This document shows, one piece after another, positions 1-64,000 of a stretch of DNA of 64,000 nucleotides; the stretch's first letter is position 1; each line of letters begins with the position of its first letter. Origin of the DNA: Pseudovibrio exalbescens. Its GTDB lineage: Bacteria > Pseudomonadota > Alphaproteobacteria > Rhizobiales > Stappiaceae. A program made the position numbers and the translations under genes. The stretch is taken from NCBI RefSeq assembly GCF_028737195.1, contig NZ_JAQZAJ010000003.1:310001-374000 (forward strand). Reading direction: 5' to 3'. Below the pieces are notes generated by a model. That model was not told the origin of the DNA and did no database searches. It saw only the letters and a list, made by a program, of their open reading frames with translations.

Positions 1-666
1 GGTGAAGTACTTGGTTTCGTTGGTGGATCTGGGCAGGGTAAATCCGTTTTGATGCGCACCATTCTTGGGCTAACACCCATGAAGGATGGCAGTATCTCCG
101 TTTTCGGTAAGGATTTGGGTGAAGCATCTGCTGAAGAACGCACGGCGATCGAGCGGCGCTGGGGTGTTCTTTTCCAGCAAGGCGCGCTGTTTTCATCCCT
201 GACTGTTCGACAGAATGTTCAGTTTCCAATGCGTGAACATTTGAAACTGTCACAAAGACTTCAGGATGAACTGGCTCTCTTGAAGATCGAGATGGTGGGA
301 CTGCCGAGAGACGCTGCTGAAAAGTACCCCTCCGAATTGTCCGGGGGCATGATCAAGCGTGCGGCTTTGGCGCGTTCCCTTGCGCTCGATCCAGATCTCG
401 TGTTTCTGGATGAGCCAACATCCGGTCTGGACCCGATTGGAGCTGCCGAGTTTGACCAGTTGATCTACAAGCTAAAGGAAACGCTTGGATTGACGGTCTA
501 CATGGTGACCCATGATCTGGACAGCTTGCACACGGTGTGCGATCGAATTGCCGTTTTGGCGGAGAGAAAGGTGCTTGTGACCGGCACTATTGACGACATG
601 ATGCATTATGACCACCCGTGGGTGAAAGAATACTTTCGGGGTGCCCGCGCCCTCAGAAGGGCGTAA
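1..666 (+). CDS. MlaF-like ABC transporter ATP-binding protein (5' end outside window)
   Basis: ATPase subunit of an Mla/MCE-type phospholipid transporter; it would power lipid movement between outer and inner membranes from the cytoplasmic face. The reading frame is open from base 1, so the N-terminus is missing. Visible motifs are a Walker A (GGSGQGKS, about bases 25-45), a Q-loop (LFQQGALFSSLTV), the signature LSGGM, Walker B (LVFLDEP) and the switch histidine (MVTHD). The T/S usual at the fifth Walker A position is Q here. The stop lies 9 bases before the MCE-protein start, so the two are one operon; the MlaE-type permease should lie just upstream of the window. Family call is firm; the exact substrate is inferred. 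Confidence 0.92.
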   Translation, partial: GEVLGFVGGSGQGKSVLMRTILGLTPMKDGSISVFGKDLGEASAEERTAIERRWGVLFQQGALFSSLTVRQNVQFPMREHLKLSQRLQDELALLKIEMVGLPRDAAEKYPSELSGGMIKRAALARSLALDPDLVFLDEPTSGLDPIGAAEFDQLIYKLKETLGLTVYMVTHDLDSLHTVCDRIAVLAERKVLVTGTIDDMMHYDHPWVKEYFRGARALRRA

Positions 667-675
667 GGAGGACCA

Positions 676-2325
676 ATGGAAACCCGGGCCAACAATATTG
701 CGATTGGTGCATTCGTACTGGCAGTGATTGCTGCCGTCTTCATTTTCATTTTCTGGCTCATGAGCGCCAGCGAGAGCGGCAACCGTCGTGATGTGAAGAT
801 TGTTTTTCCTGGTGCGGTCACTGGCTTGCCTACTGGTGGGCAGGTGTTGTTCAACGGCATCAAAATTGGTGATGTGGCAAATCTGACCTTTGATCCAAAT
901 GATCCAAAGCTTGTGGTGGCAACTGTGCGCGTGGATGCGAAGGCGCCACTGCGCAAGGACACCCAAGCCTCTCTGGGTTTTACAGGTCTGACGGGTGTGG
1001 CTTATGTGGATCTTCATGGTGGATCTCAGTCGGCACCGCCGTTGATTGATCCAGACAGCAACGCCGTGCCGGTGATCTATGCAAACCGTAGTCAGTTCGA
1101 GGACCTTCTTGAAGGGGCCAAGGACATACTGGAGAAGGCCGACACCACGCTTGGTTCCATTCAGCAGGTGGTGACCACCAGCTCTCCAGATATCGAAAAG
1201 ACCATTCAAAACGTTGAGAAATTTACCACAGCTCTGGCCAACAACTCAGAAGGTGTAGACCAGTTCATGGCCGGTATGACTGACACGGCCAAGGCACTCA
1301 CAGATCTGTCTGGCCGTATTGGCAATCTGGTTGATCGCGGCGAACAGCTGCTGGCACAGGTGCCGCCGGAGAAAATTGGCGAGATCGTCGGCGATGTTGA
1401 GCAGATTACAACTGAGCTGGCCAATTCTGCTCAGGACGTTAGCGGCGTTGTGGATGCTGCCAAGACCACAGCAGCAGAGCTTCAGCAATTTGCTGAGGGC
1501 TTGAATGGCAGCCTTGATCAGGTCGACAAGATCTTGCAGGCGGTGGAGCCTGACAAGGTCCAGAGCGTATTGACCGGCGCTTCGGATTTTGCTCGCGTGT
1601 TGAGTGATCGCAGCCAAGATATCGACCAGATGGTGGTTTCGGCCAATCACGTTCTGCAGGATGCAGAAACGGTTTCTGCGGAAATTGCAGCCCGTAAAGA
1701 CGACATTGGCAAGATGGTTGACAACGCTTCAGGGGCGTTGGCCGAGGTTAACAGAGCTGCGGCTGAAGCTGGACGTGTGCTTGCAGCTGTCGACAGTGAT
1801 CGAGTTTCAAACATAGTTGCATCCACGGACAAGGTGATTGGCAATTTTGCAGGCCAGGAAGCTCAGATCAATGAAGCTATCGGCTCGATCAATACCGCAG
1901 CGGGCAACGTCAATCAGATCACGGTAGATTTGCAAAAACGGGTCCCTGACGTTGACAAGATGATCAGCGAAGGAACCGAAATCGCCAGCAATCTGAATGC
2001 GGCCTCGGTTCGTGTGAACGGGATTTTGGACAAGGTTGATAGTATGGTGTCCGCGGATGGTCAGGGCTTCATTCAGGAAGCGACTGCTGCGGCTACATCG
2101 ATCCGGATTGTAGCTGATGCATTTGCACAGCGTGCGGAGCCGATCTCCCAAAACCTTCTCAAGTTGACACAGCAAGGCTCTACCGACTTAAGTGCGACCG
2201 TGCGCCAGCTGAACGCCACGTTGCTGCAAATTCAGCGCGCAGTCGACAACTTTGACAAGAATCCTAACCGGGTAATCTTTGGTGGCTCTGAGACACCTGT
2301 CTACAATGGGGCAAGACGTCGTTAA
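676..2325 (+). CDS. MlaD/MCE-domain substrate-binding protein
   Basis: Membrane-anchored periplasmic MCE protein of the lipid ABC transporter, 549 aa. One N-terminal transmembrane helix (about residues 8-30, AIGAFVLAVIAAVFIFIFWL) is followed by one MCE domain (about 38-120, with FPGAVTGLPTGGQVLFNGIK). A long alpha-helical tail (about 150-520) has repeated V/L-D-x-x-x segments that could form a barrel-like tunnel. An AAGGAGG ribosome-binding site sits just before the ATG. It is well over twice as long as the roughly 180-residue E. coli MlaD, resembling the long MCE proteins of other alphaproteobacteria. It lies directly between the ATPase and the auxiliary lipoprotein. Confidence 0.93.
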   Translation: METRANNIAIGAFVLAVIAAVFIFIFWLMSASESGNRRDVKIVFPGAVTGLPTGGQVLFNGIKIGDVANLTFDPNDPKLVVATVRVDAKAPLRKDTQASLGFTGLTGVAYVDLHGGSQSAPPLIDPDSNAVPVIYANRSQFEDLLEGAKDILEKADTTLGSIQQVVTTSSPDIEKTIQNVEKFTTALANNSEGVDQFMAGMTDTAKALTDLSGRIGNLVDRGEQLLAQVPPEKIGEIVGDVEQITTELANSAQDVSGVVDAAKTTAAELQQFAEGLNGSLDQVDKILQAVEPDKVQSVLTGASDFARVLSDRSQDIDQMVVSANHVLQDAETVSAEIAARKDDIGKMVDNASGALAEVNRAAAEAGRVLAAVDSDRVSNIVASTDKVIGNFAGQEAQINEAIGSINTAAGNVNQITVDLQKRVPDVDKMISEGTEIASNLNAASVRVNGILDKVDSMVSADGQGFIQEATAAATSIRIVADAFAQRAEPISQNLLKLTQQGSTDLSATVRQLNATLLQIQRAVDNFDKNPNRVIFGGSETPVYNGARRR

Positions 2326-2406
2326 TACACTTTGAATTCGTGAGTTTCCTCGCATAATCACGGGTGTGTGGGCTTAAGGCGACTCTTTAATAGGGACTGA
2401 TTTGGC

Positions 2407-3000
2407 GTGAATACTTCGAAACTAGTCAAAGGGATGGCGGTTGCTCTCATCGTGGGTGCGACGGCTGCGTGTGGCTCGACTGGCCCAAGCGCCCTTTACG
2501 ACCTGACAGCCCCTCGTGAGTTCGGCAATTCTGCTCGTAGTTCGAACGTGCAGATTCTGGTTCCAACCCCCGTTGCACTGCAAGCTTTGGACACCAACTC
2601 AATTGCCGTTGCAGAGGCTGGCCGGATCTACTCCTACTATCCGCGAGTTGCATGGGCCGATTCACTGCCAAACGTCTTTCAAGCAAAGTTGATTGAGACA
2701 CTTGAAAACACTGGCAAGTTTAGAGGTGTGTCGCAGCCGGGGCAGGGGCTACTGATCGACTATCAGCTGCAGACCACCGTGCGCGCATTCGAGGTCAACG
2801 TGGGTCAATCCGCGAGAGCCTATGTCGAAATTGCAGCGCGTCTGGTCAACGACAGAGATGGCCGGTCTGTACAGGCGCGAGTGTTTGCAGCCGAGGTGCC
2901 TACGGTTTCCGACAATACCGACCAATCTATTGATGCGCTCAATCAGGCCTCGGATCAGGTGTTGCGGGAGATTGCCGCCTGGGTTCTCAAGACGGTCTAG
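2407..3000 (+). CDS. ABC-type transport auxiliary lipoprotein (PqiC/DUF330-like)
   Basis: Third gene of the Mla-like operon, 197 aa from a GTG start. A lysine-containing N-terminus, hydrophobic stretch (GMAVALIVGATAAC) and Cys22 look like a lipoprotein signal, although the lipobox (TAAC) lacks the usual Leu at -3. The mature part (Y-DL-AP near the start, VQILVPTP, YSYYPRVAWADSLP, GLLIDYQLQTTVRAFEV) matches the family of auxiliary lipoproteins that accompany MCE transporters and are thought to act at the outer membrane. It is followed by two hairpin terminators, which close the operon. Confidence 0.85.
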   Translation: MNTSKLVKGMAVALIVGATAACGSTGPSALYDLTAPREFGNSARSSNVQILVPTPVALQALDTNSIAVAEAGRIYSYYPRVAWADSLPNVFQAKLIETLENTGKFRGVSQPGQGLLIDYQLQTTVRAFEVNVGQSARAYVEIAARLVNDRDGRSVQARVFAAEVPTVSDNTDQSIDALNQASDQVLREIAAWVLKTV

Positions 3001-3026
3001 GGTTTCGCAGATCTACAACATTGTTT

Positions 3027-3056
3027 GGGGCGTGCTGCTGGTGGCGCGCCCTTTTT
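3027..3056 (+). terminator. Intrinsic terminator of the MCE operon
   Basis: GGGCGTGC (3028-3035) pairs with GCGCGCCC (3044-3051), one G-T wobble, 8-nt loop, followed by TTTTTG. It starts 28 bases after the lipoprotein stop. Confidence 0.75.
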
Positions 3057-3144
3057 GTTTGCCTATGTGTTTATTCCCCATATGCGCTGTGAGGTACTGC
3101 AGGCGTGCTGAAGCTCGCTGACTGGGCCACATAGGGCCTCGAAT

Positions 3145-3182
3145 GAAAAAAGGCCTCTGGAGAAGCTCCAGAGGCCTTTTTG
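3145..3182. terminator. Bidirectional terminator between convergent genes
   Basis: A perfect 15-bp stem (AAAAGGCCTCTGGAG, 3148-3162, with its complement 3166-3180) closes a 3-nt AAG loop and has A and T runs on both sides. It can end the MCE operon and the GPR-like gene transcribed toward it. Confidence 0.9.
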
Positions 3183-3203
3183 ATGGGTGTTAGTGCGGGC
3201 GGC

Positions 3204-6200
3204 TTATTCGAAGCGGCCACTCGCATGGGCCAACATTGTGTAGACCTTTCCGGTGTCGGAAGTCAGATAGGTCTGCCCCATGGTGTTGTCTGGATCATTA
3301 CGAGACACCTGTGTCAGCAGCTGCTCGAAGTCCTGAATGTAGCGTTCAACTGCGGAGCGGAACTCAGGATCGCGCCCGTACTTCTGACGGATTTCATCAA
3401 AAGTCTGCTGTCCTTGCAGCGTGTAGAGGCGACGGGTGAACACATCCCGTTCGCCGCGCTTGTAACGCTCCCAAAGGTCCACAAACGTCTCGTGGTCCAC
3501 TGCACGGGCGATATCCATGCTCAGAGAGTTCAAGGATTCAACCATGTGCTGAGGCGTGCGGCCCTGATTGCCTGCGCCCGAGTGCGGGGCGTTTGCAGGC
3601 AGGGCATCGTCGCTTGAGGCACGGCGCAGCAGGTCACTTACCCATCCCTTGCCAGCGTTGCCAAGATTGGCTGCCGGGCCACGGCTCGGCGCTGGAGGAG
3701 GGGTGGCCGGTGCAGGGCGCTTGGGCGCCTGCGGCCGTGGTGCCGGGCTTGCGACATCAGCGAGGGCTGGGCGTGCAGGCTCGGCCTGGTGAGCGACTGG
3801 GGCCGCGCTTTGGCCGGCTGCCGCCATGACTGGCGCGGAGACATCGAACTGTGAGGAGTGCTTAGAAACAATCTGTGAGAGTTCACCAAGAGCCTTCACT
3901 TGCTCGTTGACCACCTTACGCAGCGCGGCGGTTGAAGCCTCAGCTTCGTCTGGCAGCGCCAGTACACCTGCGTTCAGCTCATTGCGGGTTGCTTCCAGTT
4001 CGCGATGAACATCACGTGCGGTTTCGCGCATCCGCGTTGTTGCCTCGGAGAAGCGCTCGGAAGCTTCAGTCACCGTACGCTGCATTTCGCTCATGATCTC
4101 ATCCTGAGCCATGCGAACGGCATCGCGTGCCTTCTGACCTTCCATGCCTGCGGTCATGCGCATGCTTTCGAACTGCTCTGTGACCGACTTGGTTGCCGCT
4201 TCAGCAGCTGCTTTAAGCATTGCAGCGACTTCGCGGGCCTTGTCGTCAGCAACCTCAAGCGTGTCGCCAAGAGTTGCTGTATAGCTGTTCATGAGAGCTT
4301 CGATGGCATCGGTCTTCTTCACGATGGTGTCGGAAAGTGTCTCGATGGCGAAACGACGCTCGTTGATGCGCTGGTCCGTATGGGTGTTGGTTTCTTCAAG
4401 ATTCTGGACAGTCGCTGCCAGTGCACGGCTCTGATGTTCCATGCGGTTGGCCACGTTTGCGGCATCACCCAGAACTGTTGCGGTGGTTTCTTTGAGAAGA
4501 GCTACCTGGCTTTCAATCGTGCTGTTGGCTGCTTCTGTCTCAGATACAGCGCGGTCAATTGCGCTGCGGAACTCACCAGCTCGGCGGGCCAGATTGTTCT
4601 CGACTTCTGCGAGATTGTCGCCCGCAGTTGCCAGAACGTCACGCAGCATGCCGTTGGATGTATTCAGGCGGTTCAGGATGTCTGTGATGTCGGTTTCCAA
4701 ACGATCCTTCGTGCCCTGAATGATGGTCATTGCACGGTTGCTGCGCTCTTCAACGGTGTTGCCAATGCTGTCGACCGCTTCCATCAGGCTACGGCTTGCA
4801 ACCTCACCCTGACGGGTGAAGGTTTCAGCTGCTTCGAGGCTCTTGCTGGAGACTGTGTCCAGAAGGGCGTTGATGTCGCCTTGCATACGCTGGTTGGTGT
4901 TTTCCAGACGGGCTGCTGCAACGTTGCTGCGCTCGTCGATGCTGGTGATGATTTTCTCACCTGCATCAGAGAGAACGCGAGTTGCATCAAGGCCAGTGCG
5001 GGCAAACGCTTCAGTGGTCTCCATGCCCTTGGTGGTAACGGTGTCGAGCAGGGCGGTCATGTCGCTCTGCAGACGCTCGTTTGCACCTTCAAGACGCGAG
5101 GTCGCCGCAGAACTGCGTTCATCGATTGCAGTGACGATCTTGTCGCCTGCTTCCACCAGCGAGCGGGTCGCTTCCAGACCGTTGCGTGCAAAGTGATCGC
5201 TGACTTCACGGCCCTTGACTGTAACAGCCTCAAGAATTGCGCGCTGAACTTCTTCCACGCGGCCTGTGAGGTCTGCTGCCTTGGTTTCAATAGCGGAGAT
5301 GAGGTGGCCGCCATCTTTGTCAATGAGCTGAGCGAACTCAGCAGATTTCTCGCCAAAGGCTTCGTTGAGTATGCCTGCCTTGGAAAGCAGCTCGTCAGCC
5401 ACGGCATTGCCACGGGATGACAGCATGCCAGCTGCCTCTTCGATGACTGCGGTGACGCGTGCCCGAACCTCTTCGGTCTCACCGGAAAGGAGAGAGCGCA
5501 CATCTTCGATGGCTGAGTTGAGGCGAGACTTGGCGTTGGCGCTTTCAATCGCGAGCTTGCTGGACAGGCTGCCGATTGTTTCTTCAAGTTCCTCACGGAC
5601 CTTGTCGCTTTCGCCGGTGAGCTTGCCGGACATCTCTGCAAGAGATGCTGCATAAAGCGCACGTGCGTTCTCGCTTTCCACGGCCAGAGCGCGTGCGGCC
5701 TGTGTAACGGTCGTAAGTACCGCTTCACGAACCTTGTCGCTTTCGCCGGTCAAGCTGCCGCTGACTGTTGCCATTGCTTCGGTAACAGCCTTGGCGGCCA
5801 GTTCACCTTCGCTCTGCAAGCTGTTGCGTGCAGCGGCAACCGTATCCACGACGATCTCGTTGAGACGCTCGGCTTCACCCGAGAGCGTGCCGCTGAGCTT
5901 GGCCACACTTTCGGTGACGCTCTCTTCGGTACGCATGCGCTCGTCTGCGAGACGGGAGGCCGCTTGACCAACCACGTCGAGGATGATTTCGCGAACGCGA
6001 CTGCTTTCCTCGCCCAGAGTGCTTGTCGCTTCGGTCATGGCGGAGGTGAGGGCGCTTGCCGCCTTCTCGCTTTCGCCAGTCAGAGCGGAAGAGATGGATT
6101 CCAGGCGCTCGTTGAGGATGGTTTCCAGCGCGTTTGCACGGGAGTCCAGTGTTTCCGCGACTTCAAAGACCTTTGAGCCAAGTGAAACGTTGATCTCTGC

Positions 6201-9200
6201 CACACGTTCGGACAGCGTATCGGTGAGTTCCTTGGACTGGCGGCTGAGAACGTTGCCAGCTTCTTCAAGACGCCCATCCAGAGCCGCTGTCATTTCACTC
6301 TGACCGTCTGCGAAGGCAGAAGCGATTTCACGGGTACGGGCAACGAGTGTGTCGGAGATCTGACGAGCGCGGGCGTCTAGAGCATGGTCAATGCGCTCTG
6401 TGCCGGTGGACATGGTGGTTGCCAGGTGATCTGCGCGTTCAGAGATGACGGTCGCAGCGGCGTCCACCTTGTCGCCCACCTTCACGTCGAAGGAGGCCAG
6501 GCTGTCGGTAATGGTGTTTTCGATCACGCTGGACCGTTCTGCCAGGATCTCGCCGATCTTCTCAGCACGCTGAGTGAGGGACTCGCCCACCTGCTCAACA
6601 CGCTCAGTGAGGTTGACGGCGATGATGTCCGTACGGTCCTCAAGGATCTTGGAGATGGACTGGCTCTTCTCTTCCAGAGTGTTGGAGAGGAGTTCGGTGC
6701 CACTTTCAACGGCAGACGCCAGATTGGTCGTACGGCTTTCGATGGCTTCGGAGAGCGCATCTGCGCGGCTGTCGAAGGCCTGCTCGAAGGACGTTGTCCG
6801 ATCCGCCAGTGTGGTATCCAGATGCTGGATACGCGTGTCGAAGGCGTGGCTGATGTTCTGGCTGCGCAGGTCAAGTGCTTGAACGAGGTCAGAACCCTGT
6901 TCCGTGACTACCTGCTCCAGCTCGACCAAGCGAGAGGACAGGCCGTCATTGAGTGCGCGACCTCGTACATCCAGAGTTTGGGTAATGCGGTCGCCGATCT
7001 CGGAGAGCTCGGTGGTGACGCGTTCCCCGCGAGAGCCAATGAGGCGCGCAAGTTCGGTGCCGGTATCTGCCAGCTTGAGCGCCAGTTCTTCGGTGCGCTG
7101 ACCAAGGGCACCTGTAATCTGTGTACCCGCTTCTTCCATTGCCACGCGGAAGCTGTTGGTGTGGGTGTCGATGATTTCGACAACCTCACGCCCGCGCGTC
7201 GAAAGGCGTTCATCCAGTTCAGCACCATTTATCGTGATGCTTTCATGGATCTGGCCACTGATGGTGCTCAGGCGTTCTGCAAGCTCAGTGCCGCCCACGG
7301 TGATGGTTTCACCCAGAGTGTTTGCTGTTTCGTCCAGACGAGCAGCAATTTCGCCGCCGCGAAGGGACAGATCAACCACGATGGATTCACCGGTGCCACG
7401 AAGAATTTCGGAGACTTCCGAAGAGCGTGCGGAGAGGGTTTCAATAAAGTCAGAGCACTGAACGGCAATGGCACTATTGATTTCCTGCCCTCGGGTTGCG
7501 ATGCCCTCTGCGGCCTGTTCACCGGTATTGCGCAGCGCTTCGTCCAGAGTGGTGACGCGCTCGCCGATGGTGCCCATCAGATCGTCTGTACGGGTGGTGA
7601 TAGTGTCGATCAGGCGACCGCTCGTCAGAGACAGGTTCGCGTTGATCTCCTCGCCACGGGCCAGCATTTCCGCGCTCATCTTCTGGCTGGCGTCAACGAA
7701 CTGCTCAGTTACACCAGAGATAGTGTACTCAAGCGTTTCGTTAAGCTGCGTATTTGCAGAAGTGAACTGGTCTGTCACCTGAGATACAGCGCTGTAGAGC
7801 GTATCGGTGAGCTGACCACCAACGGCAGACATGTTGTCGTTGAGAGACTGGGTTGTTGCTTCGAGCGTTGCATTGAGCTGCTCGTTTGCGGAACCAAACT
7901 GCTCCGTAACCTGAGAAACCGTGCCGAATAGAGTTTCTGTCAACTGGCCGGTCGCGGTGGTCAGGTTGTCGTTGAGAGACTGAGTGGTGTTTTCCAGTGT
8001 ACTGTTCAGCTGTTCGCTGGCCGAGCCAAAGCGATCGGTCACCTGCTCCACGGTGGAGTAGATGCTGTCGGTCAACAGGCTGCTGGCAGAAGACAGGCTT
8101 TCCGTGAGGTTGTGGGTGCCGTTCTCCAGAGTGGTGTTGAGCTGGATATTGGCCGAGCTGATCTGCTCGGTGACACTGGAGGTCGTGGTGACCAAGGTCT
8201 GAGCCAGCTCGCCACTGGTGCTTGCCACACTCTCCTGGAACTCCTTGAGGCCATTGTTGAGCGTTGCGTTGAGCTCTTCGTTGGCTGCATTGAAGTTCTC
8301 GGTAACCTGAGAAGCGGTGGTAAACAGGGTTTCGTTGAGCTGGTAGCCGGCGCCAGTGAAGCGCTCAGTCACGTCGTTGACGGTATTTGCCAAGGACTGT
8401 GTCAGCTGGTTGCCCTGTTCTGCGATAGACGCGTTCATGATAGCGGTCTGATCGGTAATGGTCTGAGACAGGTCTGCACCGGCAGTTGCCAGTGTGCTGT
8501 TCAGAGCATCGCCCTTTTCGGCCAGAACGTCGCCAATTTCGGAGCCACGTGCGCTGAGGCCTTCCAGAATTTCCGTGCCAATGCCGGACAGAGACTGGTT
8601 GATCTCTTCAGAGCGTGCGCTGAGGGCACCGAGAAGGGTTTCAGAGGTGTCAGCAAGACGTGCGTTAAGCTCATCACCGCGAACGGTGAGGTTCTCAACA
8701 AAGCTGTTTGCTGTACCGGAGAAGGTCTCGTTGATTTCGGTGCCGCGCAGTTCCAGCGTCTCGGCCAGATCGGTACCGGTCTTGCTGAGTGTATCCACCA
8801 GATCAGTGCCGGTGGTTGTCAGGCGGTCAACATAGTCATCGCTGCGGGTTGTCAGCGACTGGACGAGATCGCTGCCAGCATTGGTAAAGTTATCAGTGAC
8901 TTCATTGACGCGGGTTTCAATCTTCGAAGCCATTTGTTCGAGCGTTGCATCAAGCGCACCGGTGAGGCGTTCCCTTGCGCGATCAACAGAGGCGGCGAAA
9001 TCCTCTGATGTGGACTGCAGCTGCGTCGACAGATTTTCGTGAGTGCCGGAAATGGTCTCGCGAACAAGCTCAGCGTTAGCCTGAATCGCTTGCCGCTGGC
9101 TGACCAGCTCATCAACCAGACGGCGGATCTTGAGCTCGTTGTCATTATAAGACTGCTCGAGCGTAGACACTTCCGTATGGATCATGACTTCGAGCTCGCT

Positions 9201-9905
9201 CGCACGAGCAATTGCGCGCTCGATGCCATCTCCCATGGCCGCAACTTCGCGGCGGATGGCTTGACCCACGTTGAGGATGCTTTCCTTGGCCACATCTTCC
9301 GGCTCAGCCAGTCGCAGGGCGACCTCTGTCATGCCATGCGCCACGTTGCGCATTTCCTGCGCGCGCCAGAACATGAGTGCCATGATCCAGAAGAACGCAA
9401 TCGGAACGATGATTGCAATCACGGACAAGATAAGGGCAGGGCTTTCGGCAAAGGCTGCAAATGAGCCCAGTTCAGCAATCTCTTGCTCGAAGGCTGACCA
9501 GCTCATGGCGAGGCCAAGGCTTGCCCACACAACAGAGACGGCAAAAGCGAACCAGAATGGTGCAGCAGAAGGCTTGCGCTGAAGCGCAAACATCAGGCTG
9601 CCGATTGACTGCCTGTCATCATTGCTTGCTGCGGGAGGTCGGCCACCGCCGCGGCCTCTGCGTCGGGACGGCTTTTCTGAGCCTTCTTTATTGTCTGCAT
9701 CAGTCAGCTTCTTTTCAGGAGCTGTTGCTGCTGCAGCTGCACTGCCGCCAGACAAAGCTGTTTCGGGCTGTTCCGCCGCGCCCTTCGCTTCATCTTCAAA
9801 GATTGCATCAGTGTCCTCAGGACTTCCAAAGTCCATTGAGAGCGCTTCTTCAACCGCTGACAGTGCCACTTCCGACGGAGCTTTCGCCTTCGGTGTGTTC
9901 GCCAT
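3204..9905 (-). CDS. GPR/RgsE-like (Growth Pole Ring) giant coiled-coil membrane protein
   Basis: 2233 aa. The start is taken at 9905 (MANTPKAK) because a GAGG lies 8 bases upstream; the longer open frame to 10034 has no such site. Order: acidic then Arg/Gly-rich disordered segment (1-110), two transmembrane helices (about 116-136 and 156-180), roughly 1700 residues of helical repeats with no catalytic motif, an Ala/Pro-rich linker (about 2020-2110), and a conserved globular C-terminus (DHETFVDLWERYKRGERD, then FRSAVERYIQDFEQLL). Two N-terminal membrane helices before giant apolipoprotein-like repeats are the layout of Agrobacterium GPR and Sinorhizobium RgsE, scaffolds of a ring at the growing pole, related in layout to TipN. 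The repeats are mostly 11 residues long. The family call rests on architecture and recall; the polar role is inferred. Confidence 0.8.
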   Translation of the reverse strand: MANTPKAKAPSEVALSAVEEALSMDFGSPEDTDAIFEDEAKGAAEQPETALSGGSAAAAATAPEKKLTDADNKEGSEKPSRRRGRGGGRPPAASNDDRQSIGSLMFALQRKPSAAPFWFAFAVSVVWASLGLAMSWSAFEQEIAELGSFAAFAESPALILSVIAIIVPIAFFWIMALMFWRAQEMRNVAHGMTEVALRLAEPEDVAKESILNVGQAIRREVAAMGDGIERAIARASELEVMIHTEVSTLEQSYNDNELKIRRLVDELVSQRQAIQANAELVRETISGTHENLSTQLQSTSEDFAASVDRARERLTGALDATLEQMASKIETRVNEVTDNFTNAGSDLVQSLTTRSDDYVDRLTTTGTDLVDTLSKTGTDLAETLELRGTEINETFSGTANSFVENLTVRGDELNARLADTSETLLGALSARSEEINQSLSGIGTEILEGLSARGSEIGDVLAEKGDALNSTLATAGADLSQTITDQTAIMNASIAEQGNQLTQSLANTVNDVTERFTGAGYQLNETLFTTASQVTENFNAANEELNATLNNGLKEFQESVASTSGELAQTLVTTTSSVTEQISSANIQLNTTLENGTHNLTESLSSASSLLTDSIYSTVEQVTDRFGSASEQLNSTLENTTQSLNDNLTTATGQLTETLFGTVSQVTEQFGSANEQLNATLEATTQSLNDNMSAVGGQLTDTLYSAVSQVTDQFTSANTQLNETLEYTISGVTEQFVDASQKMSAEMLARGEEINANLSLTSGRLIDTITTRTDDLMGTIGERVTTLDEALRNTGEQAAEGIATRGQEINSAIAVQCSDFIETLSARSSEVSEILRGTGESIVVDLSLRGGEIAARLDETANTLGETITVGGTELAERLSTISGQIHESITINGAELDERLSTRGREVVEIIDTHTNSFRVAMEEAGTQITGALGQRTEELALKLADTGTELARLIGSRGERVTTELSEIGDRITQTLDVRGRALNDGLSSRLVELEQVVTEQGSDLVQALDLRSQNISHAFDTRIQHLDTTLADRTTSFEQAFDSRADALSEAIESRTTNLASAVESGTELLSNTLEEKSQSISKILEDRTDIIAVNLTERVEQVGESLTQRAEKIGEILAERSSVIENTITDSLASFDVKVGDKVDAAATVISERADHLATTMSTGTERIDHALDARARQISDTLVARTREIASAFADGQSEMTAALDGRLEEAGNVLSRQSKELTDTLSERVAEINVSLGSKVFEVAETLDSRANALETILNERLESISSALTGESEKAASALTSAMTEATSTLGEESSRVREIILDVVGQAASRLADERMRTEESVTESVAKLSGTLSGEAERLNEIVVDTVAAARNSLQSEGELAAKAVTEAMATVSGSLTGESDKVREAVLTTVTQAARALAVESENARALYAASLAEMSGKLTGESDKVREELEETIGSLSSKLAIESANAKSRLNSAIEDVRSLLSGETEEVRARVTAVIEEAAGMLSSRGNAVADELLSKAGILNEAFGEKSAEFAQLIDKDGGHLISAIETKAADLTGRVEEVQRAILEAVTVKGREVSDHFARNGLEATRSLVEAGDKIVTAIDERSSAATSRLEGANERLQSDMTALLDTVTTKGMETTEAFARTGLDATRVLSDAGEKIITSIDERSNVAAARLENTNQRMQGDINALLDTVSSKSLEAAETFTRQGEVASRSLMEAVDSIGNTVEERSNRAMTIIQGTKDRLETDITDILNRLNTSNGMLRDVLATAGDNLAEVENNLARRAGEFRSAIDRAVSETEAANSTIESQVALLKETTATVLGDAANVANRMEHQSRALAATVQNLEETNTHTDQRINERRFAIETLSDTIVKKTDAIEALMNSYTATLGDTLEVADDKAREVAAMLKAAAEAATKSVTEQFESMRMTAGMEGQKARDAVRMAQDEIMSEMQRTVTEASERFSEATTRMRETARDVHRELEATRNELNAGVLALPDEAEASTAALRKVVNEQVKALGELSQIVSKHSSQFDVSAPVMAAAGQSAAPVAHQAEPARPALADVASPAPRPQAPKRPAPATPPPAPSRGPAANLGNAGKGWVSDLLRRASSDDALPANAPHSGAGNQGRTPQHMVESLNSLSMDIARAVDHETFVDLWERYKRGERDVFTRRLYTLQGQQTFDEIRQKYGRDPEFRSAVERYIQDFEQLLTQVSRNDPDNTMGQTYLTSDTGKVYTMLAHASGRFE
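6048..6872 (-). repeat. 25 consecutive 11-residue (hendecad) repeats inside the GPR-like gene
   Basis: From DLRSQNISHAF to TGESEKAASAL the protein can be cut into 25 ungapped 11-mers. The usual pattern is x-x-R-x-x-x-(I/L/V)-x-x-x-(L/F/V), for example DSRADALSEAI, EDRTDIIAVNL, TQRAEKIGEIL. DNA periodicity is 33 bp. Confidence 0.9.
7716..8309 (-). repeat. 44-residue (132-bp) tandem repeats inside the GPR-like gene
   Basis: Four full units (8309-8178, 8177-8046, 8045-7914, 7913-7782) and a half unit to 7716. Each begins (Q/S)VT(E/D), then F/I-x-x-A-x-x-x-L-N-x-T-L. The length equals four 11-residue repeats. The middle two units are the most similar (both contain TTQSLNDN), suggesting recent duplication. 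Confidence 0.9.
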
Positions 9906-10773
9906 GTTCGTTGCCTCGCGTCCGTACTCTTTACTTTGTGACCTTCTGCGTGAATGTTTCGCCTCTTCACGCAGCAGCCATGTGCGCAAGGATAAAGCCC
10001 GCACTACTACCCCGGTCTCCCAGAGTCTGTTCAAACTATTTCTAAAGAACTTCTTCCGGCCCTAAGTCCGTTAACTTTAACGGAACGGAAGATACAGTTC
10101 CCCCACCTTGCGCAGTCTTAAACCTAATGGCACAAACAAACCCTGCGTACAACAGATCTTAGGGGCCGTTGTGGATCCGATGGCATAAGTTGGCTTGCCG
10201 GTTTCTGCTCGCCTAGCTTAGCGCTTTCCCCTTTGGAAACCTTCTCTTAATTTTTAGGGCAGCGAACGGCTAAGGCTCCGTTGAGTCAAATAGTTAAAGC
10301 GCGAAGCTGATGCGCTATGCGAAGTGTCATCAGGAGGTCATCCAATCTCCCGTTAAGGTAGCGCTCGGGCGTCGCATCCAGAGCTCGCTAGAGCATTGGC
10401 AGACTCTTGTTTTTACAGCCCGAAGGCTCGGGTGGTAGCTAACGGTCATATCCTCATTTCGATGAACAAGGTTACAGTGTCAGGTTGTAAAAACAAAAAC
10501 GCTGTTAACCTTTTACTACGTAAAAATACGCATTCGCAATCCAGTTGGCTTTCCCAAAATCATAAACAGATAAAACTTAGAACTTCACAGAAATCTTTTG
10601 TTAACCATAAATTTTTTTTGGGGTACTGGATTCAGGGGGAGCAATATTCCTGTGTGTTGACGTTAGCGGTAAGCTTCCCTCTGGCTTCCATGGCCACAAT
10701 TTGATCATAAAAAAGAATCACTTCAGCGGACGCGTTCACCTTGTTGGGGGCGCCGCCCATTATTTTAAGAGGC
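9906..10773. other. Long non-coding interval between GPR-like gene and Hpt gene
   Basis: About 870 bases without a credible gene. It holds the promoter region of the minus-strand GPR-like gene, the palindrome at 10068-10083, and a notably AT-rich stretch (about 10480-10640). A 102-codon frame at 10396-10704 has no ribosome-binding site or family resemblance. A small RNA cannot be excluded. Confidence 0.6.
10068..10083. repeat. Palindrome upstream of the GPR-like gene
   Basis: CCGTTAA-CT-TTAACGG, a perfect 7-bp inverted repeat with a 2-base centre, 163 bases upstream of the proposed start at 9905. It may be an operator for the minus-strand gene. It is not a TTAA-N7-TTAA box. Confidence 0.4.
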
Positions 10774-11103
10774 ATGACATTGACGGTTCAAAAAATGGAT
10801 TGGAGCCACCTGGATCGGGTGACATTTGGGGACGCCAGCTTGCAAAAGCAGGTGCTCACGATGTTCTGCGATCAGGCACGGGACTTCATTGAACAATTGA
10901 GAGTAGTTAACGCGTCTGACGAGGCAGTTACCATCCTGCATACGCTGAAGGGGTCTTCTCGCGGCATTGGTGCCAATGATCTGGCAGATTTCGTTGAGGA
11001 AGAAGAAATGCGGTGCCTGGCAGGTGAAATGATCAGGCTGGACGATTTGTTCGCCGAGATCCGTGTTGTCTGTGAGATAATTGAAGGCAAGGCTGCGAGT
11101 TAA
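10774..11103 (+). CDS. Orphan Hpt (histidine phosphotransfer) domain protein
   Basis: A small cytoplasmic protein of 109 aa consisting of essentially one Hpt domain. The motif HTLKGSSRGIGA holds the probable phospho-accepting His, and the downstream helix (LADFVEEEEM) is typical. No kinase or response regulator lies beside it, so it is probably a phosphorelay shuttle. The start is uncertain: ATG 10774 has AAGAGG only one base upstream, whereas TTG 10780 has the same AAGAGG at the ideal 7-base spacing and would remove two residues. Too short and lacking the second domain to be ChpT, the CckA partner. Confidence 0.75.
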   Translation: MTLTVQKMDWSHLDRVTFGDASLQKQVLTMFCDQARDFIEQLRVVNASDEAVTILHTLKGSSRGIGANDLADFVEEEEMRCLAGEMIRLDDLFAEIRVVCEIIEGKAAS

Positions 11104-11230
11104 GCGGACCTTATCGGCTGTTTCTGCGCTCAATAATCCCTTTTAAGGCCGGACTTGTTCTTGAAGAAATGAGGGCGAGCCTGTATCTGAAAGAAAATGA
11201 CGCGAATTGAGTCTGGCCTCGAAAGTTTAA

Positions 11231-11557
<327 letters not shown>

Positions 11558-11586
11558 TTCCCACACTCGGTGAAGCTTCTAATTCG

Positions 11587-11617
11587 AAAGGCCGGTTCCA
11601 TGACCGGCCTTTTTCGT
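11587..11617. terminator. Terminator after the ferredoxin gene
   Basis: AAAGGCCGGT (11587-11596), 6-nt loop, ACCGGCCTTT (11603-11612) followed by TTCG. Perfect 10-bp stem between convergent genes. Confidence 0.85.
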
Positions 11618-11623
11618 TGGTGG

Positions 11624-12847
11624 CTATTCGGCGGCGGAGGCGTTTGCAATTGATTTATCGGCAGCGCCCCAGATCAACTCATTGCCGGGCTCAGGATTGT
11701 TCGGCACCAGCCTTGCCAGAACGAGGCTGACGAATGCCATTCCAGCACCTGCCAGGAACACGGCCGCAGGTGAGTAAAGCCAGATCGCACCAAAGACCAC
11801 GGGAATGAAGACCGCAGCGATGTGGTTGATGGTAAACGCCACGCCTGCAGTTGGCGCAATATCAGCAGGATCTGCGATCTTCTGAAAGTAGGTGCGCATG
11901 GCGATAGCAACTGCAAAGAACGCGTGATCGAGGATGTAGAGCGCCCCGGCCACATATGCATTTGTAACGAAGGCATAGGTGATGAAGACGCCGATCAGGC
12001 CGACATACTCAAAGGTGAGGGCATTTCGTTCGCCGAAGCGGCCGATCAGTGCGCCGATCTTGGGGGCAAGAAACACATTGATGAGGCCATTTACGAGAAA
12101 CAGGCTGGCGACTTCATGTACATCGTAGCCAAAGCGCTCCACCATCAGGAAGCCAGCGAACACCGTAAAAATCTGTCGCCGAGCGCCGCCCATGAACGTG
12201 AGGGCGTAGTAAAGCCAATAGCGTTTGCGCAGAATGAGTTTCTTGTGCTGCATCACGCCAATTTCAATGCGCGGGAAGATCATGTAGGCACCGGCAGCAA
12301 TGACGATGGTTGTGATGCCTGCGAGGCCGAACACAAAGGTGAATGACAGGTTGAATGAGTTCCACGTCAGAAGGATCAAGCCGTAGGCGGCAAGCTGTGC
12401 GGCAGCGGCGACCCCTATGATTTGGCCCATGAGCGCTGGTGCCTTGTCCTTGGGAAGCCACTGCAGAGATAGCGATTGCTGCATGGTCTCATAGTAGTGA
12501 AAGCCAAAGGACATGATCAGCGTCGTGATGTAGAAGCCGAGAACGCTTGGGAAGAAACCTGTAATTGCCACACCGACGCCAAGGGTTATCAGCGCGAGAA
12601 TGGCGAAGGTTTGTTCGCGAAACAAAAACAGTGCAAACACGGCGGTGAAAGACAGAAAGCCTGGTATCTCGCGAATGGACTGCTGGATTCCAATTTCCTT
12701 GCCGGTAAAGCCAATGACATTTACCGCAAAGTTGTTCATCAGGTTCCACCAGGAGGCGAAGGCTAATTGCATGGCGGCGGCCATGATCATCAATAGGATC
12801 ACCGGCGAACGCCAGCCAAACTTCGGGTCATGCAGGTCTTTAAACAT
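11624..12847 (-). CDS. MFS transporter
   Basis: 407-aa integral membrane protein with about 12 hydrophobic segments and a basic loop between the two halves (QHKKLILRKRYW). ATG 12847 is chosen over TTG 12850 because of the GAGAGA before it. No substrate signature is visible. It is transcribed divergently from an AraC-type regulator 101 bases away, so that regulator probably controls it; efflux or uptake of a small compound is the usual role of such pairs. Confidence 0.85.
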   Translation of the reverse strand: MFKDLHDPKFGWRSPVILLMIMAAAMQLAFASWWNLMNNFAVNVIGFTGKEIGIQQSIREIPGFLSFTAVFALFLFREQTFAILALITLGVGVAITGFFPSVLGFYITTLIMSFGFHYYETMQQSLSLQWLPKDKAPALMGQIIGVAAAAQLAAYGLILLTWNSFNLSFTFVFGLAGITTIVIAAGAYMIFPRIEIGVMQHKKLILRKRYWLYYALTFMGGARRQIFTVFAGFLMVERFGYDVHEVASLFLVNGLINVFLAPKIGALIGRFGERNALTFEYVGLIGVFITYAFVTNAYVAGALYILDHAFFAVAIAMRTYFQKIADPADIAPTAGVAFTINHIAAVFIPVVFGAIWLYSPAAVFLAGAGMAFVSLVLARLVPNNPEPGNELIWGAADKSIANASAAE

Positions 12848-12948
12848 CAAATCTCTCTCAGAACTGGGATACTAGCTATAACCTACTTGCTGAAGCGGTG
12901 CGTTAGCGCAATTATGACAAATAGTGTTGAGAGTTCGCCAAGGTGTTG

Positions 12949-13734
12949 ATGGAAGTACATCGAGAGATATTCGAAGAGCCGGAAGAGGAAAGCGGCAGCC
13001 CCGTTATCGCTTATGCGGCAGACATGCTGCCATCCATGTCACGACCCATGCACAATCATGACCGTGGGCAGCTGTTACATATCTTTTCAGGCTCGTTATT
13101 GGTGCATCTGGAGGACCGCAGTTTCTTCGTGCCACCGGACCGGGCTGTTTGGGTGCCGCCTCGGATCTTTCATCGCACGACCAACACCAAGTTGGCTGAG
13201 TTCAGAACGTTATACATACGCGAAGACCTGTGTGCTCAGTTGCCGGATCGAACGGCGGTCATCTCGGTCACGCCGTTGTTCAAGCAGCTCATCATGGCTC
13301 TCATGAGCACACCGCGTGATTATGAGGAAGATAGCCCCGTAGGGCGCATCGCGCGTGTATTGGTGGATCAGATCGGCGCTCAGCCTGTCGCCCCGCTTGC
13401 GTTGCCGCTTCCGAAAGCCGAGCGGCTTCGGTCTCTATGCGAGCGCATTTCAAGCAACCCTAAGGAGATGCCTGTGCTTCAGGAGGCGGCGGACCTGTGT
13501 TTTCTCTCGCCTCGCACGTTTGAGCGTCGCTTCAAAGCGCAGACGGGCATGAGCTTTGGACGTTGGTGTCGGCAGGCCCGCCTGCTGAAGGCTGTGGAGC
13601 TCCTTTCAGATGGAGCTTCCGTGAGCGATGTTTCGTTTGAGCTGGGTTACGAGGGAACCAGTGCGTTTATCGCGGCGTTCAAGAAAGCCTTCACGGTTAC
13701 CCCCGGCCAGTATCTCAATGGTGAGGTCGCCTGA
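12949..13734 (+). CDS. AraC-family transcriptional regulator with N-terminal cupin
   Basis: 261 aa. The N-terminal half is a cupin-like effector domain (MHNHDRGQLLHIFSG, VPPDRAVWVPPRIFHRTTN, AEFRTLYI). The C-terminal half has two helix-turn-helix units (LSPRTFERRFKAQTGMSFG, then VSDVSFELGYEGTSAFIAAF) typical of AraC. ATG 12949 is preferred over GTG 12943 because AAGG lies 5 bases upstream. Its stop TGA abuts the stop of the convergent gene at 13735 with no terminator between. Probable regulator of the divergent MFS gene. Confidence 0.9.
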   Translation: MEVHREIFEEPEEESGSPVIAYAADMLPSMSRPMHNHDRGQLLHIFSGSLLVHLEDRSFFVPPDRAVWVPPRIFHRTTNTKLAEFRTLYIREDLCAQLPDRTAVISVTPLFKQLIMALMSTPRDYEEDSPVGRIARVLVDQIGAQPVAPLALPLPKAERLRSLCERISSNPKEMPVLQEAADLCFLSPRTFERRFKAQTGMSFGRWCRQARLLKAVELLSDGASVSDVSFELGYEGTSAFIAAFKKAFTVTPGQYLNGEVA

Positions 13735-15321
13735 TCAGCTACCACACACCCGCAGGAATTGACGTACCTTGGCAGAACTGCCGCGCAGGCTCACATTGTA
13801 GGCATGCGCACCAGCAACGTTGACGGAAAAAACATTGTCGCGGATCAACTGCTGCCATAGCGGGTCGCTTGTCTTGAGCACCAGGCGCGGCAGAGGCTGA
13901 CCTGCTTCATTGTTTCCCTTGTTGCCTGCTGCCGAGTAGTCTTCAGCACGTGTTTTGGTGGCCACAGTGATAAGGGCTTTTTCCTTGGCCTGCAGGCCAA
14001 CAGGTGCAGCGTCAAAGATGATGCGTGCCTTCCCAGACCCCTTTTTGCATATGGCCATGAAGTCGCGAGTGTCTGTTTCCGCTACGCCATGAACCAACCA
14101 GGCCCGGTTGTTGTTTTCCTCAACGCGCCATTCCATGCGGCCATCATTACTGCGCAGGGCCGCAGGTTCGCTGGAGAACTGGCCTATAAATGGCAAGCTC
14201 TGAGCGGGAACTGACTGCTTGCGCTTGTCTTGATAGTCGAAATTAAAGGCTGTCTGTCCATCCGCACCCAGCAGGCAGGTAAATGTGAACGGTGTCCAGT
14301 TCGCGCCCTTCTGATAGAGGCCGCGGCCGCTCAAGCGTCCATCTCGCAGCTTGAGAACTGGTTCTTTGTTCAGCTCTGACTGAGTAAAGGAGCCCACGCC
14401 CAGGGCGACCTGTCGTTGGGTCTTGATGCCTTGGGTGGCGGACAATACGTTGAAAGCTTGCCTCTCACACGCGAGGCGCGCCTGCCGCACTGGGCCGGAG
14501 GCCACACGGGCGCGGTTGGGAGCTGGAATTGATGTGGTATCCTCACGCTTTGGCAAATAGTAGCATGCCTTTTGACGGTTGGGATTTGGATTGTCGAACT
14601 GCCGCACCGTACAGGCAATTTCTGAGTTTACCTGTCGCTGATTGAACTTGTTGCCCGCACCGAAGCGGACCAGTGTTGGGTAGGGCACCTTGCAGACTTG
14701 GTACTCTAGAGCACACCGCTTCCAGCCGTCTACTGCATCGGGGGCGCGGTCTGGCAAAGGTTGCACGAGCCCAGTGTCGCCGGCATGGTCTGACCAACGC
14801 TCATAGCTTGGCGAGTTGCTTGGTTGGCGGCCTACATAGAACAAGGCACGGCAGCCGCGATCGACCCATACGCCTTTGGCTTCAACACCCCATGTTGCCC
14901 CAGCACGGCAGGGACTGCCGCTGATCTGGCGAACAAGTGCAACATGATGACGGCGCGTTGGATGCAGCTTGCAAAGCCGCTTTCTGCCGTCAACGGATTC
15001 ACACGTAAGCAGATCGCGCTGGTCAACTTCGCGAAATTGTTCGCGCACAGTGGCTGTAGAGGGGCGGTGGGTCGGGTCGCCGGTTGGGGAGGTGGACTGG
15101 TCGCCAATCACCTTGCGCGTCAAGCAGTCGGTAAAGCGCTTCGAATTGACTGGGCCGCCGGTTTCCTCCAAGCATTCATTGAAAATGAGCGCTGGAACCA
15201 ATGCCTGATCCAGCAGCGCATTTTGTGCTTGGCTGGTTGTTGTACCTGCTAGACTTGCTGAGAAAGCGAATACGCTCAAAAGCACGCATTTGACAAAGCC
15301 GCGCTTGTTTGACGCTTGCAT
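13735..15321 (-). CDS. Exported multi-domain protein (DUF3011-like plus Cys/Trp module)
   Basis: 528 aa with a signal peptide (KRGFVKCVLLSVFAFSASLA, cleavage near SQA/QN). Start 15321 is preferred over 15348 because GGGGGAT precedes it. The mature protein has a DUF3011-like domain (CESVDGRKRLC, VRQISGSPCRAGATWGVEAK, VWVDRGCRALFYV). A second Cys-rich module follows (WKRCALEYQVC, LVRFGAG, then a later KACYY), resembling the W-x2-CA-x-E-x2-C...VRYGA modules of secreted bacterial proteins. The C-terminal half is unrecognised. No catalytic residues are evident; cell-surface or periplasmic binding is a guess. At least ten cysteines suggest disulfides. Confidence 0.7.
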   Translation of the reverse strand: MQASNKRGFVKCVLLSVFAFSASLAGTTTSQAQNALLDQALVPALIFNECLEETGGPVNSKRFTDCLTRKVIGDQSTSPTGDPTHRPSTATVREQFREVDQRDLLTCESVDGRKRLCKLHPTRRHHVALVRQISGSPCRAGATWGVEAKGVWVDRGCRALFYVGRQPSNSPSYERWSDHAGDTGLVQPLPDRAPDAVDGWKRCALEYQVCKVPYPTLVRFGAGNKFNQRQVNSEIACTVRQFDNPNPNRQKACYYLPKREDTTSIPAPNRARVASGPVRQARLACERQAFNVLSATQGIKTQRQVALGVGSFTQSELNKEPVLKLRDGRLSGRGLYQKGANWTPFTFTCLLGADGQTAFNFDYQDKRKQSVPAQSLPFIGQFSSEPAALRSNDGRMEWRVEENNNRAWLVHGVAETDTRDFMAICKKGSGKARIIFDAAPVGLQAKEKALITVATKTRAEDYSAAGNKGNNEAGQPLPRLVLKTSDPLWQQLIRDNVFSVNVAGAHAYNVSLRGSSAKVRQFLRVCGS

Positions 15322-15442
15322 ACGTGATCCCCCGATCCGTTGCCGCACATTGTGCGGTATGCCCGTTTAAATCGCCTCCTTTATAGTGAAGCGAGATGAA
15401 CTGTGGCTGAACACATTCGCGTTGGGGGTGCAAGTTGGTGGA

Positions 15443-16618
15443 TTAACGCGCGAGCTCTTTCATTGCGTTTTCCAAGCCTTCCAGCGTGAGCGGGTACATG
15501 CGATCTGACATCAACTGCTGAAGAAGCGTGATTGAGTTAGTGTATTTCCAATGGTGCTGGGGCACGGGGTTGAGCCATACCGCTTTCTGATAGAGGTCTG
15601 TCACACGGGACATCCACACCGCGCCGGCTTCCTCATTCCAGTGCTCCACCGATCCTCCAGCATAGGTGATCTCATAGGGCCCCATGGAGGCGTCGCCAAC
15701 GAAAATAACCTTATAGTCGCTTGGATATTTGTGAAGAATATCCATCGTTGGAATGCGTTCGGTTTGGCGCCGTGAGTTGTTCTTCCAGACAAACTCATAG
15801 AGGCAGTTGTGGAAGTAAAAGTACTCCATCACCTTGAACTCGGTGCGGGCGGCGGAGAAAAGCTCCTCGCAGACCTTGATGTGGTCGTCCATCGAGCCGC
15901 CGATATCGAAAAACAGGAGCACCTTTACAGCGTTACGCCGTTCTGGGCGCATCTGAATGTCAAGGATGCCTTTGTGTGCTGTCGAGCGGATGGTGTTGTC
16001 CAGATCCAGTTCTTCAGCAGCCCCTTGGCGGGCAAACTTCCGCAGACGTTTCAGCGCCACCTTGATGTTGCGTGTGCCGAGTTCCACGCTGTCATCGAGA
16101 TCCTTGAACTCGCGCCGGTCCCAAACCTTGACGGCGCGCCGGTGTCGGCTTTCATCCTGCCCGATCCGAATGCCTTCGGGGTTGTATCCGTACGCGCCAA
16201 AGGGCGATGTGCCCCCGGTGCCGATCCACTTGTTACCGCCTTGGTGGCGATCCTTTTGTTCCGCCAGACGTTGTTTCAAGGTTTCCATGAGCTTTTCAAA
16301 GCCGCCCATGGCCTCGATCATCGCCTTTTCCTCTTCGGTGAGGTGCTTTTCAGTCAGTTTCCTCAGCCACTCTTCTGGCAGATCAGTGATGGGCGTGTCG
16401 CTCATCAGGTCGAGACCTTTGAAGCGATGCGAGAACACCTGATCAAACTTGTCGAGGTTCGCCTCGTCCTTCACCAGCGTTGCGCGGGCCAGATAATAGA
16501 AATCTTCCACCCGGCGCTCAGCGAGATCCGCATCCAGCGCTTCCATGAGCGTCAGATATTCGCGCAGTGAGACTGGCAGGCCTGCTGCCTTCAGATCCTG
16601 AAAAAACTCGATAAACAT
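15443..16618 (-). CDS. CoxE-like VWA-domain protein
   Basis: 391 aa. A C-terminal von Willebrand A domain has a MIDAS motif (FFDIGGSMDDH). The N-terminal half (FFQDLKAAGLPVSLREYLTL, AEEWLRKLTE-like segments, RRAVKVWDRREFKDLDD) is characteristic of the CoxE/VWA family that pairs with MoxR AAA+ ATPases to mature or activate metallo-enzymes. Its usual MoxR partner is not adjacent but at 22008-22847, with six other genes between. It lies 84 bases downstream of the TIGR01620 gene on the same strand and may be co-transcribed with it. Confidence 0.88.
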   Translation of the reverse strand: MFIEFFQDLKAAGLPVSLREYLTLMEALDADLAERRVEDFYYLARATLVKDEANLDKFDQVFSHRFKGLDLMSDTPITDLPEEWLRKLTEKHLTEEEKAMIEAMGGFEKLMETLKQRLAEQKDRHQGGNKWIGTGGTSPFGAYGYNPEGIRIGQDESRHRRAVKVWDRREFKDLDDSVELGTRNIKVALKRLRKFARQGAAEELDLDNTIRSTAHKGILDIQMRPERRNAVKVLLFFDIGGSMDDHIKVCEELFSAARTEFKVMEYFYFHNCLYEFVWKNNSRRQTERIPTMDILHKYPSDYKVIFVGDASMGPYEITYAGGSVEHWNEEAGAVWMSRVTDLYQKAVWLNPVPQHHWKYTNSITLLQQLMSDRMYPLTLEGLENAMKELAR

Positions 16619-16702
16619 GGGCGGAAGCTTAATCGTCAGCGTGGGCGGTGTCCACGCCGGTTTGAGCAGGTTGACCGAAAGAAGAAGTCTTTTGGGCCGT
16701 GG

Positions 16703-17758
16703 CTATTTAATGTCGGGTTTTGCTTTCTCTGAGCTGCGCATGATCTCCGAGATGAAGTCGGTCAGCGCCGGGCCTTTCGTTGCAATGAAGGGACTGGGTC
16801 GGCAGGTCTGAATGGCCGCAACGCCGATGCGCGAGGTGAGGTAGCCGTTCACAACCCCTTCGCCCAAACGCGCAGAAAGACGGGCAGCCAAGCCCTGACC
16901 GATAAACTGTTCTACAAAATGGTCGCCTGCGGCCATACCTCCTGTGACAGCCAGATGAGTTGCAACATGGCGGGTTAGCCGCATGAACCCAAGAACCCCG
17001 GGGCGTCCGCCATAAAGACGGGATATGCGAGAGACAACGCGCAGGTTTTCGTAGAACACGATGCCAATATCAATGATGGCCCGAGGGCTGATGGCTGTTA
17101 CGACAGAAACGCGTTTCGCGCTCTCCATGACAATCTTGGTAGCGCGGGCATCAAGAGGCGCAAGCAGGTCTCTTTCCGCCAGCTTAACCAGATCGCGGCC
17201 GTCGATGATTTCTTGCATGTGGCCTTGCAAGGTTTTTCGGCCGTGTGCGGTCTCGGGTCGGTCGGCGTACAGCGACATGAGTTCATTCAGCGCACTTGTC
17301 GCGGCCTTGGCATTGTTGTTCTCAGCAGCGGCTTTGAGCTTGTCTTGAAGGTGGTCGATTTGAGAGAGGCGGCTTAGGCCGCGCCATTCTTTAATGATGA
17401 AGCCTACAAGGCCCAAACTTGCGAGTACCAAGAGCGCTACGCCGGTCCAGCCAAGCCATTCATAGCGCGCAAACAGATCGCGGATCAGGCTGTCGATCGC
17501 AAGGCCGATGCCCAAGGAAAGTAGGCCACCTGCACCAATGGTCAAAACGCGTCCCCAGCGGGATTTGGGCGGTTTCGGTTCTGGCGCTATTGCTTGGCGG
17601 TCGTCGAAGGTGTCATCTTGATCCGGCACGATCATGGCTTCGTGACGGAGCGGTTCCTCAACAATTGCATCTTCCAGCCGTACATTCTCTGCGTTCAGCT
17701 TGAATGCGGTTGGTGCGCGTCGGCGGCCTTTTCTCGTGTCCTGGGGATCCATGCTCAT
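16703..17758 (-). CDS. TIGR01620/YcjF-family inner-membrane protein
   Basis: 351 aa. A charged N-terminus (KGRRRAPTAFKL) precedes two membrane helices (about residues 75-97 and 102-124), then a cytoplasmic helical domain with a late hydrophobic region (GVLGFMRLTRHVATHLAVTGG). This matches the YcjF/DUF697-type proteins encoded with YcjX. Its ATG overlaps the TGA of the YcjX-like gene (ATGA), so the two are translationally coupled. The molecular role of the family is poorly known; stress or envelope functions have been proposed. Confidence 0.85.
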   Translation of the reverse strand: MSMDPQDTRKGRRRAPTAFKLNAENVRLEDAIVEEPLRHEAMIVPDQDDTFDDRQAIAPEPKPPKSRWGRVLTIGAGGLLSLGIGLAIDSLIRDLFARYEWLGWTGVALLVLASLGLVGFIIKEWRGLSRLSQIDHLQDKLKAAAENNNAKAATSALNELMSLYADRPETAHGRKTLQGHMQEIIDGRDLVKLAERDLLAPLDARATKIVMESAKRVSVVTAISPRAIIDIGIVFYENLRVVSRISRLYGGRPGVLGFMRLTRHVATHLAVTGGMAAGDHFVEQFIGQGLAARLSARLGEGVVNGYLTSRIGVAAIQTCRPSPFIATKGPALTDFISEIMRSSEKAKPDIK

Positions 17759-19218
17759 GCCAATTTGTCTCCAAGGAGGAATTCAAGGGCGCGATCTAGC
17801 CGAATGTGAGGCAGCGACAGAGTGATGCCTTCCGCCGTTTTTTCCAGCTTGGGAGGGCGGAACCGAATGAAGCGCAGACCTGCCTCGGTCTCGGCCGCTC
17901 CTTCCGTGAGCAAGTCTTCCGGATTGTCTGGCAGGTCGCCGGGGAAGACGGCCGCTTCTTCTTCACCATCAAAGCGGGTTTCCTCAATAAATTCGCCGGG
18001 AAGCGGTGTGCCCAGCAAGGCCGGTATGGTCTCGCCGTCGTGGTTGACACTGGCCTGACGGGTGGCTCGAACAGAAGCCAAAGCCAGCACATCTACATCT
18101 GCACCAGCAAATTCAGCGCGGGTAATGGCATCTTCCACGAGCTTCCTGAGCAGCCCCTGAAGTCGGTCATGGTCATCACTGTGCAGATGGTCGGCTTTGG
18201 TTGCGGCAAACAGGATCTTGTCGATGCGGCGAGAGAGGATAGAGAACAGCCAGCTTGCCTTGCCCGGCTTGAACGCGCCCAGAATTTGGCTAAGGGCCTT
18301 GTTCAAGTCCTCGACCGCGTCAGAACCGGCATTGATTGCTTGCAGGGTGTCAACCAGAACAATCTGCCGATCGAGCTTGGCAAAGTGGTTTTGGAAGAAC
18401 GGCTTGATGACATGCTTCTTATAGGCATCGTAGCGCCGCTCCATCATGGCGTGAAGCGTGCCGGGCCGTGGCTTTGATCCATTGCCGGAAAGGTCCAGCG
18501 GGGCGAAGGTCAGAGCAGGGGACCCTGCCATATCGCCAGGCATGAGGAAGCGCCCAGGCGGCAACATGGAAAGGGCGTTTTCTTCCTCTCGGCAATTGGC
18601 TAGGTATACCTTGAAGGCTTCTGACAGGCTGCTGGCTTGCTGTTCTGCTGTTTCCTCAGCATTCTCTGGATCAATGGTGGCAAGAACATCAAGGAACGGG
18701 CCCGCGAGCTTGGGGTGTTTGCGTGCACGCTCAAGGGCGGCTGCGCTGAACTCACGGTAGCTCTGGTTCAAGAGGGGAAGATCGAGCAGCCATTCGCCGG
18801 GGTAGTCTACGATATCCAGATGCAGCTTTCCCCGCCCAAGCTTGCGCTGCAGGTAGGAAGCGGACTCGTACTCAATTGTCAGCCGGAGTTCTGACACCTG
18901 ATAGGTGCTGTCGGGCCAGAGGCGCTTTTCAATCAGCGTGCGCACGTGGGTTTCGTAGTCAAACCGCGGTACCGCATCGTCTGGCTGAGGTTGCAGGTAG
19001 GCGCGCCCGATTCGTCCATCTGCTGCGGCTGGAAACAACGGCAGGCGGCCGCCCTTGATCAGGTTGTGAACCAGCGCTGAGATGAAAACTGTCTTGCCCG
19101 CGCGCGACAGCCCTGTCACGCCCAGTCGAACACTGGGTGTTACCATATCTCCCGCGCTGTCTGCCAAGCCTTCGAGCGCCGAGCGGGTATCACTTAGGAA
19201 TGAGTTGAATGTGCTCAA
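17755..19218 (-). CDS. YcjX-like P-loop NTPase
   Basis: 487 aa when begun at TTG 19218. CCGGAG lies 8 bases upstream of it, and the protein then starts STFNSFLSDTRSALEGLAD, close to the usual YcjX N-terminus; the frame remains open to 19296. A P-loop (GVTGLSRAGKTVFISAL), DIVDYPGEWLLDLPL and QIVLVDTLQAIN identify the DUF463/YcjX family of Ras-like GTPases. Transcribed after the SixA-like phosphatase and coupled to the YcjF-like gene. Confidence 0.9.
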   Translation of the reverse strand: MSTFNSFLSDTRSALEGLADSAGDMVTPSVRLGVTGLSRAGKTVFISALVHNLIKGGRLPLFPAAADGRIGRAYLQPQPDDAVPRFDYETHVRTLIEKRLWPDSTYQVSELRLTIEYESASYLQRKLGRGKLHLDIVDYPGEWLLDLPLLNQSYREFSAAALERARKHPKLAGPFLDVLATIDPENAEETAEQQASSLSEAFKVYLANCREEENALSMLPPGRFLMPGDMAGSPALTFAPLDLSGNGSKPRPGTLHAMMERRYDAYKKHVIKPFFQNHFAKLDRQIVLVDTLQAINAGSDAVEDLNKALSQILGAFKPGKASWLFSILSRRIDKILFAATKADHLHSDDHDRLQGLLRKLVEDAITRAEFAGADVDVLALASVRATRQASVNHDGETIPALLGTPLPGEFIEETRFDGEEEAAVFPGDLPDNPEDLLTEGAAETEAGLRFIRFRPPKLEKTAEGITLSLPHIRLDRALEFLLGDKLA

Positions 19219-19299
19219 ATTAGATCTCCGGAGAACCATGTGGGGTGGTCCCCGGAGAAATGCAATCGCATAGACCTGTGGGATTGTCCAATGCAACGT

Positions 19300-19827
19300 C
19301 TAGGAAGATACAACTTCCAGATATCTTGGGCGGAAGAACGCTTGAAGTTCCCCGGTCCGTGGCATGATGGAGGACCACCGCGGTGCGTCAAAGTCAATCA
19401 CGGCAAGGGCCCCGGTTGGGTATTTGGCCTCCAGCTGCTGGCGAAGGTCTATGTCACCACTGCCAATCAGCTCTAAAGCCGTATCCTGAATGGCGTTGTT
19501 GTGGCCGATGATCATGACGGTCGTTGCCGAGCCACCCATAGCCGTCAGTAGATCGACGTAATCGGCTTCACTTGTCTCATAAAGATCGCGCATGATTTGT
19601 ATGCGCATTTCACAATTCATGTGTTGGAGCAGACAACTTAGCGTTTGCCGGGTGCGCAGCGCCGTTGAGCATAGCACCAACTGGGGGAACAGGGCGTTTT
19701 TAGCAATGTGCCTGCCAATCATCTCCCCAGCCTGCCAGCCGCGATCGTTCAGCGGACGATCGTGATCCGCAAGACTGATGTTGGACCAATCTGATTTTGC
19801 ATGCCGCAGAAGCAGTAAGCGCACCAT
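19300..19827 (-). CDS. SixA-like phosphohistidine phosphatase (histidine phosphatase superfamily)
   Basis: 175 aa. The catalytic RHAKSDW motif is near the N-terminus (LLLLRHAKSDWSN) and a second His lies in IIGHNNAIQD. SixA-type enzymes remove phosphate from histidines of Hpt domains or PTS proteins. ATG 19827 is selected because GGGAGG lies 6 bases upstream; the in-frame GTG at 19842 would overlap that site. It lies 81 bases upstream of the YcjX-like gene on the same strand. An orphan Hpt protein at 10774 is a conceivable but unproven substrate. Confidence 0.88.
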   Translation of the reverse strand: MVRLLLLRHAKSDWSNISLADHDRPLNDRGWQAGEMIGRHIAKNALFPQLVLCSTALRTRQTLSCLLQHMNCEMRIQIMRDLYETSEADYVDLLTAMGGSATTVMIIGHNNAIQDTALELIGSGDIDLRQQLEAKYPTGALAVIDFDAPRWSSIMPRTGELQAFFRPRYLEVVSS

Positions 19828-20103
19828 TTTCGTTCCTCCCACTCAAATTGTGCAATGCGGTTCTTTTTGGTTTTTGGGTTACGTTTATGCTGCAATGCAA
19901 CATAAGTCTCTGATTTTCTTGGATTTTATCGTATAGGCCGCCTGCATATTTTCAAATAGCAATGTTCAATCAATTTTCGGGGAGTGCGTCCGCCCAACCG
20001 ACATTGTCAAAAGCAGTTACACGAGATTTCCTCATGGATTTTTCTTGTTTCCCTGAAGCAAATGTGGCACGAACAGTTCAGTTGAATTCATCATATATTT
20101 CCG

Positions 20104-21417
20104 GTGTTTATTGTGCATTCAGAACACATTGGTTCCTTCTATTCAGCCCAGTTGGGTGATCGGAGAATTCATCCAGAGTTGGTGGGTGGGTTTCAAAGCC
20201 AGATCGGCATCGTAGGAGGAGGTCTTGCGGGCCTGACGGCTGGTATTGAACTTCTGAAACGCGGCCGCTCAGTCGTCCTGCTTGAAGCTGAGAGGATTGG
20301 ATGGGGCGCTTCTGGTAGAAATGGAGGTTTTGTTTCTGCCGGTTTCGCCGAGGGAATGGATGCAATCGAAGCCGCAGTCGGCCTTGAGGATGCCAAAAAG
20401 CTCTACAAGCTGTCTCAGGAAGGCGTCTCTTATGTGCGCCGCACACTTGAGGGAGAGGGCGCGGCTACCCTGATCGAGGGGCACGGGTGGTTGAAGGTGC
20501 AGCGGCACAAAGGTGCGGATGCGCTCAAAAGGCGTCAGGAGAAGATGGCAACGCATTATGGGGTTGATCTGGACTTTTGGGAGACGGAGCAGCTCAAGAG
20601 CAAACTGAAAACTGTCCGTTATTTTCATGGCCTTCATAACCCGGAACCGTTCCACATGGACCCTCTTGCCTACGCGGAGGTGTTGCTAGAGAAGTTTCTG
20701 CGCCTTGGTGGGATCGTCCATGAAGAGACGCGCGTCCTTTCCTTGAAGCGAAACGGCGCAAGTTGGCGCATCAATACCGCCCATGGCTGTGTAAGTTGCG
20801 AGCATGTGGTGCTGGCGACCAGCGCGTATGGTGTCTTGAACCAGACTTACTACCCGGTGGATCGGACCATGCAGCCGGTCGCGACCTATGTGATCGCCAG
20901 TGAAGTTCTGGGTGAGCGGTTGCGAGATGCTGTCGATTTTGGCGGCTGTGTTGCGGATACACGCCGTGCCGGAGACTACTACCGTACGGTCGAGGGGGGA
21001 GAGCGGCTACTGTGGGGTGGGCGCATAACGACCCGACGCTCTGAACCAAAGCGACTGGCAGAGTTGCTTAAAGCTCAGATCTTGCAGATCTATCCGCAGC
21101 TTGGAGACTTTCGCGTGGACTTTGCCTGGTCCGGCCTCATGGGATACTCGCGGACCAAAATGCCATTGATTGGCGAGCTGAAGCCGGGCCTTTGGGCGGT
21201 GACCGCGTTCGGCGGCCATGGGCTCAGCACAACGGCCATGGGCGGCGAAGTTGTTGCCAAAGGTATTGCCGAGGGAGATGATACCTGGCGGCTTTTTAAT
21301 GCGTTCGGGCCGGTTTGGGCGGGCGGTTCCATTGGCCGTCTGGCCGTGCAGGCGGAATACATCCGCTTGCAGGCGTTGGATCGGTTTGAGGAAGCTCGGT
21401 CGGGGCGGGCAGGTTAG
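20104..21417 (+). CDS. FAD-dependent amine oxidase (gamma-glutamylputrescine oxidase/PuuB-like)
   Basis: 437 aa DAO-fold flavoprotein. The dinucleotide-binding loop IGIVGGGLAGLTAGIEL is followed by E at the end of strand 2 (VVLLEAERIGWGASGRNGGF), both diagnostic of this family. A C-terminal FAD-contacting segment (TAFGGHGLSTTAMGG) is present. Likely oxidises a secondary amine such as a gamma-glutamyl polyamine or N-methyl amino acid; the substrate is not resolved. Start is GTG 20104 or GTG 20113, both with weak ribosome sites. The 3' end overlaps by 4 bases the convergent gene at 21414. No other Puu gene is nearby. Confidence 0.88.
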   Translation: MFIVHSEHIGSFYSAQLGDRRIHPELVGGFQSQIGIVGGGLAGLTAGIELLKRGRSVVLLEAERIGWGASGRNGGFVSAGFAEGMDAIEAAVGLEDAKKLYKLSQEGVSYVRRTLEGEGAATLIEGHGWLKVQRHKGADALKRRQEKMATHYGVDLDFWETEQLKSKLKTVRYFHGLHNPEPFHMDPLAYAEVLLEKFLRLGGIVHEETRVLSLKRNGASWRINTAHGCVSCEHVVLATSAYGVLNQTYYPVDRTMQPVATYVIASEVLGERLRDAVDFGGCVADTRRAGDYYRTVEGGERLLWGGRITTRRSEPKRLAELLKAQILQIYPQLGDFRVDFAWSGLMGYSRTKMPLIGELKPGLWAVTAFGGHGLSTTAMGGEVVAKGIAEGDDTWRLFNAFGPVWAGGSIGRLAVQAEYIRLQALDRFEEARSGRAG

Positions 21418-22001
21418 CGTGCCGCGGCGCTTGAAGCTCGCTTCTGTTCAATATTGTGGGCCAGCCTCTGGAAGGCCCTAAGTGTGCGATCTGCTTCGGC
21501 AAGGAAGTTACGATCAGCTGCAAACCAGAGTGTGTAACCACTCTCTTCGCCCTGAAATGCCCAGAGGCTTTCCATGGTCGCTTCAGCACCTTCCAAGTCG
21601 GTCTGGAACGTCAGGCTGTTTTGCGGCCCGTCTACAAGAGTGAAGCCGCTGCCTTCGTATTCGTCCAGAAACGTCCGTTGAATGTCTACCAGACGGTAGG
21701 GCCTGTGCTGGCGAAAAACCGCCTCAACTCCTTGCTCGCCCAAGTATTTGCAGCCTGGTCCGGTATCAGCGATATCTGGTGTTACGCCGCTGCGATGGAG
21801 CCCGCCGACGGAGTCAGGGCACTCGAGGCCTGAGTAGTGCCGGAGGCCATCCAGTTGCTGTTTCCAGCCAGAAAGTACGGTGCTTGGCCGGTAGAGCAGG
21901 GCCTCAGCACTTGGGTCGGCAGCATTTGCCTTGTCCAAGGGGCTAAGGGCCGCGCCAAATACGAGGGCGGCTCCAATACAAGCTTTCAAACCCGAATGCA
22001 T
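21414..22001 (-). CDS. Exported protein of unknown function
   Basis: 195 aa. A signal peptide (LKACIGAALVFGAALSPLDK, cleavage near ANA/AD) is followed by a compact domain with two cysteines (LECPDSVGGL and GPGCKYLGE), which could form one disulfide, and a segment FTLVDGPQNSLTFQ. I do not recognise a family. It begins 6 bases after the MoxR stop, so it is the second gene of a moxR operon. Its end overlaps the oxidase gene on the other strand by 4 bases. Confidence 0.75.
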   Translation of the reverse strand: MHSGLKACIGAALVFGAALSPLDKANAADPSAEALLYRPSTVLSGWKQQLDGLRHYSGLECPDSVGGLHRSGVTPDIADTGPGCKYLGEQGVEAVFRQHRPYRLVDIQRTFLDEYEGSGFTLVDGPQNSLTFQTDLEGAEATMESLWAFQGEESGYTLWFAADRNFLAEADRTLRAFQRLAHNIEQKRASSAAAR

Positions 22002-22007
22002 GGGGCG

Positions 22008-22847
22008 TCACTTGCCTCTGTTCAGAAATGCGAGACGCTCGAAGAGATGCACGTCCTGCTCGTTCTTCAGCAGCGCCCCATGGAGCGGAGGGATGATTTT
22101 ACGTTGATCCGCTTCGTGAAGGGTTTCCGCATCGATGTCTTCGTTGAGCAGCAGCTTGATCCAGTCCAGGAGCTCGGAGGTTGATGGTTTCTTCTTCAGA
22201 CCCGGCAGCTCGCGCATATTGTAAAAGGTGCTTAGTGCTTCTTTCAAAAGCCGATCTTTGATCTTGCCGAAGTGCACATCAACGATCTCAGCCATGGTTT
22301 CGGCATCTGGAAACTTGATGAAATGGAAGAAGCAGCGACGCAGGAAGGCGTCCGGCAGATCTTTCTCGTTGTTCGAGGTAATAATCACAATTGGGCGCTG
22401 CTTTGCGGTAACGGTTTCGCCGGTTTCATACACGTTGAACTCCATCCGATCGAGCTCCTGAAGCAGATCGTTTGGAAACTCGATATCGGCCTTGTCGACC
22501 TCGTCAATCAGCAGAACCGGGCGTGCATCCATCTCAAAGGCCTGCCAAAGTTTGCCTTTCTTGATGTAGTTTCGGATGTCTTTCACCCGTTCATCGCCAA
22601 GCTGACTGTCTCGAAGGCGGGAAACTGCGTCGTATTCGTAAAGGCCCTGCTGCGCTTTGGTGGTGGACTTCACGTGCCATTCCAGCAGCGGAGTTCCAAG
22701 GCTTTGAGCGATTTCGCGGGCCAGAACAGTTTTTCCGGTCCCCGGTTCGCCTTTGACCAAAAGAGGGCGTTCAAGCGCAATCGCTGCATTGACCGCTACG
22801 CGTAGGTCTTCTGTGGCGACGTAGTTTGAGGTGCCGTTAAACCGCAT
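22008..22847 (-). CDS. MoxR-family AAA+ ATPase
   Basis: 279 aa. Walker A GEPGTGKTVLAREIA, Walker B LLIDEVDKAD, and sensor region VIITSNNEKDLPDAFLRRCFF mark a MoxR AAA+ chaperone. These remodel or load cofactors into enzymes with a VWA partner. ATG 22847 is chosen (AAAGGA 7 bases upstream) rather than TTG 22853. The CoxE-like VWA gene at 15443 is the likely partner though separated by about 5.4 kb. The downstream gene encodes a small exported protein. Confidence 0.93.
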   Translation of the reverse strand: MRFNGTSNYVATEDLRVAVNAAIALERPLLVKGEPGTGKTVLAREIAQSLGTPLLEWHVKSTTKAQQGLYEYDAVSRLRDSQLGDERVKDIRNYIKKGKLWQAFEMDARPVLLIDEVDKADIEFPNDLLQELDRMEFNVYETGETVTAKQRPIVIITSNNEKDLPDAFLRRCFFHFIKFPDAETMAEIVDVHFGKIKDRLLKEALSTFYNMRELPGLKKKPSTSELLDWIKLLLNEDIDAETLHEADQRKIIPPLHGALLKNEQDVHLFERLAFLNRGK

Positions 22848-23152
22848 GAACAATCCTTTTCACTCACTGAGCACTAGCTCTGCCCGAATTCGCACGGAAG
22901 ACTAATCTCTCCCAACATCATGGGCAATCCCTTCCAGCTTCGCCATTGGAGCTATGTTTCAATGAGTGGGCAAAACTTGCCGCACCTCGGGGCTTTTTTG
23001 CCGGGCGCAGGGTTAATTTGTGGCTTAACCCTTTGTTAATCATAGATAATGCGCTGAAAATAAAGAGGATTTTAATTATCGGTGTTTGGCATCCTATTTG
23101 CTCAAGTCTTGGCATCGGATTGCGCGGTGACGCGAAGAGAAATGGGAATGAA
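22848..23152. other. Intergenic region with flgE promoter
   Basis: Divergent promoters for moxR (minus) and flgE (plus). It holds one perfect CtrA-type box at 23025-23039; nothing else is recognisable. The flgE frame stays open back to 22946 but lacks family similarity before ATG 23153. Confidence 0.6.
23025..23039 (+). promoter_or_regulatory. CtrA-type box upstream of flgE
   Basis: TTAACCCTTTGTTAA, a perfect TTAA-N7-TTAA, 113 bases upstream of the flgE ATG. Confidence 0.75.
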
Positions 23153-24823
23153 ATGAGTATTTATGGAGCAATTAACTCCGCTACGACGGGCCTTGATGCC
23201 CAGTCGCAAGCGTTGGAGAATATCTCTGGTAACGTGGCGAACTCCTCGACCACGGGCTACAAGCGCCTAGACACGAGCTTTAGTGATCTTGTTTCCAGCA
23301 CCGGTTCACGTCAGGCCGATCAGGTTGCAGGCACCGTTTATGCGACCTCTAGGGCTACAAATACTCAGCAAGGGGACGTGAGCAGTTATGACGTGGAAAC
23401 CTACATGGCCATCAACGGCAGTGGGTACTTCGTGGTGACGGATGCTGACGGTCTCACCAATTTGAGCCCTAGCTATAAGTACACCCGCGCAGGAGACTTT
23501 GAGCTGGATGAGGACCGTTACCTCGTCAATGCTTCAGGGTATTATTTGCAAGGCTATCCGGTAAATACCACTACTGGCGCAGTGGCAGACAAGTTCGAGC
23601 CCATACGGATTTCTGATCAGCCAATGCCGGCGCAGCCTTCTGAGCAGATCGACTATCAGGCCAACCTCCCATCAACGCCGTCCACTGAGCGTTACAATCC
23701 AGATGTGCCGTCCTCAAAGTTTGTTGATCCATCTGTGTTTGCGACCACAGAGACCGATACTTCTATTTCTCTCGTAAACGGTACCGGTGATGTGCTTTCC
23801 GTTGACGACAATCTCGTCGATGTGGCTGCGTTCGATCTGAACGACGTTTTTGACATTACGGTTGATGGCTCAAGCAGCACCTTCACCATTGATGCCACCA
23901 CCACCATCAAGGACTTCCTTGATAACCTGAACCAGTATAACGGTGTCTCCGCAGACATTGATGCCACCGGGCAGTTGACAATCTCAACCAGTGTTCCTTT
24001 GACCATTGGCGAGAATACGGGTGACCCGCTTGGTGGTACGCCGATCTCTGAGACCCCGACCTCGAATGTGGGCGGCGGTCCGGTAGATACCACTCAGGTG
24101 GCTGCGAAGAATAACAGCACATTCATCGATAGCACCATTTCTGGCGGCTCCGTGACCGTGTACGACACCAACGGTACGCCAATTAACGTTGAGATGCGCT
24201 GGTCGCTGGATAGCGAAGACAACTGGTCGCTGTTCTATAACTCCGCGCCAAGTGCAACAGGTGATGACACCGCCTGGTCCAAGGTCGGCAATGTGGCATT
24301 TGATGCCGCCGGCCGCATGGTTTCTCCAGCTGACGGCAACATGACCATTCCCGATCTCAACGTGAATGGCGTGTCAGCAGGCGACATCATTCTGGACTTC
24401 GGCACAAGCAACCTCACTCAGTATGATGACACGGTAGGTTTTGCGACGAGTGTTGACATTGAACAGGATGGTTATGCATCTGGTGAACTCGTCGGCATCT
24501 CCATCAACTCAGACGGTATGATCACGGGCAATTACTCCAACAGTAAGTCCCAAGATCTTTACCGCGTGCCGATTGCAACTTTCGCTGCTGAGCAGGAATT
24601 GCAGCGAATCGATGGCTCCGCATTTGCGGCAACACCGACGTCAGGTGAGCCGGACTTCAGAAATGGCGGGACAATTCGTGCAAAGGCTTTGGAGGCATCA
24701 AATGCCGATATTGCTAAGGAATTCTCTAAGTTGATCATCACTCAGCAGGCTTATTCGGCTAACTCTCGAGTGTTGTCTACAGCGAACACAATGCTTGACG
24801 CCGTTCTAAATATCGTGCGTTAA
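23153..24823 (+). CDS. flgE: Flagellar hook protein FlgE
   Basis: 556 aa; polymerises into the hook joining rod and filament. The N-terminal rod/hook signature (IYGAINSATTGLDAQSQALE, then ISGNVANSSTTGYKR) and the C-terminal zipper helix (EFSKLIITQQAYSANSRVLS) are complete. A variable, Asp/Thr/Ser-rich middle (about 190-430) forms the outer domains. The start at 23153 gives the canonical MSIYGAI; the upstream open frame adds an unrelated Arg/Ile-rich stretch. First gene of flgE-flgK-flgL, with a CtrA-type box upstream. Confidence 0.95.
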   Translation: MSIYGAINSATTGLDAQSQALENISGNVANSSTTGYKRLDTSFSDLVSSTGSRQADQVAGTVYATSRATNTQQGDVSSYDVETYMAINGSGYFVVTDADGLTNLSPSYKYTRAGDFELDEDRYLVNASGYYLQGYPVNTTTGAVADKFEPIRISDQPMPAQPSEQIDYQANLPSTPSTERYNPDVPSSKFVDPSVFATTETDTSISLVNGTGDVLSVDDNLVDVAAFDLNDVFDITVDGSSSTFTIDATTTIKDFLDNLNQYNGVSADIDATGQLTISTSVPLTIGENTGDPLGGTPISETPTSNVGGGPVDTTQVAAKNNSTFIDSTISGGSVTVYDTNGTPINVEMRWSLDSEDNWSLFYNSAPSATGDDTAWSKVGNVAFDAAGRMVSPADGNMTIPDLNVNGVSAGDIILDFGTSNLTQYDDTVGFATSVDIEQDGYASGELVGISINSDGMITGNYSNSKSQDLYRVPIATFAAEQELQRIDGSAFAATPTSGEPDFRNGGTIRAKALEASNADIAKEFSKLIITQQAYSANSRVLSTANTMLDAVLNIVR

Positions 24824-24881
24824 CTGGTTGAATCTCATGGGCGGCTGAAACTCAGCCGTCCATCTGTTGGAGTTGGATGAT

Positions 24882-26747
24882 ATGAGCTTGACCTCTGCTT
24901 TGAATGCTGCCGCCTCAGGCCTGTCCCTGATTAATTCTCAGCTAAAGGTTACATCCACAAACATCGCTAACGCGAATACCGAGGGTTATACCACCAAGTC
25001 TCTACCCGGGACGCAAGGGGTGAATGAGACCTCCGGTAGCTCTTATGTGATGTCCACACAAGTCAAGCGGCAAGTTGATGAAACCCTTCGAAATGCCTAT
25101 TGGTCCGAGCTCAGCGGTGGTGGTTTTGCAAAGACGCTTGCAACCTATACAGCCCGTCTGGACTCACTGTTCGGTTCGCTGGATGACAGCACCAGCCTGC
25201 CCAACCGTGTGACTGAGTTCACAGATGCATTGACCCAGCTGGCGGCCGATCCGTCATCCCAGTCTGTACAGGCGACTGTTGTCTCTGCGGCCGAAGGGTT
25301 AGCGTTCACGTTGAACAACACCTCAGAGCAGGTGCAGGGCATGCGCGCCGAAGCGGACTCCATGACCTACGATCAGGTCCAGTCCGTCAACGAGATCCTG
25401 AAGAGCATTGAGGCGCAGGAAACACGGATCATCGAAACGCGGGCGGAAGGTCAGTCTACCGCCGAGCTGGATGATCAGATGGACATGCTCTTGAAAGATC
25501 TGTCCAACTACATGGACGTTGAGGTGCACAAGGACTCCGATGGTGCCCTGCGCATTTCAACTCAGTCCGGCCACACGCTTTATGATGACGAGGCCTCACA
25601 GCTTTCCTTCGAGCGTACCGCGCATCTGACTGCTGGTGTTGAGGGCGGTCCGCTGTCTGTTGTGTCTCCCAATGGTTCCGAGATGAAGCTGTCCGCTGCC
25701 GACATGCAAGGGGGCTCCATTGGTGGCCTTCTGACGCTGCGCGATGAGGTTTTGCCGGAAGCGCAGACGCAGCTTGATGAGATTGCCCATTCCATGTCCT
25801 TGGCATTGTCCCGCAATGTCGATGGGGGAAACGCGGCCGATGATGGCGCGACCCCGCCTGTGGAGACAGGGTTTGCAGCTGATGTCAGTGGGTATGATCA
25901 GCCCGGCGATGTGATCGAGCTGAGTTTTACCACGGCAAGCGGGCTTACCCGCGATGTATCGTTTGTTGCGGTGAGCGATCCGTCGATGCTGCCACTTGAC
26001 GGCAGTGCCACCGCTGGTGCCGACGATTTGGTGTTTGGAATTGATATCTCTGGCTCTGGTGCATCCATTGAAGACCAGATCTCAAACGCTTTGGGCCCCA
26101 AGTTTTCCGTTTCAGTTGATGCTGGTGGTGAGCTGACGGTCTTGACGGATACGGCGTCTACGGGCGTAACCATGACAGGCCTGACCTCGTACACGGCAAA
26201 AACCGATGTATCTGAGCCTGGATTGGCTGTGCCGGTGTTTACTGACGGCCGGGATGGGGGCAAGCCATACACTGGTGCCCTTGAGAACGGTGGTCAGAAG
26301 GCTGGCTATGCGCTGGCAATCAAGGTCAATCCTGCTGTTTCTGATGATCCGTCCATTCTTGGTGGGGAGGCCGGAGGCAGTGGCTCCAGTGCGCAGGATA
26401 GTACCCGTGCCGAGTACCTGATCGACCAGCTCAACACCACTCAGTTTACCTTCTCCTCGGAGACGGGCATTGGCGCCAGCCAGTCGCCTTTCCAAGGCTC
26501 CATTGCCGATTTCACCCGTCAGGTGATCTCCACGCAAGGTGCGCAAGCTGACACCGCTCAGCGCCGCCTTGATGTAACCGAGACGGCGGTTTCAACGGCA
26601 AAACTTGCCTATGAGCAGAGCTACAAGGTGGATGTGGACGAGCAGCTTGTGAACTTGCTTGAGCTGCAGAATGCCTATTCGGCAAATGCTCGCGTGCTGT
26701 CTGCGGTCAACAGCATGTTTGATGAATTGATGCAGGTGGTACGCTAA
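24882..26747 (+). CDS. flgK: Flagellar hook-associated protein FlgK (HAP1)
   Basis: 621 aa; first hook-filament junction protein. The N-terminus (LTSALNAAASGLSLINSQLK, STNIANANTEGYTTKS) and C-terminus (LVNLLELQNAYSANARVLSA) are the conserved D0 helices, and the middle is variable. ATG 24882 follows GGAG with 9-base spacing; the upstream in-frame start at 24867 overlaps that site. Separated from flgE by 58 bases and from flgL by one base, so co-transcribed. Confidence 0.94.
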   Translation: MSLTSALNAAASGLSLINSQLKVTSTNIANANTEGYTTKSLPGTQGVNETSGSSYVMSTQVKRQVDETLRNAYWSELSGGGFAKTLATYTARLDSLFGSLDDSTSLPNRVTEFTDALTQLAADPSSQSVQATVVSAAEGLAFTLNNTSEQVQGMRAEADSMTYDQVQSVNEILKSIEAQETRIIETRAEGQSTAELDDQMDMLLKDLSNYMDVEVHKDSDGALRISTQSGHTLYDDEASQLSFERTAHLTAGVEGGPLSVVSPNGSEMKLSAADMQGGSIGGLLTLRDEVLPEAQTQLDEIAHSMSLALSRNVDGGNAADDGATPPVETGFAADVSGYDQPGDVIELSFTTASGLTRDVSFVAVSDPSMLPLDGSATAGADDLVFGIDISGSGASIEDQISNALGPKFSVSVDAGGELTVLTDTASTGVTMTGLTSYTAKTDVSEPGLAVPVFTDGRDGGKPYTGALENGGQKAGYALAIKVNPAVSDDPSILGGEAGGSGSSAQDSTRAEYLIDQLNTTQFTFSSETGIGASQSPFQGSIADFTRQVISTQGAQADTAQRRLDVTETAVSTAKLAYEQSYKVDVDEQLVNLLELQNAYSANARVLSAVNSMFDELMQVVR

Positions 26748-26748
26748 C

Positions 26749-28284
26749 ATGAGCATTTTCGGGGTTTCTTCAAACAGCACATTCCTCGCGGACTTGATCG
26801 TCAATCAAAAGCGCGAGTTTGAAACCAAGTCCACGCAGCTGGTCTCTGGCAAGGTTTCTCAGACCTATGGCGGTTTGGGCGAGCAGCGCCACCTGAACCT
26901 CTCTTTGAAGTCTGAGGTTGGACGTATCGAGGCCTATCAGACCAGCGGCGACATAGCCTCCATCCATCTGAAGACCTTGAACACGACCTTGGAGCGGATG
27001 GAGGAGCTGCGCCGCGAGGCCGTCTCAGCCATCGATCCGAACAGCTACGTGATGACCACTGACGGGCAAACGACCTCACAGGCGACGGCAGAAATTGCCA
27101 TGCGCGAAGTGGTGTCGCTGCTGAACACTGATGTGAGTGGTTACTATCTCTACGGTGGCGGGGATGCCAAAGGCAGCCCTGTTGCTTCCTTTGATGAGAT
27201 CATGGAAGGCGATGGCTCCAAGATGGGCCTGAAGCAGGTCATGGACGCCTTCTCGACAGCGCATCTTGGTCCAAGCGGGCAGGGGCGCCTTGATACGGCT
27301 GTCACCTCTGGTGGCGGTACGGCCACGATTACGCTTTCGGAGCTTTCCACTGGCGACTTTGGTTTCAAGATTGCTGGCGTGTCAGCCACAGGCGCGGCCA
27401 TCTCAACAAACTATAGTGCCGCAGCGGGTGCGACGCCGGCAGATGCGTCTGCAACGCTGAATGCGCAGCCGCTAGAGGGTGATGCGGTCACCTTTGATCT
27501 AACGTTGCCTGATGGCACCTCAAAGAAAATCAGTCTGACGGCCACCAGCGAAGCTTCTGGCGAGCCGGGCACGTTCCAGATTGGTGCGGATGTCGATCAG
27601 ACGGCTGCAAATCTGGATGCTGCGCTGAAGTCAGAACTCTCCGATACGGCCAACACCGATCTGAAGGCTGTCTCTGATCAGCAAGCCGGGGCGGAGTTCT
27701 TCGGTACCTATGATAGTGCTCGAGATCCTGCGGTTCCCTATTTGCCGGATGCGGCTGGTGAAGCCCTCGTAGATGGCTCCGCTCAGATTTTTGAATGGTA
27801 CCAGGGGGATGTCCCAGAAGGCGATGCGCGGTCAGAAAAGTTCGCCTTGATCGACAACGGTCTCAAGGTTGAGTATGGCGCATCGGCGCAGGAGCGTGGT
27901 TTTGCAGAGCTTCTTCAGGGAATGGCCGTTTTTGTAGCTGCTGACTTTCAGCCGGGGACTTCCGGGTCTGATCCTGAAGCGGTTGCGCGCGAGTACTACA
28001 GCGCGCTTTCAGAGCGCACAGACTCTGACCTTTCCGTGCCGGACAACCGGCAGTCCGGGGTCCAGAGTGTGGCTGTAGAGATGAGCATTTCCTACAAGAC
28101 CGTGGAGAACACCTCTGACCGACTGGACCAAAAGAAGCTGACCTACGAGCAGATGATTGGCGGCATCGAGAACGTTGACAAGGAGCAGACAGCGACCGAG
28201 CTTCTGCAGATCCAGACCAATCTGGAAACCAGCTACGCGGTAACGACCCGGCTCCTGAGCTTGTCTCTCTCCAACTACTTCTAG
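26749..28284 (+). CDS. flgL: Flagellar hook-associated protein FlgL (HAP3)
   Basis: 511 aa; second junction protein with flagellin-like terminal helices. The N-terminal region (SNSTFLADLIVNQKREFETK) and the final segment (TNLETSYAVTTRLLSLSLSN) match alphaproteobacterial FlgL. A large D/T-rich middle insertion (about 180-400) makes it longer than the roughly 317-residue enterobacterial protein. Its ATG follows the flgK TAA by a single base, indicating translational coupling. Confidence 0.93.
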   Translation: MSIFGVSSNSTFLADLIVNQKREFETKSTQLVSGKVSQTYGGLGEQRHLNLSLKSEVGRIEAYQTSGDIASIHLKTLNTTLERMEELRREAVSAIDPNSYVMTTDGQTTSQATAEIAMREVVSLLNTDVSGYYLYGGGDAKGSPVASFDEIMEGDGSKMGLKQVMDAFSTAHLGPSGQGRLDTAVTSGGGTATITLSELSTGDFGFKIAGVSATGAAISTNYSAAAGATPADASATLNAQPLEGDAVTFDLTLPDGTSKKISLTATSEASGEPGTFQIGADVDQTAANLDAALKSELSDTANTDLKAVSDQQAGAEFFGTYDSARDPAVPYLPDAAGEALVDGSAQIFEWYQGDVPEGDARSEKFALIDNGLKVEYGASAQERGFAELLQGMAVFVAADFQPGTSGSDPEAVAREYYSALSERTDSDLSVPDNRQSGVQSVAVEMSISYKTVENTSDRLDQKKLTYEQMIGGIENVDKEQTATELLQIQTNLETSYAVTTRLLSLSLSNYF

Positions 28285-28328
28285 GTGCTCTTTCTGCCCA
28301 GTTGGCAGTAAAGACCTCACAAAAACAA

Positions 28329-28353
28329 AAAAGGGCCGGATTTTCCGGCCCTT
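28329..28353 (-). terminator. Terminator of flbT-flaF
   Basis: AAGGGCCGGA (28331-28340), TTT loop, TCCGGCCCTT (28344-28353). On the minus strand it is followed by TTTTTTG; the plus strand has no T run, although the hairpin may still protect the flgL 3' end. Confidence 0.8.
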
Positions 28354-28385
28354 ACGCGTATCTGCAAATGCCAATCGGCTCTTGA

Positions 28386-28775
28386 TCAGCGCTGCGCTGG
28401 TGGCTCAGTCTGGCCGCGCAAGCCTGCTGCAATGGCACGATTGATGTTGATCAGCGTATCAAGGCTGTCCTTGTTCGGTCTGGCAAGAATGTTCATTGTC
28501 TCGCGCATGATGAACACACCCAGATTGCCAATGTTGGTCTTGATCTCCGGCGGCAAAGGACTCTCTTCAGCTGTCGCATCCGTTGTAAAGATAGTCCATA
28601 GCTTCCGGTTGAAGATCAGCACTTCGTTGCGATCTTCTCGGGAGTAGTTATCCCAGTCATTCTTGAGCAGCGTCAGCCGTGCTGCCGCCTTCATAAGAAG
28701 TTCCGCTTCAAGCTCTCTCGGATCAGCGGTGTTCTTTGCGCTATTCTGGTAGGCTTGGGTTGCTTGCTGATACAT
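28386..28775 (-). CDS. flaF: Flagellar biosynthesis regulator FlaF
   Basis: 129-aa cytoplasmic protein. The N-terminus (YQQATQAYQNSAKNTADPRE) and LLKNDWDNYS...EVLIFNRKLWTIF are characteristic. FlaF is needed for flagellin synthesis or secretion in Caulobacter and rhizobia and acts with its antagonist FlbT. Its start overlaps the 3' end of flbT by 35 bases, which suggests tight coupling of the two levels. It sits between flgL and the flagellin genes. Confidence 0.93.
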   Translation of the reverse strand: MYQQATQAYQNSAKNTADPRELEAELLMKAAARLTLLKNDWDNYSREDRNEVLIFNRKLWTIFTTDATAEESPLPPEIKTNIGNLGVFIMRETMNILARPNKDSLDTLININRAIAAGLRGQTEPPAQR

Positions 28776-29151
28776 GACCGATAAGGGTCCTTTCGTAGTC
28801 GATCAACTTACGGGCTTCCTTGAGGGCCTTATAATAATTACCCGCAATTATCGCTTTGCTGATGTCGGTCACATAAGGGACCGTACTTGGGGCTGCTTCA
28901 ATGATCTGTCCGACGAGTTTGAAATACTCATCGCTAACAGACTCGGTCTTCTGTTCCAGATACATGATCTGGACGGCCAGATAGATACGCTTTGCTGGAC
29001 TATCAGCGCTTTCGACGGTCTGAATGTCCTTTTCTCGGAGAATAGGTGCAGATCCTTCAATGAAGAAGCGCGCACGGTGTGTACCGTTGGTGATCATGGA
29101 TTCACCAATAATCAGCTTTTCACCGGGCTTTAATTCGACCTTGAGCGCCAC
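28741..29151 (-). CDS. flbT: FlbT, post-transcriptional regulator of flagellin mRNA
   Basis: 136 aa. ALKVELKPGEKLIIGESMIT and AGNYYKALKEARKLIDYERT are family hallmarks. In Caulobacter FlbT binds the 5' leader of flagellin mRNA and promotes its decay until the hook is complete. The second of two adjacent GTG codons (29151) is chosen because GGGAG then lies 6 bases upstream and the protein begins as in homologues. Both flagellin genes next to it carry a shared leader hairpin that could be the target. Confidence 0.92.
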   Translation of the reverse strand: MALKVELKPGEKLIIGESMITNGTHRARFFIEGSAPILREKDIQTVESADSPAKRIYLAVQIMYLEQKTESVSDEYFKLVGQIIEAAPSTVPYVTDISKAIIAGNYYKALKEARKLIDYERTLIGHVSASNPSLPE

Positions 29152-29409
29152 CACTATCTCCCTTTTTTCCGGAGTATGAGATTTAAAGGAAACCTAAGAG
29201 TTAACAGAAGTTAATTCGGCCAGTTTCTCTAGCGTTATCCTCAATTTCCTTGGTGAATACCGCGGCAATAACGTGCCTTGTGTGCAGCATATTCTCGCAG
29301 GAGCGGCAATGCATCCCCCTTCATTATCATTGGTCGAATATGTCACGCACACAGGTAGGGTGCATCAATTAAAAATACGCAACCTTAAGTATGCATATTC
29401 CGCAAAAAA

Positions 29410-29424
29410 TTAACCTTTCATTAA
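29410..29424 (+). promoter_or_regulatory. CtrA-type box upstream of flagellin gene 1
   Basis: TTAACCTTTCATTAA, perfect TTAA-N7-TTAA, 83 bases upstream of the ATG at 29508. Confidence 0.75.
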
Positions 29425-29468
29425 TAAATGCGGCGCAACCTCAAGTTATGTCTCCAGAATGGAGACTC

Positions 29469-29502
29469 GCCCAGAACGGGCAAACTTATCCTAGAAAGGG
29501 AA
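29469..29502 (+). promoter_or_regulatory. Conserved flagellin mRNA leader element 1 (candidate FlbT site)
   Basis: A GCCC-AGAAC-GGGC hairpin (29469-29481) is followed by TATCCTAGAAAGGGAA, which contains the ribosome-binding site, just before ATG 29508. The same element, with a compensating stem change, precedes flagellin gene 2. FlbT binding is inferred from Caulobacter. Confidence 0.6.
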
Positions 29503-29507
29503 ACACT

Positions 29508-30671
29508 ATGTCTGATATTACGCTTACCGCAGCCGTACGCTCCAACCTGAGCACCCTTCAGTCTACGTCCAACCTGATTTCTCAGACCCAGGAACGCCTC
29601 TCCACTGGCTATAAGGTCAACTCAGCGCTGGACAATCCAAACTCGTTCTTCACTGCTGAAAGCCTGAACAACCGCGCTGGCGATCTTTCCAATCTGCAGG
29701 ACGACATTGGTCAGGGTGTGTCTACGCTTGAAGCCGCTGATAAGGGTATTTCTGCAATTTCTGAGCTGGTTGATGCTGCAAAGGCGAAGGCCAACCAGGC
29801 ACTGCAGACCGACGATGCAAAAGAGCGCGCGACCTACGAGAAGCAGTTCAACGAACTGCGGACGCAGATCACCGATCTTGCTAAGGACTCTGGCTACAAA
29901 GGCAAGAACCTTCTTGCTGGTACCGGCAACGATCTTGAAGTGAAGTTCAACGAAGATGGTTCTTCGAACCTGAACATTTCCGCAGTTGACTACACTGACC
30001 TCGAGAACGGTGACATGAAGATTTCCGGGCTTACAGAATCCGATAAGGGTTCTTCCGCTAGTCTGACTCTTACCGGCGCAACTGACGGCAGCACCACGCT
30101 TGAATCCCTCGCCGCGTTTGAAGCCACTGATACGCTTGAAATCGACGTAAATGGTACCAAGGCTACTCTGACGATCAGTTCCGAAACCACAGTGGACGAC
30201 CTAGTCGGTTTCCTTGATGACAATCTGGACTCGACCGTCACCTACGATGGAACCACAGGTATTTCTGTTGAAGAGGGCTATGAGAACTTCAGCTTCACCT
30301 ACACCAACAACGGTGGTGGCGGTGCTGATGGTGCCGGTGTTGCGGATAAGTCAGTTTCTGACGCGACATCTGGTAGCTTCCAGACCGATGCAGGTATCGA
30401 AGCTGCAATTGGTGAGTTGAACTCTGCCAACAGCACGCTGCGTGCACAGGCTTCTACCTTCGGTACGAACCTGTCCATCGTTGAGAACCGTCAGGACTTC
30501 ACCTCTGAGATGATCAAGACCTTGGAAGTGGGCGCTGGTAAGCTGACCCTTGCTGACATGAACAAGGAAGGTGCGAACCTTTCTGCGCTTCAGACCCAGC
30601 AGCAGCTTGCAACCTCCACTCTGTCTCTGGCAGCTCAGGCAAGCCAGTCTGTTCTCCAGCTTATTCGATAA
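29508..30671 (+). CDS. Flagellin (copy 1)
   Basis: 387 aa filament subunit. Conserved N-terminal D0/D1 helices (TAAVRSNLSTLQSTSNLISQ, TQERLSTGYKVNSALDNP) and C-terminal helices (LQTQQQLATSTLSLAAQASQ) flank a short Asp/Thr/Gly-rich D2-like region (about 160-300). ATG 29508 gives MSDITLTAAV; upstream codons are leader sequence. No secretion signal peptide, as expected for export by the flagellar type III machine. It is the first of two near-identical genes; all alignable positions differ by exactly 1517 bases between the two. Confidence 0.95.
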   Translation: MSDITLTAAVRSNLSTLQSTSNLISQTQERLSTGYKVNSALDNPNSFFTAESLNNRAGDLSNLQDDIGQGVSTLEAADKGISAISELVDAAKAKANQALQTDDAKERATYEKQFNELRTQITDLAKDSGYKGKNLLAGTGNDLEVKFNEDGSSNLNISAVDYTDLENGDMKISGLTESDKGSSASLTLTGATDGSTTLESLAAFEATDTLEIDVNGTKATLTISSETTVDDLVGFLDDNLDSTVTYDGTTGISVEEGYENFSFTYTNNGGGGADGAGVADKSVSDATSGSFQTDAGIEAAIGELNSANSTLRAQASTFGTNLSIVENRQDFTSEMIKTLEVGAGKLTLADMNKEGANLSALQTQQQLATSTLSLAAQASQSVLQLIR

Positions 30672-30703
30672 GCTTCGGACACAGGCCTTTTACATTCATG
30701 AAG

Positions 30704-30729
30704 AGCGCGCCCTTGTGGCGCGCTTTTTG
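30704..30729 (+). terminator. Terminator of flagellin gene 1
   Basis: AGCGCGCC (30704-30711), CTTGT loop, GGCGCGCT (30717-30724), then a TTTT run. Confidence 0.88.
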
Positions 30730-30925
30730 TTTTTGGTGCGCCGCGTGATGATTCTCCTTTGGTGGGGTGATACCCCAATAAATTGCAACTAAAAATTAAA
30801 GCAATTCATGATCGCTGCAATAGGTGCGTTTAATTAATCTAAAAAGTGTATTCTATAAGACACTCAATCTTTGATTGTGCCGATGTGGGCTTTATCCGTC
30901 TCTTTGGCTGAGTCAATCTAATCAA

Positions 30926-30940
30926 TTAACCTTTTGTTAA
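30926..30940 (+). promoter_or_regulatory. CtrA-type box upstream of flagellin gene 2
   Basis: TTAACCTTTTGTTAA, perfect TTAA-N7-TTAA, 84 bases upstream of ATG 31025; nearly the same spacing as in copy 1. Confidence 0.75.
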
Positions 30941-30983
30941 GATCTGCAATTCAGCTTCGTAGGTGCGTCTCAGAAAGAGGCGA

Positions 30984-31019
30984 TGTCCAGAACGGACAGA
31001 ACGTATCCTAGAAAGGGAA
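30984..31019 (+). promoter_or_regulatory. Conserved flagellin mRNA leader element 2 (candidate FlbT site)
   Basis: A TGTCC-AGAAC-GGACA hairpin (30984-30998) is followed by TATCCTAGAAAGGGAA. The loop and the region around the ribosome site are identical to copy 1, while the stem differs but still pairs (C:G to T:A). Confidence 0.6.
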
Positions 31020-31024
31020 TTGCA

Positions 31025-32188
31025 ATGTCTGACGTTACTCTTACGGCCGCCGTACGCTCCAACCTGAGCACTCTGCAGTCTACATCCAACCTGATTTCTC
31101 AGACCCAGGAACGCCTCTCAACAGGCTTCAAGGTGAACTCAGCGCTGGATAACCCAAACTCCTTCTTCACTGCTGAAAGCCTGAACAACCGCGCTGGTGA
31201 CCTGTCCAACCTGCAGGACGACATCGGTCAGGGTGTTTCCACGCTGGAAGCTGCTGACAACGGTATCAGTGCGATCTCGGATTTGATTGACGCTGCGAAG
31301 GCGAAAGCCAACCAGGCTCTGCAGACCGACAACGCAAATGAGCGCGCAACCTACGAGAAGCAGTTCAACGAACTGCGTACTCAGATTCAGGACATCGCTA
31401 AGGACTCCGGTTACAAAGGTAAGAACCTTCTTGCTGGTACCGGCAACGACCTTGAAGTAAAGTTCAACGAAGATGGTTCCTCCAAGCTGAACATTGGCGC
31501 TGTTGACTTTACAGATCTCACCAGCGGTGATCTGACAGTTGGTGAAGTGACCGAGTCCGTAAAGGGTTCTGCTGCTTCTCTGACTGTGACTGGTGCAACT
31601 GATGGCAGCACCACGCTTGCATCTCTCGGCGCATTTGAAGATACCGATACGCTCGCGATCGACGTTGATGGTACGACCTCTACGCTGACCATTGATGCCA
31701 CAACCACCGTGGATGACCTAGTTGGTTTCCTTGATGACAACCTGGACTCTACCGTCACCTACGATGGAACTACAGGTATCTCCGTTGCGGCTGGCTATGA
31801 AAACTTCAGCTTCACCTACACCAACAACGGTGGTGGCGGTGCTGATGGTGCCGGTGTTGCGGATCAGTCCGTAGCTGATGCGACCGCTGGTACCTTCCAG
31901 TCTGACTCCAGCATCAACTCTGCAGTTGACGAACTGACTGCTGCTTCAAGCACGCTGCGTGCACAGGCTTCTACTTTCGGTACAAACCTGTCCATCGTTG
32001 AAAACCGTCAGGACTTCACTGCTGACCTGATCAAGACCCTTGAAGTGGGCGCTGGTAAGCTGACCCTTGCTGACATGAACAAGGAAGGTGCGAACCTTTC
32101 TGCGCTTCAGACCCAGCAGCAGCTTGCAACCTCCACTCTGTCGCTGGCAGCTCAGGCAAGCCAGTCTGTTCTCCAGCTTATCCGATAA
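31025..32188 (+). CDS. Flagellin (copy 2)
   Basis: 387 aa, same length as copy 1 and collinear without net gaps. It begins MSDVTLTAAVRSNLSTL and ends SLAAQASQSVLQLIR. Differences concentrate in the exposed middle region (for example FTDLTSGDLTVGEV here against YTDLENGDMKISGL in copy 1). The last 150 bases are almost identical to copy 1 even at silent sites. Own CtrA-type box, own leader hairpin and own terminator imply independent transcription. Confidence 0.95.
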   Translation: MSDVTLTAAVRSNLSTLQSTSNLISQTQERLSTGFKVNSALDNPNSFFTAESLNNRAGDLSNLQDDIGQGVSTLEAADNGISAISDLIDAAKAKANQALQTDNANERATYEKQFNELRTQIQDIAKDSGYKGKNLLAGTGNDLEVKFNEDGSSKLNIGAVDFTDLTSGDLTVGEVTESVKGSAASLTVTGATDGSTTLASLGAFEDTDTLAIDVDGTTSTLTIDATTTVDDLVGFLDDNLDSTVTYDGTTGISVAAGYENFSFTYTNNGGGGADGAGVADQSVADATAGTFQSDSSINSAVDELTAASSTLRAQASTFGTNLSIVENRQDFTADLIKTLEVGAGKLTLADMNKEGANLSALQTQQQLATSTLSLAAQASQSVLQLIR

Positions 32189-32214
32189 GCTCGAGACGAC
32201 ATCTTCTGATAGAG

Positions 32215-32248
32215 AAAAAGCGCGCCTCAACGAGGTGCGCTTTTTTTT
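32215..32248 (+). terminator. Terminator of flagellin gene 2
   Basis: A 14-bp stem (32215-32228 with 32232-32245, one G-T wobble) around an AAC loop, ending in a run of eight T. Confidence 0.92.
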
Positions 32249-32274
32249 ATGTTTCAATTCTTATGGCAAAAAGA

Positions 32275-32295
32275 AAACGGGCATTGAGCCCGTTT
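32275..32295 (-). terminator. Terminator of the FlaG-like gene
   Basis: AAACGGGC (32275-32282), ATTGA loop, GCCCGTTT (32288-32295); on the minus strand a TTCTTTTTG tract follows. Confidence 0.7.
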
Positions 32296-32316
32296 CTCTT
32301 GTTCGCTGGTCAGGTG

Positions 32317-32865
32317 TTAGGCTGCAGCCTGAATGGCAGTTCGGAGTGGGTCCGTCTGCTGTGGCGCTGCGCGCTGCGCATTCTGAGCGTCAACGGCTGC
32401 TTCTACAGAGGCCTCTTCCTGAACTTCAGGGGAGGTTTCTTCAGAAGAAGTGCCAAGTGAAGGCACTGTGGCCGCCTCAATCTCCGGTGCTTTTTCTTGT
32501 TCCTGAAGAGTAATCAGCTGATCAATGAAAGTACTGATCCTGCGGGCGGTCTCTGTTGGGATCTCAAAGATCACTTCGCCGCTTGGCTCTTGCTTCAGGG
32601 TGTACGTGAATTCACGAATCTCTTCGTCGTAGCCGCGTTCACGGACAAGGCGCTTTTCTACCTGCTCGGTTGCGCCCGAGCGGGAATCAGAAGCATAGCT
32701 CTTGTCAGTTGCGGTATCGGATTCTCCACCGGCTTCCGTAGCGGTTACAGTCAGTCCCGCGTCCAGTTCCGTCCCGACGGCATCCTGATCCGCACGCGGC
32801 GCCGTAGACGGAGCCGCAAGCGCGTACTGGAAGGCCGTTGGCCTTTGGTTAATTGCTTCGATCAT
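32317..32865 (-). CDS. Flagellar-cluster protein of unknown function, possibly FlaG-like
   Basis: 182 aa from ATG 32865 (GGAG 8 bases upstream; GTG 32874 overlaps that site). Most of the protein is low-complexity Ala/Glu/Thr-rich. The only structured-looking part is central (about 85-130): REFTYTLKQEPSGEVIFEIP followed by TETARRISTFIDQLI. This resembles the FlaG core (F-x-V-x...TGEVIRQIP-x-E) involved in filament length, but the match is short and unverified. It follows flgI-rod-binding-flgN on the same strand after a 130-base gap and faces the flagellin genes. Confidence 0.55.
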   Translation of the reverse strand: MIEAINQRPTAFQYALAAPSTAPRADQDAVGTELDAGLTVTATEAGGESDTATDKSYASDSRSGATEQVEKRLVRERGYDEEIREFTYTLKQEPSGEVIFEIPTETARRISTFIDQLITLQEQEKAPEIEAATVPSLGTSSEETSPEVQEEASVEAAVDAQNAQRAAPQQTDPLRTAIQAAA

Positions 32866-32995
32866 TTGCAGCACTCCAGAAAATTACTTGGGGAAATAAT
32901 ACACTAAACTTGGGATAAAGCCAAGAATTATTGAAAGCTGCTTTTACTAAAGTTTTAACGAATTAGTAACCTTAAGTATATTTGGGAATACTGGT

Positions 32996-33484
32996 CTAAA
33001 GTGACTGATTAACTGACAAACCTTTAGCGGTTTTATTTGGTCGTGAAGCTGTCGCATTGGAGCCGTAGGTCTGCGGTTGCAGTTGGGAACCCACTGCTTT
33101 TGCTACGGTTTCAACAATCTGATCGCTCACAGAGCGTGCTGTGGCGACCACTGTGAGGTTCTGTTGCAGGAGAGGGCGCAGGCGTCCGTGACGTTCACGC
33201 ATCTCCTGGATGGCTTCTGGGGCCAGGTTGCCGAGGGCGATGGCGTTGGCGCTAGCGGCACGAATCCCGCTCATGTAGCTCTCGATCGCGTCAGTCTTGC
33301 GGGGGGTCAGGTCGGGCAGCTGAGAGAGCTCGCCGCGCTTGAGCATCTGCGTTTCTTCGTCAATGACTTCCACAAGGGTGTTGAGGGCTTCGTCAAAGCG
33401 AGAGCAGAACTCCTCGGCCTGTTCGCGGGTCGTAATGGCTTTGGCGTCAAACATAAACGGTACTTTATCGTTGGTATCTGTCAT
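32996..33484 (-). CDS. FlgN-like flagellar protein
   Basis: 162 aa, mainly alpha-helical (EFCSRFDEALNTLVEVIDEE, LRPLLQQNLTVVATARSVSD), like the FlgN chaperone family that escorts FlgK and FlgL to the export gate. Its ATG directly follows the TAA of the rod-binding gene with no spacer. Position after flgI and the rod-binding gene matches the usual order in alphaproteobacteria. The C-terminal tail is Asn/Ser/Thr-rich and probably disordered. Confidence 0.75.
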   Translation of the reverse strand: MTDTNDKVPFMFDAKAITTREQAEEFCSRFDEALNTLVEVIDEETQMLKRGELSQLPDLTPRKTDAIESYMSGIRAASANAIALGNLAPEAIQEMRERHGRLRPLLQQNLTVVATARSVSDQIVETVAKAVGSQLQPQTYGSNATASRPNKTAKGLSVNQSL

Positions 33485-33787
33485 TTAGATCTCTTGCAGC
33501 TCAAGCAGTTGCTTGGTGATGGAGTCGGCAAGTCCGATGCCGCCGTTTGCCGCCATGCTGGCTGCGTATTCATTGATCATCATGGATTTCCATGCATCGG
33601 CCCCCGGGCCGTTGCCAAACGTGCCGCCAGACTCTACGCCGTTGAACATGGTTTGCATGAGCTGGTTCAGATAGACGGCTTCGAAATCCTGCGCTTTCTT
33701 GCGGATTGCGTCTTCTTGTGTGGTGCCTGCCGGGGCGCTGCTGTAGGCGCCAGCCGGGTTTGCGGCGACGGTGTTGATCAAGCTCAT
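33485..33787 (-). CDS. Rod-binding protein (FlgJ N-terminal domain / CheL type)
   Basis: 100 aa. AQDFEAVYLNQLMQTMFNGV and MMINEYAASMAANGGIGLAD define the FlgJ rod-binding (rod cap) domain. The muramidase domain of enterobacterial FlgJ is absent, as is usual in alphaproteobacteria, where a separate hydrolase opens the cell wall. Start and flgI stop overlap by one base (TAATG), so expression is coupled to flgI. Confidence 0.9.
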   Translation of the reverse strand: MSLINTVAANPAGAYSSAPAGTTQEDAIRKKAQDFEAVYLNQLMQTMFNGVESGGTFGNGPGADAWKSMMINEYAASMAANGGIGLADSITKQLLELQEI

Positions 33788-34881
33788 TACAGCACCTCGA
33801 TTTCTGCCTGAAGGGCGCCGGACGCTTTGATCGCCTGCAGGATTGAGATCAGGTCCCGAGGTCCGATGCCAAGCGCGTTCAGTCCGTCCACCAGCTCCTG
33901 CAGGGTGATGGTTTCGTCGACCAGGGCCAGTTGGCTCTGGTCCTCGGTCACTTGTAGGTCTGTGCGTGGCTGGACGGCCGTCTGGCCATTGGCAAATGGG
34001 TTTGGTTGAACCACTTCAGGGCTTTCCGAGATGGTGACTGTCAGGTTGCCCTGTGCCACTGCAACGGTAGAGACCTTTACCTGCTGGCCCATCACGATGA
34101 TGCCGGAGCTTTCATCAATAACGATCTTTGCAGGCAGGTCTGGTTCCACCAGCAGCTGCTCTACGTCAGTCAGCAGGTCAACAATGTTGCCATTGAAGTT
34201 GCTGGGCAGCGTCAACTGCACGGTGCCCGGATCCAGCGGCTCTGCGGTTGGAAGGCCGATCAGTTCGTTCACGGCAATGGCAATGCGGCGGGCGGTGGTC
34301 AGGTCCGGGTTGCGCAGCGCAATGCGGACGGCGCGCATGGTTGCCAGTTTGAACTCTACCTCACGCTCCACGAGCGCGCCATTGGCGATGCGGCCAGCGG
34401 TTGGGACGCCGCGGGTAATCGAAGCGGCATCGCCTTGCGCCTGAAATCCCGCAATTGCGACCGGCCCCTGCGCGATTGCATAGGCCTCGCCATCCGCACC
34501 CATCAACGGGGTAACGAGCAGCGTGCCGCCTTGAAGGCTGCTTGAATCGCCAAGCGCGCTAACCGACACATCAATTCGGGTGCCCTGGGTCGCGAACGGA
34601 GGCAGGTTGGCGGTCACCATAACGGCAGCCACGTTGTCCGTGTTCAGATCAACTTCATTGGTGTTAACGCCCAGACGTTCCAGCATGGCCTGCAGGCTTT
34701 GCCGGGTGAAGGGGGCGTTGTTAAGGGAGTCGCCAGTGCCTTGGAGGCCGACCACGAGACCGTATCCGATCAGTTGGTTGTCTCGAATGCCTTCAAAATC
34801 CGCAATATCCTTGATGCGCGACGCGCCATGGGCAGGCGCAAGGGTCACGATCATGGCTAGGATCAACAGAATGCGTCGCAT
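33787..34881 (-). CDS. flgI: Flagellar P-ring protein FlgI
   Basis: 364 aa; assembles the periplasmic P ring around the rod. A signal peptide (RRILLILAMIVTLAPAHG, cleaved near AHG/AS) precedes RIKDIADFEGIRDNQLIGYG and LVVGLQGTGDSLNNAPFTRQ, highly conserved in FlgI. The C-terminus has the usual TLQELVDGLNALGIGPRDLI. ATG 34881 is chosen because it begins the signal peptide; the frame is open to 35067 but that part is not FlgI-like. Confidence 0.95.
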   Translation of the reverse strand: MRRILLILAMIVTLAPAHGASRIKDIADFEGIRDNQLIGYGLVVGLQGTGDSLNNAPFTRQSLQAMLERLGVNTNEVDLNTDNVAAVMVTANLPPFATQGTRIDVSVSALGDSSSLQGGTLLVTPLMGADGEAYAIAQGPVAIAGFQAQGDAASITRGVPTAGRIANGALVEREVEFKLATMRAVRIALRNPDLTTARRIAIAVNELIGLPTAEPLDPGTVQLTLPSNFNGNIVDLLTDVEQLLVEPDLPAKIVIDESSGIIVMGQQVKVSTVAVAQGNLTVTISESPEVVQPNPFANGQTAVQPRTDLQVTEDQSQLALVDETITLQELVDGLNALGIGPRDLISILQAIKASGALQAEIEVL

Positions 34882-35139
34882 CGGGTCCGGTGCTCTTTCC
34901 AATTGGCTTTTGCTGGAGCATGCTGCTCCGGAAACGTCTCGGTCACTCATTAGCGAAAAGCGTGCCAAACTGAGATTAGCGGTTTTGCTCGGGAATCTGC
35001 GCCTTATGCCCATTGCAGGTGAATGGGGTGGATAACGATTGCCGGGTTCCAAAAAGTCAGGAGGCAAGAGTTGCCCAGTTGGCGTGTTCGCGTCACCTTA
35101 GGGCCAACTAATGAATCTGACTGGTGCATTTGAGAGGAA

Positions 35140-35577
35140 ATGACTGTGCTCATTCGTACGACACCTGTCTCCGGCCTCTCTGCGACTGCCGGAGTTAAGA
35201 AAACAAAGAACGATCCTAAAAAGTCCTCCAATTCGTTTTCCGTCGAAAAAGGGGGCAGTGAGGCGCAGTCTGCGCAATCCTCAGCTCATTCCAGCGGCAT
35301 TCACAATGTGGACGCGCTCTTGATGCTTCAGCAGGTCGATGACCCGATGACCGGGAAGCGAAAGGCGATGAAGCATGGTCTCGATCTGCTTGATGAACTG
35401 GATCTTTTGAAGATTGATTTGCTGCAGGGGCGTGTCTCGCCAGAGCGGCTTGAGAAAATTGTCTCCCAGCTGTCAAACCGTGTAAAAAGTGGCGATGCTG
35501 GTCTTGATCAAATAGTCGAAGATATTGAGCTGCGAGCAAGAATCGAGCTGGCTAAACTTGGTCGATTTCCAGAGTAA
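35140..35577 (+). CDS. fliX: Flagellar assembly regulator FliX
   Basis: 145 aa. In Caulobacter FliX couples basal-body assembly to activation of FlbD and so to late flagellar genes. The conserved C-terminal part (LDLLDELDLLKIDLLQGRVS, IVEDIELRARIELAKLGRFP) is clear; the N-terminus is Lys/Ser-rich and variable. GAGAGG is only 2 bases before ATG 35140 but 8 before GTG 35146, so the true start may be the latter. Divergent from flgI. Confidence 0.9.
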   Translation: MTVLIRTTPVSGLSATAGVKKTKNDPKKSSNSFSVEKGGSEAQSAQSSAHSSGIHNVDALLMLQQVDDPMTGKRKAMKHGLDLLDELDLLKIDLLQGRVSPERLEKIVSQLSNRVKSGDAGLDQIVEDIELRARIELAKLGRFPE

Positions 35578-35738
35578 TTCACTGCAAAATCAATAATGTA
35601 CATGTGGATATCACGTTGGGGTACAGCCTAATCCTACGTACATTTAGGAGATTAGAACAATTCTCCGTTATCTGGCGTTGTCGTTTTCATTAGACGCCGC
35701 TATATTCCAGCCGCCCATACAGGTAGCCGGAGTTGCAA

Positions 35739-36155
35739 ATGGCGGTTGATATCGCAGTTGACTATCGTCCCACCGAGGACGAGGAGTTCATGAACGAGCG
35801 CCAGGTCGAGTACTTCCGTCGGAAGTTGCTGGCTTGGAAGGATGACATCCTTAAGGAAAGTATGGAGACTCTCAACAATCTGCAGGAAGAAAGTCAGAAC
35901 CATCCGGATTTGGCGGATCGGGCTTCCTCAGAAACGGATCGCTCCATCGAGCTTCGCGCACGTGATCGTCAGCGCAAGCTGATCTCAAAGATCGATGCCG
36001 CTTTGGCTCGTATTGAAGATGGGTCCTACGGGTATTGTGAAGAGACCGGAGAGCCGATCTCCGTTCGTCGCTTGGATGCTCGCCCAATCGCGACCCTATC
36101 CATTGAGGCGCAGGAAGCGCATGAACGCCGCGAGAAAATTTATCGCGACGACTGA
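35739..36155 (+). CDS. dksA: RNA polymerase-binding transcription factor DksA
   Basis: 138 aa. Coiled-coil arm with the acidic tip region (LADRASSETDRSIELRARDR) and a degenerate zinc-finger (YGYCEETGEPISVRRLDARP) keeping only one of the four usual cysteines, followed by ATLSIEAQEAHERREKIYRD. This cysteine-poor form is common in alphaproteobacteria and may work without zinc. DksA with ppGpp tunes rRNA and stress promoters. ATG 35739 follows GGAG. Sits inside the flagellar island, next to fliX. Confidence 0.93.
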   Translation: MAVDIAVDYRPTEDEEFMNERQVEYFRRKLLAWKDDILKESMETLNNLQEESQNHPDLADRASSETDRSIELRARDRQRKLISKIDAALARIEDGSYGYCEETGEPISVRRLDARPIATLSIEAQEAHERREKIYRDD

Positions 36156-36292
36156 TAGATAATTACAGTTTGTACTTCGGCAGATGGCTGGGTGGGTCAC
36201 AAAGATCTCAACCGCATCTGCCTTTTTCTTTGGCCTGCAGCTCCGCCAAAGAAATTCTCCTCCTGCGATATCTTGGGTGAGGGCTAGTGCCC

Positions 36293-36340
36293 TAAAAAAG
36301 AACGGGCACGGTGTGCTGGGGAGCAAAACACCGTACCCGT
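36293..36340 (-). terminator. Terminator of flgF-flgG-flgA-flgH
   Basis: A 13-bp stem (36302-36314 with 36328-36340, one mismatch); read on the minus strand it is followed by TTCTTTTTTAGG. It lies 42 bases past the flgH stop. Confidence 0.8.
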
Positions 36341-36381
36341 CGGCCGTTTTGGGCTGGGGAGCCTTACGGCGAAACTTATGG

Positions 36382-37125
36382 CTAGAACGGCAGGACGATA
36401 TCCAGAACCTGACTGCCATAGCGTGGCTGTTGAACCGCGCTGATCTGTCCGCGGCCGCCGTATCCAATACGGGCCTCCGCGATCTTCTTTGAATCAATGG
36501 TGTTGTTGGACTGAATGTCCTGCGGGCGTGCCACGCCTGCCACGATCAGTTCACGAACTTCGTAGTTCACGCGCACTTCCTGTCGCCCTTCGATCACCAG
36601 ATTGCCGTTTGGCAGAACTTGCGTAACGACGGCGGCAACGGTGGTCTTCAGCTCTTCCTTGCGGTCTATGGAGCCGGAGCCGTTGAAGTTTGCGCTGCTG
36701 TCAACCGAGGCGAGGGCTGAGGAGGTGGCGCTTGCAGGAAGGGCCAGCGTATCGATTGCTGTGCCCAGTGCGCCGCCTGCGCCCACATTCGAGGTGTCGC
36801 TTCTGGAATGCTGCGAGGAGTTGTCGAACTCCGCCTCATCTTCGATGGTCACGACCACGGTCACGATGTCGCCAACCCGTTTTGCGCGCTGATCCTGAAA
36901 GAAGGCACGGTTGCCTGAGCGCCACAGTGAATTGGCATTGTAGTGCTCCGGCTCAGGTGTTGGCATCGGCATCTGCACCGGGCGGTATCCCGGCGTCGTG
37001 CGCGGGTCCTGAATGGCGGTGAGCGGTGGTTCCTTGCCGACCTGAGACAGTCTGTCTGCGGCGGTGCAGCCTGCTGTCATGGCGGCAATCAGGGTAAGGG
37101 TTACGATCTTTGCGCCGGTCTTCAT
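36382..37125 (-). CDS. flgH: Flagellar L-ring protein FlgH
   Basis: 247-aa outer-membrane lipoprotein forming the L ring. Lipobox TAGC (MTAGCTAAD) follows a short hydrophobic segment. Conserved motifs include SLWRSGNRAFFQDQRAKRVG, DIVTVVVTIEDEAEFDNSSQ and LVIEGRQEVRVNYEVRELIV. The end (RYGSQVLDIVLPF) is typical. Its ATG overlaps the flgA stop by 4 bases. Confidence 0.95.
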   Translation of the reverse strand: MKTGAKIVTLTLIAAMTAGCTAADRLSQVGKEPPLTAIQDPRTTPGYRPVQMPMPTPEPEHYNANSLWRSGNRAFFQDQRAKRVGDIVTVVVTIEDEAEFDNSSQHSRSDTSNVGAGGALGTAIDTLALPASATSSALASVDSSANFNGSGSIDRKEELKTTVAAVVTQVLPNGNLVIEGRQEVRVNYEVRELIVAGVARPQDIQSNNTIDSKKIAEARIGYGGRGQISAVQQPRYGSQVLDIVLPF

Positions 37126-38090
37126 GGGCGGGCCTCATTCAGGCTCGCAACGGATTGGCCGAGGTTGGAAACGTGGGCGCGGCCAGAGCCGGTCACGGTG
37201 CCAAGGACAACCTTGTTGGAACGCATGTTCTTGATTTCGATAATGTCTCCCATTGCGCCATCTGCATTTGCGCGGCCAATGGTGGTGAGTTGCATGCCGG
37301 GGATGGCGTAGGTGACCATGATGTTCTCACCGCGCTTGACAAGAAGCGGGGCGGTAATGTCGTTCTCGGTCAGGATCGTACCTGCGCGCAGCGAGCGGCG
37401 GGCAGCCTGACCAACGGCTTGAGTTGCATCAAGGGCGGCGCGGCGGGCCATGCGCTGTGCGGGTACCCGTTCAATGCGCAGATCGTTGCTGCTGATGATG
37501 TCGCCCCGTTTTACACGGCGAGCCAGTGTGGTCACTTCCACCATAATGTTGGCCTGGCCATCCAGAGCGAACGTCTGGGCGCGGCCATCGCGCACCACTG
37601 AGAACGTGGCGCGGAACTGGCCGTTTGACTGGGCCCAGTTGAGGTGGGTCAACGAAATTGGGTTGGCAACGCCTGCATCGCCATGAATGCCCGCTGGCAG
37701 TGGGGTGTTCCACCGCAGCTCGATGTCGTTGTCATCTCCCAGAAGGCGATCGGCCATTTTGCCCTTCACCAGCTTGGAGATCATGGCACCTGTCATTTCA
37801 ACGGAAGCGCGGTGCACTGTCACGACTTCAAGGCCATTTGTAGCGGCTTCCCAGAAGCCGGCGTCCTGGGCCTGACGCGCGATCAGTCTTGCTGGAACTT
37901 CACCGGTCTTGCCATGGTCAGGTGCCCTGAAGATTGCCGTTTGGGCGAACTCTCCAGCGTCCTCATAAAAGTCGCCGATTGTCACGATCGGGCCACTCAC
38001 GATCACGTGGGAGCGCAGCACGGGCGCAGCCGCCGCGATGGTCGTCAGCCCCAAAAGAAGTGAGAAAGCAAGGATCAGACTGCGGGTCAT
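37122..38090 (-). CDS. flgA: Flagellar P-ring assembly chaperone FlgA
   Basis: 322 aa with a signal peptide (RSLILAFSLLLGLTTIAAAA). The C-terminal SAF/ChapFlgA domain (about 190-310) is recognisable by ARRVKRGDIISSNDLRIERV and AARRSLRAGTILTENDITAP. It is a periplasmic chaperone that helps FlgI polymerise. The N-terminal half (about 30-185) is longer than in E. coli FlgA, a form common in alphaproteobacteria. It lies between flgG and flgH and overlaps flgH by ATGA. Confidence 0.92.
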   Translation of the reverse strand: MTRSLILAFSLLLGLTTIAAAAPVLRSHVIVSGPIVTIGDFYEDAGEFAQTAIFRAPDHGKTGEVPARLIARQAQDAGFWEAATNGLEVVTVHRASVEMTGAMISKLVKGKMADRLLGDDNDIELRWNTPLPAGIHGDAGVANPISLTHLNWAQSNGQFRATFSVVRDGRAQTFALDGQANIMVEVTTLARRVKRGDIISSNDLRIERVPAQRMARRAALDATQAVGQAARRSLRAGTILTENDITAPLLVKRGENIMVTYAIPGMQLTTIGRANADGAMGDIIEIKNMRSNKVVLGTVTGSGRAHVSNLGQSVASLNEARP

Positions 38091-38101
38091 GAAGTCAGCC
38101 T

Positions 38102-38884
38102 CTATCTCATGTTCGTGGTGGTTGAGTACATCTGATCTGCGGCCTGAACGATTTTGGAATTCATTTCGTAGGCGCGCTGAGCGGCGATAAGGTCGGAAAG
38201 CTCGCGAACGGCATCCACGTTGGAAGCTTCAAGGAAGCCCTGCTTGACGCCGCCCATGCCATCCGATTCCGGGGTTCCTGTCTGAGGGGCGCCGCTTGCT
38301 TCCGTTTCAAGGAACAGGTTGTCACCAATTGCTTCAAGGCCTGCCTTGTTGACGAAGCGCGCGAGTTCGATCTGCCCCAGCTCCACAACCTGACCCTGCT
38401 CACTCATGGCCTGAACGAGGCCCTGATTGTTGATCGTGATGTCGCGGGAGCCGTCCGGAATGGTGATGCCCGGCAGGACCGGGTGGCCATCATTGGTTAC
38501 GAGCTGACCGGTTTGGGAGCGGGCGAAGGAGCCATCGCGGGTGTAGGCTGTGGTGCCATCTGGGCGTTCAATCTGGAAGAAGCCTTCGCCGCGAATGGCC
38601 AGGTCCAGCTCCTTGCCGGTGCTGTTGGCGGTGCCTTGAGACATGATGCGGCTGGTGGCAACGGTCTGTACGCCGGAGCCAATCTGTACGCCGTTTGGCA
38701 CAATGGTGCCGGCATCGGAAGTCTGGGTGCCCATGCGGCGCTGGTTTTCGTAGAGAAGATCCTGGAAATCCGCGCGCTGGCGCTTGTAGCCGGTGGTGCG
38801 CATGTTGGCCACGTTGTTGGAGATCACCTCAACGTTGAGCTCCTGTGCCTTCATGCCTGTTGCTGCGATATAAAGTGCTTTCAT
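38102..38884 (-). CDS. flgG: Flagellar distal rod protein FlgG
   Basis: 260 aa, normal family length. N-terminal YIAATGMKAQELNVEVISNN and NMRTTGYKRQRADFQDLLYE plus C-terminal SDLIAAQRAYEMNSKIVQAA are the FlgG rod signature; GYKRQRADF is typical of the distal rod rather than the hook. Second gene of the minus-strand flgF-flgG-flgA-flgH operon. Confidence 0.96.
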   Translation of the reverse strand: MKALYIAATGMKAQELNVEVISNNVANMRTTGYKRQRADFQDLLYENQRRMGTQTSDAGTIVPNGVQIGSGVQTVATSRIMSQGTANSTGKELDLAIRGEGFFQIERPDGTTAYTRDGSFARSQTGQLVTNDGHPVLPGITIPDGSRDITINNQGLVQAMSEQGQVVELGQIELARFVNKAGLEAIGDNLFLETEASGAPQTGTPESDGMGGVKQGFLEASNVDAVRELSDLIAAQRAYEMNSKIVQAADQMYSTTTNMR

Positions 38885-38907
38885 GGGTGTCGTCCTTTAC
38901 GTCGCGG

Positions 38908-39642
38908 CTACGATACGCGGCCGAGTTCGCGGATAGCGCGTTCTTGCAGGTCATCGCGCTGAGAAATGATGCGCGAGACTGATGCGTAGTTGCGGGTCAC
39001 TTCGATCATGCGGGTAATCTCGACGACGCCCTCAATGTTGGACATCTCCAGAAAGCCCTGCTGCACCTCGATGTTCTCCATGGGAATCGGGTTCTCGCCG
39101 GCGTAGGTGTTCTGCCCGCGCAGCGTCAACTCCTGCGGGTTTTCGAAGTTCACCATGTTCAGGCGGCCGAGAATCCCTTGATTGTTGGAGAGGGTGCCGT
39201 CCTTGGCGATTGAAAGCGGGCCATCTTCGGAATTGATCTCAATTGGGCCGCCATCCACCAGTACAGGGTATCCTTGCTGCGTCTGAAGGATGCCATCCGG
39301 GCCAACGGCAAAATTTCCCGCCCGGGTATAAAGTTCCTCTGTCGGCCCCTGAACAACCAGAAAGCCGTCGCCTTGAATTGCAACGTCAAGTGGATTGCCC
39401 GTTTCGCGCAGAGCGCCCTGTGCGAAGTTGGTCGCGTCGCCGTAATCGTTTGTGTAAGACAGCGGTTGGTCTGGCCGCTGAAAGGCCGTCGCTTCTGCCT
39501 TTGGCATAAGGTATTCTTCAAAAAGCAGATTTTGCCCTTTGAAGCCTGCCGTATTGATGTTCGCCAGATTGTTTGCAATGACGTCCAATTGACGTCGCAA
39601 GCCAAGCTGACGCGACAACCCTATAAGTTGTGCGTTTTCCAT
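38908..39642 (-). CDS. flgF: Flagellar proximal rod protein FlgF
   Basis: 244 aa from ATG 39642, which has AAGGA 8 bases upstream; the frame is open to 39780 but the added part is not rod-like. LIGLSRQLGLRRQLDVIANN and LANINTAGFKGQNLLFEEYL followed by a late MIEVTRNYASVSRIISQRDD match FlgF. First gene of the operon; it diverges from fliL and shares the intergenic region with two CtrA-type boxes. Confidence 0.93.
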   Translation of the reverse strand: MENAQLIGLSRQLGLRRQLDVIANNLANINTAGFKGQNLLFEEYLMPKAEATAFQRPDQPLSYTNDYGDATNFAQGALRETGNPLDVAIQGDGFLVVQGPTEELYTRAGNFAVGPDGILQTQQGYPVLVDGGPIEINSEDGPLSIAKDGTLSNNQGILGRLNMVNFENPQELTLRGQNTYAGENPIPMENIEVQQGFLEMSNIEGVVEITRMIEVTRNYASVSRIISQRDDLQERAIRELGRVS

Positions 39643-39845
39643 GTTCGTGGTCCTTGCTCCCCAGCAAGCTAACCCGGCCGGGCTAGCGGTTAACCATATG
39701 CAGGGACCGTGCCAACTCACAATGCGGCCACAGACTCGCCGTTTTTCTGGGAATTGCGGGATTTCGTTAGATCCTTTCACATAGGGCCCAGCAATAATGA
39801 GCTACTAAAAAATGCCAGTGGGCAAAACTTGCCTAGATGGCTTTG

Positions 39846-39860
39846 TTAACCATCTGTTAA
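39846..39860 (+). promoter_or_regulatory. CtrA-type box 1 between flgF and fliL
   Basis: TTAACCATCTGTTAA, perfect TTAA-N7-TTAA, 71 bases upstream of the fliL ATG and 203 bases from the flgF start. Confidence 0.78.
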
Positions 39861-39873
39861 CCATTTGGGCTGT

Positions 39874-39888
39874 TTAACCTATTGTTAA
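39874..39888 (+). promoter_or_regulatory. CtrA-type box 2 upstream of fliL
   Basis: TTAACCTATTGTTAA, perfect TTAA-N7-TTAA, 43 bases upstream of the fliL ATG and 13 bases after box 1. Confidence 0.78.
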
Positions 39889-39931
39889 GACTTAAGTTAA
39901 AATCCCTCACTGTATTTGGGCGGGTCGAGAG

Positions 39932-40429
39932 ATGACTGATGCACAGGCTCCTGAAACAGAAGAAACGCAGGAACCAGAGCGCAAATCTAAGAAAAAGCTG
40001 CTGATTGCAGTTTTTGGCGGTGTGGTTCTTCTTTCCGCACTGGGCGGTCTTGGTGTGTATATGGGGCTTCTCGATAGCCTGACGGACTCTGCCGATCCGA
40101 ATGCGCCCAAGCAGGCGCAGCAGAAGTCTGTCGTGTTTTATGACCTGCCGGAAATGACGGTTAATCTTGCGACGGATGATCGCCGCACGTTTTTGAAGGT
40201 CCGAATTGCTCTCGAGGTCGAGAGTTATTCCGTGGTCAGCGATATCGAGCCGTACTTACCGCGGATCATGGATGCCTTCCAGATCTATCTGCGCGAGCTG
40301 CGTCCGGCTGATCTTGAAGGGTCAGCAGGGCTGTTTCGTCTCAAGGAACAGCTTCTGCGTCGCATTAATCTCGCCGTTTATCCTGCCAAGGTGGATGGCG
40401 TTCTGTTCAAAGAGATTTTGATTCAATAG
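39932..40429 (+). CDS. fliL: Flagellar basal-body protein FliL
   Basis: 165 aa. A Glu/Lys-rich cytoplasmic N-terminus and one membrane helix (about 25-46, KLLIAVFGGVVLLSALGGLG) precede a periplasmic stomatin-like domain (VVFYDLPEMTVNLATDDRRT, FLKVRIALEVES). The C-terminus (LRRINLAVYPAKVDGVLFKE) is family-typical. FliL associates with the stator and supports torque. First gene of fliL-fliM-DUF6468-motE. Confidence 0.94.
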   Translation: MTDAQAPETEETQEPERKSKKKLLIAVFGGVVLLSALGGLGVYMGLLDSLTDSADPNAPKQAQQKSVVFYDLPEMTVNLATDDRRTFLKVRIALEVESYSVVSDIEPYLPRIMDAFQIYLRELRPADLEGSAGLFRLKEQLLRRINLAVYPAKVDGVLFKEILIQ

Positions 40430-40441
40430 GGGAGGCATTGC

Positions 40442-41677
40442 ATGGCAGCAGGTTCCAATGCCGCACCGGGGTCCGCCGGGGGACAGGATTGGGATGCGTC
40501 CACCGCCACGGTGGATGAGGACATCTCTGATGATGATGAAGACCTTGCCGCTGCCTGGGGTGCTGCCCTCCAGGAGCAGGGCGCGGCGAATGCTGAGGAT
40601 GTAGCGGCCCAATGGGCGGCCATGATCGAGGACAGCGAGCCGGAGCTGGATTCAGCAACGCGCGGGGCTGATCGTATCCTCAATCAGGAGGAAATCGACA
40701 ACCTTCTCGGCTTCAGTCTCGACGAAACCATCACGGGCGACAACACGGGCATACGGGCGCTGATCAACTCGGCGATGGTGTCCTATGAACGTTTGCCCAT
40801 GCTGGAAATCGTGTTTGACCGCCTGGTGCGTTTGACCACGACTTCCCTGCGCAACTTTACCTCGGACAACGTGGAAGTTTCGCTGGATTCCATCACTTCC
40901 GTTCGCTTCGGAGACTATCTCAATTCCATTCCGCTGCCTGCAATCCTTGGTGTATTCAAGGCAAGGGAGTGGGATGGCTTTGGTATGGTGACGGTGGAAT
41001 CCTCGCTGATCTATTCCATTATTGACGTGCTGCTGGGCGGAGGTCGTGGCATGAGCCCCTTGCGCGTTGAGGGGCGCCCATACACGACTATTGAAACCAA
41101 TCTTGTGCGCCGGATGATTGAGATCATCCTCGTGGATGCGGAGCAGGCGTTTGCGCCGCTCTCTCCGGTGCAACTGCCATTGGAGCGGCTGGAGACCAAT
41201 CCGCGTTTTGCCGCAATCTCCAGACCAGCTAACGCTGCCATTCTTGTTGAGCTGCGCATCGACATGGAAGATCGCGGCGGCAAGGTCGAGATCATGTTGC
41301 CTTATGCAACGCTGGAGCCGATCCGTGATCTGCTGCTCCAGATGTTCATGGGCGAAAAGTTTGGCCGTGACCCTATCTGGGAAGGTCACTTGGCCTCTGA
41401 AGTCTTCAGCGCCGAGGTCAATGTGGATGCGGTGCTTTATGAAAACAGCATTCCCTTGCAGCGGGTGCTGAACTTGGAAGTTGGGCAAACATTGCTCTTC
41501 GATGTGGGTCCAAAGGATCCAGTTACTGTCAAATGCGGAGGGGTACCGCTGACACAGGGGGTAATGGGCCGCGTTGGCGACAACGTGTCCATTGAGATCG
41601 CAAGCAAACTGCGCCAACCAAAAATGACATTGGCAGCGTTTGAGCGGTCCATGCAGAACAAATCGGAAGGGATCTGA
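40442..41677 (+). CDS. fliM: Flagellar motor switch protein FliM
   Basis: 411 aa. The CheY-P binding element ILNQEEIDNLLGF is at residues 79-91 instead of the extreme N-terminus. It is preceded by an acidic extension with a duplicated motif (DLAAAWGAALQEQ at 34-46 and DVAAQWAAMIEDS at 53-65). The CheC-like middle domain (FDRLVRLTTTSLRNF, GGGRGMSPLRVEGRPYTTIE) and the C-terminal SpoA domain (VGQTLLFDVGPKDPVTVKCG) follow. Alphaproteobacterial FliM often has such an extension. Twelve bases after fliL. Confidence 0.95.
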   Translation: MAAGSNAAPGSAGGQDWDASTATVDEDISDDDEDLAAAWGAALQEQGAANAEDVAAQWAAMIEDSEPELDSATRGADRILNQEEIDNLLGFSLDETITGDNTGIRALINSAMVSYERLPMLEIVFDRLVRLTTTSLRNFTSDNVEVSLDSITSVRFGDYLNSIPLPAILGVFKAREWDGFGMVTVESSLIYSIIDVLLGGGRGMSPLRVEGRPYTTIETNLVRRMIEIILVDAEQAFAPLSPVQLPLERLETNPRFAAISRPANAAILVELRIDMEDRGGKVEIMLPYATLEPIRDLLLQMFMGEKFGRDPIWEGHLASEVFSAEVNVDAVLYENSIPLQRVLNLEVGQTLLFDVGPKDPVTVKCGGVPLTQGVMGRVGDNVSIEIASKLRQPKMTLAAFERSMQNKSEGI

Positions 41678-41679
41678 GG

Positions 41680-42279
41680 ATGGCTATCGGGATGATCATT
41701 GAAATTGTAGTCGCTGTCCTGTTGGTGGTCACCATCGGCTATTGCTTCACGCTGAACCAGCGTTTGAAGCGCCTGCGTTCCGATGAGGCCTCCTTGCGTG
41801 CGACCATTTCAGAGCTGATCACCGCCACCGAGATTGCCGAGCGGGCCATCCTGGGTCTCAAGTCTACTGCGGGCAACGCGGACAAGACACTTGGTGAGCG
41901 TCTGGGGGAAGCGGAGGCGTTGTCACGCCGTCTTTCCAGCCAAATCGGCGTTGGTGCAGATGTTCTGGACCGTGTCGGGCAGGTGGCGGACGCCGCCGTC
42001 GCCGGTCAGCCAACCTCGAACGTGAACAGCTATGAGGCTGCTGCAGCGGCCGCAGAAGAAGTGGCCGCTCGCGTGGCTGCACATGCTGAGTACGCTCATG
42101 CCCAAATGCCTGCGCAGCCAGCCGCTCCGGCTCAAATGGCTCAGCCCGCTGTTCAGCAGCCAGCGCCTGCACAGCCCGCGCCGCAAGAGCCGCGCCACAG
42201 CCGGGTGAAGGACATCTTCAAGGCAGCGGAGGCTTCCACCTCGCGGCTGGAACAATTCCGTCGTAGAGCACAGGGGTGA
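41680..42279 (+). CDS. DUF6468-type flagellar-cluster membrane protein
   Basis: 199 aa. One N-terminal membrane helix (IEIVVAVLLVVTIGYCFTLN) is followed by QRLKRLRSDEASLRATISEL, ITATEIAERAILGLKSTAGN and a coiled-coil. An Ala/Pro/Gln-rich linker (about 110-170) leads to a basic tail (HSRVKDIFKAAEAST). This matches the DUF6468 family regularly found between fliM and motE in alphaproteobacteria. Function unknown; position suggests a motor or stator accessory. The start follows fliM by two bases. Confidence 0.75.
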   Translation: MAIGMIIEIVVAVLLVVTIGYCFTLNQRLKRLRSDEASLRATISELITATEIAERAILGLKSTAGNADKTLGERLGEAEALSRRLSSQIGVGADVLDRVGQVADAAVAGQPTSNVNSYEAAAAAAEEVAARVAAHAEYAHAQMPAQPAAPAQMAQPAVQQPAPAQPAPQEPRHSRVKDIFKAAEASTSRLEQFRRRAQG

Positions 42280-42284
42280 ATGGC

Positions 42285-42932
42285 GTGAGATTAAGACTGC
42301 TTCCGATCGTCGTTTTTGCCATCAGTTCCCTGCTTGTCCTCAAGCTGGTGGGCTTTTTTCTTGATGGCCGCTACGACTTGAGCACAGTGCGTATGGCCGG
42401 AGCGCAGCAGTCTGTTCTCGATCCTTCGAGCGTTGATACAACGCCACCTCCCGGTTTTGGTGAGCCGGGGGGCTCTGCTCTTGGTGGGTCCGTGTCAGAG
42501 CGTGCGGTTCTGTCCAGCCTTGGCGAACGCCGCAAGGAGCTGGAACAGCGCGAGGAAGAGCTTAACCTGCGTGAACAGATGCTTGCCGCTGCTGAAGCAC
42601 GCGTTGAGAAGCGCATTGCCGAGCTGAAGCAAATTGAGGCCCGGATTGAAGCCAATGTCTCTGCACAGTCAGAGAAAGAAGCGCAGGAAATCAAGGATCT
42701 CATCAAGATCTACGAGAGTATGAAAGCCAAAAGCGCAGCTCGCATTTTTGATCGGTTGGAGATGGATGTCTTGCTGAAGGTTGTTGCAGAAATGCAGCCC
42801 CGGAAGATGGCTGACATTCTGTCCAACATGAGCCCGGAAGCAGCAGAGCGCTTGACTGTGGCCATTGCCGTCGGTCGTCAGTCTGCAGTTGAGACGCCTC
42901 AGGCGCTTTTGCCCAAGATTCAAGGCAACTAA
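42285..42932 (+). CDS. motE: MotE-family protein (MgtE-N-like), flagellar motor accessory
   Basis: 215 aa. N-terminal membrane anchor (LPIVVFAISSLLVLKLVGFF), a long coiled coil (SLGERRKELEQREEELNLRE, KRIAELKQIEARIEANVSAQ) and a C-terminal MgtE-N-like domain (SMKAKSAARIFDRLEMDVLL, MQPRKMADILSNMSPEAAER). In rhizobia MotE is a periplasmic chaperone for MotC. GTG 42285 is preferred because AGGGG lies 8 bases upstream; GTG 42276, overlapping the previous stop, is the alternative. Confidence 0.82.
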   Translation: MRLRLLPIVVFAISSLLVLKLVGFFLDGRYDLSTVRMAGAQQSVLDPSSVDTTPPPGFGEPGGSALGGSVSERAVLSSLGERRKELEQREEELNLREQMLAAAEARVEKRIAELKQIEARIEANVSAQSEKEAQEIKDLIKIYESMKAKSAARIFDRLEMDVLLKVVAEMQPRKMADILSNMSPEAAERLTVAIAVGRQSAVETPQALLPKIQGN

Positions 42933-42979
42933 CGGGCATCGTAAGGGTGCGTTAACAAGCAAATTGCTAGAAATACGCA

Positions 42980-45900
42980 ATGCTGTATCAGGGGAATCGG
43001 GCGGTGTTGACGGGTTCTGGACCCTACGTGAAAAAGAGCTTGTCGATAGGGCGTGGTGCGTTTGCAGCCCGCATCGGATTTCTGCGTCTTGTTGCGTCCC
43101 TTTGGGTTGTATTTTCAAGCTTGTTTCTCGTCTCGGCTGATGCATTTGCGCAAGGGGAGACGGCAACAATCACGGCCAGCGCCGAAGAGGGCTTTGGGCG
43201 CATTGTCATTACCTTTCCCGATCGGACCCTTCTGCCAGACTATGATGCACTGGTTACAGCTGGTGTTTTGCGCATTGCCTTTCCCAATGGCATCAATGCT
43301 GCTGTTGACGAAATCCCCGCAGAACTGAGTGATTACATTTCGGTTGCCCGCCGGGATCCTGATGGCGCAGCCCTGCGCTTTGCCCTCAAGCAGCCCGTGA
43401 ATGTGAACAGCATGGAAGCGGGCGAAAAACTCTTTATCGATCTCTTGCCGCGGTCATGGCAGGGCCTTCCGCCCCCATTGCCAGAGGACGTGGTGGCGGA
43501 TCTGGCCAAGCGGGCAGAAAAAGCTCTGCGCCGGTTGCGTGAGTTGGAGCGGGACCGCGAAGAGCAGATTGTTGAAGAGGCTCAGGTTGACCTGCGGGTT
43601 GGGGAGCATCCCACATTTACCCGCCTGGTGTTCGACTGGTCCGTTCCGTTTGACAGCGCTTTTGTGCGCCGTGCCGATCGGGTGGAAGTTCAGTTCGACC
43701 GGGAAGCCACCCTCGACCTTGCGCGTATGCTGATCAACCCGCCGCTCGGACTATATGGTGCGCGCTCTGAAATTCGTGATGCTGGCCTGTTTGTCGAGTT
43801 AGCCATCGATCCGGCGTCAGATGTGCGGGCGTTTCGCGAGGGCTCAAGCTACGTGGTGGACGTGACGCCAACTGAGCTTCAGGAGCGCGCTGAGAAGAAC
43901 AGCCTGCTGCGAGACGTTGATGAGGTCTATGCCGACCCGATTTTGCAACAGAGCGAAGGGGAAGACCGGGTGGTCGCGTTGGGCGTTCGTCCGGAAGAGC
44001 GTCCGAGTTTGATGCCGGTTTCTCCTCAGCCGCAGCCTGTGCCTGAAACGGCCCCGACACCTACGCCTGCCGTTGCCCCTGCTGCTGGTCCGATGAACCT
44101 TACGCCGTCAGTGTTCCGGCCGCAGACCAATCCGGCAACGGTCCCAACACCAGTACCGGCACAGCAAACCGCCATGTCTGAAGCACTCGGGCAGGTGGAT
44201 GACCCCATTGCCGCCGTTCTTGCGCAAGCGGATGAGGTGGCCATGGCCGCCAAGGCGTTTGGATTGAGTGAAGAGCCTCTCGTTTCCTTGAGCGCACCAG
44301 TACCTGAAGGGAGCGGCCCGACGCCGCAACGTCCTTTCATTGATGATGAGCCGCTGGAAGAAAAGCCGAACCATCCAAGCGCCAAGCCAGTGCGTGATCT
44401 GGAGCCTGTTGGTGAGCTAAATCCACCACCTGCTGGCGAGCTGACACCGAAGGGCAAGCCTTCTCCAGTGGCGGAGGAAAGCCCTTCCGAGGATGCCGTT
44501 ACGGAACAGGTGGACCCTGCACCTGCAGAACCTGAAACTGCTCCTCTAAAGGAACAGGTTTCTCAGGAAACCGCCCCTGATCCCGGCACTGAACCTTCCT
44601 CGATTGCGGTGGAAGAATCTGAGGTGGCTGAGCCTGAAGCTGTTGAGCAAACCTCTGAGGCAGCGGAGGAAGCTGTTTCCCCGCCAGCTGCTCAAGAGGT
44701 TGAGCAGCGTTCTGACAGCGCTGAAGAGGTTGCACCTCCGGCACAAGGCACGGCTCAGGAGACCTCTGCGGTGAACCTACCAACTGCACCCGCATCAGAG
44801 GCGCAGCCAACAGAGGCGGAAACCGAAACAGCAAAGGCTCCGGCATCACCGCTGCCACGCATCATTCCGATCAATCAGGACACTCCGGCACCAAAGCGCG
44901 ATGAGGCACCTGCAGTACCTAATGCAGAGGAAGTTCCAGCCTACGCACAGGAAGCAGCACCCCCGCTTGTCGCGGTAGAGGTGCGCCGTGTTGGAAACTC
45001 CGCTCAGGTTCACCTACCGTTTGGGTTTGAAGTTCCGGCAGCCATGTTCCGCCGTGGCCGTTTCCATTGGCTCATCTTCGACAGCAATGTGCCGATTGAT
45101 GACAGAGCCCTGCGAGTAGCTCTTGATCCCTACATTCACGGCCTCTCTAACGAGGATCATGGGGATTATCAGGTCATTCGCATGCGGTTGAAGCGCTCCA
45201 CACTGGCGAGCTTCAGTGCAGAAAAGGACCGCTGGGTCTTGTCTGTTGGTCCTTCTGTGACCGAACCAAGCGCGCCGCTGCAAGTCGAGCGGAATGTGCA
45301 AGGGGATGGCGAAGCGGTTCTGCGCGTTGCTGTTGGCCAAGGCGCAGCGCTTCACGAGATACGCGACCCGGATGTGGGCGATGTCATTTACGCCGTCACC
45401 GTGAAAGGACCAGCGCGGGGTCTGATCAAACCGCACCGATACACTCAGCTCCAGTTCCTGCAGTCGTTGCAGGGGGTTGCGGTTACGCTTTATGCAGATG
45501 GCGTGAATGTTGAGGTCAGCGGCGAGGATGTGTTGATCACCCGCGATGATGGCCTTGCGGTTTCCAGCGAGGATTTGTGGCGCGCGCTCGATCGGGACAC
45601 GCCGATCAAAGACCCGACCCAGCCCGGCCTGATCGAGTTCTCTAATTTTACCAAGCCGGATGTTAATCGTTATCGAGGCCAGTTAAGGGACTTTGAGGCC
45701 GCAGTGGCCCTGGCAGATCCGGAAGCAGTAAAGGGACCGCGCCTCGATATGGCGCGGTTTTACCTTGCCTACGGCTTTGCAGAGGAAGCGCTGGGTCTTC
45801 TTGAGCTTTCAAAGGATCAAGACCCAACGGTTGCCACAGATGCTACATTCAACGTGATGATGGGCGCCGCGCAAATGATGGCGCACCGTCCGCGCGCAGC

Positions 45901-47362
45901 GAAGGAGTATCTTGAGTCCCCCGAGTTGACGCGCAGCCCGGATGCCGCTGTTTGGAAAACCCTTGCGGATGTGTCGCTTGAAGATTGGCCCAGTTCTCTT
46001 CTCAATCTGGAGACAGCCGGGGATGTGATCGACAGCTATCCGGAAAGCATCCAGATCGATTTCAATCTTGCGGCGGCACAGGCGCACGTGGAGCTTGAGG
46101 ACTTTGGCAGCGCAGCCGCCTATCTTGCCCAGATCGAACCTTCGGCAACCAACCGAGAGCAATCGGCTCTTTATGACTTGCTGCGCGGGCGCATCGCGGA
46201 TGCCTCAGGGCGTACTCAGGAGGCCATCGAGGCCTTTGAGTATGTGATGGAGAACTTCGAGGGGCCGGAAGCGGCAGAGGCGCAGTACCGCAACATCGCC
46301 CTAAAATACCGCGATGGCTATTTGGGAGAGCAGGAAGCGATCGACGAGCTTGCCAATCTGTCGACGATCTGGCGCGGGGATGAAACGGAGTTGCGCACTC
46401 TTGATCTTCTTGCGGTGCTACAGGCCAAAGAGGGCGCCTATCGCGATGCTTTTGCGGCCATGCATCAGGCCATCCTGTCCGATCCGGATTCAGAGATCAC
46501 CCGCAATCTTCAAATGCAGATGGGGGATGTCTTCACCGACTTGTTCCTGCGTGAAGGCGCGGACAAGCTGGATGCCATTGAGGCGCTTGCCATCTTCTAC
46601 GACTTCCGGGAGCTGCTGCCAGTTGGTCGGGAAGGGGATCAGATGGTGCGCTATATGGCAGACCGCATGATTGACCTTGACCTTTTGGATCAGGCCGCGC
46701 GCGTTTTGCGCCATCAGATCGATCATCGTCTCAAGGGCGCTGCCAAGGCTCAGATTGCCGCTGACCTCAGTGTTGTTTACCTGCTGGACCGCCAGCCAGA
46801 GCAGGCTTTGCGTGTTCTGTCCCAGACCCGTCAGGCGCAGCTTCCCGCCACGTTGCAACGCCAACGCAATCTGGTAGAAGCGCGGGCGCTGACTGAAAGC
46901 GGGCGTCCGGATCTTGCTCTGGAACTGGTGCGCAACATGAGCGGTGTAGATGTGGACCGCTTGCGCGCCGATACCTTGTGGGCTGCAGAGAGCTGGCAAA
47001 AGGCTGCTGAGCAGATTGAAAAGATGCATGCTGGCCGCTGGGCGGATGCATTCCCACTGGATGAGCAGGAGCAGACCGACATTCTGCGCGCAGCTATTGG
47101 CTACTCGCTGTCCTCAGACAGTTTGGGGCTGGATCGTTTGCGCCAGAAATACTCCGAGAAGATGAGCAGCAGTCCGAACGCCGCAGCCTTCGAAGTGGTG
47201 ACGCGCCCGGTTGATGAGCGCGGCGTTGAGTTTCTGGATGTGTCGCGCTCCATTGCTGCGACGGACAGTCTGGACGCGTTTTTGGATGAGTACCGCCGCC
47301 AGTACCTGACGGCAGGGGCCCTCAGCCCATCCCTTTCTGAGAACGCGGGAAGCTCCCTCTAG
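42980..47362 (+). CDS. Large exported AMIN-like / TPR protein of the flagellar cluster
   Basis: 1460 aa. After a basic N-region comes a signal sequence (LRLVASLWVVFSSLFLVSAD, cleavage near AFA/QG, residue 57). Beta-rich AMIN-like modules follow at about 68-158 (GFGRIVITFPDRTLLPDYDA), 203-297 (EHPTFTRLVFDWSVPFDSAF) and again near 660-880. A Pro/Glu/Ala-rich disordered spacer covers about 340-640. The final 550 residues form TPR-like helical pairs (ARFYLAYGFAEEALGLLELS, SALYDLLRGRIADASGRTQE). AMIN domains bind cell-wall or outer-membrane components; TPRs bind proteins. It lies 47 bases after motE and ends the operon, so a periplasmic role around the motor is inferred. Start may instead be GTG 43004. 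Confidence 0.75.
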   Translation: MLYQGNRAVLTGSGPYVKKSLSIGRGAFAARIGFLRLVASLWVVFSSLFLVSADAFAQGETATITASAEEGFGRIVITFPDRTLLPDYDALVTAGVLRIAFPNGINAAVDEIPAELSDYISVARRDPDGAALRFALKQPVNVNSMEAGEKLFIDLLPRSWQGLPPPLPEDVVADLAKRAEKALRRLRELERDREEQIVEEAQVDLRVGEHPTFTRLVFDWSVPFDSAFVRRADRVEVQFDREATLDLARMLINPPLGLYGARSEIRDAGLFVELAIDPASDVRAFREGSSYVVDVTPTELQERAEKNSLLRDVDEVYADPILQQSEGEDRVVALGVRPEERPSLMPVSPQPQPVPETAPTPTPAVAPAAGPMNLTPSVFRPQTNPATVPTPVPAQQTAMSEALGQVDDPIAAVLAQADEVAMAAKAFGLSEEPLVSLSAPVPEGSGPTPQRPFIDDEPLEEKPNHPSAKPVRDLEPVGELNPPPAGELTPKGKPSPVAEESPSEDAVTEQVDPAPAEPETAPLKEQVSQETAPDPGTEPSSIAVEESEVAEPEAVEQTSEAAEEAVSPPAAQEVEQRSDSAEEVAPPAQGTAQETSAVNLPTAPASEAQPTEAETETAKAPASPLPRIIPINQDTPAPKRDEAPAVPNAEEVPAYAQEAAPPLVAVEVRRVGNSAQVHLPFGFEVPAAMFRRGRFHWLIFDSNVPIDDRALRVALDPYIHGLSNEDHGDYQVIRMRLKRSTLASFSAEKDRWVLSVGPSVTEPSAPLQVERNVQGDGEAVLRVAVGQGAALHEIRDPDVGDVIYAVTVKGPARGLIKPHRYTQLQFLQSLQGVAVTLYADGVNVEVSGEDVLITRDDGLAVSSEDLWRALDRDTPIKDPTQPGLIEFSNFTKPDVNRYRGQLRDFEAAVALADPEAVKGPRLDMARFYLAYGFAEEALGLLELSKDQDPTVATDATFNVMMGAAQMMAHRPRAAKEYLESPELTRSPDAAVWKTLADVSLEDWPSSLLNLETAGDVIDSYPESIQIDFNLAAAQAHVELEDFGSAAAYLAQIEPSATNREQSALYDLLRGRIADASGRTQEAIEAFEYVMENFEGPEAAEAQYRNIALKYRDGYLGEQEAIDELANLSTIWRGDETELRTLDLLAVLQAKEGAYRDAFAAMHQAILSDPDSEITRNLQMQMGDVFTDLFLREGADKLDAIEALAIFYDFRELLPVGREGDQMVRYMADRMIDLDLLDQAARVLRHQIDHRLKGAAKAQIAADLSVVYLLDRQPEQALRVLSQTRQAQLPATLQRQRNLVEARALTESGRPDLALELVRNMSGVDVDRLRADTLWAAESWQKAAEQIEKMHAGRWADAFPLDEQEQTDILRAAIGYSLSSDSLGLDRLRQKYSEKMSSSPNAAAFEVVTRPVDERGVEFLDVSRSIAATDSLDAFLDEYRRQYLTAGALSPSLSENAGSSL

Positions 47363-47389
47363 ATCATCACAAAACGACCAGCTCACTAA

Positions 47390-47425
47390 AAAGGCCCCGG
47401 ATGTGAAGCATCGCGGGGCCTTTGT
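47390..47425. terminator. Terminator between the AMIN/TPR gene and fliP
   Basis: AAAGGCCCCG (47390-47399), 14-nt loop, CGGGGCCTTT (47414-47423). Perfect 10-bp stem between convergent genes; the A run on the left also serves the fliP strand. Confidence 0.82.
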
Positions 47426-47455
47426 CGTCGTGAGGATGTCCTTTTTGAACCTGGG

Positions 47456-48199
47456 CTATCCGACCCCGAAACTTCGCACCAGGCTTCCTGCGATCAACTG
47501 CCACCCGTCAACAAGAACGAAGAAGATCAGCTTGAAAGGCAGAGAGATCACGACCGGCGGAAGCATCATCATACCCATGGACATGAGAAGAGACGCGATA
47601 ACCAGATCGATGATCAGGAATGGCAAATAGAGCAGGAACCCGATCTCGAAGGCGCGCCTCAGCTCGGAAATCATGAAGGCAGGCACCAGTACACGCAGGC
47701 TGATCTCTTCTGGCGTTTCAGGGGCAGGCAGGTTCGCCAGGTCTTGGAACAGCGCCAGATCCGACTCGCGCACCTGATTGCGCATGAACACATGAAATGG
47801 CTCCGAGGAACGTTCAAACGCCTCGTCCATCTCAATTGTGCCATCCATCAGGGGCACGACACCAGCGTCGTAGGCCTGCTGAAACGTCGGTGCCATGATG
47901 AAGGCAGAGAGAAACAGAGCCAGCGCAATCATTACCGTGTTGGGCGGTGCAGTTTGCAGACCCAGTGCGGAGCGCAACAGCGACAGCACCACCACAATGC
48001 GGGTGAAGCTCGTCACCATCACCAGAATGCTTGGCGCAAGGGACAGGATGGTGAGCAGGGCAACGATTTGCACCGCACGCTCGGTCAGCGTGTTGTTGTC
48101 GCCCAGATCAATGGTCAGTGATTGCGCCAGTGCGCCATCGGCAAAGCCGAGGACCACCGCCAGCACGAACGCCAGCGCGGCGAAGCTTCTCAAAAGCAC
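47456..48199 (-). CDS. fliP: Flagellar export gate protein FliP
   Basis: 247 aa inner-membrane component of the type III export gate (FliP5-FliQ4-FliR1). A cleavable signal (AALAFVLAVVLGFADGALAQ) is followed by FTRIVVVLSLLRSALGLQTA and PPNTVMIALALFLSAFIMAP, nearly invariant in FliP, and MGMMMLPPVVISLPFKLIFF. GTG start at 48199; no strong ribosome site, so it may depend on coupling to fliO 13 bases upstream. Confidence 0.96.
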   Translation of the reverse strand: MLLRSFAALAFVLAVVLGFADGALAQSLTIDLGDNNTLTERAVQIVALLTILSLAPSILVMVTSFTRIVVVLSLLRSALGLQTAPPNTVMIALALFLSAFIMAPTFQQAYDAGVVPLMDGTIEMDEAFERSSEPFHVFMRNQVRESDLALFQDLANLPAPETPEEISLRVLVPAFMISELRRAFEIGFLLYLPFLIIDLVIASLLMSMGMMMLPPVVISLPFKLIFFVLVDGWQLIAGSLVRSFGVG

Positions 48200-48212
48200 A
48201 GAATTTTACCCG

Positions 48213-49877
48213 TTAACCCGCTTTAGACTGCTTGGAACCGCCTTCCAACTCATCGAGCAGTTCGGCCATGTCATCGTCCAACGCCATGAAGCCTTTATCG
48301 GCTTTCTTCTGGTCTTTTGTGTCGCTTTCTTTGTCAGTGGCTGCTTCGGCTGCCTTTGTGTCTTCAGCAGGCTTCGCCTCTTCAGAAGGTTTGGCGTCAG
48401 CGGTCTTGTCCTCGGCCTTTTCGGAGCTTGGTTCGTCTTTCGCAGCGTCCCTCACTTCAGGCTTGGCTTCTTCCGCCTTGTTAGCTGCTTCTGGTTTTCC
48501 TTCGGTCTTGTGCGCCTGCGCGTTGGCCTCAGGGGCTTTGCTCTCGTCGGCCTTGGTCTCTGACGTCTTGACGTTGGCCGCCGCCTTGGTGTCCGCTGGT
48601 GCCTCTGCGTTGTCGGTTAGGCTGCCCAGCTCGGCTTCCAAGCCTTCTGCAACGGCGGCTGTGTCCGCTGGCGCTGGCACCGGTTTCGGCGTTGCCCGTG
48701 AGAAAGCGCGAATAGGTCCGTTGGTGGCAGGCTGGCTTGGTTTCTCGCCAGTGGCCGGCCCGTTGCCAAAAACTGTTTTTGCGCGTGCAGCTGGACCAGA
48801 CAGCGGCGGCGTGATGGTGCCGACATAGGTCGAGCGGGACCGTTCTGCTGGCTTGTCAGTGTTCGCAGCGCCGCTGTCCTTGGGGGCAGGCGTGCGCGCG
48901 GCGTAAGGCATTGGGCGCTGAGCAGGGTGCGGGCGCGCCGCGGCGGGACGCACATGTGGCGCCGGTTTTGCCTCTACGGCTGTCGGGGCAGGTTGAGCTG
49001 GTGTTGTCTGCGCTTCCGGTGCCGCCTTCACTTCTGCAGGTTTTTCGGAGTCAGGAGCAACGGCAGGGGCGGGGGCAGGTGCAGTTTGCTCGGCAGGTTT
49101 GGAGGGCGCACCCGGTGCAGCCGGAGCCGCAGGGCGTGGGGTGGCCTGCGGGTTTGGCTGTTGAGGCGCGGCCGCTACTGGCGCAGCAGCAGGCGCTGTT
49201 GGTGTCGTGCGCGGCCGTTGTGCCGTGGCTGCTACATTTTGAACTGCGGCTTTTGCGGCGCCAAAAATGCGCTTGGGTGCCAGCTTGGCGACAGCGGACT
49301 CAGGGTCTGCGTGGTCAAGATGTGGCGGCTCATAGGGGGTGGTTGGTTTTTGTGGCTCAACGCGTTGCTGTCTTGCTTGCGGAGCGGGGGCAGTCTTGGC
49401 TTCAGAGGCTTGGCCCTGTACCTGCTGAACCTGCGGCGCTGCCCGAACGGGGCGCGGCTCTGCATCTTTCAGTTCGGTTGCTTCTGGCAGCGGTGTTTCA
49501 TCATATCCGGGCACCTGTGCTGGCAGGTAGCCGTTTGGTGCGCGATGGCGCTCAGGCGCGGCCTTGGCATGTGGGGCAGCGCGAACGATTGCCTGTTCCA
49601 CCACTATATCCGTGTTGCCACCCACCAAAATGAGGTGCTCCACGTTGTCGCGTCGTACCAACAGAAGGCGGCGACGGGTGTCTACGTCCGCTGCATCCAT
49701 GATGGCAATGCGCGGCTGCCTGTTGCGCCCGCCTTTGTAGGTCGTGCGGGCAAATCTCTTCAAGAGGGGAACGATGATTGCGATCAACGCCAGCACGGCG
49801 ATCAACGCAATCACAACAGAAAATAACAGAGCTGTTTCCGGCGGAAGATTAAACGAGCTCGCCAGCCATTCTTTCAT
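48213..49877 (-). CDS. fliO: FliO-like export protein with very long Ala/Pro/Glu-rich tail
   Basis: 554 aa, against roughly 100-150 for ordinary FliO. The N-terminal 110 residues are FliO-like: a membrane helix (LFSVVIALIAVLALIAIIVP), then RIAIMDAADVDTRRRLLLVR and RDNVEHLILVGGNTDIVVEQ. Residues about 120-530 are disordered, first Pro/Ala-rich, then Glu/Lys/Ala-rich. The extreme C-terminus ALDDDMAELLDELEGG recalls the acidic S-x-E-x-E-M-A-x-LLG end of alphaproteobacterial FliO proteins. It precedes fliP, the complex it helps assemble. Confidence 0.83.
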   Translation of the reverse strand: MKEWLASSFNLPPETALLFSVVIALIAVLALIAIIVPLLKRFARTTYKGGRNRQPRIAIMDAADVDTRRRLLLVRRDNVEHLILVGGNTDIVVEQAIVRAAPHAKAAPERHRAPNGYLPAQVPGYDETPLPEATELKDAEPRPVRAAPQVQQVQGQASEAKTAPAPQARQQRVEPQKPTTPYEPPHLDHADPESAVAKLAPKRIFGAAKAAVQNVAATAQRPRTTPTAPAAAPVAAAPQQPNPQATPRPAAPAAPGAPSKPAEQTAPAPAPAVAPDSEKPAEVKAAPEAQTTPAQPAPTAVEAKPAPHVRPAAARPHPAQRPMPYAARTPAPKDSGAANTDKPAERSRSTYVGTITPPLSGPAARAKTVFGNGPATGEKPSQPATNGPIRAFSRATPKPVPAPADTAAVAEGLEAELGSLTDNAEAPADTKAAANVKTSETKADESKAPEANAQAHKTEGKPEAANKAEEAKPEVRDAAKDEPSSEKAEDKTADAKPSEEAKPAEDTKAAEAATDKESDTKDQKKADKGFMALDDDMAELLDELEGGSKQSKAG

Positions 49878-50270
49878 GATTTCCCCACTTCTTCGGAGTA
49901 GATGCGTGCAACTTTGCCTTTACCTGCTTATTGGCTGTGCCACACTCCGAATCCCTAATACCAATGAATTAGTGCCCTACATATCTTAAGATGGTCGGCA
50001 GATGAACTCTGCAGGCCGCCGACACGCGGGATTCTGACGCTGGACTCACAGGTACCTCTCGGTTTTCCTGTTTGAAACCCGTATAGGCAAATTATTCCCG
50101 TTGCTCACACTGTTGCATTTTGCCAGTTGTGGGCTCCCCAGGACAATGGCCGTTTTCTGCGACTACCTATTATTAATTGGTTAATATTAACTTTTTGTTA
50201 ACCAATTGATAGGCAATTTTTACCTAATGTATTGCTGAGGGTATTCGAGACTTAAGGGGCACGCGGTCTA
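49878..50270. other. Divergent fliO / flgB intergenic region
   Basis: About 390 bases. It contains the AT-rich promoter region of flgB with the CtrA-type box at 50187-50201 and several further TTAA half-sites (50173, 50181). No gene or RNA is recognised in 49990-50160. Confidence 0.6.
50187..50201 (+). promoter_or_regulatory. CtrA-type box upstream of flgB
   Basis: TTAACTTTTTGTTAA, perfect TTAA-N7-TTAA, 69 bases upstream of flgB. Confidence 0.75.
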
Positions 50271-50672
50271 ATGGCCATGTTTGATCTGCCGGTGTTTCAA
50301 GCACTGCGCCAAAAAATGCAGTGGCATCAAACACGTCAGGGCGTCTTGGCAGAGAACATCGCCAATGCGGACACACCCGGCTACCAAAGTCAGGACCTGA
50401 AGGATTTTAAGTTCAGATCAATGGTGCAAAACACTGTTTCTCCTTCGAGTCCAGTGCAGACCGATGATCAGCATATGACCCTGTCCGCGAGCAGTGGCTC
50501 GCCCAAGGCGCAGGACATATCAAGTTTCGAGCGCACACCGGACGGCAACTCGGTGGTGCTTGAGGAGCAGATGATGAAGGTTGCCCAGAACCAGATGGAT
50601 TATCAGATGGCAACCAGCCTCTATTCCCGTGGTTTGGGCATTTTGAAGACGGCCATCAAGCGGTCGGCATAA
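50271..50672 (+). CDS. flgB: Flagellar proximal rod protein FlgB
   Basis: 133 aa. ALRQKMQWHQTRQGVLAENI followed by ANADTPGYQSQDLKDF, and the C-terminal KVAQNQMDYQMATSLYSRGL, are the FlgB signature. First gene of flgB-flgC-fliE-fliQ-fliR-flhB, the early basal-body and export-gate operon, with a CtrA-type box upstream as expected of a class II flagellar operon. Confidence 0.95.
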   Translation: MAMFDLPVFQALRQKMQWHQTRQGVLAENIANADTPGYQSQDLKDFKFRSMVQNTVSPSSPVQTDDQHMTLSASSGSPKAQDISSFERTPDGNSVVLEEQMMKVAQNQMDYQMATSLYSRGLGILKTAIKRSA

Positions 50673-50722
50673 GCTGCTTTTAGGACCAACGCGCGGGGAA
50701 TGGCGCGAGAAAAGGGCAAATC

Positions 50723-51133
50723 GTGGATTTTCTGAAGTCAATGTTCATTGCGGCGTCGGGCTTGAAAGCTCAGACCGGGCGCATGCGGATCATCGCGGAA
50801 AACGTGGCGAACGCAGACTCCACGGCGCGTACGCCCGAGGGTGATCCGTACCGCCGCAAGATCCCGACGTTTCAAGCCAAGCTCGACCGCGAGATGGGCG
50901 TGAAGGTGGTGGAGCTTGGCAAGGTTCAGGAAGACAAGTCGGACTTCGAAACCCGCTTTGAACCGAGCCATCCGGCGGCTGACGTCAATGGCTATGTGAA
51001 GTTGCCCAACGTGAACACGCTGGTTGAAAGCGTCGATATGCGCGAAGCGCAGCGCTCTTACGAGGCCAACCTCAACGTGGTGCGGTCCACCCGAACCATG
51101 TTGCAGCGAACCATCGACATCCTCCGCGGTTAA
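50723..51133 (+). CDS. flgC: Flagellar proximal rod protein FlgC
   Basis: 136 aa from a GTG start preceded by AAAAGGG. FLKSMFIAASGLKAQTGRMR, IIAENVANADSTARTPEGDP and the late EAQRSYEANLNVVRSTRTML match FlgC. The GTG is supported because the family begins M-D-F-L-K-S-M. The gap to flgB is 50 bases. Confidence 0.95.
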   Translation: MDFLKSMFIAASGLKAQTGRMRIIAENVANADSTARTPEGDPYRRKIPTFQAKLDREMGVKVVELGKVQEDKSDFETRFEPSHPAADVNGYVKLPNVNTLVESVDMREAQRSYEANLNVVRSTRTMLQRTIDILRG

Positions 51134-51166
51134 TTCTTGAAGCTTTGAACAGATTGGTGACACCCA

Positions 51167-51481
51167 ATGGCTAACCCAACCCTTGCAGCGAACGCCTATG
51201 CCAACATGGCAAAGCTCACCCAAAGTGGTGGGAACCCACAGGAAGTGGCGGGCGGTGCCAGCTCTCAGGACTTTTCCCAGCTCGTCAAAACAGCCGTGGA
51301 AGAAGTACGAGAAACCGGTCAGGTAACTGAAACGCAGTCCCTCAATCTGCTAGAAGGCAAGGCCAATGTGGTGGATGTGGTGACCGCGGTTGCAGAAACC
51401 GAACTGGCTCTTGAAACCATGGTTTCCGTTCGCGATCGCGTGATCTCCGCATATGAGTCCATCATGCGGATGCCGATCTAG
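51167..51481 (+). CDS. fliE: Flagellar hook-basal body protein FliE
   Basis: 104 aa, joins the MS ring and rod. FSQLVKTAVEEVRETGQVTE and VVDVVTAVAETELALETMVS, then RDRVISAYESIMRMPI, are typical of FliE. The N-terminal 35 residues are Ala/Asn-rich and variable. Third gene of the flgB operon. Confidence 0.93.
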   Translation: MANPTLAANAYANMAKLTQSGGNPQEVAGGASSQDFSQLVKTAVEEVRETGQVTETQSLNLLEGKANVVDVVTAVAETELALETMVSVRDRVISAYESIMRMPI

Positions 51482-51499
51482 TTGCTAAGGTAAGGCTCA

Positions 51500-51766
51500 A
51501 TGACCGGCCCTGAAGTTCTTGATATTGCCAAGGATGGCATTTGGACGCTCATTCTTGTGAGCGCTCCCGTGATGCTGGTCGGTCTGGGTGTGGGTGTTGT
51601 CGTGGCCCTGTTCCAGGCGCTCACCCAAATTCAGGAAGCCACACTGGTTTTCGTACCGAAGATCCTCTCCATTTTTGTCGCGCTGTTGGTGGCCTTGCCG
51701 TTCATGGCCGCCACCATGGCCAGCTTTACCAATCAGATCGTCGAGATGATTGTGAATGGCGGCTAG
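51500..51766 (+). CDS. fliQ: Flagellar export gate protein FliQ
   Basis: 88 aa, normal length. Two membrane helices (TLILVSAPVMLVGLGVGVVV and LSIFVALLVALPFMAATMAS) separated by the conserved FQALTQIQEATLVFVPKI. Part of the FliPQR pore. Immediately precedes fliR. Confidence 0.95.
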   Translation: MTGPEVLDIAKDGIWTLILVSAPVMLVGLGVGVVVALFQALTQIQEATLVFVPKILSIFVALLVALPFMAATMASFTNQIVEMIVNGG

Positions 51767-51788
51767 CGCGTAAGGAGGGGCGTCGCCA

Positions 51789-52562
51789 ATGACTGTAGAA
51801 CTGGGCTTCATTACCAGCTACGTGGTGACGTTTCTGCTCGTGTTCGCGCGCCTTGGCAGCATGCTCATGCTCATGCCTGCGCTTGGGGAAGCATCCTTGC
51901 CCATGCAGTCGCGGCTGGGGTTGGCGCTTGCACTGACCTACATTCTGGCCCCCATTGGCCAGCCGCTTTATCCTGATACGGTCCTGTCTTCATTTCCCAC
52001 GCTGATGGTCATGCTCATCAGTGAGATCATTATTGGGTTGTTCGTTGGCGCGTCGGTGCGCATTGTCACGTTCGCACTGCAGACGGCGGGCGCGATGATT
52101 GCCAACCAGATGGGGCTGGCCTTTGCCCTTGGCGGCGATCTGACAGCCTCGGGTATGCAGGGCGCTGTCATTGGCAACTTTCTGTCCATTCTGGGCACGG
52201 TGCTGATCTTTGCCACCAATCTGCATTATCTGGCCATTGCCGCCATGCATGATTCCTTCACGCTGTTTCCGCCGGGCACGTTCATTCCTGTTGGGGATGC
52301 CTCAGCCAATGGTGTGGCGTTGGTCTCGCAGATGTTTTCCATTGCGGTGCGCCTCAGCGCGCCATTCATGGTGCTGGGGCTTACGTTCTACTTCGGCATG
52401 GGCTTGCTCAACAAACTCATGCCTCAGCTGCAGATCTTCTTCATCGCCATGCCGGTGAACATCATGCTTGGCCTTTTCTTGATGCTTGGCGTGCTGGCCA
52501 CCATGATGGGCTGGTATCTGACGCAAGTCGAAACGGCCTTCCAGCCGTTCATAATCCAGTAG
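51789..52562 (+). CDS. fliR: Flagellar export gate protein FliR
   Basis: 257 aa with about six membrane segments. VFARLGSMLMLMPALGEASL, SEIIIGLFVGASVRIVTFAL and MGLLNKLMPQLQIFFIAMPV followed by NIMLGLFLML are characteristic. AAGGAGG lies 13 bases before the ATG. Eight bases separate its stop from flhB. Confidence 0.94.
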   Translation: MTVELGFITSYVVTFLLVFARLGSMLMLMPALGEASLPMQSRLGLALALTYILAPIGQPLYPDTVLSSFPTLMVMLISEIIIGLFVGASVRIVTFALQTAGAMIANQMGLAFALGGDLTASGMQGAVIGNFLSILGTVLIFATNLHYLAIAAMHDSFTLFPPGTFIPVGDASANGVALVSQMFSIAVRLSAPFMVLGLTFYFGMGLLNKLMPQLQIFFIAMPVNIMLGLFLMLGVLATMMGWYLTQVETAFQPFIIQ

Positions 52563-52570
52563 GAGCATGA

Positions 52571-53647
52571 ATGGCTGACGAAACGGATGACTCCGAGAAG
52601 ACCGAGGACCCCTCCCAAAAACGCTTGACCGAAGCGCATGAGAAGGGGGACGTTCCCAAATCGCAAGAAGTCAACGGCTGGTTCGCCTTGCTGGGCACAG
52701 CCATGGTGGTGGCGTTCTTTGCCCAGCCAACGGCCGCCGGGATTGCCGATATCCTCAAGGGCTTTTTCGAGCACGCTGACAGCATTCCGGTTGATGGCGG
52801 TGGACTGTTGTTCTTGCTTCAAGACACAGGCCCCCACATTCTTGTGGTGCTGGCGCTGCCGCTCCTGGTGATGATGGTGCTGGCTGTGGTGGGCAACGTG
52901 GTCCAGCACAAACCGGTGTTCACAGCCGAATCCATCCAGCCCAAGCTCAACAAGGTGTCACCTCTGGCAGGGGCCAAGCGTCTGTTCTCCAAGGACAGTC
53001 TCATGAACTTTGCCAAGGGGCTGATGAAGATCGCAGTGGTTTCGACTCTGATCTATTTCATTGTCTGGCCGCAGAAGGATCAGCTGGAAACCGCCATTTT
53101 TCGCGGTGCAGGGCACATTCTTCAGGAAAGCAGGGACTTGTCGCTCCAGCTGGTGGGTGCAATCCTTGCTCTGATGACGGTGGTGGCAGGGCTGGACTTC
53201 GCTTGGCAGCGACAAAAATGGTTCAACAAGCAGAAGATGACCCAGCGCGAGGTCAAGGAGGAGTACAAGCAATCCGAGGGTGATCCGCAGATCAAGGCGA
53301 AGATCCGCCAGTTGCGTGCGCAGCGATCTCAGCAACGCATGATGGCGGAAGTGCCCAAGGCGACGGTTGTGGTGACCAACCCGACCCACTACGCGGTTGC
53401 ACTTTTCTATGACGACGAGATGCAAGCGCCGAAATGTGTGGCTAAGGGCGTGGATGCACTGGCGCTTCGTATTCGTGAACTGGCAGAAGAAAGTAGTGTT
53501 CCGATCGTAGAGAATCCCCCTCTGGCGCGTGCGCTGCATGCCACGATGGAGATTAATGATATGATACCGGAGGAGCATTACGCAGCGGTTGCAAAGGTTA
53601 TCGGTTATGTGATGCAGCTGCGTGAGAAGAAAAATTGGCGCTCGTAA
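52571..53647 (+). CDS. flhB: Flagellar export switch protein FlhB
   Basis: 358 aa. Four membrane helices follow the hydrophilic N-terminus (DSEKTEDPSQKRLTEAHEKG). The cytoplasmic domain carries the autocleavage motif NPTH (ATVVVTNPTHYAVAL), which switches export from hook to filament substrates, and KGVDALALRIRELAEESSVP. Last gene of the flgB operon; cckA begins 94 bases further on. Confidence 0.96.
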   Translation: MADETDDSEKTEDPSQKRLTEAHEKGDVPKSQEVNGWFALLGTAMVVAFFAQPTAAGIADILKGFFEHADSIPVDGGGLLFLLQDTGPHILVVLALPLLVMMVLAVVGNVVQHKPVFTAESIQPKLNKVSPLAGAKRLFSKDSLMNFAKGLMKIAVVSTLIYFIVWPQKDQLETAIFRGAGHILQESRDLSLQLVGAILALMTVVAGLDFAWQRQKWFNKQKMTQREVKEEYKQSEGDPQIKAKIRQLRAQRSQQRMMAEVPKATVVVTNPTHYAVALFYDDEMQAPKCVAKGVDALALRIRELAEESSVPIVENPPLARALHATMEINDMIPEEHYAAVAKVIGYVMQLREKKNWRS

Positions 53648-53741
53648 CTCTGGGACGTGCTTGAAACTTGGTGCATTGCGTTGAATCCTCAGGCGGAGTG
53701 CGAAACCGGGCTTAATTGGGGCTGCCCGTGGAGAGATTTTG

Positions 53742-56285
53742 ATGAAAGAGACCGATACTCGGCCACCGGAACCTGTCATTGACCGCAGTGGTGGTGGAGG
53801 AAACATCGGATTGCTTATGTTGCTGGCGCTAGGTCTTGCTGCCGCAACAGCCGTGATCGCCGTGATGAGCCGCGAGCAGGCCGAGCCTTACATTCTCGGG
53901 CTCTTGGGCATTCTTGCGGTCGTCGGCGTTTTCTCTTTGTTTGCCAGTGCCATTGGCCTGTTGCGCTTTGCTTCCCGGCGGGATGGCAACCCGCTGGCAG
54001 AAGCCTTTCTGGATTCTCTCGAAGAGGGGGCGGTTCTGGTCGATCAGACCGGCCGTATCGTCTATGCCAACAAGGCCTACGCGGATCTGACCGGGGCTGT
54101 TAGTCCTGGTGACGTGCGCACGGTTGAGCGGGTGTTTTCAGCCGATCCGGAGGCCGCCGATGCAATTTTCCGCCTTTCCAAGGCTGTGCGCAATCACCGC
54201 CGCGCTCAGGAGGAAGTGCGCCTGCCTGCTGCCATTGGGCGCGTGGATGGCGGCTCGCGGTGGTATCGCATCAGTGTGCGGCCGCTGAACTACCACGACA
54301 AGGCGGGCCAGGCGACTGCAGGCCTCACCGTATGGCAGATCGCGGACATCTCCCGCGACCGAAAAGAGCAGGAGACATCGTTTCAGGAGTTGCAGCGTGT
54401 CATCAACTTCCTTGATCACGCTCCCTCCGGCTTCCTGTCCTGTGATTCCGCAGGCCGTATTGTGTATCTCAACGCCACGCTGGCCGACTGGCTGGGATAT
54501 GACCTGACCCAGTTTGTGGCTGGCGGTCTGACGCTTTCCGATATTGTCCGCGGCGATGGTGCAGCCCTCGTTCGTGCCATCAGCGGGCAGGAAGGCGAGG
54601 TCAAGACCGAGACCTACGACATCGATCTGGTAACGCGCAACGGCAAGGGGCTTCCCGTTCGCCTCGTGCACCGGGTTCCGTTTGGCGCGGAGGGGCAGGC
54701 CGGCGACAGTCGCACGCTTGTACTCAACCGCTCGCCGGGTGAAGAAAACGCAGAAGCTCTTCGCGCAGCCGAGGTGCGTTTCTCGCGCTTCTTCAACAAC
54801 ACCCCGGTTGCCATTGCCTCCGTTGAAAAGAATGGCCGCATTCAGCGCACCAACGCGCCTTTCGTTCGCCTGTTCGGGCAAGAAGATGGGCTGAAGAGCG
54901 AGGCGCGCCTGACAGACTTTGTCGAGGAAGCGGGCCGGGCCGATCTGGAAGAGGCCTTGAAAAAGGCGGCGCAGGGTCAAGGCGAAATCGCGCCGGTGGA
55001 TGTTGCTCTGTCTGAAGGGGCAGAGGCGGGGCGCTCGGCGACCTTCTACGTCTCCGCTGTTCTTGACAGTCAGGCTGAGGACGAGGCGGCCGTTGTCTAC
55101 GTGCTTGAAACGACACAGCAGCGCGCCCTTGAAGCCCAGTTCGCTCAGAGCCAGAAGATGCAGGCCATTGGTCAGCTTGCAGGTGGTGTCGCGCATGACT
55201 TCAACAACGTTCTGACCGCCATCATAGGCTTCTCCGATTTGCTGCTGGCCAGCCACCGTCCAACGGACCCTGCGTTCCAGGACATCATGAACATCAAGCA
55301 GAACGCCAACCGTGCCGCAGGGCTTGTGCGCCAGTTGCTCGCGTTCTCCCGTCGTCAGACCCTGCGTCCGAAGGAGTTGGCGCTGACGGACGTACTGGCC
55401 GACCTCACCATCTTGCTGGACCGCCTTGTGGGCGAGAAGATCGAGCTGCACGTGGTTCATGGCCGCGACCTTTGGCCGGTGATGGCGGATGTGAACCAGC
55501 TGGAACAGGTGATCGTCAATCTGGTCGTGAACGCCCGTGACGCCATGCCGGGTGGCGGTGAGGTGACCATTCGCACCCGCAACGTGGATGAACCGACCTC
55601 AACCACCTATGAGAACACCCGCGGCATGCCGCCTGCGGAGTACGTGCTCATTGAGGTGGAAGACAACGGTCACGGCATGTCCAACGAGGTTCTGGGCAAG
55701 ATTTTCGAGCCGTTCTTCTCCACCAAGGAAGTGGGCAAGGGCACCGGGCTGGGGCTTTCCACCGTCTACGGCATCGTCAAGCAGACCGGCGGCTTTGTAT
55801 TTGCCACCAGTGAGGTTGATGCGGGCACAACATTCCGGATCTTCTTGCCGCGCCATGTGCCGGAGGAAAAGCCGGTTCAGGAAGTGGTCAAGGAAGAAAA
55901 GCAGGCCGTTGCCGATCTTACCGGCTCTGCCACCATTTTGCTGGTGGAGGACGAAGAAGCCGTTCGTGCCTTTGCGGCGCGTGCCCTGTCGTCCCGTGGC
56001 TATGAGGTCTATGAGGCAGGCTCTGGCACCGAAGCGCTTGAGGTCATGGAAGAGACCGAAGGGTCGGTTGATCTGGTGGTTTCCGACGTAGTGATGCCGG
56101 AAATGGACGGGCCGTCGCTGCTTATTGAGCTGCGCAAGACCCGCCCGGATCTGAAGATCATCTTTGTATCCGGCTACGCTGAAGATGCCTTCGAGAAGAA
56201 CTTGCCGGCAGATGAGAAATTCACCTTCCTGCCAAAGCCGTTTACCTTGAAGCAGTTGGCAACCACCGTGAAGGACGTGTTGTAG
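53742..56285 (+). CDS. cckA: Hybrid sensor histidine kinase CckA
   Basis: 847 aa. Two N-terminal membrane helices (about 25-75) lead to at least three PAS-like regions (about 90-440: GAVLVDQTGRIVYANKAYAD, SGFLSCDSAGRIVYLNATLA, FFNNTPVAIASVEKNGRIQR). The HisKA region has His485 in GGVAHDFNNVLTAIIGFSDL. The ATPase N and G boxes are NLVVNARDAMPGGGE and KGTGLGLSTVYGIVKQTGGF. A C-terminal receiver has Asp782 in VVSDVVMPEMDG. It initiates the CckA-ChpT-CtrA phosphorelay, and perfect CtrA-type boxes lie upstream of neighbouring flagellar operons. ATG 53742 follows GGAGAG; the in-frame TTG at 53739 is less likely. Confidence 0.95.
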   Translation: MKETDTRPPEPVIDRSGGGGNIGLLMLLALGLAAATAVIAVMSREQAEPYILGLLGILAVVGVFSLFASAIGLLRFASRRDGNPLAEAFLDSLEEGAVLVDQTGRIVYANKAYADLTGAVSPGDVRTVERVFSADPEAADAIFRLSKAVRNHRRAQEEVRLPAAIGRVDGGSRWYRISVRPLNYHDKAGQATAGLTVWQIADISRDRKEQETSFQELQRVINFLDHAPSGFLSCDSAGRIVYLNATLADWLGYDLTQFVAGGLTLSDIVRGDGAALVRAISGQEGEVKTETYDIDLVTRNGKGLPVRLVHRVPFGAEGQAGDSRTLVLNRSPGEENAEALRAAEVRFSRFFNNTPVAIASVEKNGRIQRTNAPFVRLFGQEDGLKSEARLTDFVEEAGRADLEEALKKAAQGQGEIAPVDVALSEGAEAGRSATFYVSAVLDSQAEDEAAVVYVLETTQQRALEAQFAQSQKMQAIGQLAGGVAHDFNNVLTAIIGFSDLLLASHRPTDPAFQDIMNIKQNANRAAGLVRQLLAFSRRQTLRPKELALTDVLADLTILLDRLVGEKIELHVVHGRDLWPVMADVNQLEQVIVNLVVNARDAMPGGGEVTIRTRNVDEPTSTTYENTRGMPPAEYVLIEVEDNGHGMSNEVLGKIFEPFFSTKEVGKGTGLGLSTVYGIVKQTGGFVFATSEVDAGTTFRIFLPRHVPEEKPVQEVVKEEKQAVADLTGSATILLVEDEEAVRAFAARALSSRGYEVYEAGSGTEALEVMEETEGSVDLVVSDVVMPEMDGPSLLIELRKTRPDLKIIFVSGYAEDAFEKNLPADEKFTFLPKPFTLKQLATTVKDVL

Positions 56286-56336
56286 AACGGGCCATCTGAA
56301 CGTAGCTAAGCCCTGCCGTTCAGGGCAGGGTGTTTT

Positions 56337-56361
56337 GACATCACTGGGAATGATCTCAAAC
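56337..56361 (+). promoter_or_regulatory. Upstream copy of the ORF6N palindromic element
   Basis: GACATCAC-TGGGA-ATGATCTC (6 of 8 arm positions pair), then AAAC. From 56340 it matches the in-gene copy at 56599-56620 at 19 of 22 positions. It ends directly before the GAGGGGGG ribosome site, an ideal place for a repressor. Confidence 0.6.
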
Positions 56362-56374
56362 GAGGGGGGAATGT

Positions 56375-57262
56375 ATGAGCACGGAAATTACTCAGGAAAC
56401 CCCGGAGTTGGACGAAGAGCTTCTTGACGGACCGCGGGTGTTCAAGCTGCGCGGTCAGCATGTGATGCTCGCGGCCCATGTGGCGCGGGTGTTCGAGGTT
56501 GAAACTCGGCAGATCACTCAGAACATCAAGAATAACCTCGAGAAATTCCCGGAGGCCTATGCCTTTGAGGTCTCGCCGGAGGAGCTGGACGCCTTGAGAT
56601 CACTGGGGGTGATCTCAAAACCGGGTCGGGGCGGCAGCCGCGCCTTGCCGTGGGTTGTCAGTCAGAAAGGGGCCATTCGCCTCTCCACCATCATGGACAG
56701 TCCAAAGGCCATTGAAGCGGCTGACGTTTTCATCGATGTCTTCACCGAGGTCCTGCGGCAGGTCTATGCGGGCAAGGACCAGTTGGAAATTTCCAAGCCA
56801 TCACGTCTCAAGCCCAGTTCCGAGCTTCAAGAGCGGATCGAGAAGATCCGCACCCAGTTGTTTTCTGCAATCAATGACCTTCTGGAAACCAAGGTGGACA
56901 GCCAGAACAAGATCACCGTGAAGGATGAATTGGGTCAGGTGGCAGATGGCATTCGCAAACACTATCATGAGTGGCTCAAGTCCAAGCGCGTCAGCAACGA
57001 CAAGATCGAGGCGGAGACACTTCTGCTGCTGGAAAAGGTTCAGGACTTGCGGGAACGGCGCGCCGCGCATCTGAGTGGTGCTGCGCTGTCGCGTGAAAGC
57101 CAGGCGCTTGAGAACATGAAGCAGAAGATCGCCATCATCAAGGATCTCATGGACCTTCACGACAAGCTGGAACCCAATGCGGTCGTGCAGATGGTCGGCG
57201 ACTACAGCGCGCTCGCGCTCACCGATGCCACAGAGAAGATACTGGAAAAGCCAAAGGGCTGA
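56375..57262 (+). CDS. ORF6N-domain DNA-binding protein
   Basis: 295 aa. The N-terminal ORF6N domain (about 15-115) is seen in VFKLRGQHVMLAAHVARVFE, VETRQITQNIKNNLEKFPEA, LDALRSLGVISKPGRGGSRA and FTEVLRQVYAGKD. The C-terminal half is helical, with RERRAAHLSGAALSRESQAL. ORF6N proteins are typical of phages and mobile elements and thought to bind DNA; no other phage gene is nearby. The codons for LRSLGVIS form a perfect palindrome, and a second copy lies just upstream of the ribosome site, suggesting autoregulation. Confidence 0.85.
   Translation: MSTEITQETPELDEELLDGPRVFKLRGQHVMLAAHVARVFEVETRQITQNIKNNLEKFPEAYAFEVSPEELDALRSLGVISKPGRGGSRALPWVVSQKGAIRLSTIMDSPKAIEAADVFIDVFTEVLRQVYAGKDQLEISKPSRLKPSSELQERIEKIRTQLFSAINDLLETKVDSQNKITVKDELGQVADGIRKHYHEWLKSKRVSNDKIEAETLLLLEKVQDLRERRAAHLSGAALSRESQALENMKQKIAIIKDLMDLHDKLEPNAVVQMVGDYSALALTDATEKILEKPKG
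56596..56616. repeat. In-gene perfect palindrome encoding the ORF6N LRS motif
   Basis: Arms GAGATCAC (56596-56603) and GTGATCTC (56609-56616) around TGGGG: eight of eight pairs. It encodes RSLGVIS of the ORF6N domain. Confidence 0.85.
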
Positions 57263-57290
57263 GTTGGCCTTGTTCCGCACCAGATACGAA

Positions 57291-57330
57291 AACACCCGCG
57301 AAGGTCGAACCTTGGCGGGTGTTTTTGTTT
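57291..57330. terminator. Terminator between ORF6N gene and lipoprotein gene
   Basis: AACACCCGC (57291-57299) and GCGGGTGTT (57315-57323) enclose a second inner stem AAGGT-CGA-ACCTT; a T run follows on the plus strand. Confidence 0.85.
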
Positions 57331-57349
57331 CTTCATGGAAGCTGAGTGC

Positions 57350-57820
57350 CTAGATGCACTGTGAGGTGGCTTCCGCGTTCTGTTTCAGGCCGATCAGGCT
57401 CTGCATGGTGTTGTTGTCACCCGGCAGCTTGTAGGATTGCTCCAGTCCAGTGTGGGCGTTGTTCAGCAGCGCCACGTCCTGCACCACAAGTGTGTTGCAC
57501 TGGCTGCCGGAGAAACGCACGCGCACGCGGATTACGCGATCGCCGTTGTCAGATGGTCCGAACTCCTGGTCCAGAACCGGATTGGCCTGACGCATCACGT
57601 TTTCAATGATCACCATGTTCGGGTCATCCTGCACCACCAGTGTGCCTTTCTGGGCAGCGCTGGTCTTCAGTGTCTGGCGAACCTGCTCCGGTGATGCCTT
57701 TACGGCAACGGACTGGGTGCCGGGCTCGGCACGAAGAATTGGCTGGTTGCTGCCTCGTGGGGCGCCTGACTGACAAGCCGCAAGCGCCAGCGTAAGCGCA
57801 ACTAAAGCAACGATCCGCAT
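57350..57820 (-). CDS. Small lipoprotein of unknown function
   Basis: 156 aa from ATG 57820 (the frame is open to 57940 but only this start yields a signal). A clear lipobox LAAC follows RIVALVALTLALAAC. The mature part has repeated beta-like segments (GTQSVAVKASPEQVRQTLKT, VIRVRVRFSGSQCNTLVVQD). No family is recognised. Two further cysteines, one second from the C-terminus, could pair. It converges on the ORF6N gene and is probably monocistronic. Confidence 0.75.
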   Translation of the reverse strand: MRIVALVALTLALAACQSGAPRGSNQPILRAEPGTQSVAVKASPEQVRQTLKTSAAQKGTLVVQDDPNMVIIENVMRQANPVLDQEFGPSDNGDRVIRVRVRFSGSQCNTLVVQDVALLNNAHTGLEQSYKLPGDNNTMQSLIGLKQNAEATSQCI

Positions 57821-58032
57821 TGTGTTGGTCCCGTAGGTTTCTGGTGCAAAGAGTTCAGAGCAACACCAGAGCATCATGCTGAAATGTGTCGGAATCATCC
57901 CCGTCAGAAGCCGCTGTGGAATCTGCGGAAACGCTCTCATGTCCCGATCATATACCCATCGGCAATACCGGGGTCAAATTCTTAGGAGAGCCTTCAGGGG
58001 AAGGGAAGGTCCAGCGCGGGGGCGGAGGGAAG

Positions 58033-58060
58033 GGTCACAGCAGCGCGCGCCGCTGTGACC
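58033..58060 (-). repeat. Inverted repeat downstream of psuG
   Basis: GGTCACAGC (58033-58041) and GCTGTGACC (58052-58060), a perfect 9-bp stem 16 bases beyond the psuG stop. No T run follows on the minus strand, so it could be a 3'-end stabiliser or a weak terminator. Confidence 0.5.
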
Positions 58061-58075
58061 GGAATGCATGAGGCG

Positions 58076-59002
58076 TTATGCCTTTGCTGCGTATTCAACT
58101 GCGATCTTGGAAGCCAGACGCGCGTTGTTCTTCACCAGCGCGATGTTGGTTGCCAAGCTGCGGCCGTCGGTCTGTTCGAACAGGTGCTGCAGCATGAACG
58201 GCGTCACTGCCTTGCCCTTGATGCCCTGCTTTTCAGCGTCTGCCAGAGCCAGCTTGATGAACTTGTTGATCTCTTCAGCTGGGATCTCGTCTTCAACAGG
58301 AACAGGGTTGGCGACCAGTTCACCACCGTGGGTGCCGAACGCTTCACGGGTAAGAAGAACCTTGGCGATGTCTTCCGGGGTGTCGAGGCGGTAAGGGGTG
58401 TCCAGATCGCTGGTGGAGGACCAGAATGCTGGCATCTTGTCACAGCCGTAACCGATCACGGCCACGCCTTTGGTTTCCAGCACTTCAAGGGTCTTTGGCA
58501 GGTCGAGCAGAGCCTTTGCGAAGGCTGAGACCACCAGTACAGGCGTGCGTGCCAGTTCTTCAAGGTCTGCGGAGATGTCGAAGTTTGTTTCCGCGCCGAA
58601 GTGAACGCCGCCAACGCCGCCGGTTGCGAACACGCGGATGCCCGCTGCGTGGGCGGCCATCATGGTTGCTGCAACGGTGGTGGAAGCGTTGCGGCCCATG
58701 GCAATGCCGGTGCACAGGTCAGCGCGGGAAGCTTTCATCACATCCTTTGCGTTTGCCAGCTCTTCCAGCTTCTCGTCGGAAAGACCAACATGCAGCTCGC
58801 CCTTGAGGACCGCGATGGTGGCTGGAACAGCGCCGTTTTCGCGGATGATCGCTTCAACTTCGCGTGCTGTTTCAATGTTTTGCGGGTAAGGCATGCCGTG
58901 CGTGATGATCGTTGATTCCAGAGCAACAACCGGCTTTCCCTCAGCCAGCGCCTGTGCCACTTCATCGCTGTGATGAATCTGGATCTTTGTGTTCTTGGTC
59001 AT
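58076..59002 (-). CDS. psuG: Pseudouridine-5'-phosphate glycosidase PsuG
   Basis: 308 aa. Cleaves pseudouridine 5'-phosphate to uracil and ribose 5-phosphate. VVALESTIITHGMPYPQNIE, PATIAVLKGELHVGLSDEKL and VFATGGVGGVHFGAETNFDI are highly conserved in the family; the Lys of LKGELH and Glu of LEST are expected active-site residues. Full length. It is 33 bases downstream of the kinase gene, so the pair forms a pseudouridine salvage operon. Confidence 0.95.
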   Translation of the reverse strand: MTKNTKIQIHHSDEVAQALAEGKPVVALESTIITHGMPYPQNIETAREVEAIIRENGAVPATIAVLKGELHVGLSDEKLEELANAKDVMKASRADLCTGIAMGRNASTTVAATMMAAHAAGIRVFATGGVGGVHFGAETNFDISADLEELARTPVLVVSAFAKALLDLPKTLEVLETKGVAVIGYGCDKMPAFWSSTSDLDTPYRLDTPEDIAKVLLTREAFGTHGGELVANPVPVEDEIPAEEINKFIKLALADAEKQGIKGKAVTPFMLQHLFEQTDGRSLATNIALVKNNARLASKIAVEYAAKA

Positions 59003-59035
59003 TTCCTCATTACCTTTTTATAGGAGCTGTTCGGC

Positions 59036-59956
59036 TCAGTGACTTTGAAGACGTTGTGCGATGGCTGAGAGGCTCAGGCTGTCCGGCGCGGCCCCTGTGG
59101 CTTCGACTGTGATGGCGGAAGCAGCCAGACCACTGTAGGCCGCTTGTTCGGCAGCAAGGCCCTGACTGTAGGCGCTCAAGAAACCCGCGATGAAGGCATC
59201 ACCGGCTCCAGTCACGTCTTTGGGCTCTGCTGGGAGGGGAGTAATCACGCGTTCCTTGCCGTCCACGGACAAGATCAGCGGGCGGCTGCCATCTGTAATG
59301 GCAATGGTCTTGCACCCTTTGGCCGTCAGGGCTTGCGCCATGTCCACGGCCGGAGCATCCGCGTCCATGCCCAGAAGGGACGACGCCTCAAGCCTGTTGG
59401 TGAACAGGATGTCGAGCTTGTCGAGGATGGGCAGAAGCCGGGTTGCCTTGGCACTGGAGACGGTATCGACCGCCAGAATGCGGTCGCCCTTAGCGGCGGC
59501 AATTGCCTCCAGCATTTCGGTTTCCATGTTGGTCTCGGCCAGCCAGATGCCTGCCTGTTCAAGGGCTGGGGTCAGGCTTCCCGCGACCGGCTTTGGGATC
59601 AGCTGCGTGATCTCGCTGTCGGAAATGGCGGCATGAAGGCTTCCATCCGGCTGGTGCAGCGCGAGGTAGGACCCTGTGCGCTGGCCGTCCAGCACCTTTA
59701 CAGTGCTCACGTCAATGCCAGTGGCGGACAGGTGTTTGCGCACCCACAGGCCGTCGGGGTCATTGCCCACACAGCCGATCAGAGCGGGGTTGCAGTCAAG
59801 CCGGGCGAGAGCGCGTGCGATGTTCGCAGCAACTCCGCCGGGTTTTCCAGAGATTTCTCCGGGAGTGGACGTGTCCGGGAGAATCGGGCGTCCGGCATGA
59901 GCAATACGGTCCACATGAATGGCGCCGATCACTGCGAGCTTCGTCGGTTGGGACAT
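59036..59956 (-). CDS. psuK: PfkB-family kinase, probable pseudouridine kinase PsuK
   Basis: 306 aa from ATG 59956; ATG 59971 is equally possible and neither has a good ribosome site. The N-terminal signature GKPGGVAANIARALARLDCN and the C-terminal DVTGAGDAFIAGFLSAYSQG (catalytic Asp in GAGD) identify a PfkB carbohydrate/nucleoside kinase. Pseudouridine is inferred as substrate from the adjacent psuG; kinase followed by glycosidase is a common order. Divergent from recA. Confidence 0.87.
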   Translation of the reverse strand: MSQPTKLAVIGAIHVDRIAHAGRPILPDTSTPGEISGKPGGVAANIARALARLDCNPALIGCVGNDPDGLWVRKHLSATGIDVSTVKVLDGQRTGSYLALHQPDGSLHAAISDSEITQLIPKPVAGSLTPALEQAGIWLAETNMETEMLEAIAAAKGDRILAVDTVSSAKATRLLPILDKLDILFTNRLEASSLLGMDADAPAVDMAQALTAKGCKTIAITDGSRPLILSVDGKERVITPLPAEPKDVTGAGDAFIAGFLSAYSQGLAAEQAAYSGLAASAITVEATGAAPDSLSLSAIAQRLQSH

Positions 59957-60147
59957 GGTATTAGTGACCATCGTATTATGTTGATTATCAAGGTCGTAAC
60001 AGTGTCCAGAGGCCGTGACAACTGGTGTGATTCCTATGTCCAAAGGCTTCTTTTTTGCCTGCTCAGCGTTATCCAAAGAAGAACACTTGAAGAACGGATC
60101 CCTGATATTCCATTGGAGATCAGCGGGTTATGAGGACTTGCGTAATG

Positions 60148-60162
60148 AGAACAAAATGAGTA
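60148..60162 (+). promoter_or_regulatory. Probable LexA (SOS) box upstream of recA
   Basis: GAAC-AAAATGA-GTAC, one base off the alphaproteobacterial consensus GAAC-N7-GAAC, 56 bases upstream of the recA ATG at 60219. Confidence 0.55.
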
Positions 60163-60218
60163 CACCAATCATACCTTTTGAATCTGTCGGTCCGTCATGA
60201 AATAAGGAACGGGTACGC

Positions 60219-61286
60219 ATGTCACAAACTTCACTCCGCCTTGTCGAGGGCACACAGATGGATAAGAATAAGGCGCTCGATGCAGCGCTGTCACAAATTG
60301 AGCGGGCCTTCGGTAAAGGTTCCATTATGCGCATGGGGCAGGGCCAGGCTGTTGAGGTGCAGGCCGTCTCTACCGGTTCCCTTAGCCTGGATATTGCACT
60401 GGGCATTGGCGGCCTTCCCAAGGGCCGCATTGTTGAAGTTTACGGACCGGAATCTTCAGGTAAGACCACTCTTGCGTTGCACACTGTTGCCGAGGCCCAG
60501 AAGCAGGGCGGCATTTGCGCCTTCGTGGATGCCGAGCACGCGCTGGACCCGATCTATGCCCGCAAGCTGGGCGTAAACATTGATGATCTTCTCATCTCTC
60601 AGCCAGATGCAGGCGAGCAAGCGCTTGAAATTGCAGATACTTTGGTGCGCTCCGGGGCGATCGACGTGCTTGTGATCGACTCCGTTGCAGCGTTGACACC
60701 GAAGGCGGAACTTGAAGGCGAGATGGGTGACAGCCTGCCGGGCCTTCAGGCGCGTTTGATGAGTCAGGCGCTGCGCAAGCTGACGGCCTCGATCTCCCGC
60801 TCCAACTGCATGGTGATCTTCATCAACCAGATCCGCATGAAGATCGGTGTGATGTTCGGTTCCCCGGAAACCACGACGGGCGGTAACGCGCTCAAGTTCT
60901 ACGCCTCCGTGCGTTTGGATATTCGTCGCATTGGCGCCATCAAGGACCGCGATGAGATCGTTGGCAACCAGACCCGCGTGAAGGTGGTGAAGAACAAGCT
61001 TGCCCCTCCATTCAAGCAGGTTGAGTTCGACATCATTTATGGCGAGGGCATCTCCAAGACCGGTGAGCTTCTCGACCTTGGTGTGAAGGGCGGCATCGTC
61101 GAAAAGTCCGGCGCATGGTTCTCCTACAACAGCCAGCGTCTGGGGCAGGGCCGAGAGAACTCCAAGACCTTCCTCAAGGAGAATCCTGAGGTTGCTCAGG
61201 AGATCGAGTTGGCGGTCCGTCAGAATGCCGGCCTTATTGCCGAAGCGATTGACGATCCTGATATGGGCAAGGGCGACGACGAGTAA
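60219..61286 (+). CDS. recA: Recombinase RecA
   Basis: 355 aa. Walker [33 protein letters not shown] (Walker B and loop 1) and [20 protein letters not shown] (loop 2) are intact. Catalyses strand exchange and triggers LexA cleavage. An acidic C-terminus ([11 protein letters not shown]) is typical. A near-consensus LexA box lies 56 bases upstream and a terminator follows. Confidence 0.98.
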
Positions 61287-61670
61287 GTCGGCCAACGGCG
61301 CTTTCTCGCCACTCATGCATGTATTACCCAAAGCCGGTGGCCCGCAGGTCGCCGGCTTTGTTGTTTTGAAGTCGCGGCTGTTGCGAATCCCCGGCGGCTT
61401 TCTGGTGGTCCGGGCAAAATGCAGCAATAGCCCTTAGACAAACGGTGCAGGTGCGGCAGGTGCCTTGCTAAAACCGCTTAATTTCGGCTGTTTCTTGGCG
61501 GGAGAACCGGATGCAAAGGGCTTATTGCATGGACAGTTGCGCTGTGTGTAGATAAAACCGCAACAAAGCCATAAGCAGTTGTTGCAGCAACTGCGGCTCC
61601 TACTAATGCAATTCAAGGGCGGGCCTGCGTTTTGGTTCCGCAGCTGTGAGAAGAGACGGACATCTAATTC
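61287..61670. other. recA-alaS intergenic region
   Basis: About 380 bases. It contains the recA terminator and a perfect 7-bp inverted repeat GCAGTTG-TTGCAG-CAACTGC (61575-61594), 76 bases before alaS, without a T run. No T-box signature or small gene is evident. Confidence 0.55.
61330..61367 (+). terminator. Terminator of recA
   Basis: AAAGCCGG (61330-61337), 14-nt loop, CCGGCTTT (61352-61359), then GTTGTTTTG. Confidence 0.8.
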
Positions 61671-64000
61671 ATGAGTGGTGTGAACGAAATTCGGTCGGCT
61701 TTCCTCGACTACTTCAAAAAGAATGGCCATGAGGTTGTGCAGTCGAGCCCGCTTGTTCCGCGCAACGACCCAACTCTCATGTTTGTGAACGCGGGTATGG
61801 TTCCGTTCAAGAACGTTTTCACGGGGCTTGAAAAGCGCGACTACGTGCGCGCCACGTCCTCACAGAAGTGCGTTCGCGCCGGCGGCAAGCATAATGATCT
61901 GGACAACGTTGGCTACACCGCACGCCATCACACCTTCTTTGAAATGCTCGGCAACTTCTCCTTTGGGGACTACTTCAAGGAACAGGCCATTGAGCATGCG
62001 TGGACATTGATCACCAAGGATTTTGGCCTGCCGAAGGATCGACTTCTGGTTACGGTCTATTCCGAAGATCAGGAGGCATTCGACCTTTGGAAGAAGATCG
62101 GCGGTCTGTCCGAGGACAAGATCATCCGCATTGCCACTTCAGACAATTTCTGGGCCATGGGTGACACCGGTCCGTGCGGCCCATGCTCCGAAATCTTCTA
62201 TGATCATGGCGATCATATCTGGGGCGGCCCTCCAGGTTCTCCTGAGGAAGACGGCGATCGTTTCATCGAGATCTGGAACCTTGTGTTCATGCAGTATGAA
62301 CAGCTGGCCTCAGAACGCATCGACCTGCCGCGTCCCTCCATTGACACCGGCATGGGTCTGGAGCGTATTGCAGCTGTTCTGCAAGGCGTTCACGACAACT
62401 ACGACATCGACCTGTTCCGCGCGCTCATTGGCGCTTCTGAAAACCTTACCGGTGTTCAGGCGGAGGGCGAGCGTCAGGCCAGCCACCGCGTGATTGCTGA
62501 CCACCTGCGTTCTACTGCATTCCTGATTGCGGATGGTGTGTTGCCTTCAAACGAAGGCCGCGGGTATGTTCTGCGCCGCATCATGCGCCGCGCCATGCGC
62601 CATGCAAACCTGCTCGGTGCGCGCGATCCGCTCATCTTCAAGATGGTGCCAACCTTGGTGCGCGAAATGGGTCAGGCCTATCCTGAGCTGGTGCGTGCCG
62701 AAAGCCTCATCACCGAAACCTTGCAGCTTGAAGAAAAGCGTTTCATCAAGACTCTGGAGCGCGGCCTTGGCCTTCTGGACGACGCCACCTCCTCCTTGGC
62801 TGAGGGCGAGCAGCTTGATGGCGAGACCGCCTTCAAACTCTATGACACCTACGGCTTCCCGCTGGATCTGACACAGGATGCGCTGCGCAACCGTAACATC
62901 TCCGTGGATACCGACGGCTTTGATCAGGCCATGGAACGCCAGCGTGCTGAAGCGCGCGCCGCGTGGTCCGGGTCCGGTGAAGCGGCCACGGACGCGGTTT
63001 GGTTCACCTTGAAGGAAAAGCTCGGTGCGACCGAGTTCCTTGGCTATGAAACCGAAAAGGCAGAAGGTGTTGCCACGGCGTTCGTCAAGGATGGGGAAGA
63101 GGTTGCCAGCCTGAAGGCTGGTGAAACCGGCATTGTGGTCTTGAACCAAACCCCGTTCTACGGCGAGTCTGGTGGTCAGGTCGGTGATACTGGCGTCATG
63201 ATTGGCGAAGGCTTCAAGGCCACGGTTACCGACACCCAGAAGAAAGCCGATGGCCTGTTCATCCACCACGTCGAAGTGACGGAAGGTGCGGTCAAGGCTG
63301 GCGACGCACTGGAGCTGGAAGTTGACCATGCGCGCCGCACGGCGATCCGCTCCAATCACTCCGCAACGCACCTTGTTCATGAAGCTCTGCGCGAAGTTCT
63401 GGGCGATCACGTTGCCCAGAAGGGCTCTCTGGTTACGCCAGAACGCCTGCGTTTTGACTTCTCCCATCCCAAGCCCGTTGCGGATGAGGAACTGGTGACC
63501 ATCGAGCGCCTTGCCAACGAGATCGTTCTGCAGAACACGCCAGTCGAAACCCGCCTGATGGAAGTGGACGAGGCCATTGAGGCCGGTGCCATGGCTCTGT
63601 TCGGTGAGAAGTACGGCGACGAAGTGCGTGTGGTGTCCATGGGGCTCGCAACCGAAGGCGACAACGCTGGCAAGACTTACTCCTTGGAACTGTGCGGTGG
63701 TACGCACGTCACCCGTACCGGTGACATTGGTCTTGTGACCTTGGTGACCGAAGGGGCCGTGGCAGCGGGCGTTCGCCGTATTGAAGCGCTTACAGGAACG
63801 GAAGCACGCAAGTATCTTGCCCAGCAGGATGCCTTGATGCGTCAGTCCGCTGGTCTTTTGAAAACCAGCCCGGCCGACGTACCGGCCCGCATTGAAGCGT
63901 TGCTGGATGAGCGCAAGAAGCTGGAGCGCGAACTGGCCGAAGCCAAGAAGAAGCTTGCCATGGGTGGCGGTGCTGGCGGCGACAACGGTGTGCGTGAAGC
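61671..64000 (+). CDS. alaS: Alanyl-tRNA synthetase AlaS (3' end outside window)
   Basis: The frame is open from ATG 61671 to the window end: 776 codons of an expected 880 or so. Charges tRNA-Ala. The class II catalytic domain is present ([51 protein letters not shown]). So is the editing domain with the zinc-binding HSATH ([15 protein letters not shown]) and CGGTH ([18 protein letters not shown]) motifs. The C-terminal dimerisation domain is cut just as its coiled coil begins. The recA-alaS order is common in alphaproteobacteria. Confidence 0.97.

Follow-up and report, generated by a model that had tools for sequence, protein, structure and literature searches.

A palindrome within ORF6N coding sequences follows the recognition residues of the encoded proteins and is very probably their binding site

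Intragenic operators are known from lac O2 in lacZ and gal OI in galE, where a symmetric protein-binding site in the coding sequence has a partner 5′ of the gene. In Bacillus subtilis, the parS site inside spo0J (parB) is almost invariant, functions in chromosome segregation and has further copies elsewhere. Palindromes within or between genes also occur as rickettsial palindromic elements and REP sequences. Among proteins, the closest described group comprises the ORF6N and Bro-N phage antirepressors; the gene in our window (the whole 64-kb stretch of DNA analysed) is an ORF6N member, and Bro-N was the second family tested. A search of the open-access literature, with most subscription journals outside it and PMC8263062 included, gave no description of a site inside ORF6N or Bro-N genes. 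As far as these searches show, the in-gene dyad described below is an undescribed trait in the open-access literature.

The ORF6N-domain gene (56375..57262, + strand, 295 amino acids) was assigned from the ORF listing and a match to the PF10543 profile (E 6.2e-20, 71.7 bits, above the curated cut-off of 27.8), the sole PF10543 match in its own genome in a whole-genome profile search. It is a single chromosomal gene with cckA-like and lipoprotein-like neighbours, and no adjoining phage genes were noted in the ORF list. The conserved family element, a dyad of 27 bp with 10 of 11 pairs, was located within the gene at 56593..56619 (codons 74-82). The earlier note had described a palindrome, GAGATCAC-TGGGG-GTGATCTC, at 56596-56616; it is present as claimed, and the real dyad is longer, with a perfect 25-bp form, TTGAGATCAC TGGGG GTGATCTCAA, at 56594-56618 over codons L74-K82 (LRSLGVISK). 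The second copy of the dyad (56334..56360, 9 of 11 pairs) is centred at 56347, is unpaired at ±3 and ±8, and lies between a terminator-like stem and the likely ribosome-binding site GAGGGGGG (56362..56369, + strand, read from the sequence), which directly adjoins it on the 3′ side. Positions 56340-56361 match the coding copy at 19 of 22 bases, just as first reported.

A chance occurrence of the two copies had been called unlikely, and the counts agree: with up to 3 mismatches allowed, GAGATCACTGGGGGTGATCTC occurs at these two places alone in the 64-kb window, and 100 dinucleotide shuffles of the window gave a mean of 0.01 matches and a maximum of 1. The degenerate form TTGANATCA-N7-TGATNTCAA has two exact matches in the 4.39-Mb genome (G000), both of them dyads of this gene, and six more places match with 1-2 mismatches. 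Homologues of the window gene were found in 5 of the 121 genomes searched, its own included, and one other is close (L003 in G011, same genus). The protein from L003 is 84% identical, and both copies of the dyad are kept, TTTGACATCATCGGGAGTGATCTCAAA upstream and TTGAGATCACTGGGAGTGATCCCAA in the gene. A contig scan with the window protein alone as the query gave no matches. We also considered an own-genome regulon. The best of the six weaker places seems to correspond to the single further exact match of G011, but each is part of a long ORF read as polyphosphate kinase (from translation alone), and the two were taken as chance.

Two further inverted repeats flank the gene. The stem CCCTGCC...GGCAGGG (56311-56330), followed by TGTTTTGA, lies directly 5′ of the upstream dyad and is probably the terminator of the cckA-like gene (53739-56285); at the same place, L003 has a different stem. 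The inverted repeat AAAACACCCGCGAAGGTCGAACCTTGGCGGGTGTTTTTG (57289-57327), 3′ of the ORF6N gene, is a likely terminator.

Relatives were collected from genome contigs (the best 80 of 563 loci), viral contigs (30), plasmids and genomes, and the choice of the best 80 of 563 genome loci makes the sample lean to the typical family. By our own reading of the records, at least 15 phylum-level groups are represented among these best 80 of 563. At the LRSQxVTS codons, nearly every typical member has a 27-bp palindrome of odd length whose centre measures 5 bp, for example CTTGAGGTCACAATTTGTGACCTCAAG, CTTGATATCGCAATTTGCGATATCAAG and TTTGAGGTGCCAATTTGGCACCTCAAA. Five ORFs with a gap at the anchor were left out of the first dyad alignment; the set that was scored comprised 126 genes, that is, distinct genes of at least 100 bits plus one of L037, free of N in the stretch. 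The dyad has 11 of 11 pairs in 57 genes, 10 in 48, 9 in 16, 8 in 4 and 6 in 1. At least 9 pairs are therefore formed in 121 of the 126 and at least 10 in 105, compared with 9 pairs in 5 and 10 pairs in none of 734 control windows from the same genes. The earlier note had only raised the recurrence of the element with other ORF6N genes as a condition; these counts bear it out, and the element recurs in many Bro-N genes too.

Such a dyad could be the by-product of a conserved peptide and codon use, as LRSQxVTS can be coded almost symmetrically, and more than 10 of 200 synonymous recodings match the observed score in 7 of 126 ORF6N genes and in 39 of 70 Bro-N genes (among the matches listed). However, when each gene was recoded 200 times, the observed score was reached by none of the recodings in 92 of the 126 ORF6N genes and by at most 2 in 112. 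Moreover, arms and peptides vary between genes while the dyad stays, and it is kept across reading frames: a script placed eight genes in another frame, six with clear dyads and two (L082, L104) without a clear one, so that a peptide such as EVVANCDHL stands in place of LRSQFVTSS. The window dyad uses rare codons, namely AGA (1 of 118 Arg codons in eight window genes) and TCA (12 of 133 Ser codons). Nor can the peptide account for the link, described below, to residues outside it. Synonymous recoding in most ORF6N genes, together with the residue-base code, largely refutes a by-product origin, to which we assign a negligible probability. By contrast, the proposal that the motif codons are also under selection as a DNA site is upheld by the recoding and the pairing statistics of the 126 genes.

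Among 118 distinct sites (one gene, L082, was left out of the pairing statistics), positions 3-13 are paired in 82-97% of cases, compared with 40-94% if the columns were independent, and all four Watson-Crick types occur at positions 4, 5, 8, 9, 11, 12 and 13. The pairing has a sharp end at ±13, with pair 13 formed in 87% (41% expected) and pair 14 in 48% (31% expected). The same data bear on whether the dyad is an mRNA hairpin that acts in translation control or attenuation, or through binding of the protein to its own mRNA. As RNA, the dyad would form a stem of 11 bp around a 5-nt loop, and the upstream copy of the window gene is positioned just 5′ of its ribosome-binding site, with several other genes having theirs in a comparable position. 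Against a hairpin, the share of G-U among unpaired cells is at the chance level of 2 of 12 types (11 of 90 in ORF6N, 30 of 171 in Bro-N), the loop is conserved neither in orientation nor in sequence, and the 14 loci searched gave no Rfam match at E up to 1. A-C cells account for 36 of the 90 unpaired cells in ORF6N, half of them at pair 7, which we attribute to AGG → AGA being silent there. The ORF6N pairing data (118 sites) gave no sign of selection for a sense-RNA hairpin, and the dyad bases track helix residues in the manner of major-groove contacts. We thus regard the hairpin as very improbable.

The seeming exceptions L083 and L100 carry the dyad further along the same loop, and L082 has no in-gene dyad and two dyads 5′ of its start. 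In a distant ORF6N branch, at least 9 pairs are formed in 8 of 19 low-scoring genes and in 0 of 38 control windows. The PF10543 profile, run over 398 Pseudomonadota genomes, had matches in 42; from 53 loci, 35 further genes (at most 74% identical to the earlier set) could be placed, with most low-scoring loci missed by the profile used for the placement. At least 9 pairs are found in 31 of these 35, compared with 0 of 104 control windows, and 22 pass the synonymous test at no more than 2 of 200 recodings. We must note that L442 and L443 are counted among both the 19 low-scoring loci and the 35 Pseudomonadota genes. By this comparison, the dyad is an element at the DNA level, nearly universal in the typical ORF6N family.

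Several loci have an unusual arrangement. In L062, L041, L056, L038, L100 and L104, two or half-kept dyads lie in frame in one loop, with an LRSQxxTS-like peptide repeated. Adjoining ORF6N genes with differing dyad arms, some of them of another frame class, were observed in L037, L044, L030, L038 and L114. On a Treponema plasmid (L018, 1-3315), the ORF6N gene lies between genes for a DNA methyltransferase and a restriction subunit S.

To relate protein and dyad, we computed the mutual information of the dyad base pairs with protein columns that lie outside the dyad (numbering of L007), after dropping 4 proteins more than 85% identical to others. The peak reached z 44, compared with a column median of 0.8. 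In the helix T-K-V-L-N-Q-A-V-K-R-N, 28-32 codons 5′ of the dyad, pairs 4 and 5 covary with residue 48, and pair 7 with residue 44; the residue that covaries with pair 10 is +12, behind the dyad. The assignments are nearly exclusive. At pair 4, Gln48 is accompanied by A.T in 68 of 71 cases and Glu48 by G.C in 18 of 19; C.G accompanies Arg48 in 19 of 23 and Lys48 in 9 of 10. At pair 7, Lys44 occurs with G.C in 64 of 64 cases, and an A is on the 5′ side in 36 of the 42 with Arg44; at pair 10, Arg at +12 occurs with G.C in 90 of 91 and Lys with A.T in 17 of 18. The predicted base is A for Gln, G for Arg or Lys, and C for Glu. In the window protein, the predicted recognition helix corresponds to codons 43-54 (ETRQITQNIKNN, 56501..56536, + strand), with R45, Q46 and Q49 in the columns that covary with pairs 7 and 4/5, and the predicted wing to codons 86-90 (GGSRA, 56630..56644, + strand), with R89 in the column that covaries with pair 10. 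Both copies of the dyad in the window fit the code, pair 7 being A.T with Arg45, pair 4 A.T with Gln49 and pair 10 G.C with Arg89.

As the covarying residues are coded outside the dyad, the link does not come from reading the same bases. Among protein pairs at least 50% identical, pair 4 differs in 2653 and is the same in 160 when residue 48 differs; when residue 48 is the same, pair 4 is the same in 1842 and different in 54. On a tree built without the covarying columns, residue 48 and pair 4 switch on the same branch in 31 of 248 branches, compared with 6.8 expected, and further joint residue-base switches number 18 (4.4 expected) and 12 (0.9 expected). Among eight control columns, the joint counts went no higher than 13, where 7.9 were expected, followed by 11, where 4.2 were expected. 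Judged by these controls, shared history adds something to the joint switches and does not explain the code. In genes outside the discovery set (31 with at least 9 pairs), the code was correct in 28 of 30, 25 of 27 and 21 of 22 cases. By comparison across genes, the dyad bases follow the putative recognition residues of the protein encoded by the same gene.

Bro-N genes carry the same kind of site at the same place in a less perfect form. Among the matches listed, 80 loci minus 9 without the anchor motif and one duplicate gave 70 distinct viral Bro-N genes, of which 34 have at least 9 pairs and 19 at least 10, compared with 9 and 0, respectively, of 274 control windows. The synonymous test is weaker than in ORF6N, as no more than 2 of 200 recodings attained the observed score in 21 of the 70 genes, no more than 10 in 31 and more than 10 in 39 (again among the matches listed). 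Pairing in 82 distinct Bro-N sites is far above independence at most positions (pair 4, 93% vs 37%; pair 7, 87% vs 37%), is weak at pair 3 and ends at position 13. For Bro-N genes from bacterial genomes, at least 9 pairs were found in 10 of 21, a count favoured by the scanning of short contigs as a whole. Ten named phages were scored: phiKO2, LP0604, vB_LspM-01 and Ph8s have 9 or 10, Norbert, BigNuz, A2 and Dori have 8, phiAT3 has 7 and the Salisaeta phage has 6; the Bro-N gene of phiKO2, Gp27, is annotated as similar to N15 AntB. Since a score of at least 9 is reached elsewhere in the 2-kb locus in 5 of the 10, single named cases are weak evidence. The Bro-N code has the same layout as that of ORF6N, with residue 27 linked to pair 4 (Asp with G.C in 25 of 26), residues 24 and 26 to pairs 5-7 and residue 49 to pairs 9-11; it was obtained from 76 genes with a dyad score of at least 8 and was thus sought where a dyad is present.

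A helix that reads the inner part of the site and a wing that reads the outer part are what a winged-helix-like dimer would need, and each ORF6N protein very probably binds its own coding sequence. The claim of the earlier note that the protein binds the element is accordingly very probable, judging by the recognition code in ORF6N, in the further genes and in Bro-N. A search by sequence gave no solved structure of a relative (E 0.59 and worse); it is from the sequence comparisons that we infer the helix-and-wing fold, the physical binding and the autorepressive outcome.

The copy in front of the gene is less general. A dyad with 9 of 9 inner pairs at 8-110 bp 5′ of the start is present in 9 of 119 genes and in 2 of 114 control stretches; with at least 8 of 9 inner pairs, the counts are 13 of 119 and 8 of 114. 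A close second copy (at least 18 of 23 bases) was found in the flanks of 20 of 123 loci, in some cases in a neighbouring ORF6N gene, compared with 0 of 123 for a reversed-motif control. Looping between two copies, one of the modes of repression put forward earlier, cannot be the general mechanism because most genes have one copy and the upstream copy is a minority trait. The expectation that homologues would keep the palindrome at synonymous sites held; that they would also have an upstream copy did not, as most are without one. In the typical family, the in-gene site is near universal and the upstream site a minority, a contrast that points to the former as the essential one.

Dyads also occur away from the in-gene position. 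Within 480 bp of ORF6N in-gene dyads, there are 16 extra family-like dyads. At pair 4, 9 of them agree with the code of the gene and 7 disagree; one of the seven misfits is the in-gene dyad of a neighbouring ORF6N gene. Among the matches listed for one dyad pattern, mostly in viral contigs, 26 of 97 sites fall inside an ORF6N domain, another 7 are no more than 1 kb away from such a domain, and 64 are in neither place; many of the 64 represent a single phage gene that recurs. In viral contigs, the reversed pattern gave no match. For the 64 sites away from recognised ORF6N genes, self-control is no explanation. In the 398 Pseudomonadota genomes, 10 of 13 pattern sites lie inside ORF6N domains, and the reversed pattern has matches in 2 genomes. 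Stand-alone dyads near other genes (L160, L161, L166) may be further operators or remnants. In L161 (1000-1370), two dyads ~ 225 bp apart lie at the 3′ end of a gene read as phosphatidylserine decarboxylase, the final codons of which seem to recur in part beyond the second dyad. A viral contig (L187, ~ 736) has a perfect family-like dyad followed by a T run, resembling a terminator, with no recognised ORF6N gene near. In 40 genomes with ORF6N genes, there are 0 to 4 pattern sites each (at most 1 mismatch), too few for a dispersed palindromic repeat of the REP or RPE type, a reading that we rejected.

The earlier note had also suggested that the family could mark the DNA that encodes it, for example as a target for recombination or gene exchange. 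Some ORF6N genes are indeed neighbours, and some loops contain doubled dyads, but protein distances show no break at the dyad: the correlation across it is r 0.62, between 0.40 for halves of the N-part and 0.74 for halves of the C-part. Furthermore, in 18 relatives that lack the gene, the empty site has no dyad (best, 6 mismatches of 20), and hybrid dyads would break the pairing, whereas broken pairing is uncommon. These observations lend the suggestion no support, and we hold an exchange target to be highly improbable.

In our preferred reading, which we consider likely from the comparative data, ORF6N is a two-fold symmetric DNA-binding protein, the in-gene 27-bp dyad is its site, and binding is most likely autorepressive. 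The site would lie between the recognition-helix codons and the wing codons, and a dimer on the in-gene dyad would block elongating RNA polymerase as a roadblock, leading to autorepression. At the window gene, the upstream site would block initiation or early elongation as well. As the gene contains the site, it would take its self-control along into any promoter context and keep it there. A self-carried operator fits a family that is scattered through many phyla and phages. It is also conceivable, though we find it unlikely, that the protein binds its own gene with an outcome other than repression and marks or counts copies of itself, for instance by excluding incoming elements with the same allele or by seeding a larger complex on the carrier element. 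The in-gene site being more general than any promoter site would agree with such a role, as would the 0 to 4 pattern sites in genomes with ORF6N genes and the location of related Bro-N genes in phage control regions; a window gene that is single and chromosomal, with no phage genes noted beside it, argues against it.

A broader and more tentative proposal, to which we give less than even weight, is that ORF6N and Bro-N together form a superfamily of self-addressed genes, in which each arm variant defines its own specificity group and immunity is carried inside the gene. In a self-addressed gene, helix, site and wing would be contained within ~ 85 codons, so that horizontal transfer could not part the reader from its address and both would evolve as one. 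An incoming copy of the same allele could come under the immediate control of the resident protein. Should these proteins indeed read their own genes, regulators that are common in phages and bacteria and have had no known targets would gain both a target and a protein-DNA code readable from sequence alone, and the site need not be searched for, as it is already in the gene. Many readers paired with their sites would be a resource seldom offered by nature, from which DNA recognition could be learned. Coding sequence would double as protein and operator in many phyla, which suggests how a mobile regulator keeps its self-control wherever it lands.

As with lac O2 and gal OI, the window gene has a symmetric site within its coding sequence and a partner 5′ of the gene. 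The ORF6N site differs from these operators in its place, which is the DNA-binding domain of the protein presumed to read it, in its presence in almost all typical members of the family, and in that its bases follow the residues of this reader. With parS in spo0J, it shares the presence of the site in the gene of the DNA-binding protein itself (predicted for ORF6N), whereas the arms of the ORF6N dyad vary with the protein and further copies are few. Like the rickettsial palindromic elements and REP sequences, the ORF6N dyad is a palindrome within a gene; unlike them, it is not dispersed, and its arms differ between genes.
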